Shown one piece after another: positions 1 to 64,000 of a stretch of DNA of 64,000 bases (its first letter is position 1; each line of letters opens with the position of its first letter). Made by a program: the position numbers and the translations under genes. The DNA lies in contig CANQRG010000002.1 in the NCBI GenBank assembly GCA_947626165.1, forward strand, positions 1 through 64,000, read 5' to 3'. Source of the stretch: an uncultured Clostridia bacterium. GTDB taxonomy: Bacteria > Bacillota > Clostridia > Oscillospirales > Ruminococcaceae. The notes beneath the pieces were generated by a model. That model searched no databases. It saw only the letters and a program-made list of their open reading frames with translations, and was not told where the DNA came from.

Positions 1-71
1 TTTTTGCCCGCAATCCCTTTATTTATATGGGGTGCAACTCAAACTTCGGGATTATTATTTCCTCGGCATAA

Positions 72-103
72 CTCTGATTATTCCGATATCGGAATAACCA
101 GAG
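72..103. repeat. 32-bp interrupted inverted repeat with perfect 20-bp palindromic core
   Basis: The core TTATTCCGATATCGGAATAA (78-97) is a perfect palindrome, flanked by CTCTG (72-76) and CAGAG (99-103). It sits exactly where the cytosine methyltransferase reading frame to the right loses homology to its family, so it marks a recombination or deletion junction. It could also be a terminator-like hairpin or a recombinase site; the sequence alone does not decide. Confidence 0.6.
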
Positions 104-866
104 ATTTAGCATTTCCGGTAAGCAAAAAGGGTTTGACGATACAAGGGGAACACTTTTCTTTGAAATTTGTAGAATTATATCATATTGTAAGCCCACAGTT
201 GTATTTTTGGAGAATGTAAAACATCTTGTCCATCACGATCACGGAAACACTCTCAATGTTATAGTTACTGAACTTGAAAAATTGGGTTATCAAGTATCTT
301 GGAAAATACTCAATGCATCTGATTTCGGAGTGCCACAGAACAGAGAGCGAATAATAATTATCGGTTATTCTAAAAGCAAATATGATTTCGGGAAAATTAA
401 AAAGAAACCTCGTAAAAAACTAATTGATTTTCTTGATACCACAGGTGATTTTGAATATCTCGAACCGAATGAATACACTTTGTTAGAAACAACAAAGGAG
501 CAACCGAGTTCAGGTCTTATTTTTGCTGGATACAGGAATAAATCCATAAGAAAAGTAGGTGTACGACCAGGTACGGAACATTTATCAAGAGTACACAAGC
601 AACCTAATAGGATTTATTCAGTTTTTGGAATACATCCGACATTACCATCGCAGGAATCTTCGGGTAGATATTTCATATTGACAAATGAAAACCGTGTTAG
701 AAAGCTCACATTAAATGAATGCTGGAGAATTATGGGATTCCCCGAAAACTATAAAAAAGTTAGTTCAGTAGGAGAACAATACAAGCAACTCGGAAATTCG
801 GTTTGTGTCCCAATGATAGCAGCAGTTGCAAGTGAAATTAAAAATCAGTTGTTTGGAGGGAAATGA
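78..866 (+). CDS. C5-cytosine DNA methyltransferase, 5'-truncated (no PC motif)
   Basis: The frame is open from 78 and reads FSISGKQKGFDDTRG near 105-150, then FLENVKHL (ENV motif), PQNRERIIIIG (motif VIII region), LTLNECWRIMGFP and QLGNSVCVPMIAA (motifs IX-X) up to the stop at 866. This is the downstream three quarters of a Dcm-type enzyme that transfers a methyl group from S-adenosylmethionine to C5 of cytosine. The motif I region and the catalytic Pro-Cys that should directly precede FSISG are missing: the sequence changes character at the palindrome at 78-97 and a stop lies at 75-77. The first usable start inside is TTG at 207. It is probably inactive unless the missing part is supplied in another arrangement. 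The next gene begins 2 nt after the stop. Confidence 0.8.
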   Translation, partial: LFRYRNNQRFSISGKQKGFDDTRGTLFFEICRIISYCKPTVVFLENVKHLVHHDHGNTLNVIVTELEKLGYQVSWKILNASDFGVPQNRERIIIIGYSKSKYDFGKIKKKPRKKLIDFLDTTGDFEYLEPNEYTLLETTKEQPSSGLIFAGYRNKSIRKVGVRPGTEHLSRVHKQPNRIYSVFGIHPTLPSQESSGRYFILTNENRVRKLTLNECWRIMGFPENYKKVSSVGEQYKQLGNSVCVPMIAAVASEIKNQLFGGK

Positions 867-867
867 T

Positions 868-1383
868 ATGTTACATTATAAAAAATCAGAATACGATAAA
901 CAAACTAAAAAGATACTCAAAAAGTACTCTGACAAAGCTGTGCCCGTAAATATTATTGATATGGCTAATAGACTTGGTATAGGTGTTTTCTATGTTGATA
1001 CTGCGCCATACGAATATGAAATGCAATATAACCCTAATTACAGTGATAACATAGATAAATTTGGTTCATCGGTAGCAACATCTGTGGACGACTACAGATG
1101 GAATATATTCATTAAAGAAAACAACGCACTAAATAACAGAGTGTTTATTGCATATTGTATAGCTGTGTTTGTAGGTGAAAATGGCGATATACCTAAATGT
1201 GGAATAAAACGTGATCACCCTGTACCTGATGGCGAATATAAATGGATTGCTTTATCCATTTTATGTCCGTATAAAGAAACCGTAAAGCAGCTTAAAAAAT
1301 ACAATTCTGTTTGGAAATGCGCACGCAAGTTTTTAATTTCAGACGAGGATTTCTATGACAGAGAATTGTTGATAAAACCATAA
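868..1383 (+). CDS. ImmA/IrrE-like protein without the HExxH motif
   Basis: About 171 aa. The start ATG at 868 follows GGAGGG, 2 nt after the preceding stop. The N-terminal half (VPVNIIDMANRLGIGVFYVD) has the typical layout of ImmA/IrrE metallopeptidases, which cleave Xre-type repressors during prophage induction. Where the family has a zinc-binding HExxH after the RF(T)IAHE stretch, this protein reads RVFIAYCIAVFVGEN, so both histidines and the glutamate are gone. It therefore cannot be a conventional zinc protease and may act as a regulator or dominant partner. The assignment rests on pattern recognition of the first ~100 residues; the C-terminal part is unfamiliar. Confidence 0.5.
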   Translation: MLHYKKSEYDKQTKKILKKYSDKAVPVNIIDMANRLGIGVFYVDTAPYEYEMQYNPNYSDNIDKFGSSVATSVDDYRWNIFIKENNALNNRVFIAYCIAVFVGENGDIPKCGIKRDHPVPDGEYKWIALSILCPYKETVKQLKKYNSVWKCARKFLISDEDFYDRELLIKP

Positions 1384-1417
1384 CAAAGGAGTTTGCGGAG
1401 GAGAGAATTTAGATATA

Positions 1418-1510
1418 TTGGGTAGAGATGATATAGATAAATTAACACTCATATCCTGTGACAATTGTGGAGCAACTGTAGCTTTTGAAAAGAAAAAATA
1501 TCAGCTATAA
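1418..1510 (+). pseudogene. Zinc-ribbon gene fragment
   Basis: A 30-codon TTG-initiated frame ending LISCDNCGATVAFEKKKYQL. The CxxC followed by a short hydrophobic stretch resembles the C-terminal half of small phage Lar-like zinc proteins. Only one CxxC remains, so this is most likely a remnant. Confidence 0.35.
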
Positions 1511-1534
1511 ATGCTTGGAACAGGAGGGCTAATA

Positions 1535-1633
1535 ATGACAAACAATAGAGAAATTAAATTCAGAGGGTTTCACAGAGCATTACTTGTTCCGAAATTCCGA
1601 ACATCTAGAAATGTTGGAGGTAAAATAGAATGA
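1535..1633 (+). pseudogene. YopX-like N-terminal fragment
   Basis: A 32-aa frame behind CAGGAGGGCTAATA starting MTNNREIKFRGFHRA. REIKFRG is the characteristic beginning of YopX family phage proteins, of which a full-length copy is present at 15043-15540. The body of the domain is absent, so this is a truncated copy. Its stop overlaps the next start (ATGA), so it may still act as a translated leader. Confidence 0.5.
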
Positions 1634-1971
1634 ATAAAATCGTAAAAAACAATGTGGCAGAAATGGGAATGACAGATCTTTTATTAAATCAAGTGTTTGT
1701 AAAAAACGGTGAAGCATGGTATAGGGATTTTGATAGAGAAATATCTGTACTCAATCTTATCAGAGAAATATGTACCAAACATAAATGTCCGGCAGACGCA
1801 AATGAAATGAGTGATGAAAAACTTGATGAAATGCTAGTAGAAAATCTCGAATACGGAACAGATCGTCTTGAAGGGATTGTAGCAATGTACTATACCGCTC
1901 TTGTAGGTATGGCAGAGGTTAGAGCTCGTCTTGAAGTATACGAAAATCCAGAGTTGTTGGAGGGAAAGTAA
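1630..1971 (+). CDS. Hypothetical phage protein, 113 aa
   Basis: I do not recognise the family. The protein is acidic and mostly helical in appearance, without cysteines in pairs or membrane segments. The start ATG at 1630 follows GGAGGTAAAATAG and overlaps the previous stop; the stop abuts the next gene with zero spacing, so the genes are translated as one unit. Confidence 0.6.
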   Translation: MNKIVKNNVAEMGMTDLLLNQVFVKNGEAWYRDFDREISVLNLIREICTKHKCPADANEMSDEKLDEMLVENLEYGTDRLEGIVAMYYTALVGMAEVRARLEVYENPELLEGK

Positions 1972-2262
1972 ATGGCTAAGTATGTAAATGTAGATACAGT
2001 ACACAAGAGTTTAAAATCTTTATGCAACAAATACAAAATTTCGTTTGGCTCTCATTATGGTGGATTTGGAGAAGAGATTGCTAAACTTTCGTCTCAATTG
2101 CCTGCAGTAGACGTTGTGCCTATAAAACATGGTAAGTGGAAAGATGTTTTTCTATTCGAGTGTAGTAATTGCCATGCACAAACAAATTCAAAGCTATTTA
2201 AAAGCAACCTGCACTACTGCCCAAACTGCGGTGCAAAAATGGATTTGGAGGATAAAAAGTGA
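1972..2262 (+). CDS. Small phage zinc-ribbon protein (CPNCGAKM type)
   Basis: A 96-aa protein. It has a helical N-terminal part, a middle LPAVDVVPIKHGKWKD stretch common to many Clostridia phage proteins, and a C-terminal zinc ribbon formed by CSNC (residues ~61-64) and CPNCGAKMD (~83-91). The zinc ribbon probably binds nucleic acid or protein; no enzymatic function is evident. It abuts the preceding gene and overlaps the next by four bases. Confidence 0.7.
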   Translation: MAKYVNVDTVHKSLKSLCNKYKISFGSHYGGFGEEIAKLSSQLPAVDVVPIKHGKWKDVFLFECSNCHAQTNSKLFKSNLHYCPNCGAKMDLEDKK

Positions 2263-2465
2263 GCAAAGCAAAGAGAAAACCTAGACCCTCAATGCCACGA
2301 TGGTATTGGTATGGACAAGACGGATGTTGGTTTTGCAAAACTCCAAATAACTGCAATTCATGTAAAACAAATCGTTCGTATTTGAAAGAATACAGAGGAA
2401 AAAAGTATAAAGGACGTAGAGCGGAAACCAAAAGGAAAAAATATCAGATAGATGAGGTGTTCTAA
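2259..2465 (+). CDS. Basic cysteine-rich small protein
   Basis: A 68-aa, strongly basic protein with two cysteine pairs, CWFC (~27) and CNSC (~36), and a lysine/arginine-rich tail. It looks like a small zinc-knuckle nucleic-acid-binding phage protein; the function is unknown. It overlaps the previous gene (ATGA-type junction with GTG start). Confidence 0.6.
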   Translation: MSKAKRKPRPSMPRWYWYGQDGCWFCKTPNNCNSCKTNRSYLKEYRGKKYKGRRAETKRKKYQIDEVF

Positions 2466-2528
2466 ATGTTCCAAGCGTTTATTGAGGTTTTAAAGGCTTT
2501 AGAGAATGAGAAAGAGGAAGGAGATTAG
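2466..2528 (+). CDS. Possible 20-aa peptide
   Basis: ATG directly follows the preceding stop and encodes MFQAFIEVLKALENEKEEGD, an acidic amphipathic helix. Part of its DNA (TTTTAAAGGCTTTAGAGAATGAG) recurs with slight changes at about 3065-3088, so it may be a fragment of a duplicated phage gene start. Confidence 0.3.
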   Translation: MFQAFIEVLKALENEKEEGD

Positions 2529-2556
2529 CAAAAAATAGATTGGTGGTGAGAAAATA

Positions 2557-3047
2557 TTGATTAAACCGGCACAATTATATAAAGACAAACTTTCAGAAGA
2601 GTATGCTAAAACCTGGTATAAGCCTGAAAATATATTTTATACTGGATGGACAGGTACTGAAATGCCAAAATCCCAGATAACAATTATGATAGCCATCATT
2701 TTGTTAGTGTTGACAAAGACGATAATCTTATAGGCTACATATCATATTCAATAGACTGGATTTCTATGGATGCTAACAATATTGGAATCATGAGTTTCAA
2801 CAAGGGAAATATAGAATTTGCTAAAGATATATATAAGGTAGTTTGTGATTTATTTGACATTTATCATATGAATAGAATTTCGTGGAATAGTTTTGTGGAA
2901 AATCCAGCAATCAGAGCATACCGCAATTTTATCAAAAAACACGGAGGTAAAGAGTGCGGATATCGTAGGCAATTTGAAAAACTCCAAGATGGTAAGTTGC
3001 ATGACAATGTGGAGTTTGAAATTTTAGCAAATGAATTTCATAAATGA
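2557..3047 (+). pseudogene. GNAT-like phage acetyltransferase, frameshifted
   Basis: The frame from TTG 2557 (IKPAQLYKDKLSEEYAKTWY) breaks near 2672-2678 (GCCAAAATCCCAGATAAC) and the protein continues one frame over with NNYDSHHFVSVDKDDNLIGY, to the stop at 3047. The segment NPAIRAYRNFIKKHGG resembles the acetyl-CoA-binding helix region of GNAT enzymes (N-x-x-A-I-x-x-Y-x-x-x-G). One inserted or deleted base explains the break. The downstream piece alone could start at ATG 2766 but would lack half of the fold. Family assignment is moderate. Confidence 0.5.
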
Positions 3048-3102
3048 TTTAAGCATATTTAGTATTTTAAAGGCTTAGAGAATGAGAGGAAATAGTATAA
3101 CT

Positions 3103-3375
3103 ATGAAAAATAATCCATATAATACACCTTTAACACTAGACGAGCTTTCAAAAATGGGCGGAAAGCCTGTTTACATCGCTGATTATGACGGATATGCAAT
3201 CGTCAACATAGAATGGGTATATGGTGACAGAAAAGTATATTTGTACGGTTCTCGTTATGATAAAGAACGTGACGTCAGCTTTGAGTTCAATTACGATGTT
3301 GAACTACATGATTTTAAAATTTACCGTTGCCCTATTAAATTCGAGCAAGGTTTAAAACCTTATTTGTCTCATTAG
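3103..3375 (+). CDS. Conserved phage protein (NPYNTPLTLDEL type)
   Basis: About 90 aa from ATG 3103 (an upstream ATG at 3082 lacks a ribosome binding site, while GAGAGGA precedes 3103). The N-terminus NPYNTPLTLDELSKMGGKPVYI is a recurrent opening of small phage proteins in Clostridia. No catalytic motif is visible and the function is unknown. Confidence 0.6.
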   Translation: MKNNPYNTPLTLDELSKMGGKPVYIADYDGYAIVNIEWVYGDRKVYLYGSRYDKERDVSFEFNYDVELHDFKIYRCPIKFEQGLKPYLSH

Positions 3376-3389
3376 GAAGGAAATTAGTT

Positions 3390-3593
3390 ATGATAAACGT
3401 AGGAGGAAGTGGTTATATCTCAGGCTCTATTTGTATGCATTTAGATTGCAACAACAAGACAGGTTTAGGTCAGTGTAAAACCACAGAATGTATAAATCCT
3501 AAATATAATCATATTACAAACATCGAATCGAATCATACAATGACAGAACAAGAAATATACAATCTTTCATTAAAGGAAAAGGAGATTAGTTAG
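3390..3593 (+). CDS. Hypothetical protein with cysteine/histidine residues
   Basis: A 67-aa protein with MHLDCNNKTGLGQCKTTEC, possibly metal binding. GGAAGGAAATTAGTT precedes the ATG. I do not recognise a family. Confidence 0.5.
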   Translation: MINVGGSGYISGSICMHLDCNNKTGLGQCKTTECINPKYNHITNIESNHTMTEQEIYNLSLKEKEIS

Positions 3594-3610
3594 AGAGGAA
3601 GTTAATTAAT

Positions 3611-4042
3611 ATGAAAAAAGTTTATAAATACGTAGGGTATTCATCTATTGATGGTGGAGATTGGGATAAGCTTGGCTGTTCAGAATATCTAATTTATATG
3701 GATGAATCTTTATGTAAAGAATTTTCGGTTACATTTGAAAGTTTTGATGATGCATATCAATACTTATGCAAACACGATCTTGTTTGTGCTCATATTAGTA
3801 AAACATTGTTCAAAAAAAGTCCTATAATTTACTATGAAAACACATATGGTTTATGTGAAAAAGTTTATAAAATGACCCAAAAGGGTTTTAAACCATTTAA
3901 AGAAAAGTGGGTTTTTGAAGAAGTAACTGATCATACGTTTAAGGAACTAATGTGTTCAATGAAAACTGATAATTTTATTGAATATTGCAAAGATAAGGAT
4001 TTTCCTTGTTCTATAATTACTGATTATTTAAAAAGTAGGTGA
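3611..4042 (+). CDS. Hypothetical protein, 143 aa
   Basis: A soluble protein rich in aromatic residues, no known motif recognised. AGAGAGGAAGTTAATTAAT precedes the ATG. The stop codon overlaps the GTG start of the methyltransferase that follows (GGTGA), so the two are probably co-translated. Confidence 0.55.
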   Translation: MKKVYKYVGYSSIDGGDWDKLGCSEYLIYMDESLCKEFSVTFESFDDAYQYLCKHDLVCAHISKTLFKKSPIIYYENTYGLCEKVYKMTQKGFKPFKEKWVFEEVTDHTFKELMCSMKTDNFIEYCKDKDFPCSIITDYLKSR

Positions 4043-4608
4043 TAAAAATTGGTATAAATACAGGATATTTAACTGTTAGTAAAACACCAGAATCGCAAGA
4101 AATGTATACTCCTTATTATTGTGTAGAACCAATAATTAAATATATACCTAAAGATAAAGTAATTTGGACACCATTTGACAAAGAGTGGTCTGCATTTTAT
4201 CAGACATTTATACAAAATGGTTATAAAGTAATTAGAAGTCACATTGATGAAGGAAAAGATTTTTTTACATATGAACCAGAAAATTATGATGTAATTGTAA
4301 GTAATCCGCCATTTTCAATTAAAGATAATATACTTGGAAGGTTGTACGAATTGAATAAACCATTTGCAATACTATTACCTATGAATAGTTTGCAAGGCAA
4401 AACACGATATAAATATTTTAAACAAGGTATTCAATTATTATCTTTTGATAGTAGAATAGGATATCACAATAAAGACAATATGGATATACCTGTGGAGGGT
4501 AGTCCTTTCGCAACAGCATATTTTTGTAGAAATATATTGCCTAAAGATTTAATAGTTGAACATATAGAAAAATATAATAAAAGTTTAATATCACAATTTA
4601 AAAAATAA
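4039..4608 (+). CDS. Adenine-specific DNA methyltransferase (NPPF)
   Basis: 189 aa, GTG start overlapping the previous stop. Residues ~86-99 read DVIVSNPPFSIKDNIL: the NPPF tetrad is the catalytic motif IV of N6-adenine methyltransferases. The usual glycine-rich SAM motif is only weakly visible (TPFDKEWSAFYQTF in the position where a DPFxGxG would lie), as is common in short phage DNA-modification enzymes of this type. It probably protects the element from restriction. An alternative is a non-DNA N6-methyltransferase of the same fold. Confidence 0.7.
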   Translation: MIKIGINTGYLTVSKTPESQEMYTPYYCVEPIIKYIPKDKVIWTPFDKEWSAFYQTFIQNGYKVIRSHIDEGKDFFTYEPENYDVIVSNPPFSIKDNILGRLYELNKPFAILLPMNSLQGKTRYKYFKQGIQLLSFDSRIGYHNKDNMDIPVEGSPFATAYFCRNILPKDLIVEHIEKYNKSLISQFKK

Positions 4609-4663
4609 TAGAAATGAGTTGTTGACATAAATCAAAACCCTTTTATTTTTTTTAAAGAAATAT

Positions 4664-4680
4664 AATTAAATCAGAAAAAG
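4664..4680 (+). promoter_or_regulatory. AATTAAATCAGAAAAA box copy
   Basis: AATTAAATCAGAAAAAG lies in the spacer before the radical SAM gene, followed by an AT-rich TATAAT at 4693-4698. Unlike the copies at 8644, 23096 and 48065 it is not followed by a TTGACA hexamer at the standard distance, so promoter activity here is uncertain. Confidence 0.4.
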
Positions 4681-4727
4681 ACTGAAATTAAATATAATTG
4701 TAAAATAATAGAAATGAGGAGATAAGT

Positions 4728-5690
4728 TTGCAAATTATAAAAACCCATACAGGAAAAATATATGTGGATACAGAACGACAATTAGAATTTTTAACGGTTG
4801 GCGATTATGGTAAAGAAAACAATATTAAAGCAGATTTTCTCGGATTACATAAAGAAATTAACGGCGTTGCCAATACAGAGGTTGACCTTGCTAAAAAGTG
4901 GGTGGCTACAATAAGCACACAAAAAGGTTGTCTTATGAATTGTAAGTTTTGTGATTGTCCAAGATATGGTTTTTTTGGTAATGCTTCGGTAGATGATATG
5001 TGTTATGAAGTGGAAACGATATTAAAAGGGGAGTCGATTAAAAGTACAAATAGATTCAATGTGCATTTTGCAAGAATGGGTGAACCAACATTTAATTTAA
5101 ATGTTTTGATATTTGCAGAACATAGATTGAGGAATCTTGTAGCTAATTATATTAATGCAAAAACAATACATCCAGTTGTTTCTACAATGTTACCAAATAA
5201 CAACACATCTCTTGAACAGTTTATTCTTGAATGGTGTAATATTAAGAACTTTATTTATAATGGGGAAGCTGGTTTGCAATTTAGTATAAATAGTACAGAT
5301 GATAAACAACGTTATGATCAGTTTAATGGTAAAAGCTTAACCCTTCAGCAAATTTCTGATTTAGCGGCAAGGTTACCGATGCCGATCGGTAGAAAATATG
5401 CTTTGAATTTTGCGGTAACTGCTGACACAATACTTGATGCTAAACGCCTTTCAGAACTATTTGATAAGAAAAAGTTTATTGTTAAAATCACACCTATACA
5501 TGAAACAAATTCTGCTATCAATAATGGGTTTAATGTTACAACTACGTATACTGATTATGATGTTTATAGAAAATTTGAAAATCCATTAATAGATGATGGT
5601 TGGGATGTAATCGTATTTGTGCCTAGCAAAGAAGAAGATAGCGATAGAATTACTTGTGGCAATGCCCTAATTTCACAAATAAAAGAATAA
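4728..5690 (+). CDS. RlmN-like radical SAM enzyme
   Basis: 320 aa from TTG 4728 behind GAGGAGATAAG. CLMNCKFC at ~68-75 is the CxxxCxxC iron-sulfur signature of radical SAM enzymes, followed by ARMGEPTFN (a GEP-type SAM-binding segment). Near the C-terminus ITCGNALI occupies the place of the second catalytic cysteine of RlmN (ACGQL in the housekeeping enzyme). RlmN methylates C2 of adenosine in 23S rRNA and some tRNAs. Here the size and both cysteine features fit an RlmN-like RNA methyltransferase, but a phage enzyme may have a different target. A broken partial copy lies at 32850-32975. Confidence 0.7.
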   Translation: MQIIKTHTGKIYVDTERQLEFLTVGDYGKENNIKADFLGLHKEINGVANTEVDLAKKWVATISTQKGCLMNCKFCDCPRYGFFGNASVDDMCYEVETILKGESIKSTNRFNVHFARMGEPTFNLNVLIFAEHRLRNLVANYINAKTIHPVVSTMLPNNNTSLEQFILEWCNIKNFIYNGEAGLQFSINSTDDKQRYDQFNGKSLTLQQISDLAARLPMPIGRKYALNFAVTADTILDAKRLSELFDKKKFIVKITPIHETNSAINNGFNVTTTYTDYDVYRKFENPLIDDGWDVIVFVPSKEEDSDRITCGNALISQIKE

Positions 5691-5753
5691 TTTTATATAT
5701 TAATTTGTTTCATTTACTATGGTTAGAAATTTTTAATAAGGAGGTAAATAATT

Positions 5754-5828
5754 ATGTTAACATTTTCAATTTTTTTTATAAGTATTATATTTTTTATAGG
5801 TATTATATTAATGATAAGTGGTGATTAA
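5754..5828 (+). CDS. 24-aa single-span membrane peptide
   Basis: A very good ribosome binding site (AAGGAGGTAAATAATT) precedes ATG 5754. The product, MLTFSIFFISIIFFIGIILM plus four residues, is one hydrophobic helix. The start of the next gene lies at its 3' end, which suggests translational coupling. Phage micro-proteins of this kind often act at the membrane; no function can be assigned. Confidence 0.55.
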   Translation: MLTFSIFFISIIFFIGIILMISGD

Positions 5829-5829
5829 G

Positions 5830-6399
5830 ATGATTTATGCAGTTTTTTGTGGTTTTTATAGTGATTGGTATGCGGTCGGATACTTTAATAATCGTGTAGA
5901 TGCTGACAAGTATTGCACTGTTTGTGGCAATGATGAATATTACGTCAGGGAAATAAAAAACTTAGAGAATACGGTAGATTTATCTAAGGTTACATTAAAG
6001 TATGAATATTGTGTAACATTTGATTTTAGAGATAATAAATGGATTATGAGGAATGAATCAGGTGAGTATGTTTGTTATAACAGTACGGAGTTAAAACCCA
6101 ATAGAGTATCTTCATATGGGTCTAACCTTTCTTACACAGAGTTAAAACCCAATAGGGTTATTTTTCAAATAAATATCGAAGAAAATAATAGAAAAAAAGC
6201 TGAAAAGATAGCACAGGATTATCTATACAAATTACTGTCATGTAGGGATGGAATTAATATATACGAAGAAGACGTTGAATTAATGGATGACGAGTTTATT
6301 AGACCATTTAAAATCAAAGAAAAACTTCGTCAACAAGAGGAATTACGCAAAAAAGAACTTGCAGAACTGAAGAGATTAAAAGAAAAATATGAGGAGTAA
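5830..6399 (+). CDS. Phage protein with C-terminal coiled coil
   Basis: About 189 aa from ATG 5830 (GTG 5818 is possible but less likely). The N-terminus MIYAVFCGFYSDWYAVGYF is typical of a small-domain family found in Clostridia phages. Residues ~85-105 contain an exact duplicated octapeptide TELKPNRV encoded by near-identical DNA, evidence of recent local duplication. The C-terminus (KIKEKLRQQEELRKKELAEL) is a charged coiled coil. Function unknown. Confidence 0.6.
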   Translation: MIYAVFCGFYSDWYAVGYFNNRVDADKYCTVCGNDEYYVREIKNLENTVDLSKVTLKYEYCVTFDFRDNKWIMRNESGEYVCYNSTELKPNRVSSYGSNLSYTELKPNRVIFQINIEENNRKKAEKIAQDYLYKLLSCRDGINIYEEDVELMDDEFIRPFKIKEKLRQQEELRKKELAELKRLKEKYEE

Positions 6400-6404
6400 A
6401 AACA

Positions 6405-8615
6405 ATGGACAAAATTAATGAAATGTTATTGCGTAGAAAGTATAAAGTAAATCTTCCTATACGAAATCCTATACATAAAACAAGTAAATCAGAAAAAGCA
6501 ATGATTGTTTCTATTGTTAAAAATATAGAGTCTTTAGGTTTTACTTTTGACAAAGAATTATTTGAAAATTTGATGACCTATCCAAAGGATGATATTGAGA
6601 AATTTTATATCGATCTTGTTTCTAAGTTAAAAGCATTGGTAGGTGCAGATAAGGTGTATACTCCGATGTACCCCAACTTTCCTCGACAAGTTGCAGAGGC
6701 AGATGCGGTAGAATTGTTTATTAATGCTATCGATCATTATTGGACTTTTGGTACTTTAATGCCAGAGTATGAAAAAGATAAACGTATGCCTTTATTTGAG
6801 GATAAAAACTTGACTGTTCTTACTGTTGGTACTACAGGTGATGTTTTTGAGATTTTTAAAAATCTTGTTGGTAGTAAGACAAATTTGAGTAAACAGGATA
6901 AAGATGATATGAAAAACATAATTGCTACATATCCAACTTTTTATGACTATCTACCTGATGAAATTCCTCTTAAAGAGAATGTTGCATTGATAGGCAAATT
7001 TATTTTATTAAAGGCTGCTATCAAGAATGCTAGAGCAATTCAAAAGTATTATAAAACAGCAACGGATGTTCTTCGCCTTATTACCGCATTGTCTGATGGT
7101 GATATTTCTCTTGCTTCTAAAACAAAATACAGGAGCCTTCGTAGATGTGAACGTCGTATGGTCATGAATTTGCTTGCCGGTTGTGGAAACATTCTTGAAG
7201 ATATGTATCGTTATAAATATGAATGGATTCGTATTGGTGAAATTATACACCCATTTGAGTATAAAAGGAAAAAGTATGATACTGTTAATGATGCTTTTGA
7301 TATTTTGCGGAATGGGAAAAAACCATTATTTATTCCCGGTAAGGTTCAGAATGCAATTAATAGTGGTGATATTCACACGGCAACTATGTTGTTAAAAAAT
7401 AGACCAGGAGACTTTGCACGTCAACTTGACAAACTTCTTCGTGATGCAGTTGATAAGAATTATATAATAAATTGTTTTCGTGAGGTTGTAAATGATATTT
7501 CTGTTCCTGTTCTGTTACAGGTTAGACAGCATTTTAATGATCGTAATAATGGAAATCCTGTTCGAGTATTTTTTCCAAAAGGAAACCTTGCAAAAGCAAT
7601 TTCTATTCCTAACAAACTTACTGTAATTGATGATAAGATTTGCAAAATAATCGTAAAGATTTGCGATAATGCAATAATTGAACAGTTTAAGAACAAAGAT
7701 TTTATGGGTAATGTTTATATTGACGATGAAATGCGTAATTTTCTTATTCCGTTTAGTCAGCGTTCTGCAAGTAGTGGTAGTAAGAGTATCGTTCGTGGTA
7801 GTCGTATTGGTTTGAATGACAATGCTAAAGCAGTCCGTGCTTTTATCTGGTGGACTAACACTAACAATAGTCGTGTTGATATTGACCTATCTGCTACTAT
7901 CTATGACGAGAATTGGAATTATATTAAGCATATCTCTTACACTAATCTTCGTTCCACCACCTACAAGGCATATCACTCTGGTGATATTACCAATGGTGGA
8001 AGTATTGATGGCGAAGGTGTTGCAGAGTTTATTGACATTGACATTGATACGATTGCAAAATATGGTAGATATGTTGTGTTCCAAGTTTATAGTTTTACTG
8101 GTCAAAAGTTTTCTGTATTATCTAATTGTCGTTTTGGTTGGATGGAGCGTAAAAATGTTGATTCTGGTGAAGTTTTTGAACCATCTACTGTTGATATGCA
8201 CGTTGATATAACTGCTGAAGGTGTTACTGCTATTCCGGTTATCTTTGATTGCCAAACAAGAGAATTTATTTGGTGTGATATGAACCTTTCAATAAGTCAA
8301 AACAGAAGCCATCATTTTGGTAACAATCTTGAAAGTAATCTTCATGGTGTAACGGCTGTGTGTTATGCTATGACACACCTAAGTAAACCCAACCTATATA
8401 CTTTAATTCTTCTGAACACAATGGCGAGAGGTTATATTGTTACGGACAGAAATAAGGCAGACATTATCTTTTCAAATGATACTACTCCACCTGTAGAAAT
8501 TATTGAAACTGAAGATGAAAAGACTGGTGAAAAAAAGTTGGTAGAACATGAGAAGTCAGATGTTCAGGTTATTACTGCATATGATACAGATTACTTTATA
8601 GGATATCTTCTTTAA
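6405..8615 (+). CDS. Helical-repeat / TerD-domain protein
   Basis: 736 aa, ATG 6405 after GAGGAGTAAAAACA. Residues ~1-450 are almost entirely helical (for example ATDVLRLITALSDGDISLAS and KYRSLRRCERRMVMNLL), like an alpha-solenoid, and match my memory of a bacterial family associated with Ter stress proteins. Residues ~475-600 carry a TerD-like beta-sandwich: RVDIDLSATIYDENW, then HSGDITNGGSIDGEGVAEFIDIDI, the calcium-binding signature region of TerD. The C-terminal ~130 aa is a further domain ending in an acidic tail. The structured RNA with a permuted tRNA core begins right behind it with its own promoter, an arrangement reminiscent of Ro60-type proteins beside Y RNAs. However, the N-terminal TROVE signature is not present, so an RNA-binding role is inference. 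Confidence 0.6.
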   Translation: MDKINEMLLRRKYKVNLPIRNPIHKTSKSEKAMIVSIVKNIESLGFTFDKELFENLMTYPKDDIEKFYIDLVSKLKALVGADKVYTPMYPNFPRQVAEADAVELFINAIDHYWTFGTLMPEYEKDKRMPLFEDKNLTVLTVGTTGDVFEIFKNLVGSKTNLSKQDKDDMKNIIATYPTFYDYLPDEIPLKENVALIGKFILLKAAIKNARAIQKYYKTATDVLRLITALSDGDISLASKTKYRSLRRCERRMVMNLLAGCGNILEDMYRYKYEWIRIGEIIHPFEYKRKKYDTVNDAFDILRNGKKPLFIPGKVQNAINSGDIHTATMLLKNRPGDFARQLDKLLRDAVDKNYIINCFREVVNDISVPVLLQVRQHFNDRNNGNPVRVFFPKGNLAKAISIPNKLTVIDDKICKIIVKICDNAIIEQFKNKDFMGNVYIDDEMRNFLIPFSQRSASSGSKSIVRGSRIGLNDNAKAVRAFIWWTNTNNSRVDIDLSATIYDENWNYIKHISYTNLRSTTYKAYHSGDITNGGSIDGEGVAEFIDIDIDTIAKYGRYVVFQVYSFTGQKFSVLSNCRFGWMERKNVDSGEVFEPSTVDMHVDITAEGVTAIPVIFDCQTREFIWCDMNLSISQNRSHHFGNNLESNLHGVTAVCYAMTHLSKPNLYTLILLNTMARGYIVTDRNKADIIFSNDTTPPVEIIETEDEKTGEKKLVEHEKSDVQVITAYDTDYFIGYLL

Positions 8616-8643
8616 ACCATTTGAAGTTTATTATAATTTTTTA

Positions 8644-8691
8644 AATTAAATCAGAAAAACTATTGACGAATAATAAAGCATATTGTAATAA
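8644..8691 (+). promoter_or_regulatory. Box-linked sigma-A promoter for the structured RNA
   Basis: AATTAAATCAGAAAAAC (8644-8660) is followed after two bases by TTGACG (8663-8668), a 17-nt spacer and TAATAA (8686-8691). The same box and geometry recur at 23096 and 48065 with TTGACA. Transcription would begin near 8698, in front of the non-coding RNA and well downstream of the stop at 8615. Confidence 0.65.
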
Positions 8692-8697
8692 AAATAA

Positions 8698-9165
8698 GAT
8701 AACAAGTTTAGTGATTTCGGCTGTTATACTCTTCCTTCTATTGTTGAAAAACACTTGATTTGGGATCAAAAATATAGAGTGTAAGATTACCGAAAATTTC
8801 TATCGGCTATCAAATTTTATCCTTAGAAAATCATATAGCAATATGTGACGATTATAAAACAAAAGGAGTTGAAGACAATGGATAAGCAAGGCGGAAAGTA
8901 AAACTAGATATCACTTTACACTAACTTTAAAATGGAACTTTGTGTCACGGGTTCAAGTCCCGTCCGCCAGAAATTCTTGGTGGTAGCTCAGATGGTAGAG
9001 CAAAAGTATTGAGAGAAATTTGAATTTCCGAATAAAATGAACTTTTTATCTTCATTCGGCTGGTAGGATTCATCCTTCTATTACCTATTACATATAAAGC
9101 CGTATGTTTAAAACAGCGGCAAATATAAAAGAATCCAAAATTTCCGAAATATATTTAAAGAGAGT
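8698..9165 (+). ncRNA. Structured RNA with a circularly permuted tRNA core
   Basis: No long frame lies between 8615 and 9174. The region contains nested helices: 8715-8720 with 8790-8795, 8724-8732 with 8776-8784, and a hairpin 8755-8759/8765-8769. A second set lies 3' of the core: 9028-9033 with 9054-9059, and 9066-9071 with 9131-9136 enclosing a GCCG/CGGC hairpin (9099-9120). The middle (8937-9007) folds as a complete tRNA in permuted order, see the separate entry. A seven-codon frame MDKQGGK with a ribosome binding site (8878-8901) is embedded. Boundaries are set by the promoter at 8663-8691 and the ribosome binding site of the next gene; I do not recognise a known RNA family. Confidence 0.6.
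8937..9007 (+). tRNA. Circularly permuted tRNA-like module
   Basis: In genomic order: anticodon-stem 3' strand ACTTT (8937-8941), variable GTGTC, T-arm ACGGG-TTCAAGT-CCCGT (8947-8963), acceptor 3' strand CCGCCAG (8964-8970), linker AAATTC (8971-8976), acceptor 5' strand TTGGTGG (8977-8983), TA, D-arm GCTC-AGATGGTA-GAGC (8986-9001), A26, anticodon-stem 5' strand AAAGT (9003-9007). Acceptor (7 bp, two G-U) and anticodon (5 bp) strands match across the permutation. Conserved tRNA positions are kept: T8, A14, G15 with C48, G18-G19, A21, and the T-loop TTC. The free ends lie at the anticodon loop, so identity cannot be read. It may be a tRNA mimic, a precursor whose ends are rejoined, or two tRNA remnants. 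Confidence 0.6.
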
Positions 9166-9173
9166 TTATTATT

Positions 9174-9947
9174 ATGACAAAGAAAATTGTTACGCAACCA
9201 ATAATTAAATCAGAAAAACTATTTCTTGACGTTTTTAACTCACTTTGTTATTCACGTAATGCATGGGAAGTATGGGCTGATTTTATTACCGCAACCGCTT
9301 GTTCACTTGCAAACACAGTTGATCGAAGTAGTGAGATTCATAATGAGCGTGAAAAAGAATATGCAAAGTGCATTGAAAGACTTGGAGGAGTTGACAATGT
9401 TGCAAAACTTTTTGCATGTGTTGTAGATGCAGTAGAAGAAAATTCAGAACAAGATTTTCTTGGTGGTTTGTTTATGAAACTAAATCTTAACAATCACTGG
9501 AAAGGTCAATTTTTTACCCCATACTGTGTATGTAGAACAATGGCTGCTATTACAGCAGACGAAATAGAAAACAAAATTGCCAATAATGGATGGGCTTCAA
9601 TAAGTGACCCAGCTTGTGGTGCAGGGGCTACGCTAGTTGCAATGGCTAATGTTCTAAAAGAGCATAATGTTAATTATCAAAATCATGTGCTATTTGTTGC
9701 ACAAGATATTGACCGAGTAACTGGACTTATGTGTTATATTCAATTGTCATTACTCGGATGTGCTGGGTATGTAGTTATTGCCGATACTCTTTGTAATCCA
9801 GCGACTGGGAAAACAGTGCTTTTTCCATATGAAAAAGAGGGTCAAGAATTTTGGTATACTCCAATGTTCTCATCTGATATATGGGCATATCGTAGAAAAT
9901 ATAATCTAATGGATTTATTTTTGGCTAATAACACCAACAAAAAATAA
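9174..9947 (+). CDS. HsdM-like N6-adenine methyltransferase domain protein
   Basis: 257 aa, ATG 9174. After ~115 residues, GQFFTPYCVCRTMAAI is the FTP segment found before motif I in type I (HsdM) methyltransferases. DPACGAGATLVAM (~143-155) is the SAM-binding motif I, and AQDIDRVTGLMCYIQLSLLG matches motifs II-III. The expected catalytic NPPY after these motifs is not evident (ADTLCNPATGK is in that area), and the protein ends early, so it may be a catalytically altered or shortened form. No HsdS or HsdR gene is nearby. A copy of AAATCAGAAAAACTA lies within its first codons. Confidence 0.7.
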   Translation: MTKKIVTQPIIKSEKLFLDVFNSLCYSRNAWEVWADFITATACSLANTVDRSSEIHNEREKEYAKCIERLGGVDNVAKLFACVVDAVEENSEQDFLGGLFMKLNLNNHWKGQFFTPYCVCRTMAAITADEIENKIANNGWASISDPACGAGATLVAMANVLKEHNVNYQNHVLFVAQDIDRVTGLMCYIQLSLLGCAGYVVIADTLCNPATGKTVLFPYEKEGQEFWYTPMFSSDIWAYRRKYNLMDLFLANNTNKK

Positions 9948-9977
9948 GATTGTAAAACAAGAATGGAGGAAAATAAG

Positions 9978-10265
9978 ATGAAATTAATTAATGCAGATAA
10001 ACTAGAAGGTATTTTTAAAGAAGCATGTAAAACTGCATATTTTAGACATAATCCACAAGTAAAAGATGGTGCTGAATTAATTATGGAATTTATTAGAGAA
10101 CTTGATGCCATTGACCCTGAAAGCCTAAAAGAACATGCTAGGTGGGAAATAAATCCTGATGGATATTATCCATATTGCCCAAAATGTAATGAAGAACCTA
10201 AGAACGGTGTTATGAGTAACTACTGCCCTAACTGCGGTGCAAAAATGGATATGGAGGTAAAATAA
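9978..10265 (+). CDS. Small phage zinc-ribbon protein
   Basis: About 95 aa from ATG 9978 (GGAGGAAAATAAG upstream). The N-terminal MKLINADKLEGIFKEACK is the usual opening of phage proteins of this class, and the C-terminal CPKC (~68) and CPNCGAKMDME (~84) make a zinc ribbon like that at 1972-2262. Function unknown. Confidence 0.65.
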   Translation: MKLINADKLEGIFKEACKTAYFRHNPQVKDGAELIMEFIRELDAIDPESLKEHARWEINPDGYYPYCPKCNEEPKNGVMSNYCPNCGAKMDMEVK

Positions 10266-10266
10266 T

Positions 10267-10725
10267 ATGTTAATTTTAATTTTCGTTATAGGCTTATTAA
10301 TACTCGGAGTTGGAATTTTTATATATTTAAAAGATGGCGATGACGCAATTTATTTTTCACTTAATACTATTGGTATCATTCTTTCTTCTCTTGCAATTAT
10401 TGTTGGAATAGCTGTCAGCACGGAATATGTACCAATAATAACTATTGACGACAAAATTGAAATATACAAAAATGAAAACTCTAAAATTGAACAACAAATT
10501 TCCGTAATTGTTGACAACTACATAGAACACGAATCTGAAACATTTAAAAATGTCAAAGATAAAGATGCAATTTCTTTGATTAGTATGTTTCCAGAACTAA
10601 AATCAGACAAGCTGGTTGCTAAGCAAATTAATGTTTATGTTAAAAATAATGAAAAGATAAAAGCTCTTGAATGTGAAAAGCTACGTTATCGAATATATGC
10701 TTGGTGGCTTTTCTTTGGTCATTAA
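10267..10725 (+). CDS. Membrane protein with two N-terminal spans
   Basis: 152 aa. Residues 1-20 and ~33-55 are hydrophobic helices separated by a short charged loop. The remaining ~95 residues are a soluble, partly coiled-coil domain. No family is recognised. It forms a run of four small genes with its downstream neighbours, at spacings of 2-15 nt. Confidence 0.55.
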   Translation: MLILIFVIGLLILGVGIFIYLKDGDDAIYFSLNTIGIILSSLAIIVGIAVSTEYVPIITIDDKIEIYKNENSKIEQQISVIVDNYIEHESETFKNVKDKDAISLISMFPELKSDKLVAKQINVYVKNNEKIKALECEKLRYRIYAWWLFFGH

Positions 10726-10740
10726 TGGAGTTTATAATAT

Positions 10741-11361
10741 ATGGAATCTATAAGAAAATCAATTTTAGCTGGTATTATGATTGGAATCGGCTCTGCCATA
10801 TATCTTACACTTGATAATAGGATTATTGGATCAATATTATTTTCTATAGGACTTTTTATAATTTGTTCATTCGGAATGTTTTTATACACAGGTAAAATTG
10901 GATATGTAATAAAAACTAAAAATAAACCTAATTGTTTTATAATTTGGATTGGAAATTTAGTTGGAAGTATAATTATCTCTATAATAATTAGATTTGCAAA
11001 ACCGGAGCTACATCAGAAAGCGATTCGGATTGTTAATATAAAATTACAACAAAATATTATGTCAATTATTATACTATCTGTTTTATGTGGATTTTTAATG
11101 TTTTTAGCAGTTGATAATTATTCAAAACATAAAGATTCTTTAAGTGGAATTATAGGTATATTTCTATGTGTATCAACTTTTATTCTTTGTGGATTTGAAC
11201 ATAGTATTGCAGATATGAATTTCATTATATTGTCTATTGAACCTAATAATCAAATTATAGAAATGTTGGGCTTTATATTTATTGTATCAATTTTTAATGG
11301 TATAGGAGCTTTGTTGATTCAAACATTAATATATCCCGTAGCTAAAAGAAAGGAAAAATAA
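10741..11361 (+). CDS. Multi-span membrane protein, formate/nitrite transporter-like
   Basis: 206 aa with about six hydrophobic helices. Segments such as ILAGIMIGIGSAIYLT, CFIIWIGNLVGSII and AVDNYSKHKDSLSGIIGIFLCV with GFEHSIADMNF resemble the formate/nitrite transporter (FNT) fold, which has G-x-x-N-LVG and GFEHSVANM motifs. If correct it is a small channel for monovalent anions; the protein is somewhat shorter than typical FNT members (~270 aa). Start ATG 10741. Confidence 0.6.
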   Translation: MESIRKSILAGIMIGIGSAIYLTLDNRIIGSILFSIGLFIICSFGMFLYTGKIGYVIKTKNKPNCFIIWIGNLVGSIIISIIIRFAKPELHQKAIRIVNIKLQQNIMSIIILSVLCGFLMFLAVDNYSKHKDSLSGIIGIFLCVSTFILCGFEHSIADMNFIILSIEPNNQIIEMLGFIFIVSIFNGIGALLIQTLIYPVAKRKEK

Positions 11362-11362
11362 G

Positions 11363-11593
11363 ATGTTTTACTTTTATTGTCCCAAATGTGGATCACAAGA
11401 GATGGTAGATAAATTGCCGAAGGAGATTGTTTGTAATATGAGGGGAGGATATGGTACACCAATTTATCATTATAAATGTAAATTATGTGGCAACTTAAAT
11501 GCTGGATTTATGAAAGTTAAAGAAGGGGATATGAATGAAATAATTTACTATAGGTCTGTAATTAGTTTATATCAAGGTATAAGGAGTAAATAA
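11363..11593 (+). CDS. Zinc-ribbon protein, 76 aa
   Basis: FYCPKCGSQ at the N-terminus and CKLCGN (~38-43) form a zinc ribbon. ATG lies one nt after the preceding stop. Function unknown. Confidence 0.55.
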   Translation: MFYFYCPKCGSQEMVDKLPKEIVCNMRGGYGTPIYHYKCKLCGNLNAGFMKVKEGDMNEIIYYRSVISLYQGIRSK

Positions 11594-11594
11594 C

Positions 11595-11783
11595 ATGTTA
11601 AGAAAGTTGATTGCAATGCTTGTAAAGGTTTTTAATCCATCTTATATAGGTATGTATTCCGCGTGTAAATCACATGTTTTTGAACGAAATCAACTTAGAG
11701 AGATACCAAAAACATCAATATTAGCAACTACAACTTATGAAAGAAGGTTTAAACGCGAGAATGATAACTATGAAGAAGAGTAA
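11595..11783 (+). CDS. Hypothetical protein, 62 aa
   Basis: A basic protein with a short hydrophobic N-terminus (LRKLIAMLVKVFNPSYIGMY). ATG lies one nt after the preceding stop behind AAGGAGTAAATAAC. No family recognised. Confidence 0.45.
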   Translation: MLRKLIAMLVKVFNPSYIGMYSACKSHVFERNQLREIPKTSILATTTYERRFKRENDNYEEE

Positions 11784-11826
11784 TCGTATTAGTCAAACTA
11801 ACAAAAAAAGAAAACTCTACAAGTAA
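11770..11826 (+). CDS. Possible 18-aa basic peptide
   Basis: MKKSNRISQTNKKRKLYK overlaps the end of the preceding gene in another frame. It may simply be a chance frame; reported because the overlap style is like that of its neighbours. Confidence 0.2.
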   Translation: MKKSNRISQTNKKRKLYK

Positions 11827-12009
11827 ATTTTAAATAATTATAACTATTATATTATCTATACTTCCATAATAAAATGTGGGTTTTATCAAAGAAATAATAG
11901 TATTTATTAAAGGAATAATTGAAATGACAGTCAAAAATACATAGTTGGACACGAAAAGAGAATTTTATGAAATTCGTGCTGGAGGAAGTTAAAAAGAGAG
12001 GCGTTATTA

Positions 12010-12342
12010 ATGATTAATAAAAAGGAAAAGCGTAGTCATGAGGAACTGATAAAACTTATACAAGAGAACCCAAACTTACCTGTAGTTCCGATGGTAAATG
12101 CAGAAATCGTATGTGGTGATGATTGCAGATATTATCTTGGAGAATGGGGTAGTGTGAGTGTGGATGAATATTGTCTAAGTGAGGAAAGAGTATATTTCCG
12201 TAGTGATGATGATATTGAAGAACCGCTTACAGACATACTTGGCTGGGACGCATATGAAAAAATGAGCGATGAGGAGGCAAATAAAGCATATGCAGAACTT
12301 CCATGGGTAAAGGCTATTGTTGTCTACATCGAATATATATAG
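12010..12342 (+). CDS. Conserved phage protein, 110 aa (ELIKLIQENP type)
   Basis: An acidic protein with the recurring phage motif EELIKLIQENPNLPVVPMV and a C-terminal WVKAIVVYIEYI. It is common in Firmicutes phages, with no known function. ATG 12010 follows GAGAGGCGTTATTA. A gene-poor 180-nt spacer precedes it. Confidence 0.65.
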   Translation: MINKKEKRSHEELIKLIQENPNLPVVPMVNAEIVCGDDCRYYLGEWGSVSVDEYCLSEERVYFRSDDDIEEPLTDILGWDAYEKMSDEEANKAYAELPWVKAIVVYIEYI

Positions 12343-12354
12343 CAGGAGGGTAAA

Positions 12355-12534
12355 ATGCTTAGAGATATATCTAAATACCCATATGACAAGAAACATAAAT
12401 GTAAGATATTCTACTGCAACCATCGCAGAGATAGATATTGTTGCTTTTATTGCGGTAGCAAAGATTTTTGCCCGAATACGTGTTTAAACAATCCTGAGAA
12501 GTGCGGCAAGGTATTAAATAGATTGGATGAGTGA
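12355..12534 (+). CDS. Cysteine-rich small protein, 59 aa
   Basis: ATG 12355 behind AGGAGGGTAAA. Cysteine pairs in CKIFYC, CCFYCG and the run DFCPNTCLNNPEKCG suggest two zinc sites. The function is unknown. Confidence 0.55.
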   Translation: MLRDISKYPYDKKHKCKIFYCNHRRDRYCCFYCGSKDFCPNTCLNNPEKCGKVLNRLDE

Positions 12535-12539
12535 TGTAG

Positions 12540-13328
12540 TTGCTAGAAGTTATCTATAGAATATATGAAGTAGCTGATGAACAAACAGCAACCGAAAATT
12601 TAAAGAAAAACTCAGAGTTCGGATTGTATTCTTCTACTAGTAAAGCACAGAATATAGAACTTCTTATGGATTGTTTAGTTTGTGACAGTAGAGAACATTT
12701 CAAAGATATTATTCGTAGTCAATATGGCAACAATATCGCTTTTAGATATAGTAAAAAACTTAATGCTGGCGATTTATATTGCATTATTATTGGAGAGCAT
12801 TGTTACAATGTAGAGAGATATTTTAACAAAATAACTTTCAAATGTGATTTTTGTGGTGCAAATATAGAAACATATTTAGGTAAAGCAATTTGTTTCTCTG
12901 ATTATGAAATTAGGAATAGTTTCTTTGGTATTCAGGAATATACAGATAAAAGATTTTGCTGTAATCAGTGTAAACAGGCGTATGAAGAAAGAGTTAAGAA
13001 ACAGTTAAAGCCAGATAATGAACAAGAATTTTATGTTACGAAAGATATGTTTACAGAAGATATATCAGGTTACATATATAAGATTACTAAGAAATCTACA
13101 GGTGAATTTTACGTAGGACAGACAATTTATGCACCAATATTCCGATGGGGTCAACACTTAAAAACCGAAAGATTTCCGATTAAAAATATTATTGACTATA
13201 AATTTGAAGTGCTTGAAGTTGTGCCAAAATCTGAGAATATTTTAGAAAGGGAAAAATATTATATTCAGAAACTATATAAAGAAAACCCTGAAAAATCTTT
13301 AAACATAGCTTGTACAAAATTAACATAA
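12540..13328 (+). CDS. GIY-YIG nuclease with zinc finger
   Basis: 262 aa, TTG start. The middle CDFCGAN and FCCNQCKQAYEE elements form a zinc-binding module (~100-150). The C-terminal ~85 residues begin SGYIYKITKKSTGEFYVGQT, the GIY-YIG nuclease core, and end in the EREKYYIQKL segment that holds the catalytic glutamate. The N-terminal ~95 residues are unfamiliar. It is probably a free-standing homing-type or DNA-processing nuclease, and no intron boundary is seen around it. Confidence 0.7.
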   Translation: MLEVIYRIYEVADEQTATENLKKNSEFGLYSSTSKAQNIELLMDCLVCDSREHFKDIIRSQYGNNIAFRYSKKLNAGDLYCIIIGEHCYNVERYFNKITFKCDFCGANIETYLGKAICFSDYEIRNSFFGIQEYTDKRFCCNQCKQAYEERVKKQLKPDNEQEFYVTKDMFTEDISGYIYKITKKSTGEFYVGQTIYAPIFRWGQHLKTERFPIKNIIDYKFEVLEVVPKSENILEREKYYIQKLYKENPEKSLNIACTKLT

Positions 13329-13345
13329 GAGAGAGGGCAAAGAGA

Positions 13346-13759
13346 ATGACGTGTAAAGATTGTATTAATTTTGAATGTTGCAAAAGCCAAAATAGCGAAA
13401 AAATAAGTTACTATGACGGATTATCTTGTATGGAAAATAAATGTCATGGATTTAAGAACAAATCACAATACATAAAGTTACCTTGCAAGGTGGGAGATAC
13501 AGTGTATGTTGATACGAGGACACTTCCTAATGACATTCCGCCTTATTTAGTGGATATTAAAGAGGAAAACTTACCTGCTTATTTTGTAGGAAAAGTAGTT
13601 TCTTTCCGCATTACCGAAAAGAAAAAATTAGTCAAAATAAGAATACAAGAAAAATGGCTTGATAATTACTATTTTTGTAGTTTCGGCAAAACTGTATTTC
13701 TCACTCATGAGGAAGCAGAAAAAGCATTAGGGGAGGTCAAAGAGAATGACAGCAAATAA
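13346..13759 (+). CDS. Conserved phage zinc protein (CKDCINF...LPCKVGDTVY)
   Basis: 137 aa from ATG 13346, preceded by AGAGAGGGCAAAGAGA. The N-terminal CKDCINFECC motif and IKLPCKVGDTVYVDT are hallmarks of a widespread Clostridia phage family without known function. Zinc binding is likely. It overlaps the following gene by 14 nt. Confidence 0.65.
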   Translation: MTCKDCINFECCKSQNSEKISYYDGLSCMENKCHGFKNKSQYIKLPCKVGDTVYVDTRTLPNDIPPYLVDIKEENLPAYFVGKVVSFRITEKKKLVKIRIQEKWLDNYYFCSFGKTVFLTHEEAEKALGEVKENDSK

Positions 13760-13994
13760 AAAATTAAAGCCTTGTCCGTTTTGTGGAAGTGAAGCAATGA
13801 TAGTAAACGATTGGAGTGTAGGTTTTCAAAAAGAGATGTATACAGTTGAATGTACTAATGATGAATGTACTGCAACTATCAACAAAATGAAGGAGACTCA
13901 AGATGAAGTAATAAAAATTTGGAACAGAAGAGTTGACAATAAAATAACAAAGTTTGATGATAAAGAAGGTAAAAAGGAAACAAAAAAGCATTAG
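13746..13994 (+). CDS. Lar-family restriction alleviation protein
   Basis: 82 aa. LKPCPFCGSEA at the N-terminus, CTNDECTA and a terminal WNRRV follow the pattern of the Lar family: two CxxC-like pairs and an aromatic-arginine end. Lar of the Rac prophage lowers restriction by a type I enzyme. In Firmicutes phages the function is inferred only from the domain. Its association with many methyltransferases in the window fits an anti-restriction role. Confidence 0.65.
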   Translation: MTANKKLKPCPFCGSEAMIVNDWSVGFQKEMYTVECTNDECTATINKMKETQDEVIKIWNRRVDNKITKFDDKEGKKETKKH

Positions 13995-14043
13995 AAAAGA
14001 AAGAAAAAGCAAAGTATTTGGGTATAGCTGGAGGTAATTAAAA

Positions 14044-14667
14044 ATGAAAGAACCTTTTGGTAAAAGGGCAAATCCTCATTTAATATATGAAAAATATAAA
14101 AACTGTGTTTTCTATCATGTCTCCAATCACAAAGGAGAACAAGCTATTATAGAACCTTGTATTTTAAGAATTCGTCATAATAGCAATTTGCTATACGTTA
14201 CATTTAATAAGAAATGGAAATTAAGTGAGTGGGGACACCCTATTACATCTGGGAGTTGGGAAAATTTATTTTTAAATTATAATGAGGCAAAAAAGCTTGC
14301 AAAAGAAAGAAATGACAGATTTTTATCATTCAGACATGAACCGTTTCTTTCTCATAAAGTATTACAAGAACATTTTGACGAGTTAAAAAAGACAGAAGAA
14401 CTAATTGATAAACTACTTTCTGATTTTGAAAATTACGGCGGTATTGATTTTTGTGATGTTAGTGCAGGTGGGATTCAAGTTAGAATACACCATAACAGTA
14501 TTTCTGGTTATACATTTGGTGATCAAAAGACAATTCTTTATGACTTTTCAAATATTAAGGAAATACCATTTGAAGTAGTAGAGGAGTTTATTAGAATTGA
14601 CAATCCAAAGGCGATTAACAAAGAAAAAGATTTCATTGCATATGGAGAAAAATACGGTTGGGATTAA
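14044..14667 (+). CDS. Hypothetical protein, 207 aa
   Basis: A soluble mixed alpha/beta protein. No motif is recognised. The ribosome binding site GGAGGTAATTAAAA precedes the ATG. It is followed by a spacer with an AATTAAATCAGAAAAA box. Confidence 0.5.
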   Translation: MKEPFGKRANPHLIYEKYKNCVFYHVSNHKGEQAIIEPCILRIRHNSNLLYVTFNKKWKLSEWGHPITSGSWENLFLNYNEAKKLAKERNDRFLSFRHEPFLSHKVLQEHFDELKKTEELIDKLLSDFENYGGIDFCDVSAGGIQVRIHHNSISGYTFGDQKTILYDFSNIKEIPFEVVEEFIRIDNPKAINKEKDFIAYGEKYGWD

Positions 14668-14717
14668 AGTGGGAATGTGTTAGGTTATATAAATTTAGCT
14701 TATAGTATCTTTGTCAA

Positions 14718-14733
14718 AATTAAATCAGAAAAA
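14718..14733 (+). promoter_or_regulatory. AATTAAATCAGAAAAA box copy
   Basis: The exact 16-mer lies 42 nt before the start of the HPr-like gene. No clear TTGACA follows, and TATATT (14738-14743) could be a weak -10. It is one member of the repeated box family. Confidence 0.45.
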
Positions 14734-14774
14734 TTATTATATTAACATATAAATGGGAGGTTTTTAAAAACAAC

Positions 14775-15014
14775 ATGAATAATATTAACACATTAATGAT
14801 TAAATTAGAAAAAGTTACAGATGTACAGAAATTTGCTGTTATTGCAAGTCGTTATAAAAATTTAGAATTGAGGTCTGGAAGATATATAGTAAGTGCAAGT
14901 TCTTTAATGGGTATTTTATCTCTTGATTTAGAAAATCCAATTAAACTTTGCTATTTTAATGAAAATAATACAAAGGATATTAAAAAAGATTTTGCACAAT
15001 GGATTGTTTCATAA
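14775..15014 (+). CDS. HPr-like small protein lacking the phospho-histidine
   Basis: 79 aa. The arrangement VQKFAVIASRYKNLELRSG followed by SASSLMGILSLDLENPI follows HPr of the phosphotransferase system, in which the second segment is (K)SIMGVMSLGL. The active-site His15 region (ARPAT) is replaced by TDVQKF, so it cannot be phosphorylated in the usual way. It may be a structural or regulatory relative. Start ATG 14775 behind GGGAGGTTTTTAAAAACAAC. Confidence 0.5.
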   Translation: MNNINTLMIKLEKVTDVQKFAVIASRYKNLELRSGRYIVSASSLMGILSLDLENPIKLCYFNENNTKDIKKDFAQWIVS

Positions 15015-15042
15015 TATTTGAGCTATGAGGGAGGTATAAGGC

Positions 15043-15540
15043 ATGAGAGAGATATTGTTTAGAGGTCAAACAAGGCGAAAAGGCGAGAAAGTCCGTATGG
15101 ACGGAACGCCTGTTAAAAGTAATTGGGTATATGGCGGCATATTTCCGAATAACGATGGCGGAGATTTTGCGATTATCTATCAGCAAAAGCCGCAAATCGA
15201 AAAATTCCCTGTATATGCTGACACTGTCGGACAATACACAGGCTTAAAAGACAAGAACGGCAAGGAGATTTTTGAGGGGGATATTGTGAAGTTCTTTGGT
15301 ATGAAAGGTGAAATAACCAAAGTATGCGGTGCGTTCGGCATTGGCACCTCAAAGCAAATAAACTATGATAAACTCGAAACAAAAATACCGTATGGTAATA
15401 GTCCTGCATTCTGTTACAACGATAATTTCATATCGCTTTGGGAACTATGGTGGAATTATGAACAGGACGACAACTTGTTGTGTGAAGTTGAAGTCATGGG
15501 CAACATCTTTGACAATCCAAACTTACTTACGGAGGACTAA
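15043..15540 (+). CDS. YopX family phage protein
   Basis: 165 aa. REILFRGQTRRKGEKV, NWVYGGIF, DTVGQYTGLKDKNGKEIFEGD and a terminal VEVMGNIFDNPNLL are the consecutive signatures of the YopX domain, found in many Gram-positive phages. Its role is unknown. The codons are slightly richer in G+C than its neighbours, consistent with mosaic acquisition. GAGGGAGGTATAAGGC precedes the ATG. Confidence 0.85.
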   Translation: MREILFRGQTRRKGEKVRMDGTPVKSNWVYGGIFPNNDGGDFAIIYQQKPQIEKFPVYADTVGQYTGLKDKNGKEIFEGDIVKFFGMKGEITKVCGAFGIGTSKQINYDKLETKIPYGNSPAFCYNDNFISLWELWWNYEQDDNLLCEVEVMGNIFDNPNLLTED

Positions 15541-15597
15541 CCAAATCGAAAAGTAGGATGAATAATAAAATGCTGTTTTTTATGTGGAGGAATTATA

Positions 15598-15792
15598 TTG
15601 CCTTATATTTTTGCAGAGGTTTTAAAATATACAAGAACAGAATATGGAAAATTAATAAGGAATTTGTATGAACAGGGGATAGTAAAAGAAAGAAGATGTA
15701 ATATGAGAAAACTAATTCCCAGAAAAGATAGTATATCTAATACAATAACTACGGTACTTAAAGATAACTACATTATAGAGTTAAAAGAATGA
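15598..15792 (+). pseudogene. C5-methyltransferase-like C-terminal fragment
   Basis: TTG 15598 behind GGAGGAATTATA. The end MRKLIPRKDSISNTITTVLK resembles the region near the end of Dcm enzymes in which RKLTP and NTITT motifs occur. The 64-aa product has no catalytic part. It is the first of several methyltransferase pieces in the next 2 kb. Confidence 0.35.
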
Positions 15793-15872
15793 GTAAAATA
15801 ACTCAGCAAAAATAGTTTTTCTGGTTTTTAATACTATTATGATAATTTGTAAAAGTGAGATGAATAATTAGT

Positions 15873-16452
15873 TTGAAAAATAAAAAAAATTATGAACTTG
15901 TAAATTTTTGTGAGCTTGATAAGTATGCTGCAAAAAGTTACTGTGCTATACATAGTGTTGATGAGTCTTTAAATCTTGGAGATATAACGAAGGTTGATGA
16001 AACAAAATTAAAACCATTTAATATGATTTGCGGCGGTAGTCCTTGCACCGATTTTAGTGTAGCGGGCAAACAAGCTGGCAGCACTTGGACATGCCAAGAA
16101 GAATATCGTTGGAAAGAAATTCAAAGAGACTTTTGATATGTTTATCCAGGAGTTGCACGAGTACGGATATAACACATATTACAAAGTCTTAAATGCCAAA
16201 GACTACGGTATACCGCAAAACCGAGAACGTGTCTATCTGATTATCATTTTGAAAGAATATGATAACGGTAAGTTTGTTTTTCCAGAAGGATTTGATAACG
16301 GTAAACGCTTGAAAGATATGCTTGAAGATGAAGTTGACGAAAAATTCTATGTCAATACACCTAAAGCCCGCGAATTGATTGAGCAGCCAGGGCGGGGGGG
16401 GAGAGGGAGCATAGACAATCATCAATGGGATTTGGTTCAGACAAAACAATGA
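15873..16452 (+). pseudogene. C5-cytosine methyltransferase, N-terminal and middle pieces
   Basis: From TTG 15873 the frame reads YELVNFCELDKYAAKSYCAIH, GDITKVDE and GGSPCTDFSVAGKQAG, which contains the catalytic Pro-Cys. It breaks at about 16100-16136 and resumes at 16138 with ELHEYGYNTYYKVLNAKDYG and PQNRERVYLI, then runs into a G8 tract (16394-16401) and a stop at 16452. The RG-rich segment just before motif I (FSGIGAFE) is missing at the front but occurs at the far end of the locus (17518-17565). The piece between PCT and the KVLNAKDYG region, including ENV, is deleted. Confidence 0.7.
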
Positions 16453-17124
16453 CGGGATTATTCTCAAAACAATGTAGTCAGTTTGAACGAGAAATTGATG
16501 AAGCCAATACTCTGCTCGCCAGAGATTATAAAGGTTTTGGAAATCAAAGTATGAATGGAGTTATAAAATGCAAGAAAACGATGTAGATGTTGTTGGTAGA
16601 TTAATTCCCAATTCTGGAAAAGTACATCAAAATCAAGAAGTTTATAATTCTTTTGGGATAATATGTACCTTGAAAGCAACGCATTATAAAGATCCACCTA
16701 AAATATTAAATATGGTTTCAATAAAGAATGATTATAAAACAAAGAGAGGTTATAGAAGTAATCAATGATAGTAGGAGCTGAAAGTACACTCATTCAACCA
16801 GTTGATAGAGATTACAATAAAAAAGGGTTACAAAGAAAAACACATTTGGAGATTAAGGATGATGGCATTTCTCATGCTTTAAGAACTGGTGGGCAAATAT
16901 TTGTTCTTATAACTTTATCCAACAAGAAAGTAGGTTTCTTAAAAGATGAATAAAATATTTCAAATAGGTAATTTAAGAAAATCAATGCCGATATTTAGTA
17001 ATCCTCAGTGCGGAAGGGTATATTCTATTAATGGGATATCACCAACAATAAATACTTGTTAGGGGGGGCGAGAACCCAAAGTGTTGGTTAAAATAATATA
17101 TAAAAATAGTACCAAACAGAAGTT
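16453..17124 (+). pseudogene. Scattered C5-methyltransferase target-recognition fragments
   Basis: No intact gene is present. Out-of-frame stretches with methyltransferase character appear: a piece at 16441-16565 containing EANTLLARDYKGFGNQSMNG, short frames at 16568-16768 and 16765-16953 (GGQIFVLITL-type end), and a piece at 16947-17095 with GRVYSINGISPTINTC followed by a G7 tract (17060-17066) and REPKV. These correspond to the repetitive target-recognition area of Dcm-type phage enzymes. They are separated by stops and frameshifts. Confidence 0.5.
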
Positions 17125-17631
17125 TTGAAAGGTGAAAATTTAATGATTAAAACAAAATATATAGAATTGCCATGTATATTTGATGATAGAGATAAGGGTT
17201 GGGGGATAAGAATAACAGATTTATGTCCAACTCAAAGAGCTGAAAGGAGTGGAATAAAAATGATTGATTCTAAAAATAAAAAAAACAAACAAATAGAAAA
17301 AGATAAATCTAATTTTGATTACCGTATAAGAAAGCTGACACCAAAAGAATGTTGGAGACTTATGGGATTTTCAGATAATGATTTTGAGAAAGCTAAAAAT
17401 GCCGGTGTTAGTAACACTCAATTATATAAACAAGCTGGGAATTCAATCGTGACAAATGTTTTATATTACATATTTAAAGAACTTTATAAAGCAATGCCGT
17501 ATTTATTTGAGGATTTAAAGGTTGGAAGTTATTTTTCTGGTATCGGAGCATTTGAAATAGGGCTTAATAGATTATTTAATGATATTAATAATGATGAAAA
17601 TTTTATAGTTCCCTCGCAAACAGCAATTTAA
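17125..17631 (+). CDS. C5-methyltransferase C-terminal part carrying a terminal motif I
   Basis: 168 aa, ATG 17125 (or 17146). RIRKLTPKECWRLMGFSD and QLYKQAGNSIVTNVLYYI are motifs IX-X, the normal end of a Dcm enzyme. Beyond that, LKVGSYFSGIGAFEIGLNRL is motif I, the SAM-binding start of such enzymes, here at the C-terminus. The upstream piece at 15873 starts just where this motif I would continue (YELVNFCELDK). The locus is therefore in circularly permuted order, or is the seam between two tandem copies. Alone it lacks the catalytic cysteine. Confidence 0.65.
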   Translation: MKGENLMIKTKYIELPCIFDDRDKGWGIRITDLCPTQRAERSGIKMIDSKNKKNKQIEKDKSNFDYRIRKLTPKECWRLMGFSDNDFEKAKNAGVSNTQLYKQAGNSIVTNVLYYIFKELYKAMPYLFEDLKVGSYFSGIGAFEIGLNRLFNDINNDENFIVPSQTAI

Positions 17632-17646
17632 ATAATTCTGCGAGGG
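17611..17646. repeat. Inverted repeat CCCTCGCA/TGCGAGGG
   Basis: Perfect 8-bp arms at 17611-17618 and 17639-17646 with a 20-nt AT-rich loop, overlapping the end of the methyltransferase fragment. The right arm is followed by a run of A, so on the minus strand it resembles a terminator. It may also be a recombination seam, since methyltransferase coding continues on its right in another frame. Confidence 0.4.
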
Positions 17647-17791
17647 AAAAAAGAAATAATATAATTGTTTATGATGATTATAATAGTAGAATTAGACTAG
17701 ACCAAAATACAATTGGTACACTAACTTCTACAGTCGGATGCTCATCTCTTAGAAATTCATATAAAATTATAAAAAAGGGAGGTAAAGTCAA
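17647..17791 (+). pseudogene. Dcm target-domain remnant
   Basis: Without a start, one frame reads NNIIVYDDYNSRIRLDQ, then GTLTSTVG and LRNSYKII. This is the YDDYNSRIR...LT..G...LRNGYKIIE block that precedes the RKLTP motif in many phage C5-methyltransferases. It is out of order relative to the neighbouring pieces. Confidence 0.55.
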
Positions 17792-17926
17792 ATGACAAAT
17801 TACGAAAAAAGTTCGGAATATTCACTGTTGATCAAAAACATCTCGAACGATTCATTAATTACGGTTTCAAAACCGTTCATATTTGTTGAAACAGATGAGG
17901 AGGAAAAATCAAATGACAAACTATGA
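17792..17926 (+). CDS. Hypothetical protein, 44 aa
   Basis: ATG 17792 behind AAGGGAGGTAAAGTCA. It begins MTNYEKSSEY, the same five-residue start as the next gene, and the ribosome binding site and start are duplicated as DNA (AATGACAAAYTAYGAAAAAA). This suggests a small tandem duplication followed by divergence or truncation. It overlaps the start of the next gene. Confidence 0.4.
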   Translation: MTNYEKSSEYSLLIKNISNDSLITVSKPFIFVETDEEEKSNDKL

Positions 17927-18167
17927 AAAAATAAAATCTATGAGTGTAGATGACCTAGTAGACTTTTTAGCAGAGTTCGGTGTATGCTGTGATGAACGGC
18001 AATGTCCTTATTATTTTGGTGAAACCTTTTGCTGTATGAGCTATAAAAACTGTAAAAACGCAACCATAAAAAAATGGTTAGAATCAGAAAGTGAAAACAC
18101 AATAGTAAAGGTACACATTGATGACGCGATGAACTTTTTCTCGAAACGGTTTGACAATTTTTTTTGA
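17914..18167 (+). CDS. Small cysteine-rich phage protein (MTNYEKIKSMSVDDL)
   Basis: About 84 aa from ATG 17914, behind GATGAGGAGGAAAAATCAA. The protein opens with a helical MTNYEKIKSMSVDDLVDFLAEF, followed by CCDERQCPYYFGETFCC, YKNCKNATIKKWLE. This layout is frequent in Clostridia phages; the cysteines probably bind zinc. Function unknown. Confidence 0.6.
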
Positions 18168-18263
18168 TTGAAACGATATCCGTTATTATATTTGTTAGAA
18201 GTATATTGTAAGATAATGATTGTTAATCATTGAAAGGTATTTAAAGAAGTAATGCAATAAAAC

Positions 18264-18287
18264 TGCTCTTTTATTTGCAAATGAGCA
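18264..18287. terminator. Possible bidirectional terminator between convergent genes
   Basis: TGCTC (18264-18268) pairs with GAGCA (18283-18287) around an AT-rich interior that can add three pairs. It lies between the rightward gene ending at 18167 and the leftward gene ending at 18314. The stem is weak, with a T-rich stretch following (CTTTTT, 18297-18302). Confidence 0.3.
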
Positions 18288-18313
18288 TACAAATGTCTTT
18301 TTGAAAATAAACA

Positions 18314-18745
18314 TTAATGATTATTTAACCATTTGCGGAATTGTGATAATACAACGGTTTCAAGATGTGAGGTTTCAAAAGCATTTCGCTTTAAGAGCAT
18401 TTTAAAACGTTCAAAACGTTGTTTAGCCAAATCTAATGGAAGACCAGAAAGATTGCTAATTTCTTCTGCGGACTTAATATCTAACTCTTTTAAAACAATC
18501 ATTGGAGCTAGAATCCTAACGGCAAGGTATTTTGTAAATTTAGGATTGGTCATTCCAAATATTTTTAAAATACATTCAGATATAAAAAGAGTATTGTCAT
18601 AAAGGGATTTAGAACTATCAACTAAATGTTGCAAATTGTATAGGGTTGCAATTGAATTTATATCAACTGGTAACTGTGATATGTTTGCATCAATTAATAA
18701 ATCCCATGCTAAATTACGAATATATTTATATTCTTGTTTATTCAT
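18314..18745 (-). CDS. ImmA/IrrE-like protein without metal motif
   Basis: 143 aa on the minus strand, ATG 18745 behind GGGGTGATTTTTT. NLAWDLLIDANISQLPVDINSIA and the C-terminal half (AVRILAPMIVLKELDIKSAEEISNLSGLPLDLAKQRFERF) follow the two ends of ImmA/IrrE proteins, but the intervening HExxH helix is absent. A complete ImmA lies directly upstream in the same leftward operon. This is the second metal-less relative in the window, after 868-1383. It may modulate repressor turnover. Confidence 0.6.
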   Translation of the reverse strand: MNKQEYKYIRNLAWDLLIDANISQLPVDINSIATLYNLQHLVDSSKSLYDNTLFISECILKIFGMTNPKFTKYLAVRILAPMIVLKELDIKSAEEISNLSGLPLDLAKQRFERFKMLLKRNAFETSHLETVVLSQFRKWLNNH

Positions 18746-18798
18746 AAAAAATCACCCCATTATAAGTATTTCAATGAGATGATTAAAAAAATGAATGG

Positions 18799-19419
18799 TT
18801 AAATATTCTTTTGTTTGTAGAGTCTTATTATATCATTGTCCCATGAAGTTTTAATTCTTGTTCCAAGTCCCTTGATATATTGTTTATACCTATAGAAAGA
18901 TGCTTCCGTAGAAAGACCAAATATGTTTTGAACATCAATAGCAGATTTAATATTTAATAACTTAAACAAAGGAAATGGAGCTAATATAGTAGCAGCAAAA
19001 TAATCAGCTTCCATTTCATATTCGGCATTGTTAATCTGCAACAGACTATTTTCTGAAAGTTTTTCATAAGCTGATATGGCATGATGATTACAAACCACAT
19101 GACCAATTTCATGTCCACAAGTCCAACGCTGTCTACCAATATTATTGTTATTTTGTGTTGATTGATTACAAAGAATTAAGTACCTATTTTGCTTTATGTC
19201 GTAATGTGTACAGCCAGATTTACTTTCACAAAGCTGTATGACATCATTAATTGAACAGTTATTAATTCTTGCAAAATCTTGATAAGACATATATCTACAA
19301 TTGGGAAGATAGTTAATGACATTTTTAATATCAAGGGGAAATTGGATTGTTGGAAGCATATCATAAATATTAAGAATTAAGTTATTTATATAAATATAGC
19401 GTACCATTTTATTTATCAT
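18799..19419 (-). CDS. ImmA/IrrE-family metallopeptidase
   Basis: About 206 aa. WTCGHEIGHVVCNHHA contains the HExxH zinc motif and EMEADYFAATILAP the downstream third ligand, typical of ImmA. ImmA proteins cleave the phage repressor to trigger induction; the repressor gene lies immediately upstream in the same orientation. The start is ambiguous: ATG 19419 lies inside the repressor stop region with a very close GGAGGG, and ATG 19407 starts just after the repressor stop. Translational coupling is likely either way. Confidence 0.8.
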   Translation of the reverse strand: MINKMVRYIYINNLILNIYDMLPTIQFPLDIKNVINYLPNCRYMSYQDFARINNCSINDVIQLCESKSGCTHYDIKQNRYLILCNQSTQNNNNIGRQRWTCGHEIGHVVCNHHAISAYEKLSENSLLQINNAEYEMEADYFAATILAPFPLFKLLNIKSAIDVQNIFGLSTEASFYRYKQYIKGLGTRIKTSWDNDIIRLYKQKNI

Positions 19420-19768
19420 CACCCTCCTGGTCAGAAAAAGCATACTCAAAACCAAGTTTAAGCATTTGCATCATACGTTCTCTGTCTTTTTGAGTCATTT
19501 TTTGTCTTGCTCTTTGAAAGGAAACAATATCTTCATCGCCAATAACTTCTGATATAGAACCTTCTATGTCAGTTCTGCCAAGTAAATAATCTACAGAAAC
19601 ATCAAAATAACTTGCTACCTTGATAATTTTATCTACTGATGGAGAACTTGTATTACCCCATTTTTTAATAGAAGAGTTACCAAATCCTAATTCTGATTCT
19701 AATTTTGCAATACTTATTCTTTTTTGCTCGCATAATGACTTAATTCTTTGGTATAAGATAGACTTCAT
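19409..19768 (-). CDS. Xre-family CI-like repressor
   Basis: 119 aa, ATG 19768 after AGGAGGAAATATT. Residues ~1-65 (RIKSLCEQKRISIAKLESELGFGNSSIKKW, ASYFDVSVDYLLGR) form a classic Xre helix-turn-helix. The C-terminal part is short and helical (QKDRERMMQMLKLGFEYAF). It faces the rightward promoter at 19811-19839, which carries TTAGAAAAT half-sites. It is the likely lysogeny repressor and substrate of the ImmA protease. Confidence 0.85.
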   Translation of the reverse strand: MKSILYQRIKSLCEQKRISIAKLESELGFGNSSIKKWGNTSSPSVDKIIKVASYFDVSVDYLLGRTDIEGSISEVIGDEDIVSFQRARQKMTQKDRERMMQMLKLGFEYAFSDQEGDDK

Positions 19769-19794
19769 AATATTTCCTCCTAAAATGCGGTCAA

Positions 19795-19896
19795 ATTTTC
19801 TAAAAAACTATTGACATTTAGAAAATTATCTGATATACTAAAAACACATTAGAAAATCAGACCTAACACATATTAATTATACATTATATTTTCTAA
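19795..19896 (+). promoter_or_regulatory. Lysogeny switch: rightward promoter with four operator half-sites
   Basis: TTGACA (19811-19816), 17-nt spacer and TATACT (19834-19839) make a strong rightward promoter. Four copies of a 9-mer surround it: ATTTTCTAA at 19795-19803 and 19888-19896, and its complement TTAGAAAAT at 19818-19826 and 19849-19857. The first two form an inverted pair that brackets the -35 hexamer, as expected for a dimeric repressor blocking polymerase. Confidence 0.7.
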
Positions 19897-19923
19897 AAGT
19901 CAAGAGTGATAAGGAGGTATAAA

Positions 19924-20946
19924 ATGAATTTAGCAGAAATAAAAAGCAAATTAAACTGCTCTAAATATGATTTTCTAAGAAATAATGAAAATCTCGGTGA
20001 TAATATAATATTGCTTGGACTTGGTGGTAGTCATGCTTACGGAACTGATAATGAAAATTCAGACCTTGATATTCGTGGGGTAGCCACAAATTCTCGTAGA
20101 AATATTTTTATCAGAAATGATTTTGAACAAGTAGTTAATGTTGATACTGATACTACTATTTATTCGTTTGACAAAATAGTAAAACTATTATGTTCTTGTA
20201 ATCCAAATACGATTGAGATGTTAGGTCTTAAACCGGAGCATTATTTATATTTATCTGATGTCGGTAAATTATTGTTAGAAAATAAAAGTCTATTTTTATC
20301 AAAAGTTGTCGTACATACATTTGGTGGGTACGCAAATGCTCAATTACACAGATTAGAGAACAAAACTACACGCCTTGTATCTCAGAGTCAGAAAGAAGCA
20401 AATGTTTTAAAAAGCATTGAACACGCATCTGTTGATTATAAGATAAAATATTTTGAACATCCGCCAGATGCAATTAGATTGTTTGTTGATAAGTCATTTA
20501 GAGAAGATTATGATTCTGAAATCTTTATGGATGTAAATTTAACTCATTACCCATTGAGGGATTTCAAGGATATGTGGTCTGAAATGCACGCAATTGTAAA
20601 GTCTTATGATAAGATTGGTAAAAGAAATGAAAGAGCTATAACACATGATAAACTAGGAAAACATATGATGCATCTTATTAGGCTTTATTTTATGTGTTTT
20701 GATATTCTTGAAAAAGGTGAAATTAATACATATAGAAGTGCCGAACATGATTTACTAATGTCAATTCGTAATGGTGAATATCTTGATGAAAATAGACAAC
20801 CAATACCTGAGTTTTACGAAATGGTTTATGACTTGGGAAAACGATTAGATTATGATAAGAATAATACAAATTTGCCAGAGCGAGTTGATATGTCAAAAGT
20901 CAACAATTTTGTTGCAAGTATAAATGAAAAAGTTTGTTTAGGTTAA
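19924..20946 (+). CDS. COG3541-type nucleotidyltransferase
   Basis: 340 aa from ATG 19924 behind AAGGAGGTATAAA; an upstream frame to 19906 lacks a binding site. LLGLGGSHAYGTDNENSDLDIRG (residues ~30-52) contains the GS...DxD active site of the DNA polymerase beta nucleotidyltransferase superfamily, in the form typical of COG3541 predicted nucleotidyltransferases. The substrate is not known. It is the first gene under the lysogeny promoter and heads a block with a CCA-adding enzyme, RNA ligase and polynucleotide kinase, which suggests an RNA-end-modification role. Confidence 0.75.
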   Translation: MNLAEIKSKLNCSKYDFLRNNENLGDNIILLGLGGSHAYGTDNENSDLDIRGVATNSRRNIFIRNDFEQVVNVDTDTTIYSFDKIVKLLCSCNPNTIEMLGLKPEHYLYLSDVGKLLLENKSLFLSKVVVHTFGGYANAQLHRLENKTTRLVSQSQKEANVLKSIEHASVDYKIKYFEHPPDAIRLFVDKSFREDYDSEIFMDVNLTHYPLRDFKDMWSEMHAIVKSYDKIGKRNERAITHDKLGKHMMHLIRLYFMCFDILEKGEINTYRSAEHDLLMSIRNGEYLDENRQPIPEFYEMVYDLGKRLDYDKNNTNLPERVDMSKVNNFVASINEKVCLG

Positions 20947-20960
20947 AGGAGAGTATTGCT

Positions 20961-21905
20961 ATGACTAGAGAAGAAGTAATGAATTCAATTTCATTAAAAA
21001 AGCGTTTTTGCAAAGATTGCAATTTACCCATCGTTGTTTATGATAATCCATATTTCTATGAACGTTTGCAAACCATTGATGTTTTGTTCAATTGTATATA
21101 TAAATTTGATGTGTTTTGTCTTGAGTTACAGCGGTTTGCAAGTGAACAAGATTATTTTGAGTACTATAATAAAATTAAAGATTCTGTTATTGAATTTATT
21201 AAAGCAAAGGATGAATATAATAGTTTCATCAATGATGATTATTCGGTTGAGTCAATTGTTCCAAAAAGAAATATATACATAGAAGATAATGATAATAAAG
21301 CATTTGTTTCTATTGATATGAAAAAAGCAAATTTCTCTGCGATAAAGCATTATTCTCCAGAGATTTTTGATGGAGCAGATACTTGGGAACAGTTTGTGGC
21401 TAAGTTCACAAATAGCCAGCATATCATACATAGCAAGTATATTCGTCAAGTTATTCTTGGCGCTTGCAATCCTAAAAAGCAGATTGAATATGAACATTGC
21501 CTTATGAATATTTTGTGTAAACACATTATTAATACCATTCCTAGTGCTTCTATCTTTAGTTTGGGTGAGGATGAAATTATTATTAGTGTTCCTAGTGAAT
21601 ACGGAGTGAGCTGTGGTTTTTCCCTTTCTGAACTTAAAAAAGCTATAGATAGTTGCCCTCTTAACATCGGTCAGCTTGTAAGGGTGAAAATGTTTGAGTT
21701 ATACAAGATTGAAGGCATTGATGGATATATAAAGATTTATAATAATGATTCAAATGATATTGAATTTAAATGTTTGAATGCTGAAATCTTTCACCAGATT
21801 GTTAAACATTATTTTGGTAAACCTATTACTGAGAATGATTTGGTGTTCTATCATGATGGCAAACTCGCTAAATTTTTAGAAGAAGTAAATAATCCATGGA
21901 ATTAA
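20961..21905 (+). CDS. Unassigned palm-like polymerase candidate
   Basis: About 314 aa from ATG 20961 behind AAAGGAGAGTATTGCT. I do not recognise the family. Two acidic motifs are spaced as in palm-domain polymerases: KAFVSIDMKKANFSAI (~115-130, hydrophobic-D followed by a pattern like polymerase motif A) and SIFSLGEDEIIISV (~196-209, like the DE of motif C or the SDEIS of Thg1-type 3'-5' polymerases). A helix with SKYIRQVILGACNPKK between them could hold template- or NTP-binding basic residues. Its position between a nucleotidyltransferase and a CCA-adding enzyme supports an RNA role. The polymerase idea is inference. Confidence 0.4.
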   Translation: MTREEVMNSISLKKRFCKDCNLPIVVYDNPYFYERLQTIDVLFNCIYKFDVFCLELQRFASEQDYFEYYNKIKDSVIEFIKAKDEYNSFINDDYSVESIVPKRNIYIEDNDNKAFVSIDMKKANFSAIKHYSPEIFDGADTWEQFVAKFTNSQHIIHSKYIRQVILGACNPKKQIEYEHCLMNILCKHIINTIPSASIFSLGEDEIIISVPSEYGVSCGFSLSELKKAIDSCPLNIGQLVRVKMFELYKIEGIDGYIKIYNNDSNDIEFKCLNAEIFHQIVKHYFGKPITENDLVFYHDGKLAKFLEEVNNPWN

Positions 21906-23101
21906 GATTACCTAGCAACGTAAAATATATTTTGAATAAGCTCAATGAGTGTGGTTATGAAGCCTATGTTGTTGGTGGCTGTGTCCGCGATAGCATCATA
22001 GGCTTAATTCCACACGACTGGGACATTTGCACTTCTGCATTGCCGAAACAGATTATAAAAGTATTTAACGATCACAAAATTATTCCAACTGGATTAAAGC
22101 ATGGCACGGTTACTGTTGTTATTGATAATGAGCAGTATGAGATAACTACTTATCGTATAGATGGCGAATACAAAGATAATAGACATCCATCGGAAGTAGC
22201 TTTCACAAGTAGCTTAAAAGAGGATTTGAAACGCAGAGATTTTACAGTCAATGCAATGGCTTACAATCCGTCAATTGGGTTAATTGATTTCTTTGGCGGT
22301 AAAAAAGATATAACAAATAGGGTAATCAAAAGTGTGGGCAAGCCAGACGATAGATTTAATGAAGATGCACTGAGAATTCTAAGAGCAATACGATTTTCAA
22401 TTACTCTTGGATATAATATTGAATCCCAAACACTGCAATCAATTTATAGAAATAAATCGTTACTTAAAAATATTTCAATAGAACGCATTAACACAGAAAT
22501 AACAAAGGCGTTTTCTTGTGGTTATTCTGTTGTTATGGGTAAAATTTTACAGGTTATTGTTCCAGAACTTACTGATAGAATGATTTATGATACTATAACA
22601 ATGGTAGGTGTTTTAGATACATCATTAAATGTTAGGCTTGCTTTGGTGTTTAATTTTGAAAAAAAGAAACAAAAGGAAATACTACAACGATTAAGATTTG
22701 ACAATAAAACAATTAAAAATGTTTGTGACATTCGTAAAGTAACTTATGATATTTGTAATAGCAAAGAACTTGTTCCACAAATTATTGTAAAACACATACT
22801 TAATTATAATGAGAAAATTATTAATGATGTTATTTGTGCCCTTAGATGTGTTTCGTATATTGATAATAATATAACATATTATATGTTCGCTGATAATATG
22901 AATAATTGTCTATCAAAATGTAAAAATGAATGTTATAAAATTTCGCAATTAAAAGTAAATGGAGAAGATATGAAATCAATTGGTTATTTTGGTAAGGAGA
23001 TAGGTATAACATTAAATTCATTATTATTTGCCGTTATAGAAGGGAAAATCCCTAATGAATTTAATGCACTAATGGAATATTCACAAAAAATTAAAAATTA
23101 A
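21896..23101 (+). CDS. cca: CCA-adding tRNA nucleotidyltransferase
   Basis: 401 aa, ATG 21896 overlapping the preceding gene by 10 nt. AYVVGGCVRDSIIG, HDWDICTSALP (catalytic DxD), TYRIDGEYKDNRHP and KEDLKRRDFTVNAMAYNP are the consecutive class II CCA-enzyme motifs, followed by DALRILRAIRFSI and a helical C-terminal region of near-normal length. It adds or repairs the 3' CCA of tRNAs. A phage copy fits with tRNA repair or with the element's own tRNA-like RNAs, neither of which has an encoded CCA. Confidence 0.9.
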   Translation: MELRLPSNVKYILNKLNECGYEAYVVGGCVRDSIIGLIPHDWDICTSALPKQIIKVFNDHKIIPTGLKHGTVTVVIDNEQYEITTYRIDGEYKDNRHPSEVAFTSSLKEDLKRRDFTVNAMAYNPSIGLIDFFGGKKDITNRVIKSVGKPDDRFNEDALRILRAIRFSITLGYNIESQTLQSIYRNKSLLKNISIERINTEITKAFSCGYSVVMGKILQVIVPELTDRMIYDTITMVGVLDTSLNVRLALVFNFEKKKQKEILQRLRFDNKTIKNVCDIRKVTYDICNSKELVPQIIVKHILNYNEKIINDVICALRCVSYIDNNITYYMFADNMNNCLSKCKNECYKISQLKVNGEDMKSIGYFGKEIGITLNSLLFAVIEGKIPNEFNALMEYSQKIKN

Positions 23102-23143
23102 ATCAGAAAAACTATTGACAAATAAATTAAATGATGATATAAT
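23075..23143 (+). promoter_or_regulatory. Box-linked consensus promoter, copy A of a 52-bp repeat
   Basis: The 52 bp at 23075-23126 are identical to 48044-48095. They contain AATTAAATCAGAAAAAC (23096-23112) and TTGACA (23115-23120); a 17-nt spacer and TATAAT (23138-23143) complete a perfect sigma-A promoter. The repeat overlaps the last codons of the CCA-enzyme gene. The promoter drives the zinc protein and RNA-ligase genes. Confidence 0.8.
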
Positions 23144-23175
23144 GTATAAGAAGATAAGAAAGGGGCATTTGAAAT

Positions 23176-23397
23176 ATGTTTTGTAAGAGATGCAACAAGG
23201 CTATGCGGCGTGTAATGAGCTTTTATAATGGTAAAACATATGAGTTTTTTCGATGTCCATTTTGTTGGTATGAATCAAAAAAAATGCCTTTTATTTTTAA
23301 GAACATAGAATTAAATCGGAAAAAGACTGAAATTAAATCTAATGTTTTAAAGAGAAAACCTCGAACAAAGTGTATAAATAAGAAAAAGAAAAAATAA
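23176..23397 (+). CDS. Small zinc-ribbon protein with basic tail
   Basis: 73 aa behind AAAGGGGCATTTGAAAT. CKRCNKAM and CPFCWYESKK make a zinc ribbon; the rest is lysine- and arginine-rich, ending in KKKKK. The DNA contains an AATTAAATCGGAAAAAGACTG stretch almost identical to 4664-4684, read here as codons. A nucleic-acid-binding role is plausible. Confidence 0.55.
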   Translation: MFCKRCNKAMRRVMSFYNGKTYEFFRCPFCWYESKKMPFIFKNIELNRKKTEIKSNVLKRKPRTKCINKKKKK

Positions 23398-23413
23398 GGA
23401 GAGAGAAAGATTT

Positions 23414-24348
23414 ATGTATTGTGCTTATATTACGACAATTAAGGAAATCCATAAGCACTCCAACGCTGATAGGCTACAGTGTTGTGAGATTTTTGGAAAC
23501 AATGTAATTGTCGATATGAGCTACACTGTAGGGGACAGAGTTGTTTACTTTCCCGTTGACGGTCAGCTTAGTGAAGATTTTGCAAATGAAAACAACTTAG
23601 TTCGTAAGAAAGACGAAAACGGTAATAATGTTGGTGGCTATCTTGAACCAGATAAAAGAAATATTCGTGCTTTAAAACTTCGTGGTGAGAAGTCGGACGG
23701 TCTTGTGCTTCCAATTTCTGTGCTATCCAAGTACACCGATATTGATAACTTAAAAGATGGTGACCAAATTACAGTCCTTAATGGACAGGAAATTTGCAAG
23801 AAGTATATTCCTCGTGGAAATAATGGGAGTCATTCAAATGGTATGAAGGTTTCTAAAAATAAAAAAGAGGAACATCAAAAAATATCTTATCCGTTTTTTA
23901 CAGAACATAAGTAAAAGATAAAGAATTTAGTAGACAATATGGCAGTGAAACAATTTTTACATATGGTTGTAAGCCTGGTGAAAATAAGTGTTATATTTAT
24001 CGAATTACAATGACAAACGATGACGGTATAACTATTGAAATTCCCACCGAGGAAACAATTAAATGGTGTGACCGTCTTGGTTGCGAATATGTTCCACTGC
24101 TTGAAAAGTTCCTTTATACAACTTGGGAAGATTTGAATGATAGATGCGCACAATATCTCGATGTTCCAGAACCTCTTGCTAATGGCAGTCATGTTACTGA
24201 AGGTGTTGTAGTTAGAATTGATAATCGCTCTAAATTTACAGCTTATAAGACCAAATCTTTTGCTTTTAAAGTTTTAGAGGGAATTATTAAAGATACTGCT
24301 AACGCCCCAGACATTGAGGAATCAGAGGAACTAATTAATGTAGGTTGA
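23414..24348 (+). pseudogene. DraRnl-type RNA ligase with catalytic domain deleted
   Basis: The N-terminal OB-like domain is intact (IKEIHKHSNADRLQCCEIFG, GDRVVYFPVDGQLS, ALKLRGEKSDGLVLP), to a stop at 23914 after ISYPFFTEHK. In another frame from 23911 the protein resumes with DKEFSRQYGSETIFTYGC and ends with the ligase C-terminus, EGVVVRIDNRSKFTAYKTKSF. In this family the adenylyltransferase segment with the nucleotide-accepting lysine lies between these two parts; here it is missing, apparently by an internal deletion of a few hundred bases. The gene cannot make a working ligase as written. Two stable halves could still be translated (start 24010 for the second). Confidence 0.75.
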
Positions 24349-24352
24349 TTGA

Positions 24353-24466
24353 ATGAAATATATTATGAAATATATTTGGCATATATTCATTGTTGCATTA
24401 TCTATATATATGTCAGTTAATTATTCGATGTGGTGGCTTTTATTGCTATTACTATTCGATGAATGA
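24353..24466 (+). CDS. 37-aa membrane peptide
   Basis: MKYIMKYIWHIFIVALSIYM followed by a second hydrophobic stretch, WWLLLLLLF. ATG 24353 lies next to the previous stop, without a strong ribosome binding site. It may be a real micro-protein, as at 5754, or a chance frame. Confidence 0.35.
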   Translation: MKYIMKYIWHIFIVALSIYMSVNYSMWWLLLLLLFDE

Positions 24467-24502
24467 GGATTGCCACTTTATAATTGGGAATGAGGTTATT
24501 GA

Positions 24503-25078
24503 TTGAATAAAGAAATGCCAGTGATATTGATTGATCTAGATGATACAATCGAAGAATTGTTACAAGCTTGGGTGTATTTCCTAAATAGCAAATATAGTAT
24601 GAATGTTTCTGTAGATGATATTACAGATTGGGATATGTGTATATTCTATCCATCGTTGACAAGACAACAAGTTTTTGAGCCTTTACATCATGATGAGTTT
24701 TGGAAGACAGTCAAACCGAAACCCGATGCTATAGAATATGTAGAGAAATTATTTAGTGAAGGATATAACATTTTCCTTTGCACATCTACCGATTATAGAA
24801 ATATTCGTGCAAAATATGAATACATAGTAAAACGATATTTCCCTTATATTAAGTGGAGTAATGTAATTGTTGTAAATAATAAGCAAATGATTCAAGCTGA
24901 CTATTTAATTGATGATGGAATTCATAATCTTGAAAATGGTAACTTTATTAAAATTTTAATGACAGCTCCACATAATAGAAATTATGATGCAAGTGCAAAT
25001 GGAATGCTTAGAGCTAATAGTTGGAAAGAAGTTTATGAACTTATCCATCATTTTGAAGTAGAAAATACCGATATATAA
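24503..25078 (+). CDS. 5'(3')-deoxyribonucleotidase-like HAD phosphatase
   Basis: 191 aa, TTG 24503 behind GAGGTTAT. ILIDLDDTIEELL (DxDxT, residues ~8-20) is HAD motif I, CTSTDYRNIR is motif II, and ADYLIDDGIHNLEN is motif IV with the DD pair. The spacing and WVYFLNSKYSMN insertion match 5'(3')-deoxyribonucleotidases (NT5C family), which dephosphorylate dNMPs and could tune nucleotide pools during replication. Confidence 0.75.
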   Translation: MNKEMPVILIDLDDTIEELLQAWVYFLNSKYSMNVSVDDITDWDMCIFYPSLTRQQVFEPLHHDEFWKTVKPKPDAIEYVEKLFSEGYNIFLCTSTDYRNIRAKYEYIVKRYFPYIKWSNVIVVNNKQMIQADYLIDDGIHNLENGNFIKILMTAPHNRNYDASANGMLRANSWKEVYELIHHFEVENTDI

Positions 25079-25092
25079 AGGAGGTATATGTA

Positions 25093-25960
25093 ATAAAAAC
25101 AATAATAAGTCCAATATTTTATATGGGTAATAAAAAGAAATTAATAAATAAAGGATTAGTTGAATTATTTCCTTCAAACATAAATACGTTTATTGATTTA
25201 TTTGCTGGTTCTTCAATTGTGTCAATGAATGTTGTTGCAAATAAAGTCATTGTAAATGATATAAACAAAAATCTATTTGAATTTTACCGAATGTTTCAAA
25301 TAAATTCCGCAGACTTAATTATAACACATATTCTTAATAATATCAAAAAATTTGGGATGAAGCGGATAGGTGTTAATCAAAAATCCGATGAAGCTTCAAT
25401 TTATAAACAAAGATATTTAGATATGAGAAACTACGCAAATGAATCCAAAGACTGGAAAGATATCTACTCTTGCATATTCTATGCATTTTCCCAACAAATG
25501 CGATTTAACACAAAAGGCAAATTTAATATGCCATTTGGGAATGGTGCTTTTACTGAGCAAAATGAACAGTATATTCGTGACGGTTGTGATTTTTTTTCAA
25601 CGGCAGAATGTAAAGATTACAAATTTTGATTTTCGCAAAATTAAAATTAATAAACTAAATGAAAATGATTTTGTTTATCTTGATCCGCCATATTTTAATA
25701 CTACTGCTACCTACAATGAAAATAATGGTTGGTCTATTAATGACGATTTGGATTTATTTGAAATTTGTGAGTTGCTTTCCGCACAAAACATAAAATTTGG
25801 GATGTCCAATGTATTTAAATGTAAAGGTAAAGAAAACACACATCTGGTTGAGTGGTGTAAAAAATGTGGTTGGAATGTTTATACATTTGATAATTTTACA
25901 TATATGGCTTGTGGAAAAGGTAATGCAGATGCGCAAGAGGTTTATATTTGCAATTACTGA
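25093..25960 (+). pseudogene. Dam-type adenine methyltransferase with poly-T frameshift
   Basis: ISPIFYMGNKKKLINKG and NTFIDLFAGSSIVSMN (SAM motif I) start the protein, and FVYLDPPYFNTTATYNE (catalytic DPPY) lies in a different frame downstream of a T8 run at 25590-25597. Removing one T joins the halves through NVKITNFDFRKIKIN into a ~280-aa Dam-class N6-adenine methyltransferase. The family N-terminus begins before the first ATG (25123), in KTIISPIFYMG with GGAGGTATATGTA upstream, so the true start is not a standard codon here. It is either phase-variable, decayed, or a sequencing error. Confidence 0.75.
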
Positions 25961-25985
25961 AAAGTAATATTAACTGGAGGATTAA

Positions 25986-27005
25986 ATGAATAATAAAACT
26001 ATTGAAAATATAACCCCCGCTTTTAGGAGCGTTTATGAGTGCGAAAATGCAAATAAAACTCCCATTTTATTTTTGATGATGGGGGTAGCTGGTAGTGGCA
26101 AGTCATTTATTGCTGAAACACTTGTAACTAAAAAGAATGATGAATTTGTTAAGCCTATCATCCATTCTTCCGATGCACTTAGGGCTGAACTTTATGGCGA
26201 TGAAAATAACCAGAAACATAATGGCGATTTGTTTAATGAGCTTCACCGTCGTATCAAAGATGATTTGCGTAACGGTAAAGATGTCGTATATGATGCAACT
26301 AATATTAGTAAGAAACGTCGTAGGGGATTTCTTCAGGAATTGAAAAACATTAATTGTCATAAAGTTTGCATTTGTGTTCTTACTCCATATGAGCTTATTC
26401 TACAACAAAATCGTATTAGAAATAAAAAAGTTCCAGAATATGTGATTAAAAAAATGTATTTAAGTTGGTGCCCACCTGCTATGGATGAGGGGTTTGACAA
26501 TATCGTTCTTGCTTATAATTATGGCGATATTGATAAGAATAAATTTACTTTAGACAACTTTTTCAATGGTGAGATTAATGCAAACAATATCGACCAAGAA
26601 AATAGCCATCATCGTTCTACTATTGGTGGTCATTGTCTTGAAGCTGCACAGTATGTAAAAGAACATTTTCCTAATCACTATAATCTGAAAACTGCTGCAC
26701 TTCTTCACGACATTGGCAAAGTATTTACAAAGTCAAATTTGAATTCTCGTGGCGAGATTGATACAGATTGCCATTATTATGGACATAATAATTGTGGAGC
26801 GTATGATTCATTCTTTTATACTGATGTGCTTGATATACAACAAGATGATAGATTACATATTGCTAATTTAATTTACTATCATATGATGCCATTTACTTTT
26901 TGGAATCAAAGTAAAAATGCTGAAAATAAAACTAAAACACAAGTTGGTGAAGAGTTTTTTGATGAAATTATGAAACTGCATGAAGCCGATTTGGCAGCAC
27001 ATTAA
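25986..27005 (+). CDS. Polynucleotide kinase-HD phosphohydrolase fusion
   Basis: 339 aa, ATG 25986 behind CTGGAGGATTA. MMGVAGSGKSFIAE (~31-44) is a Walker A loop, followed by HSSDALRAELYG and VVYDATNISKKRRRGF, the pattern of T4 Pnkp-type 5'-kinases. From ~205 on, STIGGHCLEAAQYV, AALLHDIGKVF and YYGHNNCGAYDS form an HD phosphohydrolase domain, which in HD-Pnk enzymes removes 2',3'-cyclic or 3' phosphates. Together they would heal RNA or DNA ends for ligation. The domain order (kinase first) is the reverse of the HD-Pnk enzymes I know. The partner ligase upstream is broken. Confidence 0.8.
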   Translation: MNNKTIENITPAFRSVYECENANKTPILFLMMGVAGSGKSFIAETLVTKKNDEFVKPIIHSSDALRAELYGDENNQKHNGDLFNELHRRIKDDLRNGKDVVYDATNISKKRRRGFLQELKNINCHKVCICVLTPYELILQQNRIRNKKVPEYVIKKMYLSWCPPAMDEGFDNIVLAYNYGDIDKNKFTLDNFFNGEINANNIDQENSHHRSTIGGHCLEAAQYVKEHFPNHYNLKTAALLHDIGKVFTKSNLNSRGEIDTDCHYYGHNNCGAYDSFFYTDVLDIQQDDRLHIANLIYYHMMPFTFWNQSKNAENKTKTQVGEEFFDEIMKLHEADLAAH

Positions 27006-27051
27006 ATACATATACAAAAGTTTTATATTATCTTATGAGAGAGGGAAAAAT

Positions 27052-27330
27052 ATGAGAAAAGTTTGGGCTAACGCATTACTTTCTGACGGTAAAATTCTTT
27101 TTTGGTACACTGGCGATAAATGTAGTGATCCGTATGAATTTTATAAGGATTTTTACTATGCTGATATTAGTATGTTAGAGTATTGTAAATCACATACTAT
27201 GAAGGTTGTAAACAAAGAATTTATCCAAAATGATACAAAGGATAATTATGAAATTTTTAATGTTCTTGCTCCCGACTTTTATAAAAATTATAAAATTAGT
27301 CCGGATAGTAAGGGGACAAAACCATATTAG
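27052..27330 (+). CDS. Hypothetical protein, 92 aa
   Basis: ATG 27052 behind GAGAGAGGGAAAAAT. MRKVWANALLSDGKILFWYT opens a small mixed protein of unknown family; the frame upstream to 26980 lacks a binding site. Confidence 0.5.
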   Translation: MRKVWANALLSDGKILFWYTGDKCSDPYEFYKDFYYADISMLEYCKSHTMKVVNKEFIQNDTKDNYEIFNVLAPDFYKNYKISPDSKGTKPY

Positions 27331-27395
27331 CATATATATTGTGAATTGAAAAGATTAATATAAAGTTTTGTTGAAGTAGAAAGGAAGGGTGAGAA

Positions 27396-27575
27396 ATGAC
27401 TAAATTGCAGATTACAACAAAGGAATCTAAAACAAACAAACAATGGGTAGACAATATGGTTAAACTCGCAGACGAATGTGGAGAGAATAGAAATAAATTT
27501 TTAAGAGATGCTATTCAACATCTATTAAATTCGGTTTTGTATGAGAATTTTGATGACTGGGATGTGACCGAATGA
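27396..27575 (+). CDS. Small ribbon-helix-helix-like protein, 59 aa
   Basis: ATG 27396 behind GGAAGGGTGAGAA. A short beta strand (LQITTKE) followed by two helices (NKQWVDNMVKLADECG, NRNKFLRDAIQHLLN) fits a ribbon-helix-helix DNA-binding fold. It could be a regulator of the neighbouring divergent region. The fold assignment is by pattern only. Confidence 0.45.
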   Translation: MTKLQITTKESKTNKQWVDNMVKLADECGENRNKFLRDAIQHLLNSVLYENFDDWDVTE

Positions 27576-27609
27576 CCTACCAAGAGCAATATCAGATAGA
27601 AAATATATT

Positions 27610-27798
27610 TTAATTATCATTTTCATCATTATTATTTTCTTCATAATAAATTTCGGTATATAAATTTTTTAGTAAACTAAATTTAAAATGTAATTTTCGA
27701 TTATGATTTTTTCTGCTTAAAAAACAAAATAGTAGTATTAGTATAACAATTACAAATAAAATAATAAAAAATATAAAGTAAAGTAACAAAATAATCAC
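27610..27798 (-). CDS. Small membrane protein, leftward
   Basis: 62 aa. ATG 27798 is behind GAAGAGGTGATT and downstream of a consensus minus-strand promoter. Residues 1-27 are one long hydrophobic helix (IILLLYFIFFIILFVIVILI), then a basic linker and an acidic asparagine-rich tail. One of the few leftward genes; possibly expressed in the lysogen. Function unknown. Confidence 0.5.
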   Translation of the reverse strand: MIILLLYFIFFIILFVIVILILLFCFLSRKNHNRKLHFKFSLLKNLYTEIYYEENNNDENDN

Positions 27799-27835
27799 CT
27801 CTTCATAAAATCCATTTTAAAGATTAAGGATGATT

Positions 27836-27866
27836 ATTATATACCCCACTATTTCACAAAAGTCAA
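27836..27866 (-). promoter_or_regulatory. Leftward sigma-A promoter
   Basis: On the minus strand TTGACT (27866-27861), a 17-nt spacer and TATATAAT (27843-27836) precede the small membrane protein gene ending at 27610. Confidence 0.6.
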
Positions 27867-28184
27867 AAATTTTTTGAAATCTATTAAATTTTTACAAAAT
27901 AAATAATTATGATACATAATTTTTGTTTAAATTAACAACAAAAATCGTATTAATCCATTATTGTTTTATGTTGTGGCACAAATATTTATAAAAAATGGCA
28001 ATGATATTGAACATAAATTATGGTGTCTTAATACTATAATGACCAAGTTCATGAGTCAAAGAGTATTTTACAGATAGTCTTTTTTATGAAATGAAAAAAA
28101 TTGCGAAGTCTTAGATAAAACGATGCCAGATGTTATAAAAGAAAATAATATACGAAAGAAAGGAGATAGTTTACCCTAATTATA
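27867..28184. other. Gene-poor spacer
   Basis: About 320 nt, very AT-rich. I see no convincing gene. A short frame ending in VLDKTMPDVIKENNIRKKG (28096-28179) may be a gene remnant. The end carries the ribosome binding site (AAGAAAGGAGATAG) region of the next methyltransferase. Confidence 0.4.
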
Positions 28185-28829
28185 ATGAAAGTTTTAGAAT
28201 TATTTGCAGGTACAAGAAGTATTGGAAAGGCATTTGAGGCAAGAGGGCATGAAGTTTTTAGTGTTGAGTGGGACAAGCATTTTGAGAACATTGACTTGTA
28301 CGAAGATGTTGGAAAAATTACTAATAAGGACATTTTAGACCAATTTGGAAGACCAGATGTTATATGGGCAAGTCCAGATTGCACCACGTTTTCTATTGCC
28401 GCAATAAGTCATCACAGAAGAAAAAACCCTGAAACTGGAAATCTCGATCCAATCAGTGATTATGCAAAATTTTGTGATGCAGTCGACAAGCACGTTATCA
28501 AACTTATCGAAGAATTACATCCTAGATATTATTTTATTGAAAATCCGAGGGGCGGACTAAGAAAGATGTTATGGATGAAGGATTTGCCGAGATACACAAT
28601 TACATATTGCCAATATGGCGACACTAGAATGAAACCAACTGATATATGGACGAACCACCCAGACCCACAATTTAAACCACCTTGCCACAATGGAGACCAA
28701 TGCCACACCCCAGCACCAAGAGGTGCTAAGACGGGAACACAAGGACTAAAAGGCAGTATAGAGCGTAGCCGGATTCCTAAACTGCTATGCGAGCACATTG
28801 TCGATATTTGTGAAAATACAGTAGCTTAA
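28185..28829 (+). CDS. Small C5-cytosine methyltransferase
   Basis: 214 aa. MKVLELFAGTRSIGKAFEARG is motif I. IWASPDCTTFSIAA holds the catalytic cysteine in the variant PDC rather than PPC or PC. YYFIENPRGGLRKM is motif VI with ENP instead of ENV. This compact type, without a recognisable large target domain, is common in phages and is presumably for self-modification. The ORF is somewhat richer in G+C than its surroundings. Confidence 0.85.
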   Translation: MKVLELFAGTRSIGKAFEARGHEVFSVEWDKHFENIDLYEDVGKITNKDILDQFGRPDVIWASPDCTTFSIAAISHHRRKNPETGNLDPISDYAKFCDAVDKHVIKLIEELHPRYYFIENPRGGLRKMLWMKDLPRYTITYCQYGDTRMKPTDIWTNHPDPQFKPPCHNGDQCHTPAPRGAKTGTQGLKGSIERSRIPKLLCEHIVDICENTVA

Positions 28830-28984
28830 ATAAAAACCACCCTGCACGGTTTTCGCGCAAGGCAAGAAAATGGAGATAAAAGATATTATTAAAAGATGTC
28901 GTCTATTTCAAGAAGTTTTAAGGCATACAGTAGTGAGACAATAAGATTGTTTATCAGAGTTAAAGTCTATAGGAGGAGATTCAC

Positions 28985-29236
28985 ATGGTAATTTTTATTA
29001 ATCCAGTTATTGAAGGAAATGGTGTACGTTTTAACATTGTTGGAGAAAAAACCGGTACGGTTGTTGCAAAGAGCATCGGAGATGCCTGTTATAAATTACT
29101 CAAATATCTGACGAAGGACGATGTTGTATATATTGACAAGCATAGCATTGGAACCGCTGTAGTCGATAGTCTTTCGCACTATGTTAATGTTGTTGGTGTT
29201 ATGCCAACTAAGAAAGATATAATTTCAGAGCTTTAA
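28985..29236 (+). CDS. Hypothetical protein, 83 aa
   Basis: ATG 28985 behind AGGAGGAGATTCAC. A compact protein with FNIVGEKTGTVVAKSIGDACYKLL; no family recognised. The 155-nt stretch before it holds only a weak 24-codon frame (28870-28944). Confidence 0.5.
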   Translation: MVIFINPVIEGNGVRFNIVGEKTGTVVAKSIGDACYKLLKYLTKDDVVYIDKHSIGTAVVDSLSHYVNVVGVMPTKKDIISEL

Positions 29237-29290
29237 TATAGGTAGACGCTTAATTACTGATGTAAGAAACGTAATAAAGGGGGATTTAAT

Positions 29291-29599
29291 ATGACAAAGG
29301 AAGAATTACTTTTAGTTCCAAAACGCAAATGGAATGAAGTGTTGCAAGGTGTCAGAGCAGTTTATATCATTCCGACAGATAATATTCATGATAGTGGGTT
29401 TGCCTGTTTTAATTTTGTTGCTGTTAAAGGTGAAAAAATGGATGAATATGTTGGGTTTGGTGGCGGTTGCGATGCAGTCCGCTGTAGAAAAGGGTTGGAT
29501 ATAAGATTCGATTGCGAGCCAGATAATGGCTATGTCAGGTTGTGGTCTGAAAATCCATTCTCCATATCTCCTGATTTATCTACAATAGAATTTTACTAA
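29291..29599 (+). CDS. Hypothetical protein, 102 aa
   Basis: ATG 29291 behind AAAGGGGGATTTAAT. A beta-rich small protein (GVRAVYIIPTDNIHDSGFAC, FVAVKGEKMDEYVGFGGGCD) of a type recurrent in phages; function unknown. Confidence 0.5.
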   Translation: MTKEELLLVPKRKWNEVLQGVRAVYIIPTDNIHDSGFACFNFVAVKGEKMDEYVGFGGGCDAVRCRKGLDIRFDCEPDNGYVRLWSENPFSISPDLSTIEFY

Positions 29600-29633
29600 T
29601 AAAATAGACAAATATCTATTTGCTGCCGAGCAA

Positions 29634-29762
29634 ATGATGAAAGGTTTGGGCTACGAACTCCACGTGCGGTTTGTGTGGGACAAAGAAAACGGCGTCGCTC
29701 CGGCTTTTACCGCAACTACTCTAAATCTAAGTTGCGTAGAAACTTCAAATGATAAAAGTTAG
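29634..29762 (+). pseudogene. G+C-richer gene fragment, 42 aa
   Basis: MMKGLGYELHVRFVWDKENG and a short tail, continuous with an upstream in-frame AAEQ segment lacking a start. The DNA here (for example GGCGTCGCTCCGGC) is clearly richer in G+C than its surroundings, suggesting a recombined fragment. Confidence 0.35.
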
Positions 29763-29803
29763 GTTCTAAGATATGTGTGCAAACTATGAAGAAATGAGGC
29801 TTT

Positions 29804-30088
29804 ATGAATAAAATTGAAATCGCTTTAGTTTTTGAAAATATAGAAACTGCAAAAAGTTTTGTTGCAATAAACGTCCCAAATGGCATGGTGAGAATTGATT
29901 CTGCTAATGAATTTGTATATGAAACACCTATTTTGCGCTTTAATTGGATTAAACCATTTACAAATTTCAAAGGTAAACGTGTGAATTTTGTGTTTACAAC
30001 AGAAGATATTCGTGATACAACATGGTTTGATTGTGTTATTAGACCTATGCAAGTAGTTGGTACTTGTGCTATTGACCAAGTACATTGA
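29804..30088 (+). CDS. Hypothetical protein, 94 aa
   Basis: ATG 29804 follows GAAATGAGGCTTT. The product MNKIEIALVFENIETAKSFV continues as an alpha/beta protein. No family recognised. Confidence 0.5.
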   Translation: MNKIEIALVFENIETAKSFVAINVPNGMVRIDSANEFVYETPILRFNWIKPFTNFKGKRVNFVFTTEDIRDTTWFDCVIRPMQVVGTCAIDQVH

Positions 30089-30127
30089 TTATAAAATAAT
30101 TCTTTTATTATTGAGGAGGTAAATATA

Positions 30128-30550
30128 ATGCAAAGAAAAGTTTTTATTAGGGTGTTTCACAAAAAAATATCACGCTATATCGAATATATTGGATATTATG
30201 ATGATGAAAAATATGCTGTTGAGTATAGGGTTTGGCACAAGAATGATGGAACTTATGCAAGATATTGGCTACCAAATGAATATCTTAAATGTAATCCTAA
30301 TAATCTAAAAACTATTTATTATCTTGATGATAATGATAATTCAATATTTGCGGAATGTCATTGTATTGAGGAAAGAGCTTATAAGATCAAGATGAATAAT
30401 GATTTACCTCTTCCTTATATTTGGAATACAAGACTATTTGATTATCAGAAACAGAAATTCCTTGATATACCAAAAAACTATCGTTGTTGGGTAACGCCGG
30501 AAGAATATGATGGTTGGGAATTCGGAACAAACAAAAAATATTTCTTTTAA
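30128..30550 (+). CDS. Hypothetical protein, 140 aa
   Basis: ATG 30128 behind GAGGAGGTAAATATA. The protein is rich in tyrosine and tryptophan; no motif recognised. Confidence 0.5.
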   Translation: MQRKVFIRVFHKKISRYIEYIGYYDDEKYAVEYRVWHKNDGTYARYWLPNEYLKCNPNNLKTIYYLDDNDNSIFAECHCIEERAYKIKMNNDLPLPYIWNTRLFDYQKQKFLDIPKNYRCWVTPEEYDGWEFGTNKKYFF

Positions 30551-30616
30551 GTTGAATATTTTAATGAAAGGAGGCGAAGTGTCGCGACTTAAAACTATAG
30601 TGCTTCTGAGTAGTAA

Positions 30617-32008
30617 GTGTATAATTTAATAGATTTAACCGGACAGCGATTTGGAAGATTAACGGTTTTATATAAGGCGAAAAACAAAGGCTCAAGAACA
30701 TATTGGCATTGCCTATGTGATTGCGGAAAAGAGAAAGATATTTTAGCAATATGTTTGTCTAATGGACATACAAAAAGTTGTGGTTGTTTAAGAAGTGAAA
30801 GTAGCTTTATTAAAAACTATGTCGGTGAAAAGTTTGGATTACTCACTGTCATAGAGAGATTAGACCATTATAAAAATAATAAAACATATTATAAATGCGA
30901 TTGTGAATGTGGTGGCACTCGTATTATTTCTGGTTCCAATTTAGTTTCTAAAAGTAATAAAGGAATAATATTGTCTTGTGGTTGCTTAATGAAGAATAAA
31001 AAATATTTAAGCAACAGAATACAAAAAGGAAGAAAAGAAAATAAATATGTTGTATATAAGCATATATTTCCAAATGAAAAGTATTATATCGGTATAACAA
31101 AAAATAATGTAGAAGATAGATGGAAGAGTGGAACTGGATATAATAACCAAATATTGATGAAGAGAGCAATAGAAAAATATGGCTGGGATAATATTAGACA
31201 TGAAATAGTTGAAGAAGGTCTTACATATAAAGAAGCATGTGATAAAGAACAATATTATATAGATTTATTTAAAACAACAAATAGACAGTATGGTTATAAT
31301 GTTACATCTGGTGGTGATTGTGGAACTTGTATAGTTAATCCAGTAATTCAATACTATAAAATGAGCGTAGTTAATAAATTTGAAAATCTAACAGTTGCGT
31401 CTAAATTTTTAGGAATCTCAGGAACAGCTATTAAAAGTTATTCAAATGAAAATAAAAATATTGCAGGATATTCTTTTGATGTGTTACCAGCAATTTATTC
31501 ATATGATGTATCAAAAGATTTTTATACGACTAGAAATAATGAACATTTTAATATCAAATCAGTCATACAAAAGGAAGTAACAAAAAGCACATTATTAAGA
31601 AATAAAAATATGGCAAAGAGAATAAATCAATATAGCTTGGAGGGCAGGTACATCAAAACGTGGAATAGTATAAAAGAAGCGAAAAATAATGTCCCAAATA
31701 CACAAGGGTTGACTGCTTGTTTAAGTGAAAAATATTCAAAATCAAAATCTGCCGGTGGGTATTTATGGAAGTATGATAATGGTGATTATAATGATATTGA
31801 GCCTTATCATGCAAACGGTAGAAGTGTAGTACAAGTTAATAAGGACACAAATAAAATCATAAATGTTTTTACGTCTATGAAAGAAGCGGAAAGAGTAACA
31901 TCAATAAATTCTAAGCAGATATGTAAAGTATGTAAGCATTTACGCAAAACAGCTGGTGGTTACATATGGCAATATGCAGATGGATTTTATGAAAAAGCAA
32001 GTAAATAG
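30617..32008 (+). CDS. GIY-YIG homing endonuclease with DNA-binding repeats
   Basis: 463 aa, GTG start. Two N-terminal zinc modules of the type GQRFGRLTV...WHCLCDCG...SCGCL (~8-60 and ~66-125) are followed by a GIY-YIG nuclease (VVYKHIFPNEKYYIG, ~143-157; EACDKEQYYIDLF with the catalytic glutamate). C-terminally there are NUMOD-like repeats: FENLTVASKFLGISGTAI, INQYSLEGRYIKTWNSIKEA and VFTSMKEAERVT. This is the typical architecture of mobile phage homing endonucleases. No interrupted host gene is evident on either side, so it appears to be a free-standing invader. Expression in nearby genes is not visibly affected. Confidence 0.85.
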   Translation: MYNLIDLTGQRFGRLTVLYKAKNKGSRTYWHCLCDCGKEKDILAICLSNGHTKSCGCLRSESSFIKNYVGEKFGLLTVIERLDHYKNNKTYYKCDCECGGTRIISGSNLVSKSNKGIILSCGCLMKNKKYLSNRIQKGRKENKYVVYKHIFPNEKYYIGITKNNVEDRWKSGTGYNNQILMKRAIEKYGWDNIRHEIVEEGLTYKEACDKEQYYIDLFKTTNRQYGYNVTSGGDCGTCIVNPVIQYYKMSVVNKFENLTVASKFLGISGTAIKSYSNENKNIAGYSFDVLPAIYSYDVSKDFYTTRNNEHFNIKSVIQKEVTKSTLLRNKNMAKRINQYSLEGRYIKTWNSIKEAKNNVPNTQGLTACLSEKYSKSKSAGGYLWKYDNGDYNDIEPYHANGRSVVQVNKDTNKIINVFTSMKEAERVTSINSKQICKVCKHLRKTAGGYIWQYADGFYEKASK

Positions 32009-32065
32009 GCAATAAAATAGATTTTTGATGAAGTAGCAGAAAAAAAGAAAAGGAAGTGAAGAACT

Positions 32066-32497
32066 ATGGATGCAGTATGTAGCGATAACCGTTTTGAAGT
32101 TGTAGCGAAGGCAAAAAAAGATTTGCTTGAATCGACAAATATTGAAACGGCACAGGATGAAATGGCTGTGCTTGACAATATTCTGTTTCGCTGCTGGCAA
32201 ATGGGATGGTTGGACAGATATGCTGGTGTTTGTGGCGTATATAATAGTATTCCTATCGAAAGTTATAAACCATCTGAGAATGAAGTAATTGTAGCAAGAT
32301 ATGATTATGACAAATTGCCATATAAAGCAATTTGCGAACAGCACAAATTGCTTCAAGAAGCATTTGGAGATGATAAAATGATTGTTTCATTACCACAGGG
32401 TATTTCATTAAAGCAAATGTCAAAGAATCAACTAATAGAATTACTTAATTGTTTAACCAAAACAACAGAAGAATTATTAGGTTATGAAGATAAATAA
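32066..32497 (+). CDS. Conserved phage protein (NIETAQDEMAVLDNILFRCWQMGWL)
   Basis: 143 aa, ATG 32066 behind AAAGGAAGTGAAGAACT. The central motif IETAQDEMAVLDNILFRCWQ is a frequent signature of small Clostridia phage proteins of unknown role; the rest is helical. Confidence 0.6.
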   Translation: MDAVCSDNRFEVVAKAKKDLLESTNIETAQDEMAVLDNILFRCWQMGWLDRYAGVCGVYNSIPIESYKPSENEVIVARYDYDKLPYKAICEQHKLLQEAFGDDKMIVSLPQGISLKQMSKNQLIELLNCLTKTTEELLGYEDK

Positions 32498-32538
32498 AAG
32501 AGACTTTTTGTTTGACGATAAAAAAGGAGATTTTAGTG

Positions 32539-32787
32539 ATGAAAAAATTATGGAAATTTGAATGGGGAGCTAATTATGCGTTTATTGGTGGATTATTTTG
32601 TGCAACTGATGAAGAAATTGAAAATCTTATTGGGAGAGAAATTTATCTTGGAGAATATGAGGGGAAACATAGCGAAGTTTATGGCACTGTTGACAAAGAA
32701 GATATTACTCTCGTGAGCGACAATCCCGTTGTGGTAGAAGCCGTTGGAAATTTTGGAATTAATCCATTAGAATTTTTAGAAGAATGA
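32539..32787 (+). CDS. Hypothetical phage protein, 82 aa
   Basis: ATG 32539 behind AAAGGAGATTTTAGTG (the frame to 32512 is less likely). The protein is acidic, with WGANYAFIGGLFCATDEEIE. Function unknown. Confidence 0.55.
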   Translation: MKKLWKFEWGANYAFIGGLFCATDEEIENLIGREIYLGEYEGKHSEVYGTVDKEDITLVSDNPVVVEAVGNFGINPLEFLEE

Positions 32788-32849
32788 TAGAAAATGATAG
32801 ATAAAATTAGATTTTTATTTGCAATAGAAAAATCGGTATTGAAATAGAT

Positions 32850-32975
32850 AACAAACATAAAGAGATAAATGGCGTTGCCAATACCAAAGTCAACCTTACG
32901 AAGAAATGGGTAGCCACGATTAGCACACAAAAGAGTTACTCAATAAAGTGTAAGTTTTGTGATTACCCTAAATAA
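32850..32975 (+). pseudogene. Truncated RlmN-like radical SAM copy
   Basis: The frame without a start reads NKHKEINGVANTKVNLTKKW, VATISTQKSYSIKCKFCDYPK, stop. It corresponds closely to residues ~44-80 of the intact enzyme at 4728-5690, but the first cysteine of CxxxCxxC is replaced (SYSIKCKFC). It is a non-functional remnant of a second gene copy or an old recombination template. Confidence 0.75.
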
Positions 32976-32990
32976 GGAGGAGCGCAGAAA

Positions 32991-33665
32991 ATGGAAAAGA
33001 AAAAAATAATATTAAATAAAGTTCAACTTGGCGATATGACGACCGAATTGCCAAAATCGGGCGAGGAATTTGCAGACTGTTTAATTACTGATCCACCATA
33101 TAAAATCATAACTGGAGGTAATTGTAACGGAGCAAACTCAATTAGACCAAAGGGCATATTAAGTGGAAATAGACAACTATTCACACATATGACCGAGATA
33201 ACGCCGCATGATTGGTTTCCGATTGTATATAAAGCGTTGAAGTCGAACACCCACGCATATGTATTTACAAATGCATTAAATATGGAAACTATGTTAAATG
33301 CCGCACGAAAGGCAGGATTTCGTCTTCATAACATTTTGGTATGGGAAAAGAATAATTGTACGCCAAGCCAATATTATATGAAAAACTGCGAGTATGTTTT
33401 GTTCCTCAGAAAAGGACAAGCCAAGTATATCAATTATATCGGTGGCAGTAAGACCGTACACAAGTTCAACAACATAATTGGGCATAAGAGACATCCAACC
33501 GAAAAGCCTATTGAACTATTAAAATTTTATATTGCAAATAGTACAAATGAGGGTGATATAGTCCTCGATCCATTTGCCGGTAGTGGGAGTACAATGGAGG
33601 CTGCTATTGAATTACATAGAAATTTCGTCGGGTTTGAGATAGACCCCAAATATATTCATATGTGA
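32991..33665 (+). CDS. Beta-class DNA methyltransferase (DPPY ... FAGSG)
   Basis: 224 aa behind AAGGAGGAGCGCAGAAA. LITDPPYKIITGG (~33-45) is catalytic motif IV, and RHPTEKPIELLKFYI with VLDPFAGSGSTMEAA near the C-terminus holds the SAM site; motif order IV before I defines the beta class (N4-cytosine or N6-adenine). Probably self-modification. The next methyltransferase follows with almost no gap. Confidence 0.85.
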   Translation: MEKKKIILNKVQLGDMTTELPKSGEEFADCLITDPPYKIITGGNCNGANSIRPKGILSGNRQLFTHMTEITPHDWFPIVYKALKSNTHAYVFTNALNMETMLNAARKAGFRLHNILVWEKNNCTPSQYYMKNCEYVLFLRKGQAKYINYIGGSKTVHKFNNIIGHKRHPTEKPIELLKFYIANSTNEGDIVLDPFAGSGSTMEAAIELHRNFVGFEIDPKYIHM

Positions 33666-33688
33666 GGTGACTGCACATTATAAAATTA

Positions 33689-34435
33689 TTGAATGGCGAT
33701 TGTTTGAAAATTATGAAGGAAATACCGAGCAAAAGCATAGATATGATACTATGCGATTTACCATATGGTGTTACGACAAAAAACAAATGGGATAATGTTA
33801 TACCTCTCGAGCCATTATGGAAAGAATATATGCGCATTATCAAAGAACACGGTGCTATTGTATTGTTTGGGCAAGATAAATTCACGGCAGAATGTATGTT
33901 ATCCAATAAGAAAATCCATAGGTATAATTTAATATGGGATAAAGTGCTTACGTCTGGATTCCTCAATGCGAATAGAATGCCCCTAAGAGAACATGAAGAT
34001 ATAATGGTCTTCTATAGTAAGTTACCTACATATAATCCGCAAAAGGTTAAAGGAAATCCATGTCATAGCAGAGGTAAGGTTGTTGGCAGCCTAAATGACG
34101 TCCATGTGCAGAATAACAACTACCATGACTTCAAGTGTGTCAACACGGCAGGAAACATGAAATATCCGACCTCCATTCTGAGGTTTCCTAAACCACACCC
34201 AAGTAAAAGTGTACATCCAACTCAGAAACCGGTGGAGCTGCTTGAATATCTGATAAAGACTTATACTAATCCTGGTGACTTGGTACTTGATAATTGTATG
34301 GGGTCTGGCTCTACCGGAGTAGCTTGTGTTAAAACAGGACGTGATTTCATCGGTATCGAAATAGATAACAAATATTTTGAAATAGCAAAAGGACGAATTG
34401 AAAATGAACAAAGAAAGAATAGATACTGCAGTTAG
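33689..34435 (+). CDS. Beta-class DNA methyltransferase (DLPYG ... CMGSG)
   Basis: 248 aa from TTG 33689; a few upstream codons in frame make the exact start uncertain. ILCDLPYGVTTKNKWD (motif IV as DLPY) and HPTQKPVELLEYLI with VLDNCMGSGSTGVAC (motif I) define another beta-class N6/N4 enzyme. Many phages carry such a DLPYG enzyme. It overlaps the following gene by 32-38 nt. Confidence 0.85.
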   Translation: MNGDCLKIMKEIPSKSIDMILCDLPYGVTTKNKWDNVIPLEPLWKEYMRIIKEHGAIVLFGQDKFTAECMLSNKKIHRYNLIWDKVLTSGFLNANRMPLREHEDIMVFYSKLPTYNPQKVKGNPCHSRGKVVGSLNDVHVQNNNYHDFKCVNTAGNMKYPTSILRFPKPHPSKSVHPTQKPVELLEYLIKTYTNPGDLVLDNCMGSGSTGVACVKTGRDFIGIEIDNKYFEIAKGRIENEQRKNRYCS

Positions 34436-34973
34436 ACATCGAGAACGCCAAAAACATGGATTTAGAGCATGGTGGAACAAGAATGGCTATAAAGTAATGC
34501 GAATTATTTTATGGTTTATATGGATTCCTATACTATTGCATGAAAAATACATCAACAGAAAAAGAAAGTCGTTCGTTGAGAATCCTCAAATAACAAAGAA
34601 ATGGTTGAATAAAGTATTTCCTAAAATTGTTGCACGTTATTGTGACGATCCAAGCGTTATTACGATTATGCTGATTGGGTATGACGAATGTTATGCAGAT
34701 ATTAATCCTGATACATTTTGCCGTTGTCACTGTATAAGCAAAAGAGCGAGAAAGTATTTCCGTTTGCTCTCGCACGAACAGAGAGAGCAAATGATACTTG
34801 ATTATGAAATAGATGGCTACAAAAAGATAATCGTTTCGCATTGGCAAGATTGGGATAAGGTCATAAACTTTTTTAATTGGGAAGATTACTATAATAAAGA
34901 TTACGATAAAGCGGTTATTTTCTATGATGGAAGCAAATATCCTGAATTAGACTATGAAAAGGAGATGTTGTAA
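34404..34973 (+). CDS. Hypothetical protein with one membrane segment
   Basis: About 189 aa from ATG 34404 (34398 also possible), overlapping the methyltransferase. A basic N-terminus is followed by VMRIILWFIWIPILL, a short hydrophobic helix, and a larger soluble part containing CRCHC. No family recognised. It abuts the next gene (TAATG). Confidence 0.5.
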   Translation: MNKERIDTAVRHRERQKHGFRAWWNKNGYKVMRIILWFIWIPILLHEKYINRKRKSFVENPQITKKWLNKVFPKIVARYCDDPSVITIMLIGYDECYADINPDTFCRCHCISKRARKYFRLLSHEQREQMILDYEIDGYKKIIVSHWQDWDKVINFFNWEDYYNKDYDKAVIFYDGSKYPELDYEKEML

Positions 34974-35377
34974 TGGGATATTGGCAACGAAAATTTCATC
35001 TCAAGCATATCCTACCTGATGAAAATATATGGAAAGGTTTTATAAACATAGAGGCAGATAGGGAAGATGATTTACCTGATACAGTTCATGGCACATATTA
35101 TGTTGAAAAAGCAAACGGTCAGTGGCATGGTGCGTTTACTCTTGCAAATGGAGAAAAATACGACCTGAGAGAAACACCATCTAAGGAATTTGAGCCGTGG
35201 GTAGTTACAACCATAGTAGAAAGACCTCCGATACAAAGTCCACACCGCCCATCATCCATAGAAGAAGCTACAAAGATGCTTGAATACCTTGAACCTATTA
35301 AATGCAAAAATATAGATAAATTTGAAGATAATTTGAATGATTGCGTATATGCAGTAGAAACACATTATTGGAGGTAG
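34973..35377 (+). CDS. Hypothetical protein, 134 aa
   Basis: ATG overlaps the previous stop. A soluble, beta-rich protein with a proline-rich linker (ERPPIQSPHRPSS). No family recognised. Confidence 0.5.
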   Translation: MGYWQRKFHLKHILPDENIWKGFINIEADREDDLPDTVHGTYYVEKANGQWHGAFTLANGEKYDLRETPSKEFEPWVVTTIVERPPIQSPHRPSSIEEATKMLEYLEPIKCKNIDKFEDNLNDCVYAVETHYWR

Positions 35378-35379
35378 TT

Positions 35380-36327
35380 ATGTATAAAAATATTAAACTA
35401 AAAAAGGGACTTTATCACATTACAGGAAAGAGTTTTACACAGGCTTTAACCGAATTAGACCCAGATGAAAACTACAGGGATACAGATTTAGCCGGTCTTG
35501 ACGCATATGAGCGTCAGCTTAAAAGATTTGACATTAAGGTTCGCGGCGAAAACTGCGACCGTGTTGAGAAATTCTTTTTGTCAACCGAATCGGCAGTTTT
35601 ATTCCCTGAGTTTGTAAGAAGATGTATCAAAGAGGGTATAAACAAGGCGACAATTTTATATGAAGTCATAGCTACTACTACTGTTGAAAACCGCATAGCT
35701 TCAAGTGATAGATTTACTTATCAAGGATTGACGATTACAAAGTCAAAGTTTAAGTCAGATATCTGGTCATCTGCAACGCATCCGTCTAAATTTGCAAAAA
35801 AGATTTCCTGTCCATATGAATTAATCAGAAAATATAGATTAGAAATTTTTGCTGTTATTCTGAGAGATATAGGCGCTCAGATTTTAAGAGCAGTAAACAA
35901 GCAAGCAATAAGCGTTCTGAAAGCTGGCGTTTTGCCTTTTACACTTATCGGAGATACTCTTACATACGCTGATTTGGCTAAGTTCTGGGCATCAATGGAT
36001 TCATATGATATGACTACAATGCTTTGCTCACCAGTTGATATGGCTACTATTCTTGCATTTGATGAAATGAAGTACTGCGTATCTGATTATATGAATGGTA
36101 TGATTAAAACTCCATACGGTGTAACAATTGTAAAATGTGCTGATTTACAGAATGGTAATATCATTGGTGTCGATAAAAACTGCGCTCTTGAAATGATTCG
36201 CGGAACAGATATTATTTTGGATTTTGATAAGCTTATTTCAATGCAGTTTAATGAAATTGCTTGCTCTATAACAGTAGGATTTTCAAAGATTGCCAGTGAA
36301 GCAGTTAAGGGTTTATCGTTAATATAA
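35380..36327 (+). CDS. Major capsid protein (HK97-fold type), orphan
   Basis: About 315 aa from ATG 35380 behind TGGAGGTAGTT. The sequence follows, block by block, a Clostridia phage major capsid family: GLYHITGKSFTQALTELDPD, LAGLDAYERQLKRFDIKVRG, FLSTESAVLFPEFVRRCIKEG, YELIRKYRLEIFAVILRDIG, TYADLAKFWASMDSYDMTTM and DKNCALEMIRG. It has diverged and seems shortened in the middle. No portal, terminase or scaffold gene is adjacent; methyltransferases flank it instead. It may be functional but displaced, or a relic under relaxed selection. Confidence 0.7.
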   Translation: MYKNIKLKKGLYHITGKSFTQALTELDPDENYRDTDLAGLDAYERQLKRFDIKVRGENCDRVEKFFLSTESAVLFPEFVRRCIKEGINKATILYEVIATTTVENRIASSDRFTYQGLTITKSKFKSDIWSSATHPSKFAKKISCPYELIRKYRLEIFAVILRDIGAQILRAVNKQAISVLKAGVLPFTLIGDTLTYADLAKFWASMDSYDMTTMLCSPVDMATILAFDEMKYCVSDYMNGMIKTPYGVTIVKCADLQNGNIIGVDKNCALEMIRGTDIILDFDKLISMQFNEIACSITVGFSKIASEAVKGLSLI

Positions 36328-36353
36328 ACATTTAAATAAGAAGGTGTAAAAAA

Positions 36354-36863
36354 TTGATAATAAATCGGGAGTGGGCGATGCCTAACTGTCATACTTTTAA
36401 TATTCCACCAATACGAAAATTAGTATTAAATTATACTAAAAGTGCTAGAGACATTGTCGATCCATTTGCAAATAATTGCAAAATAGGAACAATTACAAAT
36501 GATTTGAATCCTAAATTTAATACCACATATCATTTTGATGCATTAGATTTTTTAAAACAGATTAAAACCGAAAGTGCGGATGTAGTATTATATGATCCAC
36601 CATATTCCCTCCGACAGGTAAAAGAATGTTATGAGGGAGTTGGAATTACAGTTACAGTAGAACATACAAAATCATCATGGAGAGCAAAACACCTTGATGA
36701 AATTCAAAGAATATTAAAGCCAAACGGATTATGTCTTTCGTTTGGTTGGAACACTAATGGTGTGGGCAAAAAGCGTAGTTTTGAAATAATTGAAATTCTT
36801 ATTGTAGCTCATGGTGGAAGTAAAAACGATACATTGTGTGTCGTAGAAAAAAAGTTATATTAA
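36354..36863 (+). CDS. Adenine-specific DNA methyltransferase (DPPYS)
   Basis: 169 aa, TTG 36354 behind AGAAGGTGTAAAAAA. IVDPFANNCKIGTITND is a SAM motif I of DPFxG type, and VVLYDPPYSLRQVKE (~80-94) the catalytic motif IV. A compact phage adenine methyltransferase lacking a visible target domain. Confidence 0.75.
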   Translation: MIINREWAMPNCHTFNIPPIRKLVLNYTKSARDIVDPFANNCKIGTITNDLNPKFNTTYHFDALDFLKQIKTESADVVLYDPPYSLRQVKECYEGVGITVTVEHTKSSWRAKHLDEIQRILKPNGLCLSFGWNTNGVGKKRSFEIIEILIVAHGGSKNDTLCVVEKKLY

Positions 36864-36926
36864 TTGTTTTTTGTTTTATAATAAGAAAATAGATAAGATT
36901 ATTTTTAAAAAAAGGAGTTAGAAAAC

Positions 36927-37235
36927 ATGGAAATTAAGGTAAAAACAAAAGTTTGTCAAGAAGCATATATTAACCCTACTGATGCTATTGCTGGTATTAA
37001 AAATATTTTGGGATTTGGAACCGCATATAATGACAGTTTTTTAACTGTAAAAAACGGTCAATTAGTGAAAGGCGAAGATATCAGCTATCACGGTTCTCCT
37101 AGGTATGAATACGAAACAATTTCCAATAACCCAAAATGGATTGAATTATTCAACAGTATTCAATGTATAGAGGACTTTTTAAATCATTATAATGAACCAC
37201 AATGGAACAGAATCATCAAAGAAGAGGAAATGTAG
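36927..37235 (+). CDS. Hypothetical protein, 102 aa
   Basis: ATG 36927 behind AAAAGGAGTTAGAAAAC. Contains AYINPTDAIAGIKNILGFGT. No family recognised. It almost abuts the next gene. Confidence 0.5.
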   Translation: MEIKVKTKVCQEAYINPTDAIAGIKNILGFGTAYNDSFLTVKNGQLVKGEDISYHGSPRYEYETISNNPKWIELFNSIQCIEDFLNHYNEPQWNRIIKEEEM

Positions 37236-37237
37236 TT

Positions 37238-37831
37238 ATGACAACTATGAGGTATGCAGATATTTTTAAAGATATAAATAAAATTAAAAATGAGAGAAAA
37301 CATCAAGTATGCAATGCACTATCAAAACAATTATGTAAGATTGGATATAATATATCTAATTTAGAACTTGATTTTGATAAATATGAAGATGGAGGTTATA
37401 TTACATATGATTTTACACTACAAGATGGCTTTTCACAAAATAATTCAGTACTTTGGAAGCGGGATGAGTCAATTGAAAAAGTTGTCAAAGAAATAATAAA
37501 ACAAATAGATTACATACAAAAATTAAGAGAACAATATCCGGAATATGCAAGACAAAATGATTATATTCAGGCAAACAGAGTTTTTGAAAAAGAATGTACA
37601 TTGTTTGATATGGAATATAAAGAACATGTATATTTAAAAGCTAATTTATGTGGTTATTTAAAACTTCCAAATATAGTAGAACATGGTTTCGGAGGTGGAG
37701 ATTATGAAATTAAAAGAACGCCAAAAAGAGTAAGTGATTTTAACAAAAATATTGATACGTTGTGTTTGTTCTTAGCAGACTGCATTTCTGATTTAAGAAA
37801 ACTAAAAACTAGTGATTTAAAATTAAAATAA
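37238..37831 (+). CDS. Hypothetical protein, 197 aa
   Basis: ATG 37238, behind GAAGAGGAAATGTAGTT, just after the previous stop. Largely helical, charged and soluble, with no motif recognised. Confidence 0.5.
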   Translation: MTTMRYADIFKDINKIKNERKHQVCNALSKQLCKIGYNISNLELDFDKYEDGGYITYDFTLQDGFSQNNSVLWKRDESIEKVVKEIIKQIDYIQKLREQYPEYARQNDYIQANRVFEKECTLFDMEYKEHVYLKANLCGYLKLPNIVEHGFGGGDYEIKRTPKRVSDFNKNIDTLCLFLADCISDLRKLKTSDLKLK

Positions 37832-37944
37832 AAGGATGATTTTATTGGGTGTGAAAATTCATTAATGCAAAGTGAAAAGGTGAACAAAATGAATGAAAAT
37901 AAATATACAGAAGAAGTTTGTGCTGAGAGGGGATAAATTAGAGA

Positions 37945-38057
37945 AATTTAAAAAAATATTTTGATGATTTATATGGTTTGGGTTTAGAGATTGCAAATTG
38001 GCATTATAATGATGATTTAGAACCATTTGATAAATTTTATGAGAGTGCTTTAGTGAG
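37945..38057 (+). pseudogene. 5'- and 3'-truncated phage gene fragment
   Basis: An open frame without a start reads [20 protein letters not shown] and [13 protein letters not shown], typical of the C-terminal end of small phage proteins. It then runs directly into the start of the host rplU sequence at 38058, so it marks the left junction of the chromosomal insert. A short frame just upstream (37866-37937) may be the front of the same gene. Confidence 0.5.
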
Positions 38058-38369
38058 AATGTACGCAGTTATTGAAACAGGCGGAAAGCAATATCAGGTT
38101 CACGAGGGCGATGTTGTTTTCGTAGAAAAGCTGGACGTTGAAGCTGATGATACGGTTACCTTTGATAAGGTAGTTGCTGTTAATGCAGATAACGGTATTA
38201 CAGTGGGAGCTCCGTATGTTGAGGGCGCAGCAGTCAAGGCTAGGTTCTAGAGAACGGAAAGGCTAAGAAGATCACAGTTTTCACTTATAAGCCAAAGAAA
38301 GGCGAAAGCAGAAAAATGGGTCACAGACAGCCGTACACACAGGTTAGAATTGAATCTATCAAGGCATAA
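38058..38369 (+). pseudogene. rplU: Ribosomal protein L21, host-derived, single-base deletion
   Basis: [20 protein letters not shown] and the following ~60 residues are L21, a 50S protein. After AAVKA at about 38242 one A is missing (AGGTTCTAG instead of AAGGTTCTAGAG), which creates a stop at 38250. In the restored frame the normal end [20 protein letters not shown] and VRIESIKA follows to the TAA at 38369. The DNA is clearly richer in G+C than the element, with chromosomal-style codon use. It overlaps prp by one base, as in the host operon. Confidence 0.9.
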
Positions 38370-38686
38370 TGATTATTGCAAATTTTTTCAAAAATGCAAA
38401 TGACAAGCTTTTTGGTTTTAAGATGAGCGGTCATGCTATGCAGGACGTTTACGGAAAGGATATAGCTTGTGCAAGTGTGTCTTCGGCGGTTATGCTGACC
38501 TGTAATACGATTACTGAGGCGTTAAAGTCGAATGCCAAGGTGAGCGTTGAGGAAAATGAAGTTATGCTGAAGATTGTTGGTTCAGATGATAATGCCGAAA
38601 AGGTTTTATTGGGTCTTTTGACGCATATGTACTTCTTATCAGATGAATTTTCAGGCAGAATTTTAGTTAAGGTTATTGAGAAATAG
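38369..38686 (+). CDS. prp: Ribosomal-processing cysteine protease Prp
   Basis: 105 aa. GFKMSGHAMQDVYGKDIACASVSSA contains the catalytic histidine (SGHA) and cysteine (ACASVSSA) of Prp (YsxB), the protease that removes the N-terminal extension of L27 in Firmicutes. It sits between rplU and rpmA as in host chromosomes. In a staphylococcal phage Prp also processes capsid and scaffold proteins, so an element carrying its own copy might benefit. The gene looks intact, unlike its neighbours. Confidence 0.85.
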   Translation: MIIANFFKNANDKLFGFKMSGHAMQDVYGKDIACASVSSAVMLTCNTITEALKSNAKVSVEENEVMLKIVGSDDNAEKVLLGLLTHMYFLSDEFSGRILVKVIEK

Positions 38687-38734
38687 CTTTTTAGTGAGCC
38701 TGCTTATGCGGGCGGAAAGGAAAGGTTACCTATT

Positions 38735-38866
38735 ATGATTAGAATTTCAATGCAGTTTTTTGCACATAAAAAAGGAATGGGTTCTACTAAGAACGGACGT
38801 GATTCAGAGTCAAAGAGGCTCGGTGTTAAAAGAGCAGACGGTCACTTCTATTTATTAAACTATTAA
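38735..38866 (+). pseudogene. rpmA: Ribosomal protein L27, truncated
   Basis: The N-terminus [20 protein letters not shown] continues for another ~20 residues to VKRADGHF and then stops after YLLNY. A full L27 has about 90-95 residues; about half is gone. MQFFA is the Prp cleavage site typical of Firmicutes L27. The break marks the right junction of the chromosomal insert near 38845. Confidence 0.9.
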
Positions 38867-39077
38867 ATGTAACAAAACAAGAATTGTGCAATTCCTATCC
38901 AAGACATTATAATGTCGATAAAATGTTTAACGAAGTAGAAAAACGCAAGACGCATAATTTTTATATATAAATTAGGAACAAAATAATGCTAATTCACTCA
39001 TTTGAGTGTTTATATAGATACTTCAAAACAAAGAAAGGTGATTAATTTGGTCGATTAATAAGTGATTTTGTACAAAA
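38867..39077. other. Junction spacer with gene remnant
   Basis: After the L27 break an open frame without a start reads [20 protein letters not shown] and MFNEVEKRKTHNFYI to a stop at about 38970, probably the far side of the phage gene interrupted by the insert. The rest, up to the AATTAAATCAGAAAAA box, is AT-rich and holds nothing I can name. Confidence 0.35.
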
Positions 39078-39093
39078 AATTAAATCAGAAAAA
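39078..39093 (+). promoter_or_regulatory. AATTAAATCAGAAAAA box copy
   Basis: The exact 16-mer lies 20 nt before the annealing-protein start and directly upstream of its ribosome binding site (GAAAGGTAAATAAAA). No -35/-10 pair follows, so here it may act in the leader RNA or as a protein-binding site. Confidence 0.4.
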
Positions 39094-39113
39094 ATAATGA
39101 AAGGTAAATAAAA

Positions 39114-39752
39114 ATGGCAGAAAATAATAAGAGTGTATTTGATATTTTAAATGCTGTCGATGTTTCCACAAAAATCAAGGCAAAAAATGGTATGTCATAT
39201 TTATCTTGGGCTTCTGCATGGACAGAAGTAAAAAAGAAATACCCAGATGCAACGTATGAAATTTATCCGCAAATAATGGATGAGTGTGGAAACGCACGAT
39301 ATTGGCACGATGATGGTAAAACTGGTTGGGTTGAAGTTGGTGTAACAATTAATGATCAGGAAATTGTTGAAATTCTTGCAATAATGGATTTCAAAAATAA
39401 GAGTATCCCCGCAGATCAAATTACTTCTGTTGACGCCAATAAAAGTTTAAAACGTTGTCTAGTAAAGGCGTGTGCATTACATGGACTTGGATTGTATGTC
39501 TATGAGGGTGAGGACTTGCCAGAAGAAGCATCAAAAACTATCGAATTAAAAGAAAGTATTAAAAAAATTGCTACTAAAAAAGTAACTCTATCTGAAAAGG
39601 CAAAAACAAAGGTTGCTGAACTTTGTAAAGCTGCTGAAAGACAGGCTAATCCACAATTGGATGATGACCTAATTACAGGCAACTATAACAACATTGAAAA
39701 TGTTGATATTTTGACCAACTTAGAAAAGCAACTTTTAGCGGTTAGAAAGTGA
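39114..39752 (+). CDS. DUF1071 / Sak-type single-strand annealing protein
   Basis: 212 aa. FDILNAVDVSTKIKAKNGMSYLSWASAWTEV followed by MDFKNKSIP, DANKSLKRCLVKACALHGLGLYVYEGEDLPE is the signature of DUF1071 proteins, phage recombinases of the Rad52-like annealing group. It anneals complementary single strands in recombination-dependent replication. The gene is directly followed by SSB, as usual. The C-terminal third is a variable helical tail. Confidence 0.8.
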   Translation: MAENNKSVFDILNAVDVSTKIKAKNGMSYLSWASAWTEVKKKYPDATYEIYPQIMDECGNARYWHDDGKTGWVEVGVTINDQEIVEILAIMDFKNKSIPADQITSVDANKSLKRCLVKACALHGLGLYVYEGEDLPEEASKTIELKESIKKIATKKVTLSEKAKTKVAELCKAAERQANPQLDDDLITGNYNNIENVDILTNLEKQLLAVRK

Positions 39753-39762
39753 GGAATTACAT

Positions 39763-40230
39763 ATGGGATTTAGAGAAGGTGCTTTTGCACGAATTTGGAG
39801 TGTAAACGATGAAGGAAAATATAGTACAGCAAATGTTAGTATTAGCAAAAAGAACAAAGAAACTGGAGAGTATAATGTAGAATTTAGTGATGCTTATGTT
39901 CGTCTTGTTGGTTCAGCTCATCAAGCTGCAAAAGAACTTGGACTTCCTACAAGAGAGGAATTTGATTGTAGTAGTGATAAAGGTGTTACAATTAAAATTT
40001 CTTCTTGTGATGTAACCAATAATTACGATGCTGAAAAAAAGAAACTGTACACTAACTGTGTTGTTTTTGGATTTGAAATTCCAGACAATAATAACGGTGA
40101 TAAAAATTCTAAAACAAAGAGTGTTAGCAAAGGTAAGAAATCTGCTGTTGGAAACAAGAAAAATACTAAATCAGCAACAAAACAAGAAGAAATAGAACTA
40201 GAACTTGAAGATGACGAACTTCCATTTTAA
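39763..40230 (+). CDS. Single-stranded DNA-binding protein
   Basis: 155 aa. An N-terminal OB-like part (FARIWSVNDEGKYSTANVSISK, VVFGFEIP) is followed by a lysine/serine linker and the acidic tip ELEDDELPF, the conserved SSB C-terminus that recruits replication proteins. The OB domain is diverged from housekeeping SSB, so this is a phage-type SSB. It follows the annealing protein with 10 nt spacing. Confidence 0.8.
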   Translation: MGFREGAFARIWSVNDEGKYSTANVSISKKNKETGEYNVEFSDAYVRLVGSAHQAAKELGLPTREEFDCSSDKGVTIKISSCDVTNNYDAEKKKLYTNCVVFGFEIPDNNNGDKNSKTKSVSKGKKSAVGNKKNTKSATKQEEIELELEDDELPF

Positions 40231-40246
40231 TTGAGAGGTAATAAAT

Positions 40247-40864
40247 ATGGCAAATCAGAATTATATAAAAAAATTTGAAACTATGTTATCCGAATGCAAC
40301 AGAAATGGTATGGACAAACTTATTGAATATCTTAGAAAATCAGATTTTTATAATGCTCCTGCAAGTACAAGATTTCATTCTTGTCATGAGGGTGGTTTAG
40401 TGGAACATAGTTTAAATGTAGCTGATTGCCTCTTAAATAAACTCAATGACCCTATTTGGGCGGATAGATTAAGTGAGGTTGGGCGAGAAAGTATTATCAT
40501 TTCCGCCCTACTTCATGATATTTGCAAATCTAATTATTATGCTATTGAGATGAAAAACAAGAAAATCTATAGCGATCATGGTAAGAAATCTGATAGTGCT
40601 GGCAGATATGATTGGGAGACCGTTCCTAGTTACACAGTTGATGATAAAATTCCATATGGTCATGGAGAAAAGTCTGTGATGATGATAGAGGAATTTATTA
40701 AATTAAAACCAGTTGAACGCTATGCAATTAGATGGCATATGGGGTTTACAGAGGCAAAAGAAAACTGGAATACTATATCTCTTGCAATTAAGAAATATCC
40801 ACTTGTTCTGGCAATTTTTGAAGCAGACTTAGAATCAACTTATTTACTTGAAAAGGAAGAATAA
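40247..40864 (+). CDS. HD-domain phosphohydrolase
   Basis: 205 aa. RFHSCHEGGLVEHSLNVADC and ISALLHDICKSNYY provide the H...HD...D set, followed by HGEKSVMMIEEF. This arrangement is close to YhaM-type and phage HD nucleases/phosphohydrolases of about 200 aa. In a replication cluster a nucleotide or oligonucleotide substrate is likely but not shown. Start ATG 40247, behind TTGAGAGGTAATAAAT. Confidence 0.75.
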   Translation: MANQNYIKKFETMLSECNRNGMDKLIEYLRKSDFYNAPASTRFHSCHEGGLVEHSLNVADCLLNKLNDPIWADRLSEVGRESIIISALLHDICKSNYYAIEMKNKKIYSDHGKKSDSAGRYDWETVPSYTVDDKIPYGHGEKSVMMIEEFIKLKPVERYAIRWHMGFTEAKENWNTISLAIKKYPLVLAIFEADLESTYLLEKEE

Positions 40865-40866
40865 GT

Positions 40867-41385
40867 ATGGCAAAGAAATCTGATATTAAAATTTGCCGTT
40901 ATCGGCAATGTAAACACACAACTAAGGATATTGATATTACTTGTGATGAGTATGTTGTCAAAAAAAATATGTACTATCATAAAGATTGCTATAGGGCAAA
41001 AGTAAGTGGAGAGTGGAAAGATGAGCAAACAAAAGCAGACCTTCAACTTATTAAAAACTTATGGCTTGAGCATATAAGTAAAACAGTTGTGTATAGTCAG
41101 TTATTCAAAATGTTAAACGACCTTATTGCAAGAGGTATTGAGTCTGATTATTTGGTGTTTGTAATGAATTATATTATCAAACACAAAATGAATTTGAATT
41201 ATCCGGCTGGATTCAAATATTTCGTTGACAAGCAAGAAATTAAGGATGCTTATACAAAAAAGAAACTAATTGCAACCAACTACAGCAAAGATAGTTTTGT
41301 TGTTGTTGAGAAGGAAAATACTACACCAAAGTTCTCAGTCAACAAAAAGCCAAATGGATTTCAAAATATTATAAAAAATGACTAA
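40867..41385 (+). CDS. Zinc-finger replication-cluster protein, possible helicase loader
   Basis: 172 aa, ATG 2 nt after the HD gene. The N-terminus has CRYRQCKHTT and YYHKDCYRAK, a Cys/His zinc site, then helical segments. Its location immediately before the DnaB-like helicase suggests a loader or accessory factor, but no sequence motif proves it. Confidence 0.5.
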   Translation: MAKKSDIKICRYRQCKHTTKDIDITCDEYVVKKNMYYHKDCYRAKVSGEWKDEQTKADLQLIKNLWLEHISKTVVYSQLFKMLNDLIARGIESDYLVFVMNYIIKHKMNLNYPAGFKYFVDKQEIKDAYTKKKLIATNYSKDSFVVVEKENTTPKFSVNKKPNGFQNIIKND

Positions 41386-41398
41386 TAGGAGGTAAGCG

Positions 41399-42742
41399 AT
41401 GAATATTGCAGAACTTTCAGATATTCAATCTGAAAGCGGTGTGATTGGCTCATTGATTTATCATCCAGAGTTTATTACTCATACGGATTATTTAAAACCG
41501 AATTATTTTTATGGCAAAGAAAATGGTTGTATCTATTGGGCTATTCAAGAATTATATAAGGATGGTATTACAAATATTGATGCATACAATATTTCAAATA
41601 AAATACAAAGTAATCGTGGAGTACAAAAAACCATTGAAAAATATAATTTGCCATCTGTTCAAGAATTTGTAGAGTTATATAAAGGTGCTGCAAGAAACAC
41701 TCTAGAAGAATATAAGATGCTTGCAGAAAATATTGTCACATTTGCTTTTAAACGAGATTTAATAAAAGTGCTAAATCAAATAAGCATTGACTGTTATAAA
41801 CCGGATTTTACACTTGAAAAGTTGAATAGTTCTGTTTATTCGGAGTTGGATGAACTAACAGAAAAATATATTGTAACTACAGAGATACACACTCTAGGGA
41901 ATGATATTGATTATATATGGAACGATATTGTTAATAGAAGGACAGAAGATGGTATGTACGGTATTCCCTCTAAGTTCCCATCGTTTATTGACTATTTTAC
42001 ATATGAGCCAGGAGAACTTGTAGTCATTCAAGCAAAATACAAACAAGGAAAGTCTGTATTTCTTATGAACGAAGTTGTTCATAAATTAAAGAATGGTGTT
42101 CCTACATTGGTTATTGATAGCGAAATGCCGACGAGACTTTATACGGAAAGACTTTTATCACATCTTACTGGAATTGAAATTAAACGTATTAAAAATGGTA
42201 AATATAGCGATGATGAAGCAAAAATCATTAAAGATCGTATTCAGTGGTTAAAAAAACAACAATTTGTACATATTTATGATCCAAATCTCACAATGGAACG
42301 ACTTTATTCAATATGTAAGATGTTACAAAACAAAATTGGACTTGGGTTTGTTGTCTATGATTATTTAAAAAGCAATAAAACATCTTCAAGTGATAATTAT
42401 AATTTACTGGGTGCAAAATGTGATTTCTTGAAGAATAATATTGCTGGTGAGCTTGATATCCCTGTTCTTGCAGCTTGTCAATTAAATAGAAATGGTGAAG
42501 TTGCTGATAGTATGAAGATAAATCGTTATTTATCTGTGGGAATTAAGTGGGAATATAAGACACAAGAAATGATTGCAAAGGATGGCATGCAATGTGGAAA
42601 TGCTTTGGCAAAAATTTATGTAAATCGTCTTGGAAGACAAATGCAAGAAGATGATGATGAAGATTATATAGACTTTGTATTTTCAGGTGAAACAATGACT
42701 ATTGTAGAAGCTGAACAACATATTAGGCAAGATGACTATTAA
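41399..42742 (+). CDS. DnaB-like replicative helicase
   Basis: 447 aa, behind ATAGGAGGTAAGCG. The N-terminal domain begins DIQSESGVIGSLIYHPEF, like DnaB. The RecA-like core has a Walker A variant, AKYKQGKSVFL (~212-222), PTLVIDSEMP (H1a-like), and LAACQLNR, the sensor region. Usual DnaB has GxxxxGKT; here the first glycine is replaced. It unwinds DNA at the fork with the adjacent primase. Confidence 0.85.
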   Translation: MNIAELSDIQSESGVIGSLIYHPEFITHTDYLKPNYFYGKENGCIYWAIQELYKDGITNIDAYNISNKIQSNRGVQKTIEKYNLPSVQEFVELYKGAARNTLEEYKMLAENIVTFAFKRDLIKVLNQISIDCYKPDFTLEKLNSSVYSELDELTEKYIVTTEIHTLGNDIDYIWNDIVNRRTEDGMYGIPSKFPSFIDYFTYEPGELVVIQAKYKQGKSVFLMNEVVHKLKNGVPTLVIDSEMPTRLYTERLLSHLTGIEIKRIKNGKYSDDEAKIIKDRIQWLKKQQFVHIYDPNLTMERLYSICKMLQNKIGLGFVVYDYLKSNKTSSSDNYNLLGAKCDFLKNNIAGELDIPVLAACQLNRNGEVADSMKINRYLSVGIKWEYKTQEMIAKDGMQCGNALAKIYVNRLGRQMQEDDDEDYIDFVFSGETMTIVEAEQHIRQDDY

Positions 42743-42759
42743 GAAGGGAGGCAAATTCG

Positions 42760-43773
42760 TTGATATTGGATAATTATGATGATGAAATATTACAACAAAT
42801 CAACGAAAATGCTGACCTTGTTTCATATGTAAGCCAAACTTTAGAGTTGGAACAACGAGGAGATGAGTTTTTTGCACATTGCCCAAAACACATTGATAAT
42901 ACTCCCTCGTTAGCTTTTAATAAAGATAAAAACTTATATTATTGCTTTTCTTGTGGGCGTTCTGGTGGAATTATAGGGTATTTAATTGAATATGAGGGAT
43001 TAAGCTTCGAGGACGCAGTAAAAAAAGCCACCAAGCTGGCAGATATAGATTTATCTAATATGTGTTACTCTAAAACAATTAATTTTTTGCGTAAAATGAA
43101 GACTATATATCAAAAAAAGAAAGAACCATATAAACATGAGATATTAAATGAAAAGGAATATAATAAGTATGATAAGCAACCAATAGAGGAATGGATAAAC
43201 GAAGGTATTACCCAAGATGTTTTAAATTTATTTGATATACGTACAGATGTTTTTCAAAATCGAATTGTATATCCAGTTCGAGATATTAATGGAAATTTAA
43301 TTAATATAAAGGGTAGAACAAGATATAAAAATTATAAAGCTTTGAAAATACCTAAATACATAAATTATTATTCTGTTGGTGTTATGGATTATTTTCAAGG
43401 ATTAAATATTGCTTTACCATATATAAAACGAAAAAATGAAGTTATTATATTTGAGGGTATTAAGTCCGTTATGAAGATGTATTCGTGGGGATATAAAAAT
43501 TGTGTGTCTGCAGAAAAGCATACATTAACAAATGAACAAGTTGAGCTTTTATTAAAACTACATGTAAATATTGTATTTGCTTATGATTCAGACGTTAATT
43601 ATTGGGATAATAGTGTTAAACAAAGCATTGACAAGCTAAAACGCATTACAAATGTTTATATAATCCGAGATAAAGACAATTTGCTTGGTGGTAGAGAGGC
43701 TAAAAACGCACCAGTTGATCTTGGCAAAGAAATTTGGGAAGAATTATATAATAATAGAAAGAAGGTGGTCTAA
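42760..43773 (+). CDS. DnaG-type primase
   Basis: 337 aa, TTG 42760. CPKH (~41-44) and CFSCGRSGG (~62-70) form the CHC2 zinc finger, preceded by the DLVSYVSQTLEL helix typical of DnaG. Further on, VIIFEGIKSVMKMYSWG is the TOPRIM glutamate motif and NIVFAYDSDVNYW the TOPRIM DxD. The protein is shorter than chromosomal DnaG because it lacks the C-terminal helicase-interaction domain. Confidence 0.85.
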   Translation: MILDNYDDEILQQINENADLVSYVSQTLELEQRGDEFFAHCPKHIDNTPSLAFNKDKNLYYCFSCGRSGGIIGYLIEYEGLSFEDAVKKATKLADIDLSNMCYSKTINFLRKMKTIYQKKKEPYKHEILNEKEYNKYDKQPIEEWINEGITQDVLNLFDIRTDVFQNRIVYPVRDINGNLINIKGRTRYKNYKALKIPKYINYYSVGVMDYFQGLNIALPYIKRKNEVIIFEGIKSVMKMYSWGYKNCVSAEKHTLTNEQVELLLKLHVNIVFAYDSDVNYWDNSVKQSIDKLKRITNVYIIRDKDNLLGGREAKNAPVDLGKEIWEELYNNRKKVV

Positions 43774-43774
43774 T

Positions 43775-44587
43775 GTGTGTAAATACAAAGAAGATGTTGA
43801 CAAAATGTGCTGGTCGTATTCAAGACTGACTTCTTTTGAACATTGCAAATATGAGTTTTACTTAAATTATATTGTCAATGATAATGAAGAATATCTATCT
43901 GAAGGTAATTTTTATGCAGAAGTTGGTAGTTATGTCCATCAAATTCTTGCGATGATTTTTAATGGTGAATTAACGCCAGATGAAGCATCGCAATATTATG
44001 TAGACAATTATGATAGTAACGTTTTCTATAAAACCAGAGAGTCCACTATGGATAAAACATTTAAAACTTGTGCAGATTATTTTGCCACAGTTGATTTTGG
44101 GTGGTTAAATGATTATGAAATTCTCGGTGTCGAAAAGGAAGTTAAATTTCAATTAGAAGGTTATGATTTTATAGGATATATTGATTTGTTACTTAGAGAT
44201 AAACGAGATGGTAAAATTGTTATTGTTGATAATAAATCAAGCGAATATCCATTTAAACTTAATGGAGAGGTTAAGGCAAAGTCAAAACATAGTTTTGAAA
44301 CTTATAAAAAGCAGATGTATCTATATGCATATTCGGTTATGCAATATTATGGTGAGTTTCCAAAAGAAATTACTTGGAATCATTTTAAAGATGGGGGAAA
44401 ATTCGCAACAATTCCATTCAAGAAAGATGAGTATGAGGCAGCAGTAAAGTGGTTTGTTGATACAATTCATATAATTGAGAAAGAATCCGAGTATGAGCCA
44501 AACCTTGATTATTTCTATTGTAAAAATTTGTGCAATTTCAGAAATAGTTGTGAGTACATAAAAATGAAAAGTAGTGAAAAAGAATGA
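43775..44587 (+). CDS. PD-(D/E)XK nuclease (RecB/Cas4-like)
   Basis: About 270 aa, GTG 43775 behind GAAGGTGGTCTAAT. WSYSRLTSFEHCKYEFYL is the family N-terminus, VGSYVHQIL carries the histidine, and GYIDLLLRDKRDGKIVIVDNKSS is the D...DxK active site. The C-terminus has CKNLCNFRNSC; together with the N-terminal CKYEF cysteine it may bind an iron-sulfur cluster, as in Cas4/AddB-type enzymes. It probably processes DNA ends for recombination. Confidence 0.8.
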   Translation: MCKYKEDVDKMCWSYSRLTSFEHCKYEFYLNYIVNDNEEYLSEGNFYAEVGSYVHQILAMIFNGELTPDEASQYYVDNYDSNVFYKTRESTMDKTFKTCADYFATVDFGWLNDYEILGVEKEVKFQLEGYDFIGYIDLLLRDKRDGKIVIVDNKSSEYPFKLNGEVKAKSKHSFETYKKQMYLYAYSVMQYYGEFPKEITWNHFKDGGKFATIPFKKDEYEAAVKWFVDTIHIIEKESEYEPNLDYFYCKNLCNFRNSCEYIKMKSSEKE

Positions 44588-47500
44588 TTTATTATAACTA
44601 CCACAAACATGACCACTATGGTAATCCGTGGACTATTGATACAATAGCAAAGCCAGAAGATTACTGCAAACGAGCTGTTGAATTAGGTCATACTGCTGTG
44701 TTTACAACAAATCACGGTGTTCAAGGAAATATTTTTGATTGGATTGAAAACACAAAGAAGTATGATTTGAAGATGTGTTTTGGCACTGAAACATATTTTG
44801 TGTATAACAGATTTGCTAACAGTGATGGTAAGAGAGACAGAAGCAATAAGCACTTAATCATTATTGCGAAAAACAATTCTGGTGTCATGCAGTTAAACGA
44901 TATCCTTTCAGAGGCACATACGACTGGTTTCTACTATAAGCCAAGAATAGATAAGGAGCTTTTGTTTTCGCTAAATCCGCACGATTTTGTCATAACATCG
45001 GCTTGTGTCGCAGGGATTTGGGATGACCACGAGTTATGTCTTGAGATAAATAATTACTTCAAAGACAACTTTTTCTTAGAGGTACAGGCACATGATATTG
45101 AAATCCAGAAAAAAGTGAACAGTAATCTTCTCGATTTCAGTAGGGCGGCAAAAATACCATTAATTCACGCAAACGATAGCCATTATATTTACGCAGAAGG
45201 CGCGAAAGATAGGAACATATTCCTAAAAGGTAAGGGAATGCGCTATTCAGATGAGGACGGAATGATACTTGATTACCCAGATTCAGATGAGATATTCAAA
45301 AGATATAAAAAGCAAGGAATACTTACACTATCACAAGTGCAAGAGGCGCTTGAAAATACATATATTTTTGAGGATTGTGAACCAATTACGTTTATAAATG
45401 ATGACATAAAGTTGCCGTCAGTGTCAGATAGCCCAACTCAAGACTTAAAGAATATCATCAATGATGGCTGGAAGAAAGAGCGAAAAGAAATTCCAAAAGA
45501 AAAACGGTCTGAATATATTTCAGCAATACAATACGAAATGGATATTGTTGAAAAAACACACATGGAGAACTATTTCTTGATAGATTACAATGTTGCGAAG
45601 ATAGGACAGGAAAAGTACGGTGGTAAACTTACAAACACTGGGAGAGGGTCAGCACCAAGTTTCTATATTACTAAACTTCTTGGATTAACTAATATAGATA
45701 GGCTTGCAGCACCAATAACGCTATTTCCGACAAGGTTTATGTCTGTTGAAAGAATACTTGGAACACGAAGTTTACCTGACATTGATCTCAATACGGCGGA
45801 CAGAGAACCATTCATTAAGGCAACCGAAGATATTCTTGGCAAAGAAAATTGTGCATGGATGCTTGCTTGGAAGCCATTGCAGGATGCATCAGCATTTCGT
45901 GTATATTGTAAAGGTATCGGCAAAGACATTAATGAATATGACAATGTAGCAAAGAACCTCAATGATTACAGGGATGACCCAAAATGGAAATCTATCATAG
46001 AAGAAAGTAAGAAATTTATTGGAGTTGTAGAAAGCGTTTCGGAAAGCCCATGTTCGATGCTCTTACACTCTTTTCCAGTTCGCAAAGAGCTTGGACTTGT
46101 TAGAACAAGTAAAGGTGTTGCTTGTTGTCTTCTTGACGGTTATAACTGTGATAAATACAAGTATTTGAAGAACGATTATTTAAGCGCAACTGTCTGGGCT
46201 ATTATTCGAGACACTTGTAAAGCGGCAAACATTCCAATTCCGACAATTCGTGAGCTTGATAAACTTTTAGATGATGAAACATTCAAGGTTTACGAAGATG
46301 GTTTGACCTGCACTATAAACCAGGTAGATAGTGATTTCGCAACCAGCATGGTAAAGATATATAAGCCAAAAAGTGTTTCTGAAATGTCTGCATTTGTTGC
46401 AATTATTCGCCCTGGATGTGCCAGTTTGTTACAAGATTTTGTAAATAGAAAAGATTACACAACTGGTGTCGCAGAGCTTGACGAGCAACTTATTGAAGGA
46501 AACCACAGGATGATTTATCAGGAACTTATTATGAGATACCTAATTTGGCTTGGTATTCCAGAAACAGGCTCTTACGATATTATTAAAAAAATTGCGAAGA
46601 AGAAGTTCAAAGAACAAGAACTTGCCGATCTGAAAGAAAAGCTCCTTAAAGGTTGGATGGAGAAAGTTGGCAGAGAAGAAGGATTCAATGAAACTTGGAC
46701 AGTCGTTGAACAGGCAGCACATTATTCCTTTAACGCATCACATTCACTGTCATACGCTTATGATAGCTTATATGGGGCGTATTTAAAATCTCACTATCCT
46801 CTTGAATATTACACAACAGCCTTGAACTATTATATTGGAGACGAAACCAGAACGGCAAAGCTGTCAAAAGAGCTTGACTACTATGGCATAAGTCTTAGAG
46901 GCACAAAATTCAGGCATTCATCAGCAAATTATAACTTTGATAAAGAAACGAATGAAATATTCAAAGGAATATCATCAATCAAATATTTAAATTCACAAGT
47001 TGCAGAAGAGATATATGATTTAAGAGATAACCAATATTTGAGTTTCACAGACCTTCTGTATGATATAAGAACAAAAACGTCAACAGATAGCAAACAACTT
47101 AAAATACTTATAAAGTTGGATTTCTTTGAAGAATTTGGTGACGCAAATAAGCTGCTGTATATTGCTGATATGTTTGAAAGTTTTTGGGATAAATCCAAAA
47201 AAGCATATAAAACTCAGTTAAAAAAAGATAAAGCAGAAGAGTTAAATCTTGACGATGAATTGCTTTTGAAAACATCTGAGAGAGCTACGGCAAAAACGTA
47301 TTTTGGAATTAACCCAAGTGAAATTATAAACGGTTATTTTCAAACACATAAAATCCATGAGAGATTGCTAAAAGAAAAGATAGAATCTCAACTTGAATAT
47401 CTTGGCTATATAGATATTAGCGATAAACGATATAGCAGAATGTTAGTAATATTATCTATTGATACTAAGTATTCACCAAGATTAAAAGTATATTCTCTTA

Positions 47501-47697
47501 AAAACGGAACTATACTTGAAGTTAAAATTGATAAAAAGACATATAATAGAAATAAACTTGAAAAGTGCGACATAATTCATGTTTCGAGTCAAATTAAAAA
47601 ACCAAAGTCAAGATGGCAAGAAGATGGCACTTATAAACCTATTCCTGGTACTTCTGAAATTTGGCTAACAAAGTATGAAAGGGTGAAAAATATATGA
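44584..47697 (+). CDS. DNA polymerase III alpha subunit (DnaE-like)
   Basis: 1037 aa, overlapping the nuclease stop (ATGA). The N-terminal PHP domain shows YHKHDHYGNP and VFTTNHGVQG. The palm has GRGSAPSFYITKLLG (~355-370) and LPDIDLNTADRE (~395-407), which keeps both catalytic aspartates of PDxD. The fingers and thumb region contains PVRKELGLVRTSKG and the NASHSLSYAYDSLYGAYLKSHYP end. It is somewhat shorter than chromosomal DnaE, with a reduced C-terminal region. It is the element's own replicative polymerase. Confidence 0.92.
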   Translation: MIYYNYHKHDHYGNPWTIDTIAKPEDYCKRAVELGHTAVFTTNHGVQGNIFDWIENTKKYDLKMCFGTETYFVYNRFANSDGKRDRSNKHLIIIAKNNSGVMQLNDILSEAHTTGFYYKPRIDKELLFSLNPHDFVITSACVAGIWDDHELCLEINNYFKDNFFLEVQAHDIEIQKKVNSNLLDFSRAAKIPLIHANDSHYIYAEGAKDRNIFLKGKGMRYSDEDGMILDYPDSDEIFKRYKKQGILTLSQVQEALENTYIFEDCEPITFINDDIKLPSVSDSPTQDLKNIINDGWKKERKEIPKEKRSEYISAIQYEMDIVEKTHMENYFLIDYNVAKIGQEKYGGKLTNTGRGSAPSFYITKLLGLTNIDRLAAPITLFPTRFMSVERILGTRSLPDIDLNTADREPFIKATEDILGKENCAWMLAWKPLQDASAFRVYCKGIGKDINEYDNVAKNLNDYRDDPKWKSIIEESKKFIGVVESVSESPCSMLLHSFPVRKELGLVRTSKGVACCLLDGYNCDKYKYLKNDYLSATVWAIIRDTCKAANIPIPTIRELDKLLDDETFKVYEDGLTCTINQVDSDFATSMVKIYKPKSVSEMSAFVAIIRPGCASLLQDFVNRKDYTTGVAELDEQLIEGNHRMIYQELIMRYLIWLGIPETGSYDIIKKIAKKKFKEQELADLKEKLLKGWMEKVGREEGFNETWTVVEQAAHYSFNASHSLSYAYDSLYGAYLKSHYPLEYYTTALNYYIGDETRTAKLSKELDYYGISLRGTKFRHSSANYNFDKETNEIFKGISSIKYLNSQVAEEIYDLRDNQYLSFTDLLYDIRTKTSTDSKQLKILIKLDFFEEFGDANKLLYIADMFESFWDKSKKAYKTQLKKDKAEELNLDDELLLKTSERATAKTYFGINPSEIINGYFQTHKIHERLLKEKIESQLEYLGYIDISDKRYSRMLVILSIDTKYSPRLKVYSLKNGTILEVKIDKKTYNRNKLEKCDIIHVSSQIKKPKSRWQEDGTYKPIPGTSEIWLTKYERVKNI

Positions 47698-48044
47698 TTA
47701 CTTTTGAAGAATTTAATTACTACATGACTGCAATCAAGGACATGGGCGAATTGCAGGATAAACTTACGGAAACTGTTAGCGAATACAATCGCAAACAAAA
47801 TATGTGTGTGTGTCTTGTAATACCGTCGCAGGATTATATAATAGTCAACCTTATTGCCAAAATCTTAGATGACAAAAACGAATGGATTAGCTATTGGGTC
47901 TATAAGCTTGATTGCGGCAAAAAGTACGAAGACGGAACCATCACCGACAAGGATGGCGGCATTATAAAGCTGAAAACCATTGAGGACTTATGGAATCTTC
48001 TTATAAGTGAAAAATCTGGTCTTATCAAAGATTGGAACAGGTAG
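47694..48044 (+). CDS. Hypothetical protein, 116 aa
   Basis: It overlaps the polymerase stop (ATGATTA). An acidic alpha/beta protein, common as a small partner gene in phages. No family recognised. Confidence 0.5.
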   Translation: MITFEEFNYYMTAIKDMGELQDKLTETVSEYNRKQNMCVCLVIPSQDYIIVNLIAKILDDKNEWISYWVYKLDCGKKYEDGTITDKDGGIIKLKTIEDLWNLLISEKSGLIKDWNR

Positions 48045-48112
48045 AATATTCACAAAAAATTAAAAATTAAATCAGAAAAACTATTGACAAATAAAAATAA
48101 GTGTGATATAGT
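48044..48112 (+). promoter_or_regulatory. Box-linked consensus promoter, copy B of the 52-bp repeat
   Basis: 48044-48095 is identical to 23075-23126. TTGACA (48084-48089), a 17-nt spacer and TATAGT (48107-48112) follow the box AATTAAATCAGAAAAAC (48065-48081). It lies after the polymerase operon and would drive the nucleotide-metabolism block. Confidence 0.8.
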
Positions 48113-48182
48113 ATATATAAAGTAAAAAATATAAATGATTTTTCTTTATATTTTTTTGATTTGTTATAATTATGATTATAAG

Positions 48183-48198
48183 AATTAAATCAGAAAAA
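48183..48198 (+). promoter_or_regulatory. Second AATTAAATCAGAAAAA box
   Basis: A second exact copy 118 nt after the first, followed by TAATTGATTGCAAATAAAA but without a good -10. Two copies in one leader region suggest a binding site that does not need its own promoter. Confidence 0.45.
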
Positions 48199-48248
48199 TA
48201 ATTGATTGCAAATAAAACAGTAATTTTATTGAAAGGTGGAAGTTAATA

Positions 48249-48428
48249 ATGGATATATCACAAGTATTGGAAGCAAAAAACATTTTTGGAGATTATGTAT
48301 TTTAAAAAGAGGAAGAAAAGAACAAAGCTTATATTATTAGCAATGTGCTTAGAGAGATGACAATTCAAGACGCTCAAGATTTTTTAAAGAAAATTTCAGA
48401 TGCTCTTATGTATTTAAAACTTGATTAG
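48249..48428 (+). pseudogene. Small gene with in-frame stop
   Basis: ATG 48249 behind GAAAGGTGGAAGTTAATA. The frame reads MDISQVLEAKNIFGDYVF, TAA, and continues in the same frame with KEEEKNKAYIISNVLREMTI and a helical end to 48428. A single nonsense change (for example in a CAA or GAA codon) explains it. About 60 codons in all. Confidence 0.4.
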
Positions 48429-48489
48429 CTAAATTTACGAGTAAATGTATAAGAAATTAAAGAGAATTTAAAAGGAAAGGAGATTAGTT

Positions 48490-48990
48490 ATGGATACTTT
48501 TGATTTATTGATTGTTTTTAAAGACGGAGAAAAGCGAATTATCAAAGATGTCGTTAACTATAAAGTTGAAACGACTTTAGCAGATTATTCAATGGATATG
48601 GGCACAGGCTACCATACACGTATACTCTATGTTAACAAGGAAAACGACAGTATACCTATTAATTGGAGTGAAGTAAGATACTGTGGTCGTCTATCTGATT
48701 TTAAATATCCAATTATAGCAACTTTAGAAGTCAAAAATGACGAAAAGAATGATGATACGTTTGACTGTCTAATTGTACTCAAAAACGGACAAGAAATAAT
48801 TGTTGAAAACACAAAGCGGTATAAAGCCTACGACCGCAGAGATGGCAACAAAATGGAAATGCTCTTCATATACAAAGAGGATAATTCTCCGAGTTATGAA
48901 AATAAAGCAATCAGCAGCGGAGCTATATTTGATTGGAACGAAGTAAAATACTGCGGTCGCTTGTTTGACTTGAGGCAGCAGGAGAATTAA
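48490..48990 (+). CDS. Two-repeat protein, 166 aa
   Basis: ATG 48490 behind AAAGGAGATTAGTT. It consists of two copies of one ~80-residue domain: TFDLLIVFKDGEKRII ... NWSEVRYCGRLSDF, and TFDCLIVLKNGQEIIV ... DWNEVKYCGRLFDL. Function unknown; the duplicated domain suggests a pseudo-dimer. Confidence 0.55.
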   Translation: MDTFDLLIVFKDGEKRIIKDVVNYKVETTLADYSMDMGTGYHTRILYVNKENDSIPINWSEVRYCGRLSDFKYPIIATLEVKNDEKNDDTFDCLIVLKNGQEIIVENTKRYKAYDRRDGNKMEMLFIYKEDNSPSYENKAISSGAIFDWNEVKYCGRLFDLRQQEN

Positions 48991-49007
48991 TAAAGGAGGT
49001 ATTTTTT

Positions 49008-49427
49008 ATGCAAAAACAATATTCGCATTATTCAAATATTACGAAGGAAATATTAGATACAGTAAAAGTCGGAGATCTAATCAAAATTAATGATTGGAAA
49101 AAGCCAATGAGAGTAAAAGCTGTTTCTGAGAATTACTTTGTTATGACTAATAAGCAGTTTGGAGACACTTATTATTCTGTCTGTTCAAAAATACCATGGG
49201 GAAGCGAAGGCATGAGACACAATAGAATGATTGGCGGTATGTTTCACTGTGGTACAGACAATTGGATATTAGGAACTCCACTTAGTGTTGATTATGAAAA
49301 TATTTACGAGTTTAACGACGAAGAAAGTAATAAACTTTATTTGCAAGAGTTTGAAAACGGTGAAACTAGTATATCAGAAAAACGTGGCGGTGCAATTTAT
49401 GATTTGTATATCAAAGCAGTAAATTAG
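49008..49427 (+). CDS. Conserved phage protein, 139 aa
   Basis: ATG 49008 behind AAAGGAGGTATTTTTT. VKVGDLIKINDWKKPMRVKAVSENYFVM is a recurring motif in Clostridia phage proteins, resembling a small beta-barrel. Function unknown. Confidence 0.55.
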   Translation: MQKQYSHYSNITKEILDTVKVGDLIKINDWKKPMRVKAVSENYFVMTNKQFGDTYYSVCSKIPWGSEGMRHNRMIGGMFHCGTDNWILGTPLSVDYENIYEFNDEESNKLYLQEFENGETSISEKRGGAIYDLYIKAVN

Positions 49428-49431
49428 ATAA

Positions 49432-49893
49432 ATGAGAAAGCAGAAAAAAATTAAAGGAGATATATTAAAAATATCAATGGAATTTAAAGATAACTATTTT
49501 TTCTTGAGTAATTTTTATACTTGCAAATTGACATATGATGGACTTACATACTTTAATAGTGAAGCAGCTTTTCAAGCTCAAAAAACACTAGATAGAAATG
49601 AAAGAATAAAATTTACTGCAGTTCGTCCCGGAGAAGCTAAGAGATTAGGACGTCGGTTAAAACTTAGAACTGATTGGGAAGATATTAAAGTTTCTATCAT
49701 GTATGATATATGTTTAGCTAAATTTACACAGAATCCTGAATTGAAGAAAGCTCTCATTTCTACAGGTGATATGTATTTAGAAGAAGGTAATGATTGGGGC
49801 GATAAATTTTGGGGGACTGTAGACGGCAAAGGAGAAAACAATCTAGGAAAAATTCTTATGAAGATAAGAGGTAAATTGAAAGTAGACGGTTAG
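49432..49893 (+). CDS. NADAR-family ADP-ribose N-glycosidase-like protein
   Basis: 153 aa from ATG 49432 (49477 is an alternative start). FKDNYFFLSNFYTCKLTYDGLTYFNSEAAFQAQKT, PGEAKRLGRRLKLRTDWEDIK and NDWGDKFWGTVDGKGENNLGKILMKIR are the ordered signatures of the NADAR/YbiA family. Members of this family have been shown to remove ADP-ribose from guanine in DNA and counteract DarT-type toxins. It may be an anti-defence or self-protection function. Confidence 0.85.
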   Translation: MRKQKKIKGDILKISMEFKDNYFFLSNFYTCKLTYDGLTYFNSEAAFQAQKTLDRNERIKFTAVRPGEAKRLGRRLKLRTDWEDIKVSIMYDICLAKFTQNPELKKALISTGDMYLEEGNDWGDKFWGTVDGKGENNLGKILMKIRGKLKVDG

Positions 49894-49929
49894 TAAAATT
49901 TTAAACGTTATTTAAAAAGAGGGATTAAA

Positions 49930-50148
49930 ATGAATATAGACGAAACGACAAAACTAGAGGGAAAAGTTAAAGAACAAATGCAAAAAGTTAGAGATTCTGG
50001 AATACTTTACGGCTGTAAAGCAATGTGCGGTGCTATTCTAAAAATGGCAAATGACAAAAAGAAAACAGAATATAAAAGATTAAAGGATATTATTAACTTT
50101 TGCGAAAGATCGCTTGAAGTAGTCAAGAAAAATGGAGTTATTAAATGA
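49930..50148 (+). CDS. Small helical protein, 72 aa
   Basis: ATG 49930 behind AGAGGGATTAAA. A helical, charged protein with GCKAMCGAILKMA. It overlaps thyX by 4 nt and resembles small proteins often found just before ThyX in phages. Function unknown. Confidence 0.5.
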   Translation: MNIDETTKLEGKVKEQMQKVRDSGILYGCKAMCGAILKMANDKKKTEYKRLKDIINFCERSLEVVKKNGVIK

Positions 50149-50825
50149 ATATTTTAAAAGCTGGATATGAAATACTTACACCAATTTCAAATGGTGGTAT
50201 AGATGAATTAAAACACATCGAAAGAATTGGTCGTGTCTGTTATAAATCAGAAGATAAAATAACAGACGATGGTGAAAGTGCAAAACGATTTGTAAAAATG
50301 CTTATTAACAACCATCATGAGGCTATGATTGAACATAGCACTTTATCAGTCTTGTTCACTTGTGATCGCGGAATTTCGCATGAGCTGGTAAGACATAGAA
50401 TTGCGAGTTTCGCACAGGAAAGCACCAGATATGTTAATTATGCTAAAAATAAATTTGGAAATGAAATTGCCGTAATCGACCTCATAGATGGCATTAACCT
50501 TGATACTAAAATGAAAAATTTTGATGGTGATTTAATAGGGGAAATATATACTGAGTGGCTTCATGCTATGGAAGATGCTGAAAAACACTATATGAACATG
50601 ATTGAGCTTGGAGCTACCCCACAAATTGCTCGTTCTGTTCTTCCTAATTCCACCAAAACAAATATTACAATTACGGCTAATTACAGGGAATGGAGAACAT
50701 TTTTTAAGTTAAGAACCGCACAAGATGCTCATCCTCAAATGAGAGAAGTTGCAACACCCCTATGTAAAGAACTGCAACAACGAATACCTATCATATTTGA
50801 TGATATTGAGCTACCAAATGCGTAA
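50145..50825 (+). CDS. thyX: Flavin-dependent thymidylate synthase ThyX
   Basis: 226 aa. HEAMIEHSTLSVLFTCDRGISHELVRHRIASFAQESTRY contains the ThyX motif RHRxxSxxxxSxR (~83-96), and LPNSTKTNITITANYREW with LRTAQDAHPQMRE completes the active site. It makes dTMP from dUMP with FAD, NADPH and methylene-tetrahydrofolate. It forms an operon with guanylate kinase and ribonucleotide reductase. Confidence 0.95.
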   Translation: MNILKAGYEILTPISNGGIDELKHIERIGRVCYKSEDKITDDGESAKRFVKMLINNHHEAMIEHSTLSVLFTCDRGISHELVRHRIASFAQESTRYVNYAKNKFGNEIAVIDLIDGINLDTKMKNFDGDLIGEIYTEWLHAMEDAEKHYMNMIELGATPQIARSVLPNSTKTNITITANYREWRTFFKLRTAQDAHPQMREVATPLCKELQQRIPIIFDDIELPNA

Positions 50826-51069
50826 GTATGAAAATGAATGTGTCGGCTGTCCTACCGAAATGGGGTGTATCGGTAATTCATGCCCGTACATAAATGTGCC
50901 AAGAGATTATTGTGATTTATGTGGATATGAAGGTGCAATATATAGAATCGACAGTGAGGACTATTGCGAAGATTGCATAAAACAATATTTTCAAGATATG
51001 TTTGATGACTTAACTATCACAGAAAAAGCAAAAATATTAGAAGTTGATATGGAAGAAATTAATGATTAA
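50818..51069 (+). CDS. Zinc-ribbon protein, 83 aa
   Basis: ATG 50818 overlaps the end of thyX by 8 nt. CVGCPTEMGCIGNSC, CDLCGY and CEDC make two zinc sites; LTITEKAKILEVDMEEIND is a helical tail. This gene type is recurrent in Clostridia phages. Function unknown. Confidence 0.6.
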   Translation: MRKYENECVGCPTEMGCIGNSCPYINVPRDYCDLCGYEGAIYRIDSEDYCEDCIKQYFQDMFDDLTITEKAKILEVDMEEIND

Positions 51070-51083
51070 AAAGGAGGATATTA

Positions 51084-51680
51084 ATGATTGTAATTCTTGG
51101 TGAGTCTGCTTCTGGAAAAACAACTCTTCTAAAAAAGTTTATTGAAGCAAACCCACAATATCACAAAATTGTTACATACACTACAAGACCAATGCGAAAA
51201 GGCGAAGTGGACGGTGTTGACTATCATTTTATTACTCAAGATACATTTGATGAGCTTGTAAAACTTGATTTTTTTGCCGAACATGCAAAATACAGGGAAT
51301 GGTCTTATGGTACTGCAAAAAATAGTTGCGAGTCGCAAAATGCAGTTGCAATTCTTACTCCTGCTGGTTTTAGAGCACTAAAAAGACTTGGTTATGATAT
51401 AACATCAATTTATATTTATGTAGACCGTCGTTCTCGATTAATTAACATTTTATCTCGTGGAGATAATATTGATGAGGCATATAGAAGAAATTTATCAGAT
51501 GTCGGTCAATTTGATGAAATTACGCAAGAAGTTAATTATGTTATTGATAATACTGGATTTCATATGGATAAAAACCAAGTATTAAAATGTTTGCAAGAGA
51601 TTCTTAAAATTGCTCCTCCTGAATCTGAGTATCAACAGCTTTCATTATTTGATATAGGTGAAACTAATGCGAAAAAATAA
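51084..51680 (+). CDS. Guanylate kinase-like protein
   Basis: 198 aa behind AAAAGGAGGATATTA. VILGESASGKTTLLKKF is the P-loop (~2-18), and YTTRPMRKGEVDGVDYHFIT is the GMP-binding segment of guanylate kinases. The lid region is shortened and diverged. It would phosphorylate GMP or dGMP, or a modified phage nucleotide, ahead of the reductase. Confidence 0.8.
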   Translation: MIVILGESASGKTTLLKKFIEANPQYHKIVTYTTRPMRKGEVDGVDYHFITQDTFDELVKLDFFAEHAKYREWSYGTAKNSCESQNAVAILTPAGFRALKRLGYDITSIYIYVDRRSRLINILSRGDNIDEAYRRNLSDVGQFDEITQEVNYVIDNTGFHMDKNQVLKCLQEILKIAPPESEYQQLSLFDIGETNAKK

Positions 51681-52065
51681 AATTTATACAATCGGTGGAA
51701 ACGATATGGTGTGGCGTAAAAAAGTCGAAGAATATTGCTCTCAATATGATGATATTATTTCAATTGTTAATCCACGATTACATAGCTTAAAATTTACAGA
51801 TAAAGAATTTATAGAATGGAATAAACAGCAAATTTATAATAGTGATATTGCTCTTGTAAATATACCTTATACTAATATTGAAGATATTTTTACACTTGGA
51901 ATTATCGAATCAATAAATTCATTTACGAATAAACACATTTTCGTTATTACTTTTGGAGATGAAAAAGTTAAATTTAATCCGCACATTGATTTTACAATTT
52001 TTCATCATGAAACCAATTATGAAGATGCATTAGATTATATTCAAAATTTATTATCTGTTAGTTAA
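51667..52065 (+). CDS. Nucleoside 2-deoxyribosyltransferase-like protein
   Basis: About 132 aa from ATG 51667, overlapping the kinase. An N-terminal KIYTIGGNDM strand followed by SDIALVNIPYTNIEDIFTLGIIESIN resembles the substrate and GxxxE regions of 2-deoxyribosyltransferase/DUF4406 folds, which cleave or transfer nucleoside sugars. The similarity is limited. Confidence 0.45.
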   Translation: MRKNKIYTIGGNDMVWRKKVEEYCSQYDDIISIVNPRLHSLKFTDKEFIEWNKQQIYNSDIALVNIPYTNIEDIFTLGIIESINSFTNKHIFVITFGDEKVKFNPHIDFTIFHHETNYEDALDYIQNLLSVS

Positions 52066-52092
52066 ATTAAAAAAATATTCAGGGAGGTTAGT

Positions 52093-54318
52093 ATGAATAT
52101 TATTAAAAGAGACTGCTCCGAAGTTCCATTCAATAAAGAAAAGATTTACGAAGCTATCATGAATGCAATGACATTTGGAAGCGGTATAATCAAAAGAGAA
52201 ATTGCAGAAGAGATTGCCAATGAAATCGAAATTGAAGTACAAAATATAAAAGACCTTGATATTTATATGGTCGAAGGAATGGTTTTTGAAAAACTAATTG
52301 ACAAAGGTGAAATACTTACAGCAAAATCCTATGAGGGTTATCGCAGAGTAAGAGAATTTCAAAGGGATGTAAGAAATTCCACAGATGAATCGATTATGGA
52401 TTTATTAGAACATAATAGTGAGTATTGGAATGAAGAAAATTCAAATAAAAATGCTATGCTTGTAACTACACAAAGGGATTATATGGCTGGAATTGAGAGC
52501 GAAGATATAAGCAAACGTATGTTGCTTACGCCCGATATTATTCAAGCACACGAAGACGGCATTATTCATTTCCACGATATAGATTATTTTGGTCAGCGAA
52601 CATTACATAATTGCGATCTTATAAATCTTGAAGATATGTTGCAGAATGGCACAGTAATTAGTAATGTTATGATTGAAAAACCTCATAGTTTTTCGACTGC
52701 TTGCAATGTTGCAACTCAAATTATTGCACAAGTAGCATCAAGCCAATATGGTGGACAAAGTATTAGCCTTACACATCTTGCCCCTTTTGTTGAAGTGAGT
52801 AGGAAAGAAATTAAAGAGCAAGTATTATCGGAGTATGTTAAGTTTACTGGTCATGAACCCAAAACTGATACTGAATATAACGATTACATAAATGTTGTTA
52901 ATAAAAGATTAAAAAAAGAAATTAAAAAAGGCGTACAAATAATTCAATATCAAGTTATCACACTAATGACCACAAATGGACAAGCACCATTTCTGTCTGT
53001 ATTTATGTATCTAGGAGAAGCAAAAGATAAACAGACAAAAGCAGACTTAGCTTTAATTATTGAAGAAGTATTAAGACAACGTATTCAAGGTGTGAAAAAT
53101 GAAAAAGGAGTATGGGTAACACCCGCATTTCCAAAATTATTATATGTGTTAGAAGAAGATAATGTATATGAGAATAGTAAATATTTCTACTTGACAAAAC
53201 TTGCTGCCGAATGCTCTGCAAAAAGACTTGTTCCAGACTATATTTCTGAAAAGAAAATGCTCGAATATAAAGTTGACAAGAATGGAAACGGCAATTGTTA
53301 CCCCTGCATGGGTTGTCGTAGTTTCTTAACGCCATATGTTGATGAGAATGGTATCCCAAAATATTATGGACGCTTTAATCAGGGGGTAGTCACAATAAAT
53401 CTACCAGATATAGCTCTTTCTTCAAATAAAGATATGGATACATTTTGGAAGTTGTTTGAAACTCGTACAGAACTTTGTCACAAAGCATTACAATTACGTC
53501 ATAAAAGACTTGAAGGAACCCCTTCAGATGTTGCTCCTATTCTATGGCAACACGGTGCATTGGCGAGATTACAAAAGGGAGAATCAATTGATAAATTGTT
53601 ACACAATGGATATTCAACAATCTCTCTTGGTTATGCTGGATTATATGAATGTGTAAAATTTATGACTGGTCATAGCCATACCGATGGTGGTGTTGGGGAA
53701 GCTTTTGGATTAAAAGTTATGCAAGCTTTAAATAATAAATGTATGCAATGGAAAGAAGCAGAACATATTGATTACAGCCTCTATGGTTCCCCAATTGAAA
53801 GCACTACATATAAGTTTGCAAAGTGTCTAAAAAAACGCTTTGGCGAAATTGAAGGAATCACAGATAGAAACTATATCACAAATTCATATCATGTTCCTGT
53901 TTTTGAAGAAATTAATGCTTTTGATAAACTTGAACTTGAAGCGAAATTTCAAAAGTTATCTCCTGGTGGTGCTATTAGTTATGTCGAAATTCCCAATATG
54001 AACGACAATTTGCAAGTTGTAATTCAACTTATGCAATTTATCTACAATAATATTATGTATGCAGAACTCAATTCAAAGAGTGATTATTGCATGGTTTGTG
54101 GATATGACAAAGAAATTAAAATCATTACAGATAAAAATTCAGGAAAATTAATCTGGAAATGCCCTCAATGTGGAAACTGTGACCAAAATAAAATGAGTGT
54201 TGCAAGGCGTACATGTGGTTATATCGGAACAAACTTTTGGAATCAGGGACGTACTCAGGAAATAAAAGAAAGAGTTTTGCATATCGACGATAAGATTTAT
54301 ACAGGTGATAGTGAATGA
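52093..54318 (+). CDS. nrdD: Anaerobic ribonucleoside-triphosphate reductase
   Basis: 741 aa behind CAGGGAGGTTAGT. An N-terminal ATP-cone (IIKRDCSEVPFNKEKIYEAI) is followed by the catalytic core with SSQYGGQSISLTHLAPFVE. The C-terminal zinc site (CMVCG, CPQCGNC) is followed by VARRTCGYIG, whose glycine (~709) carries the radical. It reduces rNTPs to dNTPs without oxygen. Its activase gene overlaps directly. Confidence 0.95.
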   Translation: MNIIKRDCSEVPFNKEKIYEAIMNAMTFGSGIIKREIAEEIANEIEIEVQNIKDLDIYMVEGMVFEKLIDKGEILTAKSYEGYRRVREFQRDVRNSTDESIMDLLEHNSEYWNEENSNKNAMLVTTQRDYMAGIESEDISKRMLLTPDIIQAHEDGIIHFHDIDYFGQRTLHNCDLINLEDMLQNGTVISNVMIEKPHSFSTACNVATQIIAQVASSQYGGQSISLTHLAPFVEVSRKEIKEQVLSEYVKFTGHEPKTDTEYNDYINVVNKRLKKEIKKGVQIIQYQVITLMTTNGQAPFLSVFMYLGEAKDKQTKADLALIIEEVLRQRIQGVKNEKGVWVTPAFPKLLYVLEEDNVYENSKYFYLTKLAAECSAKRLVPDYISEKKMLEYKVDKNGNGNCYPCMGCRSFLTPYVDENGIPKYYGRFNQGVVTINLPDIALSSNKDMDTFWKLFETRTELCHKALQLRHKRLEGTPSDVAPILWQHGALARLQKGESIDKLLHNGYSTISLGYAGLYECVKFMTGHSHTDGGVGEAFGLKVMQALNNKCMQWKEAEHIDYSLYGSPIESTTYKFAKCLKKRFGEIEGITDRNYITNSYHVPVFEEINAFDKLELEAKFQKLSPGGAISYVEIPNMNDNLQVVIQLMQFIYNNIMYAELNSKSDYCMVCGYDKEIKIITDKNSGKLIWKCPQCGNCDQNKMSVARRTCGYIGTNFWNQGRTQEIKERVLHIDDKIYTGDSE

Positions 54319-54842
54319 GATATTCACTAATCCGTAAAATGGACATCTCAAATGGAAGTGGTATTGGTGTTTCATTATTTGTACAGGGATGTCACTTCCA
54401 TTGTAAAGGATGTTTCAACCAAGAAACATGGGATTTTAATGGTGGATATGAGTGGACACAAGAAATTGAAGATAAGTTTATTGCACTTGCTAATAAACCA
54501 TATATCAAAAGAATATCTTTTTTAGGCGGAGAACCACTCGCTGATGAAAATGTTGAAACTGTATTTTATATTATTAAAAGACTTAAATTATTATATCCAG
54601 AAAAAAAAATTTGGATTTTTACTGGATATACATGGGAAAATATTATACATCAAACATCACAAAATGATTTGACAAGGTTAATGACTATTGCATTATCGGA
54701 TATTGTTGCTGATGGTCAATTTCAAATAGACAAGCAGGATATAAACCATAAAAAAGTTTTATGGGTGGGCAGTTTAAATCAAAGGGTTATCGATGTAAAA
54801 ATGTCATTTAAAAATAATGATGTGGTATTATATAATATTTAA
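54315..54842 (+). CDS. nrdG: Anaerobic ribonucleotide reductase-activating protein
   Basis: 175 aa, ATG overlapping the nrdD stop. FVQGCHFHCKGCFNQETWDF holds the CxxxCxxC radical SAM cluster motif; ISFLGGEPLADENVE is the GGEP-type SAM segment. It installs the glycyl radical on NrdD. Confidence 0.92.
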   Translation: MRYSLIRKMDISNGSGIGVSLFVQGCHFHCKGCFNQETWDFNGGYEWTQEIEDKFIALANKPYIKRISFLGGEPLADENVETVFYIIKRLKLLYPEKKIWIFTGYTWENIIHQTSQNDLTRLMTIALSDIVADGQFQIDKQDINHKKVLWVGSLNQRVIDVKMSFKNNDVVLYNI

Positions 54843-54903
54843 ATATTTTAATAATAAAAAATAAAACAGTAGAAATGATCAATAAAAAATAGATTGTGAT
54901 TGT

Positions 54904-55080
54904 ATGCAGAGAATAAGTAAAAAATTAATAAAAAAGATAGCTGAACGTTATGGAGTTGGCTATAGGGAAGTGCCTTTAGGAGAAGGTGGTTGTATTGATG
55001 ATTATACAAAAGAAGTTAAAAAACATATTGCTGAAGAAACAGCTAAAAATTTATTAAACACAAAGTATTTTAAAATATAA
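54904..55080 (+). CDS. Small hypothetical protein, 58 aa
   Basis: ATG 54904. A helical, charged product (RISKKLIKKIAERYGVGYRE, KEVKKHIAEETAKNLL). No family recognised. Confidence 0.4.
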   Translation: MQRISKKLIKKIAERYGVGYREVPLGEGGCIDDYTKEVKKHIAEETAKNLLNTKYFKI

Positions 55081-55118
55081 ACTGAAGTTTAAAAAAGACA
55101 TTTATAAGGAGACATAAT

Positions 55119-55793
55119 ATGAAAAGATTAATAATGACATCATTTGTAATACTGACATTACTGTGTATTCTAACGGGATGTAGTGGTTTAGAATTTTCCC
55201 AAAAAAATCTTATAAAAACAAGTAACATTATTATCGAAGAAACCACTACAGTTAATAGTTCAGATGACATTTTCGTTAATTTAGTTTCGACTAGATTAAA
55301 TAAAAATTCTAATCAACCAATAAAAATTTCATCTAATAAAAATAAAAAAAATAATAAAAAGTCATCGTATAAAAAAATCAAAAAAGAGCAAAGGAAAGAA
55401 AAAAATAAAAAAGCTAAAAAGTGCGCAAAAAAGACAAAAAACAAAACTAAACACTATACAAGTAAACAATTATTTCTTTTATCACATTTAATCTATGCTG
55501 AAGCTGGTAATTGCTCTAATGAACTACAATTAGGGGTGGGTTCTGTTGTACTCAACCGTGTTAAAAGTAGTAAATTTCCCAACACTATTAAAGGAGTTAT
55601 TTATCAAAGTGGTCAGTATTCATGTATTTGGGATGGAAATTTTAATAAAAAACCGAATAAACAATCTATTAAAAATGCTATTTACCTTTTAAAAAATGGT
55701 AGCCAATTACCCAAACACGTTGTCTTTCAAGCAGAGTTTATGCAAGGGCGAGGAATTTACAAAAAAGTTGGCAATACATATTTTTGTTATTAA
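55119..55793 (+). CDS. Lipoprotein with SleB-type cell-wall hydrolase domain
   Basis: 224 aa behind AAGGAGACATAAT. A signal peptide with lipobox LTGC (cysteine ~21) anchors the protein to the outside of the membrane. A long lysine-rich linker (~70-120) precedes the hydrolase domain: LFLLSHLIYAEAGNCSNELQLGVGSVVLNRV, with the catalytic glutamate in YAEA, and later SCIWDG. SleB-like domains cleave peptidoglycan. In a prophage, a membrane-anchored wall enzyme could serve DNA transfer, lysis or exclusion. Confidence 0.8.
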   Translation: MKRLIMTSFVILTLLCILTGCSGLEFSQKNLIKTSNIIIEETTTVNSSDDIFVNLVSTRLNKNSNQPIKISSNKNKKNNKKSSYKKIKKEQRKEKNKKAKKCAKKTKNKTKHYTSKQLFLLSHLIYAEAGNCSNELQLGVGSVVLNRVKSSKFPNTIKGVIYQSGQYSCIWDGNFNKKPNKQSIKNAIYLLKNGSQLPKHVVFQAEFMQGRGIYKKVGNTYFCY

Positions 55794-55812
55794 TTACAGA
55801 AAGGATAATCTA

Positions 55813-56286
55813 ATGGATAATAATAAAAGGATTAATATTGTTCCCATAATAGCAGCAGATATATCAGATAGCACAAAAACAATATCAAATATATTTGACA
55901 CTATTTCATTTAAAAAAGGTACAGAAGGTAAATTTTTTATTGATTTTTTAATTAATGCATTAATAAATGAAAAATATTTAATAAAGTATATACTTGTAAG
56001 AAAAAACAAAGACAAATATGAGGCACTTTCATTTGATGATTTTATTATTTCTCCTGATAAGTATTTAAGGCAAAATGAATGGTCATCATTTAATAATAGC
56101 AATATTGTATCAGGATACACAATAATAGAAATAAAACATAATACCATTAACCAAAGCGGAGAATATAGTATATTAGCATTTGGCAAAAAGATTGAAACTG
56201 ATGAAGTGTTTGATGATATTGATAATAGTTTAGATGATATGGACTTATTGTGCGAAAAACACTTTTTTGTAAATATTCAAGAATAG
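55813..56286 (+). CDS. Hypothetical protein, 157 aa
   Basis: ATG 55813 behind AGAAAGGATAATCTA; upstream in-frame codons overlap the lipoprotein and are not needed. A soluble, acidic alpha/beta protein of unknown family. Confidence 0.5.
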   Translation: MDNNKRINIVPIIAADISDSTKTISNIFDTISFKKGTEGKFFIDFLINALINEKYLIKYILVRKNKDKYEALSFDDFIISPDKYLRQNEWSSFNNSNIVSGYTIIEIKHNTINQSGEYSILAFGKKIETDEVFDDIDNSLDDMDLLCEKHFFVNIQE

Positions 56287-56360
56287 GCATAATTAATTAT
56301 GCAGAAATATTAAAACAAATATCATATAACTCAATATTTTTAAAGAGGAGAAAATATACT

Positions 56361-56768
56361 ATGAATAAATTAAAAATGATAAAACCCAAAATAAGAAGAA
56401 TATTAGATGCTAAAGCAACCGTCATATATATTCTGACATTTAGAGGGTTTAAATATATTGATGAAGGTCGGGATCGCATGTATACAGTAACTTATGATGC
56501 AGCAAACCGTAGGTATACATATAGAGACAAAAATAATAAATATATGGTATTTTCTGCTAAACAATTAAATACTATAAAAAGATATATAGACAAACATTTA
56601 AATTGTCAATTTGCTTATTACATAATTAAATGTAACAAGTGTGGTCAAACTTTTTTTAGAATAAGAAATAGTAAACTTGTACAACATCCGGAATATTATC
56701 GGTGCGGACGTTGTGGGGGTAAATTAAATCTTATTTTTGATAAATTTAAATCAGAAAAACAAATGTAA
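56361..56768 (+). CDS. Zinc-ribbon protein, 135 aa
   Basis: ATG 56361 behind AAAGAGGAGAAAATATACT. The C-terminal CNKCGQTFF ... CGRCGGKLNL forms a zinc ribbon; the N-terminal part is basic. Its last codons coincide with a TTTAAATCAGAAAAAC box (56745-56760). Confidence 0.5.
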   Translation: MNKLKMIKPKIRRILDAKATVIYILTFRGFKYIDEGRDRMYTVTYDAANRRYTYRDKNNKYMVFSAKQLNTIKRYIDKHLNCQFAYYIIKCNKCGQTFFRIRNSKLVQHPEYYRCGRCGGKLNLIFDKFKSEKQM

Positions 56769-56872
56769 AATATTATGATACGGAGCAATTTATAAGCCTA
56801 TTTGAACATGGTTTTATTATAGTGCAAAATGGGTGGTATAGAAACAAAAAAAATAAAGAAAGAGGTATAAAA

Positions 56873-57799
56873 ATGAGTATTACATTCAAGGTTATTGCAA
56901 TTATATTAGTTTTGGTAGGAATTTTTATTCCAATAGCATTTATTATTAACAACAAAAAGATCAAAAAGAAGTATAGTATTATTCCTATTTTGATAGGCAT
57001 TATAGTGTTTGTATTTTCTTGCTCTTTTACAATTATACCAACTGGATATACAGGAGTAAGAAGTACATTCGGTCAAATTAGTAAAACGACTGTTAGTAAT
57101 GGCTTCAACTGGAAAATGCCTTTTATACAATCTATCGAAAAGGTAAACAACAAACAACAAGATGCTACATATAGCGGTAAGATATGGTCTGAAACAAGTA
57201 ACAGAACAGCACTTTATTATAATGAAATCATTGTTACTTATCAAATTAATCCTAAAAAGTCTGCTTGGATTTATGCTAATGTATCAAATTATGAAGATAA
57301 TCTTATTGCACAAAACTTGATTAATTCAGCAGTTAAATCAAGTAGTAAAACTCTTTCTGATACAGATGCAACTAATCGTTCTATTATTGAACCTTTAGTA
57401 CTGAGTAGTATTCAAAAGTCTTTAGATGAAAAATACGGAGAAAATATAATTTGTATAAATAAAGTGATAATTAACAATGCAGATTTTGAAGATTCATATA
57501 ATAAAGCGATTGCCGCTAAACAAAAGGCTCAATTAGATTCAGAAAAACAAGCAATAAAAAATCAAAAGGCTATTGATAAAGCAAAAGCTGATGCACTTGT
57601 AGTAAAGACTAAGGCTGAAGCAAATGCAAACGCAAAAGTAATAGCTGCACAAGCAGAAGTTAAAGCTAATAAGTTGCTTGAAAATTCATTGACCGAACAA
57701 ATTCTTAGAAAATCATATATTGAAAGATGGAATGGTGTTTTGCCACAGTATGTTTCTGGTGATAATGCTTCAGTTATGTTTGGCATTAATACAAAATAA
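56873..57799 (+). CDS. SPFH/prohibitin-family membrane protein
   Basis: About 308 aa from ATG 56873 behind AAAGAGGTATAAAA. Two N-terminal membrane helices precede IIPTGYTGVRSTFGQISKTTV, GFNWKMPFIQSIEKV and the rest of an SPFH (stomatin/prohibitin/HflK) domain. The C-terminus is a coiled coil rich in alanine, lysine and glutamine (AAKQKAQLDSEKQAIKNQKA). These proteins form membrane rings and scaffold proteases. An element-borne copy next to a SocA-like gene and Hsp20 suggests a stress or exclusion function. Confidence 0.85.
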   Translation: MSITFKVIAIILVLVGIFIPIAFIINNKKIKKKYSIIPILIGIIVFVFSCSFTIIPTGYTGVRSTFGQISKTTVSNGFNWKMPFIQSIEKVNNKQQDATYSGKIWSETSNRTALYYNEIIVTYQINPKKSAWIYANVSNYEDNLIAQNLINSAVKSSSKTLSDTDATNRSIIEPLVLSSIQKSLDEKYGENIICINKVIINNADFEDSYNKAIAAKQKAQLDSEKQAIKNQKAIDKAKADALVVKTKAEANANAKVIAAQAEVKANKLLENSLTEQILRKSYIERWNGVLPQYVSGDNASVMFGINTK

Positions 57800-57860
57800 A
57801 AAAACAATATAAGCAAAAAATTTCATAGTTGTGTAACCATAAAAAGGATGTGAAGCAGAC

Positions 57861-58355
57861 ATGGTAAAAGCACAAAAAACCTATACGATATTCGACATTG
57901 CTAACTGGTTTTTACTTCGTGAAATTATGTCACATTACAAACTGCAAAAACTATGCTATTATGCTCAAGCTTGGAGCTTAGCTTTAAATAACCAGAGGCT
58001 TATTGATGCTGATTTTGAGGCTTGGGTAAAAGGAGCGATATGTGTACCCTTATGGAATTACTGTAGCAATAAGAATTATGGATATACTCCGATTAAACCA
58101 GTTGAATTTCGCAAAAAAGCAGTCAAAATAAGTGATGACCGTTCCGTTCAGTTACTGAGGAGTGTTTGGAAAACCTATGGATGTTTTAACGAATTTGAAT
58201 TGGAAAGGCTAATACAAAGCGAAAAACCGTGGCAAATCGCAAGAAAAGGGTATGGAGTTTTTGAACCTTGTAATGTAAAAATCAAAGAAGATGATATGAA
58301 AGAGTTTTATCGTTTGTTAAAATCTCAGTCAAACATAACAGCAAAAGCTGTTTAA
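57861..58355 (+). CDS. SocA/Panacea-domain (DUF4065) protein
   Basis: 164 aa. FDIANWFLLREIMSHYKLQKLCYYAQAWSLAL, FEAWVKGAICVPLWNYC and SEKPWQIARKG match the SocA-like (Panacea, DUF4065) domain found as the antitoxin of several toxin-antitoxin systems. No clear toxin gene lies next to it; the SPFH gene precedes it. It may be an orphan antitoxin used against host systems. Confidence 0.8.
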   Translation: MVKAQKTYTIFDIANWFLLREIMSHYKLQKLCYYAQAWSLALNNQRLIDADFEAWVKGAICVPLWNYCSNKNYGYTPIKPVEFRKKAVKISDDRSVQLLRSVWKTYGCFNEFELERLIQSEKPWQIARKGYGVFEPCNVKIKEDDMKEFYRLLKSQSNITAKAV

Positions 58356-58386
58356 GATTAAACATGAAGTTAGGAGGGGGAGTTTA

Positions 58387-59991
58387 TTGCCGACATTAAG
58401 TGATAAATCTTTATATTGGAATTCACGTGACTATTGTACCAATATTCCGTTTTTTACTCAAGAAATTGATAATAAGAAAATAATACTCTTTGATGCAAAG
58501 GGTATTCCGGAAGAAAATATTAAACAAAACACCGAATTTATTAATAGGACATGTGAAACCTATTTACTCATACAAGGCGAACACTCTTTTTTAAATTATA
58601 AAAATCGTATAAACGTTCGTTATCCAATTAATACATCCATTTATAATGGGTATGAAGTTAAAGTAATTGATGGATTAGTAATGGTTATATTACACGAAAT
58701 TGAGAATAAAAAACCAGTATTAAAGGATTATAGTTTGGGGGGTATAGGGATGAGTAATTCAAATAATTTTGAAGTAAACGACGAGATTATGGCAAAAATC
58801 AACGTCTACACAAGAAAAGAGCTTACCTCAGACGAGGTTTATGCTTTTCCTATTATTCTTTGCGACAATGATGTCGACAGAGATTATGAACGCTTTTCTG
58901 TAAAGTCTTTAGAGGCTTTGGCAGAACTGTTTATCGGGAAAACGGGTATCTTTGACCATGATCCCAAGGGCAAAAATCAGACGGCCAGAATCTTTGACGC
59001 CGAGGTTAAAATTGATAAAAGTAAAAAGGCTGCAAACGGCGATGATTATACTTATCTACTTGCTAAGGCATATATGCTGAAAAATCAAAAAACGCAGAAT
59101 TTGATATCTGAAATTGAAGCCGGAATAAAGAAAGAGGTTTCGATAAGCTGTAAAATCGACAGCGAGATATGTTCAATTTGCGGAGCGGATAAGCGTATAA
59201 AGCCGTGCGCGCATATAAAGGGAAGAACCTACGGTAATAAGGTTTGTCATACGGTTTTGGAGCGTCCGTCTGACGCTTATAAATGGTTATTTGCTATAGT
59301 ACCAAAGAAAGTAAATAAGAAAGGAACAGAAATGATGGATATTAAAATTAAAGCAGATAAAGTAAGCTTTGATACACATAATAACAAGATAATAATTGAT
59401 ATTAATGATGAAGTTAATATTGATGGTGTGAGTATTAATAAATATCTCAATAGAGTTAAACTTGAAACATTAGATGTTGGTGATGAGTTTGATATTGGTA
59501 ATGAAACATTTATTATACTAGAAAAGTTTGAGGATAAGAATTGGGTAGGTGTTATACGTAAGGATTTCTTACCTTATAATGGGGAGTTCGGTAATAATTC
59601 TAATTGGCGAAATAGTCCTATTAGAAAATATCTAAATGATACATATTATAAAAAATTAACTGATATTGTAGGCAAAGAAAATATTATTGAAATGGAGCGT
59701 GATTTAACTTCATTAGATGGGCTTGATGATTACGGTACTTGCGTTGACAAAATCAGCCTTTTGACAGCATATGAGTACGCAAAATACCATAAAACTCTTG
59801 GTTTAAAGCCCAACTATCCTAACTGGCAATGGTTAATAACTGCTGCTTCAACACCAAGTAATAATTACTCTAGCTTAGTCTGCTATGTCTACTCCGATGG
59901 CGTTCTCGGTTGGGACGACTGTGACCACTGCCGCCGTGTGCGCCCGTTTTGTGTCTTAAATTCTTCCGTCTTGGTATCTAGGAATATATAA
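58387..59991 (+). CDS. Chimeric prohead-protease / C-type-lectin-like variable protein
   Basis: 534 aa, TTG 58387 behind AGGAGGGGGAGTT. Residues 1-120 are unfamiliar. Residues ~125-320 (ATG 58750 could start them) match a Clostridia phage prohead-protease family: LCDNDVDRDYERFSVKSLEALAELFIGKTGIFDHDPKG, KKEVSISCKIDSEICSICGAD and DAYKWLFAIVPK. This part is richer in G+C. Residues ~325-534 form a DUF6273-like domain ending GVLGWDDCDHCRRVRPFCVL. Its last ~130 nt are suddenly rich in codons ending in C, as in diversity-generating-retroelement targets. The fusion of a protease with a display-type domain is odd. Confidence 0.6.
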   Translation: MPTLSDKSLYWNSRDYCTNIPFFTQEIDNKKIILFDAKGIPEENIKQNTEFINRTCETYLLIQGEHSFLNYKNRINVRYPINTSIYNGYEVKVIDGLVMVILHEIENKKPVLKDYSLGGIGMSNSNNFEVNDEIMAKINVYTRKELTSDEVYAFPIILCDNDVDRDYERFSVKSLEALAELFIGKTGIFDHDPKGKNQTARIFDAEVKIDKSKKAANGDDYTYLLAKAYMLKNQKTQNLISEIEAGIKKEVSISCKIDSEICSICGADKRIKPCAHIKGRTYGNKVCHTVLERPSDAYKWLFAIVPKKVNKKGTEMMDIKIKADKVSFDTHNNKIIIDINDEVNIDGVSINKYLNRVKLETLDVGDEFDIGNETFIILEKFEDKNWVGVIRKDFLPYNGEFGNNSNWRNSPIRKYLNDTYYKKLTDIVGKENIIEMERDLTSLDGLDDYGTCVDKISLLTAYEYAKYHKTLGLKPNYPNWQWLITAASTPSNNYSSLVCYVYSDGVLGWDDCDHCRRVRPFCVLNSSVLVSRNI

Positions 59992-60079
59992 AAATTATAT
60001 GGTTAAGTTAATTCAGATATTTGGTTTGATATGTTTATTTGTTAGTTATATGAACAGACCCAGACCAAAAATATAATGT

Positions 60080-60284
60080 AGTGTAGTGGCGGAATAGGTA
60101 GACGCTATAAAAGGTCGGTTGAGAGAATGTCTTGCACAAGGTTTGCTATAACAAGTCAGGTAAACAGCCGTAAGCAATTAAGACTATAAATCCAGTAGAA
60201 AAAAATAAATCCGATTGTTCTTATTCGTGAGTGCTGACTAACTGCTGGAAATCTCATGCGTGGTGCAAATCCACGCCTACATTC
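60080..60284 (+). tRNA. tRNA-Leu-like gene interrupted by about 150 nt
   Basis: The 5' half has acceptor AGTGTAG (60080-60086), TG and the leucine-type D-arm GCGGAATAGGTAGACGC (60089-60105). The 3' half has T-arm CGTGG-TGCAAAT-CCACG (60260-60276, extendable by G59-C77) and acceptor CTACATT (60278-60284), which pairs fully with the 5' strand. Between them lie about 150 nt instead of the ~40 nt of a normal leucine anticodon and variable arm. TTGAGAGAA follows the 5' half here and also at the permuted module at 9009. It may be an intron-bearing tRNA, a tRNA-like regulatory RNA or a decayed gene. Confidence 0.5.
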
Positions 60285-60295
60285 AATTAAAATTA

Positions 60296-60769
60296 AGTGG
60301 GGATATATTTTTTAAGAAGTTTTTAAATATTAAGTAAGTTTTAAATTTTTAGGAGGTTTTAAATATGTTTTTAAATACAATTTTTAATTATAATATTTTT
60401 GAATTTTTGAGAGATGATTTCTTTTTTAATAGCTCAGTTATAGATACCAATCCGATAGTTTGCTACAAAAAAGAAAAGGATTATATTGTTGAAGTCAAAA
60501 CTTTAGGAATTGACAAAAATGATATTAACGTAAAACTTGATGGCAACATTCTTATTGTATCCGGTGAAAGTAAAAATAAGTATAATGACAAACCATTTAA
60601 TGCAAATATAAAAGTAAGGCTGCGTAAAGAACTTTTGAACGATATTGAGAATATTGATTACACATCTAAAAATGGAATTACATATGTATTCATTCGTATG
60701 AAAGAAACGCATTCAGATGGAATTAAAATAAATAAAATCTAAATTTTATCAGGTAAAATATCCCCACTT
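60296..60769. repeat. 12-bp inverted repeat flanking the hsp20 gene
   Basis: AAGTGGGGATAT (60296-60307) and ATATCCCCACTT (60758-60769) are perfect inverted copies bracketing the small heat-shock gene. They could pair in RNA around the whole transcript or be the ends of a small mobile cassette. No target duplication was seen. Confidence 0.55.
60365..60742 (+). CDS. Hsp20-family small heat shock protein
   Basis: 125 aa, ATG 60365 behind TTAGGAGGTTTTAAAT. IVEVKTLGIDKNDINVKLDGNILIVSGE is the alpha-crystallin core, and ANIKVRLRKELL with NGITYVFI continues the beta sandwich. The usual C-terminal IXI motif appears as IKINKI. It is an ATP-independent chaperone. The spacer before it holds the tRNA-like RNA. 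Confidence 0.85.
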   Translation: MFLNTIFNYNIFEFLRDDFFFNSSVIDTNPIVCYKKEKDYIVEVKTLGIDKNDINVKLDGNILIVSGESKNKYNDKPFNANIKVRLRKELLNDIENIDYTSKNGITYVFIRMKETHSDGIKINKI

Positions 60770-60780
60770 GATTTATATAT

Positions 60781-61437
60781 CTATCTGTAATATAAAATAT
60801 TACTAATAGTTGTATTTGTAGTATGTATAGTAATTTTAAATTTCAAAGCTTTAATGTTATTTTTTGTATCACTTTTTATAATTTTACCACCCTTTAAATT
60901 TCCTCTAAGAGAAATATCTCCAGTGTGTAAAAGAATGCATCCTAGTATTTCTTTCTTTTCTAAATAATCACAATTTAATAAAATACAATTGCATTCATTG
61001 GTCTCATCTATTTTTAATTGAGGATATATATTTTTTGTTCTATTAAAAGAAATTATATTTACAGCATCATCTATATTATTTAATAGAAATTTTCCATTCG
61101 TTGAAATAGATATTGGGGCGTTGGGAGCTATATCATTTTGATCTATAATCGTATTTCCAATGTTTTTTATTATAATTATAGAAAAATATAAATCCTTTAA
61201 ATCAATAGGATTATATGACATATCGGAACAATAACGACCATATTTAGATGATATTATACATTGAACTGATTTTAATTTATCTGTTATTTCACAATTATTA
61301 TCCAATCTAATACGGAAAGTATCAATGCTATATGAAATACGTTTTCGATTTTTACCCAAATAATATAATAATAATCCTCCCAAAAAACTACCTATTATAC
61401 CAATAATACACCAAAATAAATTTGAAAGAAGAACCAT
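60781..61437 (-). CDS. Membrane-anchored protein, leftward
   Basis: 218 aa, ATG 61437 behind AAAGGAGGTAATTATTT on the minus strand. Residues ~5-28 (LFWCIIGIIGSFLGGLLLYYL) are a membrane helix, followed by a basic stop-transfer KNRKR and a beta-rich soluble domain of unknown family. Its own orientation and lone position suggest a lysogenic-conversion (moron-like) gene. Confidence 0.55.
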   Translation of the reverse strand: MVLLSNLFWCIIGIIGSFLGGLLLYYLGKNRKRISYSIDTFRIRLDNNCEITDKLKSVQCIISSKYGRYCSDMSYNPIDLKDLYFSIIIIKNIGNTIIDQNDIAPNAPISISTNGKFLLNNIDDAVNIISFNRTKNIYPQLKIDETNECNCILLNCDYLEKKEILGCILLHTGDISLRGNLKGGKIIKSDTKNNIKALKFKITIHTTNTTISNILYYR

Positions 61438-61562
61438 AAATAATTACCTCCTTTTATTTATACAAGTATTATATTACAAAATATAACATAATTCAATATA
61501 TTTATAATATTTTTACACATAAAATTGTCATTTTATTAAAAATAAGTTAGGAAGTGATTAAA

Positions 61563-61769
61563 ATGCAAACATACATAGTAATTATTTTAACTAGTTTTCA
61601 GATATTATTTGCCATATGTAAACTTTACTTAGCACAAAAAAACTTGAAAATCAATATTGAAATTGAAAAAGAAATAGAAAAAATAGAAAAAAAGTTTGGA
61701 TTTAAAAATCAAAATCAAAATAATGAGTTTATTAAAAGAAAGGAGATAAACAGTAAGGATATTCTATAA
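61563..61769 (+). CDS. Single-span membrane protein with coiled coil
   Basis: 68 aa from ATG 61563 behind TTAGGAAGTGATTAAA. TYIVIILTSFQILFAICKL is a membrane helix, followed by a charged coiled coil (KEIEKIEKKFGFK). Function unknown. Confidence 0.5.
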   Translation: MQTYIVIILTSFQILFAICKLYLAQKNLKINIEIEKEIEKIEKKFGFKNQNQNNEFIKRKEINSKDIL

Positions 61770-61795
61770 AATGCAGTTGTTAGGAGATGTTAAAT

Positions 61796-61999
61796 ATGAA
61801 GAATGATTTACTAAGTAGTGGTCTTTTGCAACTTTCAAATAACGAAGTAAAAGATTTACATAAATTTTGCAAAAAACATAATAGTCATACACAAAAATAT
61901 AAATTTGAAATAAATTTTGTTGGCGATCCAACATCTATACTTATAACTTGTCCAACCTGTAGTGCAACAGTTGATATTACAGAGTATGTGAAATTATGA
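61796..61999 (+). CDS. Small protein with CPTC motif
   Basis: About 67 aa from ATG 61796 (61787 possible) behind TTAGGAGATGTTAAAT. It ends ILITCPTCSATVDITEYVKL; a single CxxC suggests metal binding or dimerisation. Unknown family. Confidence 0.45.
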   Translation: MKNDLLSSGLLQLSNNEVKDLHKFCKKHNSHTQKYKFEINFVGDPTSILITCPTCSATVDITEYVKL

Positions 62000-62056
62000 A
62001 AGGATATATAACTTGTCAGTTGAAAAGAATAAAGAATTAGGAAAGAATAGGTCAAA

Positions 62057-62206
62057 GGTGATGTTGTTTTAGATCCATTTGCTGGAATAGGCACATTTGG
62101 AAGAATAGCAAATATGATGGGTAGAATTCCTGTTCTGTGTGAAATAAATAAAAAATATATTGAAGTTATAGAAGGAGAAAATATTTATAGTGATAAAAGA
62201 TTATAA
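62057..62206 (+). pseudogene. C-terminal fragment of a beta-class DNA methyltransferase
   Basis: A frame without a start reads GDVVLDPFAGIGTFGRIANM and VLCEINKKYIEVIEG, which is the SAM motif I and end of enzymes such as that at 32991-33665. The catalytic DPPY part is missing. Confidence 0.65.
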
Positions 62207-62505
62207 AATAATTACTCTTTGTGGCTCTACAAAATTTAAAGATGAATTTCAGATGATACAGAAAAAACTAACTCTTGACGGATATATAGTTATTTCTGTT
62301 GGACTATTTGGTCACTCTGGAGACGAAGAAGTTTGGAAAGAGAATATTAAAGAAATGCTTGATGATATGCATAAAGCAAAAAAATGATTTGGCTGACGAG
62401 ATATTTGTTATTAATAAAAATGGATACATAGGAAAATCTACAGAATCTGAAATTAAATATGCATTAAAACAAGGCAAACCGGTGCGTTATTTAGAAAATA
62501 TGTAA
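62190..62505 (+). pseudogene. 2-deoxyribosyltransferase-like gene with poly-A frameshift
   Basis: From GTG 62190 the protein reads KIITLCGSTKFKDEFQMIQK and GLFGHSGDEEVWKENIKEML, stops at a TGA after the A7 run (62378-62384), and in the next frame continues NDLADEIFVINKNGYIGKST and ESEIKYALKQGKPVRYL. Deleting one A restores a ~105-aa protein of the type that follows CGSTKF ... INKNGYIGxST, known from phage nucleoside-processing or DUF4406-like proteins. It is decayed or a sequencing error. Confidence 0.65.
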
Positions 62506-62515
62506 AGGAGATTAT

Positions 62516-63112
62516 ATGGCGTTAGCAGGAAGTAAAATAGCAGGAGGAAATCCAAAAAATAAAAGAGTAGAAAACGATTTTTACGCAACAAATCCGTTGG
62601 CAGTTAGAAAATTATTATCAAAATATAAATTTAACGGAAATAAAATGCTGGAACCGTGTGTCGGACAAGGACATATAGCAAAAACAGTTAAAGAGTATTA
62701 TACTTCCCCCATTAATATTACAGCATTAGATATTGTAGATAGGGGATATCCGAAAACTATTGTAAATGGTTTTATTACATGGGATACAGAAGACAAATTT
62801 GACTTTATTATCACAAATCCACCATATTCTACGGCAAAAGAATTTGTTGAAAAGGGTATGTCATTATTAACTAATAGTGGTCAAATGGCAATGTTTTTAA
62901 AAATACAATTTCTTGAGGGAGCAAAACGTAGAGAACTATTTAATTGTTATCCACCTCGATACATATATGTATTCCGAAATCGAATGGCAACATGGAATAA
63001 TGGACACGAACACGACGATATGGGTAAAAGATGGGCAACAACTATGTGTCACGCTTGGTTTATATGGGAAAATGGTAGCAAAAGCGAACCCATTATTCGT
63101 TGGATAGATTAA
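62516..63112 (+). CDS. Adenine-specific DNA methyltransferase (NPPY)
   Basis: 198 aa, behind AAAGGAGATTAT. ENDFYATNPLAVRKLL and LEPCVGQGHIAKTV (SAM motif I) come before FDFIITNPPYSTAKEFVEKG (catalytic NPPY, ~101-110), the motif order of gamma-type N6-adenine enzymes. It ends in WATTMCHAWFIWENG, which is typical of this phage subgroup. Confidence 0.85.
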   Translation: MALAGSKIAGGNPKNKRVENDFYATNPLAVRKLLSKYKFNGNKMLEPCVGQGHIAKTVKEYYTSPINITALDIVDRGYPKTIVNGFITWDTEDKFDFIITNPPYSTAKEFVEKGMSLLTNSGQMAMFLKIQFLEGAKRRELFNCYPPRYIYVFRNRMATWNNGHEHDDMGKRWATTMCHAWFIWENGSKSEPIIRWID

Positions 63113-63176
63113 TATTTGCTAGAATAAAAACAAAAGATATGTTAAAACAAATCACAATAGATTGGGAGATATATTT

Positions 63177-63410
63177 ATGGAAGTAAAAAATGATGAAAAC
63201 ATTATTTATACAATGAAAGAGGTTAGTAAATTATTACATATAAGTATTGGTTATACATATAAACTTGTTAATAAAGGTTTATTACCAGCAATTAAATTGG
63301 GTTCATTAAAAGTTAGGAAAGAAACTTTAATTAATTTTTTAAAAAAATACGAAGGATATGATTTATCAGATGTCTCCAATATTGTTTTATTACATTCCAA
63401 AAAAGATTGA
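63177..63410 (+). CDS. Excisionase-like helix-turn-helix protein
   Basis: 77 aa from ATG 63177 behind TTGGGAGATATATTT. YTMKEVSKLLHISIGYTYKLVNKGLLPAIKLGSLKVRKETL is a winged-helix MerR-like excisionase domain (HTH_17). Its location immediately before the integrase points to a recombination directionality factor or regulator. Confidence 0.75.
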   Translation: MEVKNDENIIYTMKEVSKLLHISIGYTYKLVNKGLLPAIKLGSLKVRKETLINFLKKYEGYDLSDVSNIVLLHSKKD

Positions 63411-63435
63411 CAATAAGTTAAGCTTATGATATAAT
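63407..63435 (+). promoter_or_regulatory. Integrase promoter with palindromic spacer
   Basis: TTGACA (63407-63412), 17-nt spacer and TATAAT (63430-63435). The spacer begins with ATAAGTTAAGCTTAT, an inverted repeat ATAAG...CTTAT, a likely binding site for a regulator, possibly the excisionase-like protein. The -35 overlaps the end of the preceding gene. Confidence 0.65.
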
Positions 63436-63528
63436 TAAATACAAACCCAAACAATTCATATTATAAATTATTATTACATATTAAATTTTACATTATAATA
63501 TGAATATTAATAGAAAGAAGGTTCTATT

Positions 63529-64000
63529 ATGGGTGAGTTGCGACTTCGTAAAAGAGGAACTAAATGGGAATATAGTTTTGAAGGAGCAAGAATTAACGGC
63601 AAACGTCAATATATAAGTAAAAGTGGGTTTCGCACAAAAGCCGAAGCTATTACTGTTGGCACAAAAGCAATGGATGAGTATAACAGAGCGGGGGTAGTTT
63701 TTAGTCCAAAAGATATTAGTTTTTCCGATTATTTAGATTTGTGGCTTGAACAGTATTGCAAAGTAAATTGTAAACAAGCTACTGTTGCTAATTATGAAAA
63801 AAAGATTAGATTACACATTAAACCTGCATTGGGCAAATATAAACTTGTAGCACTAAGTCCATTAGTAATACAGAAATTAATAGATGATTTATTTAATAAT
63901 GGATATAGTAGAAACACATTAGCTGTAATCAAAGGCATATTAACGGGAAGCCTATCCTATGCTGTTCAACCACTTGGATATATTCAAAGTAACCCATCTA
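63529..64000 (+). CDS. Tyrosine integrase, partial (3' end outside the window)
   Basis: The first 157 residues are present. An N-terminal arm-binding domain (GELRLRKRGTKWEYSFEGAR, SKSGFRTKAEAI) is followed by the SAM-like core-binding domain FSDYLDLWLEQYCKVNCKQATVANYEKKI. This is the layout of Gram-positive phage and ICE integrases; the catalytic R-H-R-Y domain lies beyond the window. It mediates site-specific integration; the att site should lie nearby but cannot be identified here. Confidence 0.9.
   Translation, partial: MGELRLRKRGTKWEYSFEGARINGKRQYISKSGFRTKAEAITVGTKAMDEYNRAGVVFSPKDISFSDYLDLWLEQYCKVNCKQATVANYEKKIRLHIKPALGKYKLVALSPLVIQKLIDDLFNNGYSRNTLAVIKGILTGSLSYAVQPLGYIQSNPS

Follow-up and report, generated by a model that had tools for sequence, protein, structure and literature searches.

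A circularly permuted tRNA-like fold within an array of covarying RNA modules beside a gene for an NF041916 homologue

Y RNAs of the YrlA type are among the described systems that most resemble the RNA reported here. Compared with tRNA, YrlA is circularly permuted (PMC11472068), and according to a review it is a tRNA mimic that is modified by TruB and DusA (PMC8394870). In Listeria phage CKA15, highly transcribed regions upstream of an Rsr-like gene are suspected to be Y RNAs (PMC12282133). A Ro60-related protein was reported for a Vibrio jumbo phage in an article that also mentions YrlA in phages (PMC7765460), and some jumbo phages carry TROVE proteins (PMC7824862).

The locus analyzed here is located in a window of 64,000 nucleotides (the whole stretch of DNA under study) on a contig of 198,730 bp, and the genes of this window include those for a phage major head protein, a DNA polymerase and a DnaB-like helicase. 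Like the phage Ro-like (TROVE) systems of CKA15 (PMC12282133) and jumbo phages (PMC7824862), it harbors a phage-borne gene for a putative RNA-binding protein. In contrast to these systems as they are described there, the candidate partner is a 736-aa protein of the NF041916 type without detectable TROVE similarity, and the RNA modules are defined by covariation and occur in arrays. One module shares with YrlA (RF02553; Salmonella YrlA, PDB 6CU1) the permuted tRNA fold, the closed acceptor, the two helices with an asymmetric internal loop and the lack of a free CCA end. However, it stays below the Rfam gathering score, has another internal loop and a box of its own (AUCCUUCUA), is part of a tandem array with other inserts, and is linked to an NF041916-type gene and not to TROVE/Rsr. 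Its predicted two-helix stem with internal loop covaries, but differs in sequence from the basal stem of YrlA. In the permuted tRNA genes of algae and archaea the 3' half precedes the 5' half with a short linker. The fold in the window has the same arrangement, whereas junctions of its type lack a common anticodon loop and its ends are positioned in a long covarying stem. A tRNA-like domain is also found in tmRNA and permuted tmRNA (RF00023, RF04321), but the fold in the window has a full D stem, no tag reading frame was seen, and there were no matches at the gathering score. At L004, L006, L007, L014 and L015, loci related to the window, genes for tmRNA or permuted tmRNA (RF00023, RF04321, RF01849) are located a few kb from the protein gene.

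Three tandem modules downstream of the protein gene

Comparison with a phage contig (L002), whose neighbouring protein is 82% identical to the 736-aa protein, identified three tandem copies of one covarying RNA module in the gap at 8616-9173 (M1 to M3, Table 1). The module is composed of a helix H1 of 5 bp with GG/CC at its end, an internal loop that is mostly CUNN/(A/G)AUUN, an 8-bp helix H2 closed by a C-G pair, a box (A/U)UCCUUCU, i.e. (A/U)UCCUUCUA, and a variable insert. The nested long-range helices that the preliminary description had noticed on both sides of the tRNA are therefore real, but their arrangement is that of a repeated module. The pairing beside the anticodon stem, which had been considered weak, is in fact the 8-bp H2 of M2 (CAAAUUUU/GAAAUUUG), with CAAGUUUC/GAAACUUG as its counterpart in L002. 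In H1 of M2 the outermost A/A is unpaired and the next pair is T-A. M1 and M3 were matched by model R1 with 60.2 bits (E 4.8e-13) and 62.9 bits (E 8.5e-14), respectively, both being in its training set, and M2 by model R2, whose training set includes it, with 97.1 bits (E 2e-20). The additional stretch in the 5' linker of M2 contains AAAGGAG followed by a seven-codon ATG..TAA frame at 8878-8901. An inner hairpin of M3, GCCG (9099-9102) with CGGC (9117-9120), was recognized by eye.

Table 1. Features of the window discussed in the text.
Feature	Position	Strand	Remarks
736-aa protein, candidate partner of the RNA modules	6405..8615	+	NF041916 homologue; C-terminal part weakly TerD-like
Promoter-like block	8643..8702	+	conserved before the same modules in L002 (there TTGACA-17-TATAAT by eye)
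Module M1	8716..8794	+	H1 8716-8720/8790-8794; H2 8724-8731/8777-8784; box UUCCUUCUA 8732-8740
M1 anticodon-arm-like hairpin	8755..8769	+	4 pairs UUGA/UCAA; 7-nt loop UUUGGGA, the loop of tRNA-Pro(UGG)
Module M2, holds the permuted tRNA	8802..9032	+	H1 8802-8806/9028-9032; H2 8811-8818/9015-9022; box AUCCUUAGA 8819-8827
Additional ~100 nt in M2 5' linker	8827..8930	+	without counterpart in the other 15 rows of alignment A4
Circularly permuted tRNA-like fold (order AC, T, acceptor, D)	8937..9007	+	stem pairs; ARAGORN on rejoined halves; YrlA match; covariation in relatives
Anticodon (AC) stem	8937-8941/9003-9007	+	
T stem	8947-8951/8959-8963	+	
Acceptor stem	8964-8970/8977-8983	+	
D stem	8986-8989/8998-9001	+	
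Module M3	9055..9148	+	H1 9055-9059/9144-9148; H2 9064-9071/9131-9138 (7/8 pairs); box AUCCUUCUA 9072-9080
RlaP-like nucleotidyltransferase	19906-20946		
CCA-adding enzyme	21896-23101		
RNA ligase	23953-24273		weak match below family cut-off
AAA_33-HD protein	25986-27005		resembles polynucleotide kinases

The scaffold was analyzed in 65 modules from 12 loci that were selected by landmarks without requiring pairing, including some with a wrongly picked 3' landmark. H2 was paired in 469 of 520 cells (shuffled mean 267.6, maximum 306) and the outer H1 in 160 of 195 (shuffled mean 106.9, maximum 124). In a MAFFT alignment of 34 simple modules (A5), the rows of which were cut at ends set by a pairing-based finder, 94.1% of the cells pair with a covariation score of 0.846, compared to 35.6-47.5% and 0.092-0.143 when slid. 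Alignments A8, which omits the weakest 16 of 166 R1 matches from bacterial/MAG loci, and A9 have 97.7% and 93.2% paired cells; as both were fitted to the model, their covariation leans towards it. The choice-free tests of pairing are this 65-module test and the 12-module test of the permuted tRNA described below.

The claim that the RNA has its own promoter at 8644-8691 holds in part: the block is conserved upstream of the modules in L002, but a sigma-70 scan gave no plus-strand site there at its threshold. The segment 8639-8702 is similar to stretches of Enterococcus phage DNA, most of which are covered by genes with the annotation hypothetical protein, and no terminator was found in 8560-9200. 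A block AAATCAGAAAAACTATT is present at 8648-8664 and again at 9207-9223, inside the next gene (9174-9947), and both sites also match the block preceding the L002 modules. In phages the arrays occupy both sides of the gene and reach nine modules (L002). Between two module groups of L002 (12602-13382) lies a gene that appears FolD-like by eye and is missing at this place in the window. An RNA-repair-like gene set is located within 19906-27005 of the window (Table 1). RtcB was not found in the genome. The T4-type RNA ligase family PF09511 gave no match, which is uninformative since the control also had none anywhere.

The permuted tRNA fold and its relation to YrlA

M2 contains a complete, circularly permuted tRNA fold exactly as the preliminary description had claimed, with standard pairs at all listed stem positions and an acceptor end closed by AAATTC (8971-8976). 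ARAGORN called no tRNA in the unaltered 64-kb window. When the halves were rejoined over a 7-nt loop, a search that had been proposed along with the fold, a tRNA was called in eight of eight joins, with an anticodon that varied by join (His, Gln, Pro, Ser). Of the two properties expected of a tRNA gene after processing, an anticodon loop and a free acceptor end, neither is apparent from the sequence: the acceptor is closed and the junctions lack a common anticodon loop by eye. At gathering scores, Rfam had no match in the whole 64 kb. With a relaxed threshold, the YrlA model matched 8925-9028 (37.5 bits, E 1.2e-6; the gathering score of 69 is not reached) and tmRNA matched the T-arm side of the fold (13.9 bits, E 0.0015). 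The YrlA model also matched 7 of 14 control genomes at E<=0.001, none above the cut-off; these matches are presumably tandem tRNA genes.

Covariation of the two tRNA halves, which had been named beforehand as the test, was analyzed in relatives, and the fold passed it, as both helices that cross the permutation covary. Twelve modules of relatives were selected by sequence landmarks and an insert of 80-100 nt, without use of pairing, and T- and D-arm landmarks were present in all of them except the one at L021:5643. In the remaining 11, the acceptor strands paired in 71 of 77 cells (shuffled mean 43.2, maximum 64) and the anticodon strands in 41 of 55 (shuffled mean 29.1, maximum 39), and none of 5000 shuffles reached the observed acceptor or anticodon pairing. 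A larger set comprised the 33 modules that could be parsed among 34 R2 matches picked by hand; it leans towards pairing, as R2 rewards it. Here the acceptor strands, with 31 distinct 5' strands, paired in 216 of 231 cells (shuffled mean 122.4, maximum 149) and the anticodon strands in 134 of 165 (shuffled mean 80.0, maximum 99), although these counts include the poorly parsed L023:3100 and L006:12869 and the poorly parsed anticodon stems of L003:12433, L004:6008 and L177. Left out of the 34 were L095 and L209 (copies of DNA already used), the RNAs of TROVE loci, L008, L014, L015, L004:5887, L108 and a few weaker matches. The covariation of acceptor and anticodon strands in relatives shows that the permuted arrangement did not arise by chance or as the remnant of a deletion; selection acts on the permuted tRNA as a fold.

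Model R2, which was built from 16 permuted-tRNA modules, also gave full-length matches to many simple modules and weak partial matches over ordinary tRNA genes (e.g. L002:16903, L031, L010). By eye, the insert of the module at L004:5887-5992 seems to keep the anticodon and D strands of the permuted tRNA without T arm and acceptor. In ten TROVE loci searched, R2 matched RNAs beside seven TROVE genes (L080, L079, L056, L050, L049, L054 and L051; E 1e-12 to 6e-5) and had no match in L052, L053 and L055. This indicates that the top of the module is YrlA-like. Together with the sub-threshold YrlA match and the covarying halves, it supports in part the earlier reading as a Y-RNA-like tRNA mimic. That reading did not recognize the mimic as a single insert within a repeated module, nor did it notice the hairpins in other modules that resemble anticodon arms or that no TROVE similarity is seen in the linked protein. 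Two bacterial genomes, G066 and G105 (L074, L075, L078, L079, L080), contain a TROVE gene with a YrlA-like RNA as well as NF041916 genes with the new modules; the YrlA-like RNAs at these TROVE genes had no Rfam match at the gathering score.

The partner gene and tRNA parts in simple modules

The 736-aa protein was matched by NCBIfam NF041916 (MXAN_6230/SCO0854 family RING domain-containing protein) with E 4.7e-119 and 398.9 bits. As the curated cut-off is 600, it is an NF041916 homologue that falls short of full membership as set by the curators. Profile positions 103-165 are unmatched in it, and the profile matches all 14 members of protein alignment A1. It also matched PHROG 33734 (E 6e-88), and its C-terminal part showed a weak match (E 0.015) to PDB 2kxt, a TerD-like tellurite resistance protein. 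No Pfam family, TerD and TROVE included, was detected in the protein, comparison of its family with TROVE by hhalign gave probabilities of 1.2, 1.6 and 0.5%, and TROVE (PF05731) had no match anywhere in the genome. An assignment as a divergent TROVE protein, made first by eye, was dropped, as it was supported neither by Pfam nor by the PDB profile search nor by the three profile-profile comparisons. The names MXAN_6230 and SCO0854 were absent from the open full-text literature searched.

Modules and gene are linked in both directions. At E<=0.01, R1 matched 79 of 80 bacterial/MAG loci fetched with the protein (all but L104) and 36 of 39 viral ones (all but L185, L214 and L216). The 80 loci are not all independent, since L095, the locus of Ruminococcus bromii YE282, is identical to a stretch of L006 and L090 and L091 contain the same gene, and many linked loci are closely related to each other, those of Paenibacillus above all, or are copies. 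The 39 viral loci remained from 55 after 10 previously used contigs and 6 near-copies, judged by score, had been removed, and likely mutual copies were kept among them (L186-L188, L198/L199/L201, L209/L217). Among the early phage relatives with homologous proteins (L002-L015), R1 matched 8 of 14 at E<=0.01; it was missing in L008, L009, L010, L013, L014 and L015, of which L008, L014 and L015 have R2 matches. The aligned module matches are located at a median distance of 133 nt from the gene, 221 of 249 within 500 nt, with gene ends taken from tblastn matches and set for many loci to a common 6001-8050. Modules of the 80 bacterial/MAG loci are always on the same strand as the gene. In Bacillales, a locus contains on average fewer than two modules, which are short, usually precede the gene and in most cases lack tRNA parts. 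A further module about 1.8 kb upstream of the gene was seen near 4100 in the Brevibacillus loci L130, L136 and L138.

In the reverse direction, a search of viral contigs with a DNA pattern of the module gave 29 stretches, seven of which carry the gene (L021, L023, L024, L032, L034, L038 and L046); two of the contigs concerned had previously been found through the protein. In 18 other pattern-fetched stretches that served as controls, R1 had no match at E<=0.01 (best 0.071). Four pattern-fetched stretches (L031, L037, L042 and L045) share an apparently unrelated element of about 165 nt that matched the pattern. Under stricter filters, R1 matched 4 of 396 genomes, namely the genome of the window, G105, G335 and G120, and the first three carry NF041916. 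The match in G120 (E 8e-4) was rejected as a likely false positive, as the surrounding genes look unrelated by eye. G066 and G376, which carry NF041916 with R1 matches beside it (L074, L075, L077), are not among the four and were either not drawn or missed. R1 found nothing in ten TROVE loci at E<=0.1 or, at E<=0.01, in six pieces covering 80-199 kb of the contig of the window, and over the whole genome it matched M1 and M3 only.

Inserts are mostly short among the closer relatives of the window. The idea that they resemble anticodon arms arose from viewing A5 and was then tested on the same modules, i.e. on 43 non-redundant inserts from 46 simple modules in which 6 or more of the 8 H2 pairs form. 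A perfect 5-bp stem with a 7-nt YUNNNRN loop was present in 13 of the 43 (shuffled mean 1.29, maximum 7 in 1000 sets). Seven nucleotides was the most enriched loop size on perfect stems (23/43; shuffled mean 10.7, maximum 19); loops of 5 and 8 nt were mildly raised and those of 4, 6 and 9 nt were not. Exact anticodon loops of real tRNAs, taken from 79 seven-base loops of 219 tRNAs called in the fetched loci, occurred in 12 of 43 inserts (shuffled mean 0.47, maximum 4): Lys-UUU six times, Pro-UGG three times including M1, Ser-UGA twice and Ser-GCU once. These counts are not independent events, as several Lys-UUU modules are probably orthologous. M1, with a stem of 4 pairs, is the only module of the window with an anticodon-type loop. 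T-arm-like hairpins (ATAGG-TTCAACT-CCTAT) were found in L004 and L023.

Loci collected later were compared with 107 reference loops of 498 tRNAs, and inserts longer than 80 nt were dropped. Real anticodon loops were found in 6 of 32 simple modules from 15 non-Bacillales genome/MAG loci (expected 0.68, maximum 3), one of the six, in L095, being DNA already seen as L006. Neither the other viral loci (5 of 71 modules; expected 1.12, maximum 5) nor the Bacillales loci (2 of 52; expected 0.28, maximum 3) exceeded the shuffles, which indicates that the display of tRNA parts is not a universal role of the scaffold. It belongs to the closer relatives of the window and not to the scaffold everywhere. 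Among the inserts there are pairs in which the loop differs on a near-identical stem (CTTTTAA vs CTGCTAA in L002 and L023) or on an identical stem (CTGCAAA vs CTGTAAA in L004 and L095). In both cases the change is within the three anticodon positions, and such confined loop swaps are regarded as telling.

Possible roles of the array

The comparisons tentatively point, with somewhat less than even confidence, to a Y-RNA-like ribonucleoprotein array of tRNA mimics, which may act as a decoy or bait, or as a sensor, for tRNA-targeting enzymes. The constant scaffold (H1, internal loop, H2 and the AUCCUUCUA-type box) would bind the protein encoded at 6405-8615, and the inserts would present tRNA surfaces: M2 the top half of a tRNA, with acceptor, T and D arms but no free 3' end, and M1 an anticodon arm. 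Host enzymes that attack tRNA, above all anticodon nucleases, could be decoyed or baited in this way; the array might either soak them up or report their attack to the partner protein, while the RNA-repair-like genes of the phage would mend the real tRNAs. Anticodon nucleases are the leading candidate target, since the recurring loops include that of Lys-UUU, which is targeted by PrrC and by the PARIS effector.

The most serious alternative is that the modules are cis elements, such as an mRNA leader or processing or autoregulatory sites bound by the product of the adjacent gene, and that their likeness to tRNA is incidental to protein binding. The short distance to the gene, the constant strand in the 80 bacterial/MAG loci and the few, mostly upstream and mostly tRNA-free modules of Bacillales fit this explanation; it is nevertheless considered unlikely, as phage arrays occur on both sides of the gene with up to nine modules and the permuted tRNA covaries as a complete fold. 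A classical Y RNA would link a Ro60/TROVE (Rsr) protein with an effector, for example PNPase, that is recruited by the tRNA-like part. The YrlA match at 8925-9028 and the order helix, asymmetric loop, helix and permuted tRNA, shared with the RNAs beside bacterial TROVE genes (L079, L080), are consistent with such a role, and Ro-like genes occur widely among phages (a single bacterial TROVE protein matched 67 records). With a genome free of TROVE matches, a linked protein family without TROVE similarity, a YrlA score below gathering and no R1 match in the TROVE loci, however, this role appears rather improbable. Much the same low probability is given to a sink or guide for tRNA modification, in which copies of the T, D and anticodon arms would titrate or recruit modification enzymes. 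It agrees with the modification of YrlA by TruB and DusA described in the review, with the T-arm-like inserts and with an RlmN-like radical SAM gene at 4728-5690, but leaves the recurrence of Lys-UUU and Pro-UGG loops unexplained. The product of the latter gene resembles RlmN/Cfr at a level far below the curated cut-offs.

Two further explanations, the first of them raised by the preliminary description, concern the permuted fold itself. If it were a permuted pre-tRNA gene whose ends are rejoined into a working tRNA, the ARAGORN calls in all eight joins would be expected, and a purine-rich G(G)GA that precedes the 3' anticodon strand in several modules could be read as part of a loop. Yet the anticodon changes with the join, inspection by eye revealed no anticodon loop shared by the junctions of the 33 modules, the covarying H2/H1 hold the ends, and RtcB was not found in the genome, which makes this explanation very improbable. 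The probability that remnants of two adjacent tRNA genes or a chance fold are involved is close to nil. The sub-threshold YrlA matches in control genomes and the weak partial R2 matches over ordinary tRNA genes are in favor of it, but acceptor and anticodon strands covary across loci, the acceptor loops of the units remain short, and the units are embedded in a covarying scaffold.

Returning to the decoy, bait or sensor array, it is possible, though held tentatively and at slightly under even odds, that these loci represent an undescribed RNA-protein system in which bacterial proteins of the NF041916 family are served by an RNA scaffold of their own that phages expanded into arrays of dissected tRNA parts for decoy or surveillance against tRNA-destroying immunity. 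Scaffold, array and partner are new as far as the literature was searched, whereas permuted tRNA mimicry of the YrlA type is already known. No paper combining 'TerD domain' and 'Y RNA' was found in the open full-text literature, and searches for permuted tRNA with phage, TROVE/TerD/phage, anticodon-nuclease decoys and tRNA-mimic phage RNAs gave nothing alike by title or abstract. An earlier description is possible. With these modules, a poorly characterised family of bacterial and phage proteins gains a covarying candidate RNA partner. Y-RNA-type tRNA mimicry exists beside proteins without detectable Ro60/TROVE similarity, and this suggests an RNA counterpart to the tRNA and tRNA-repair genes of phages in the contest over tRNA cleavage.
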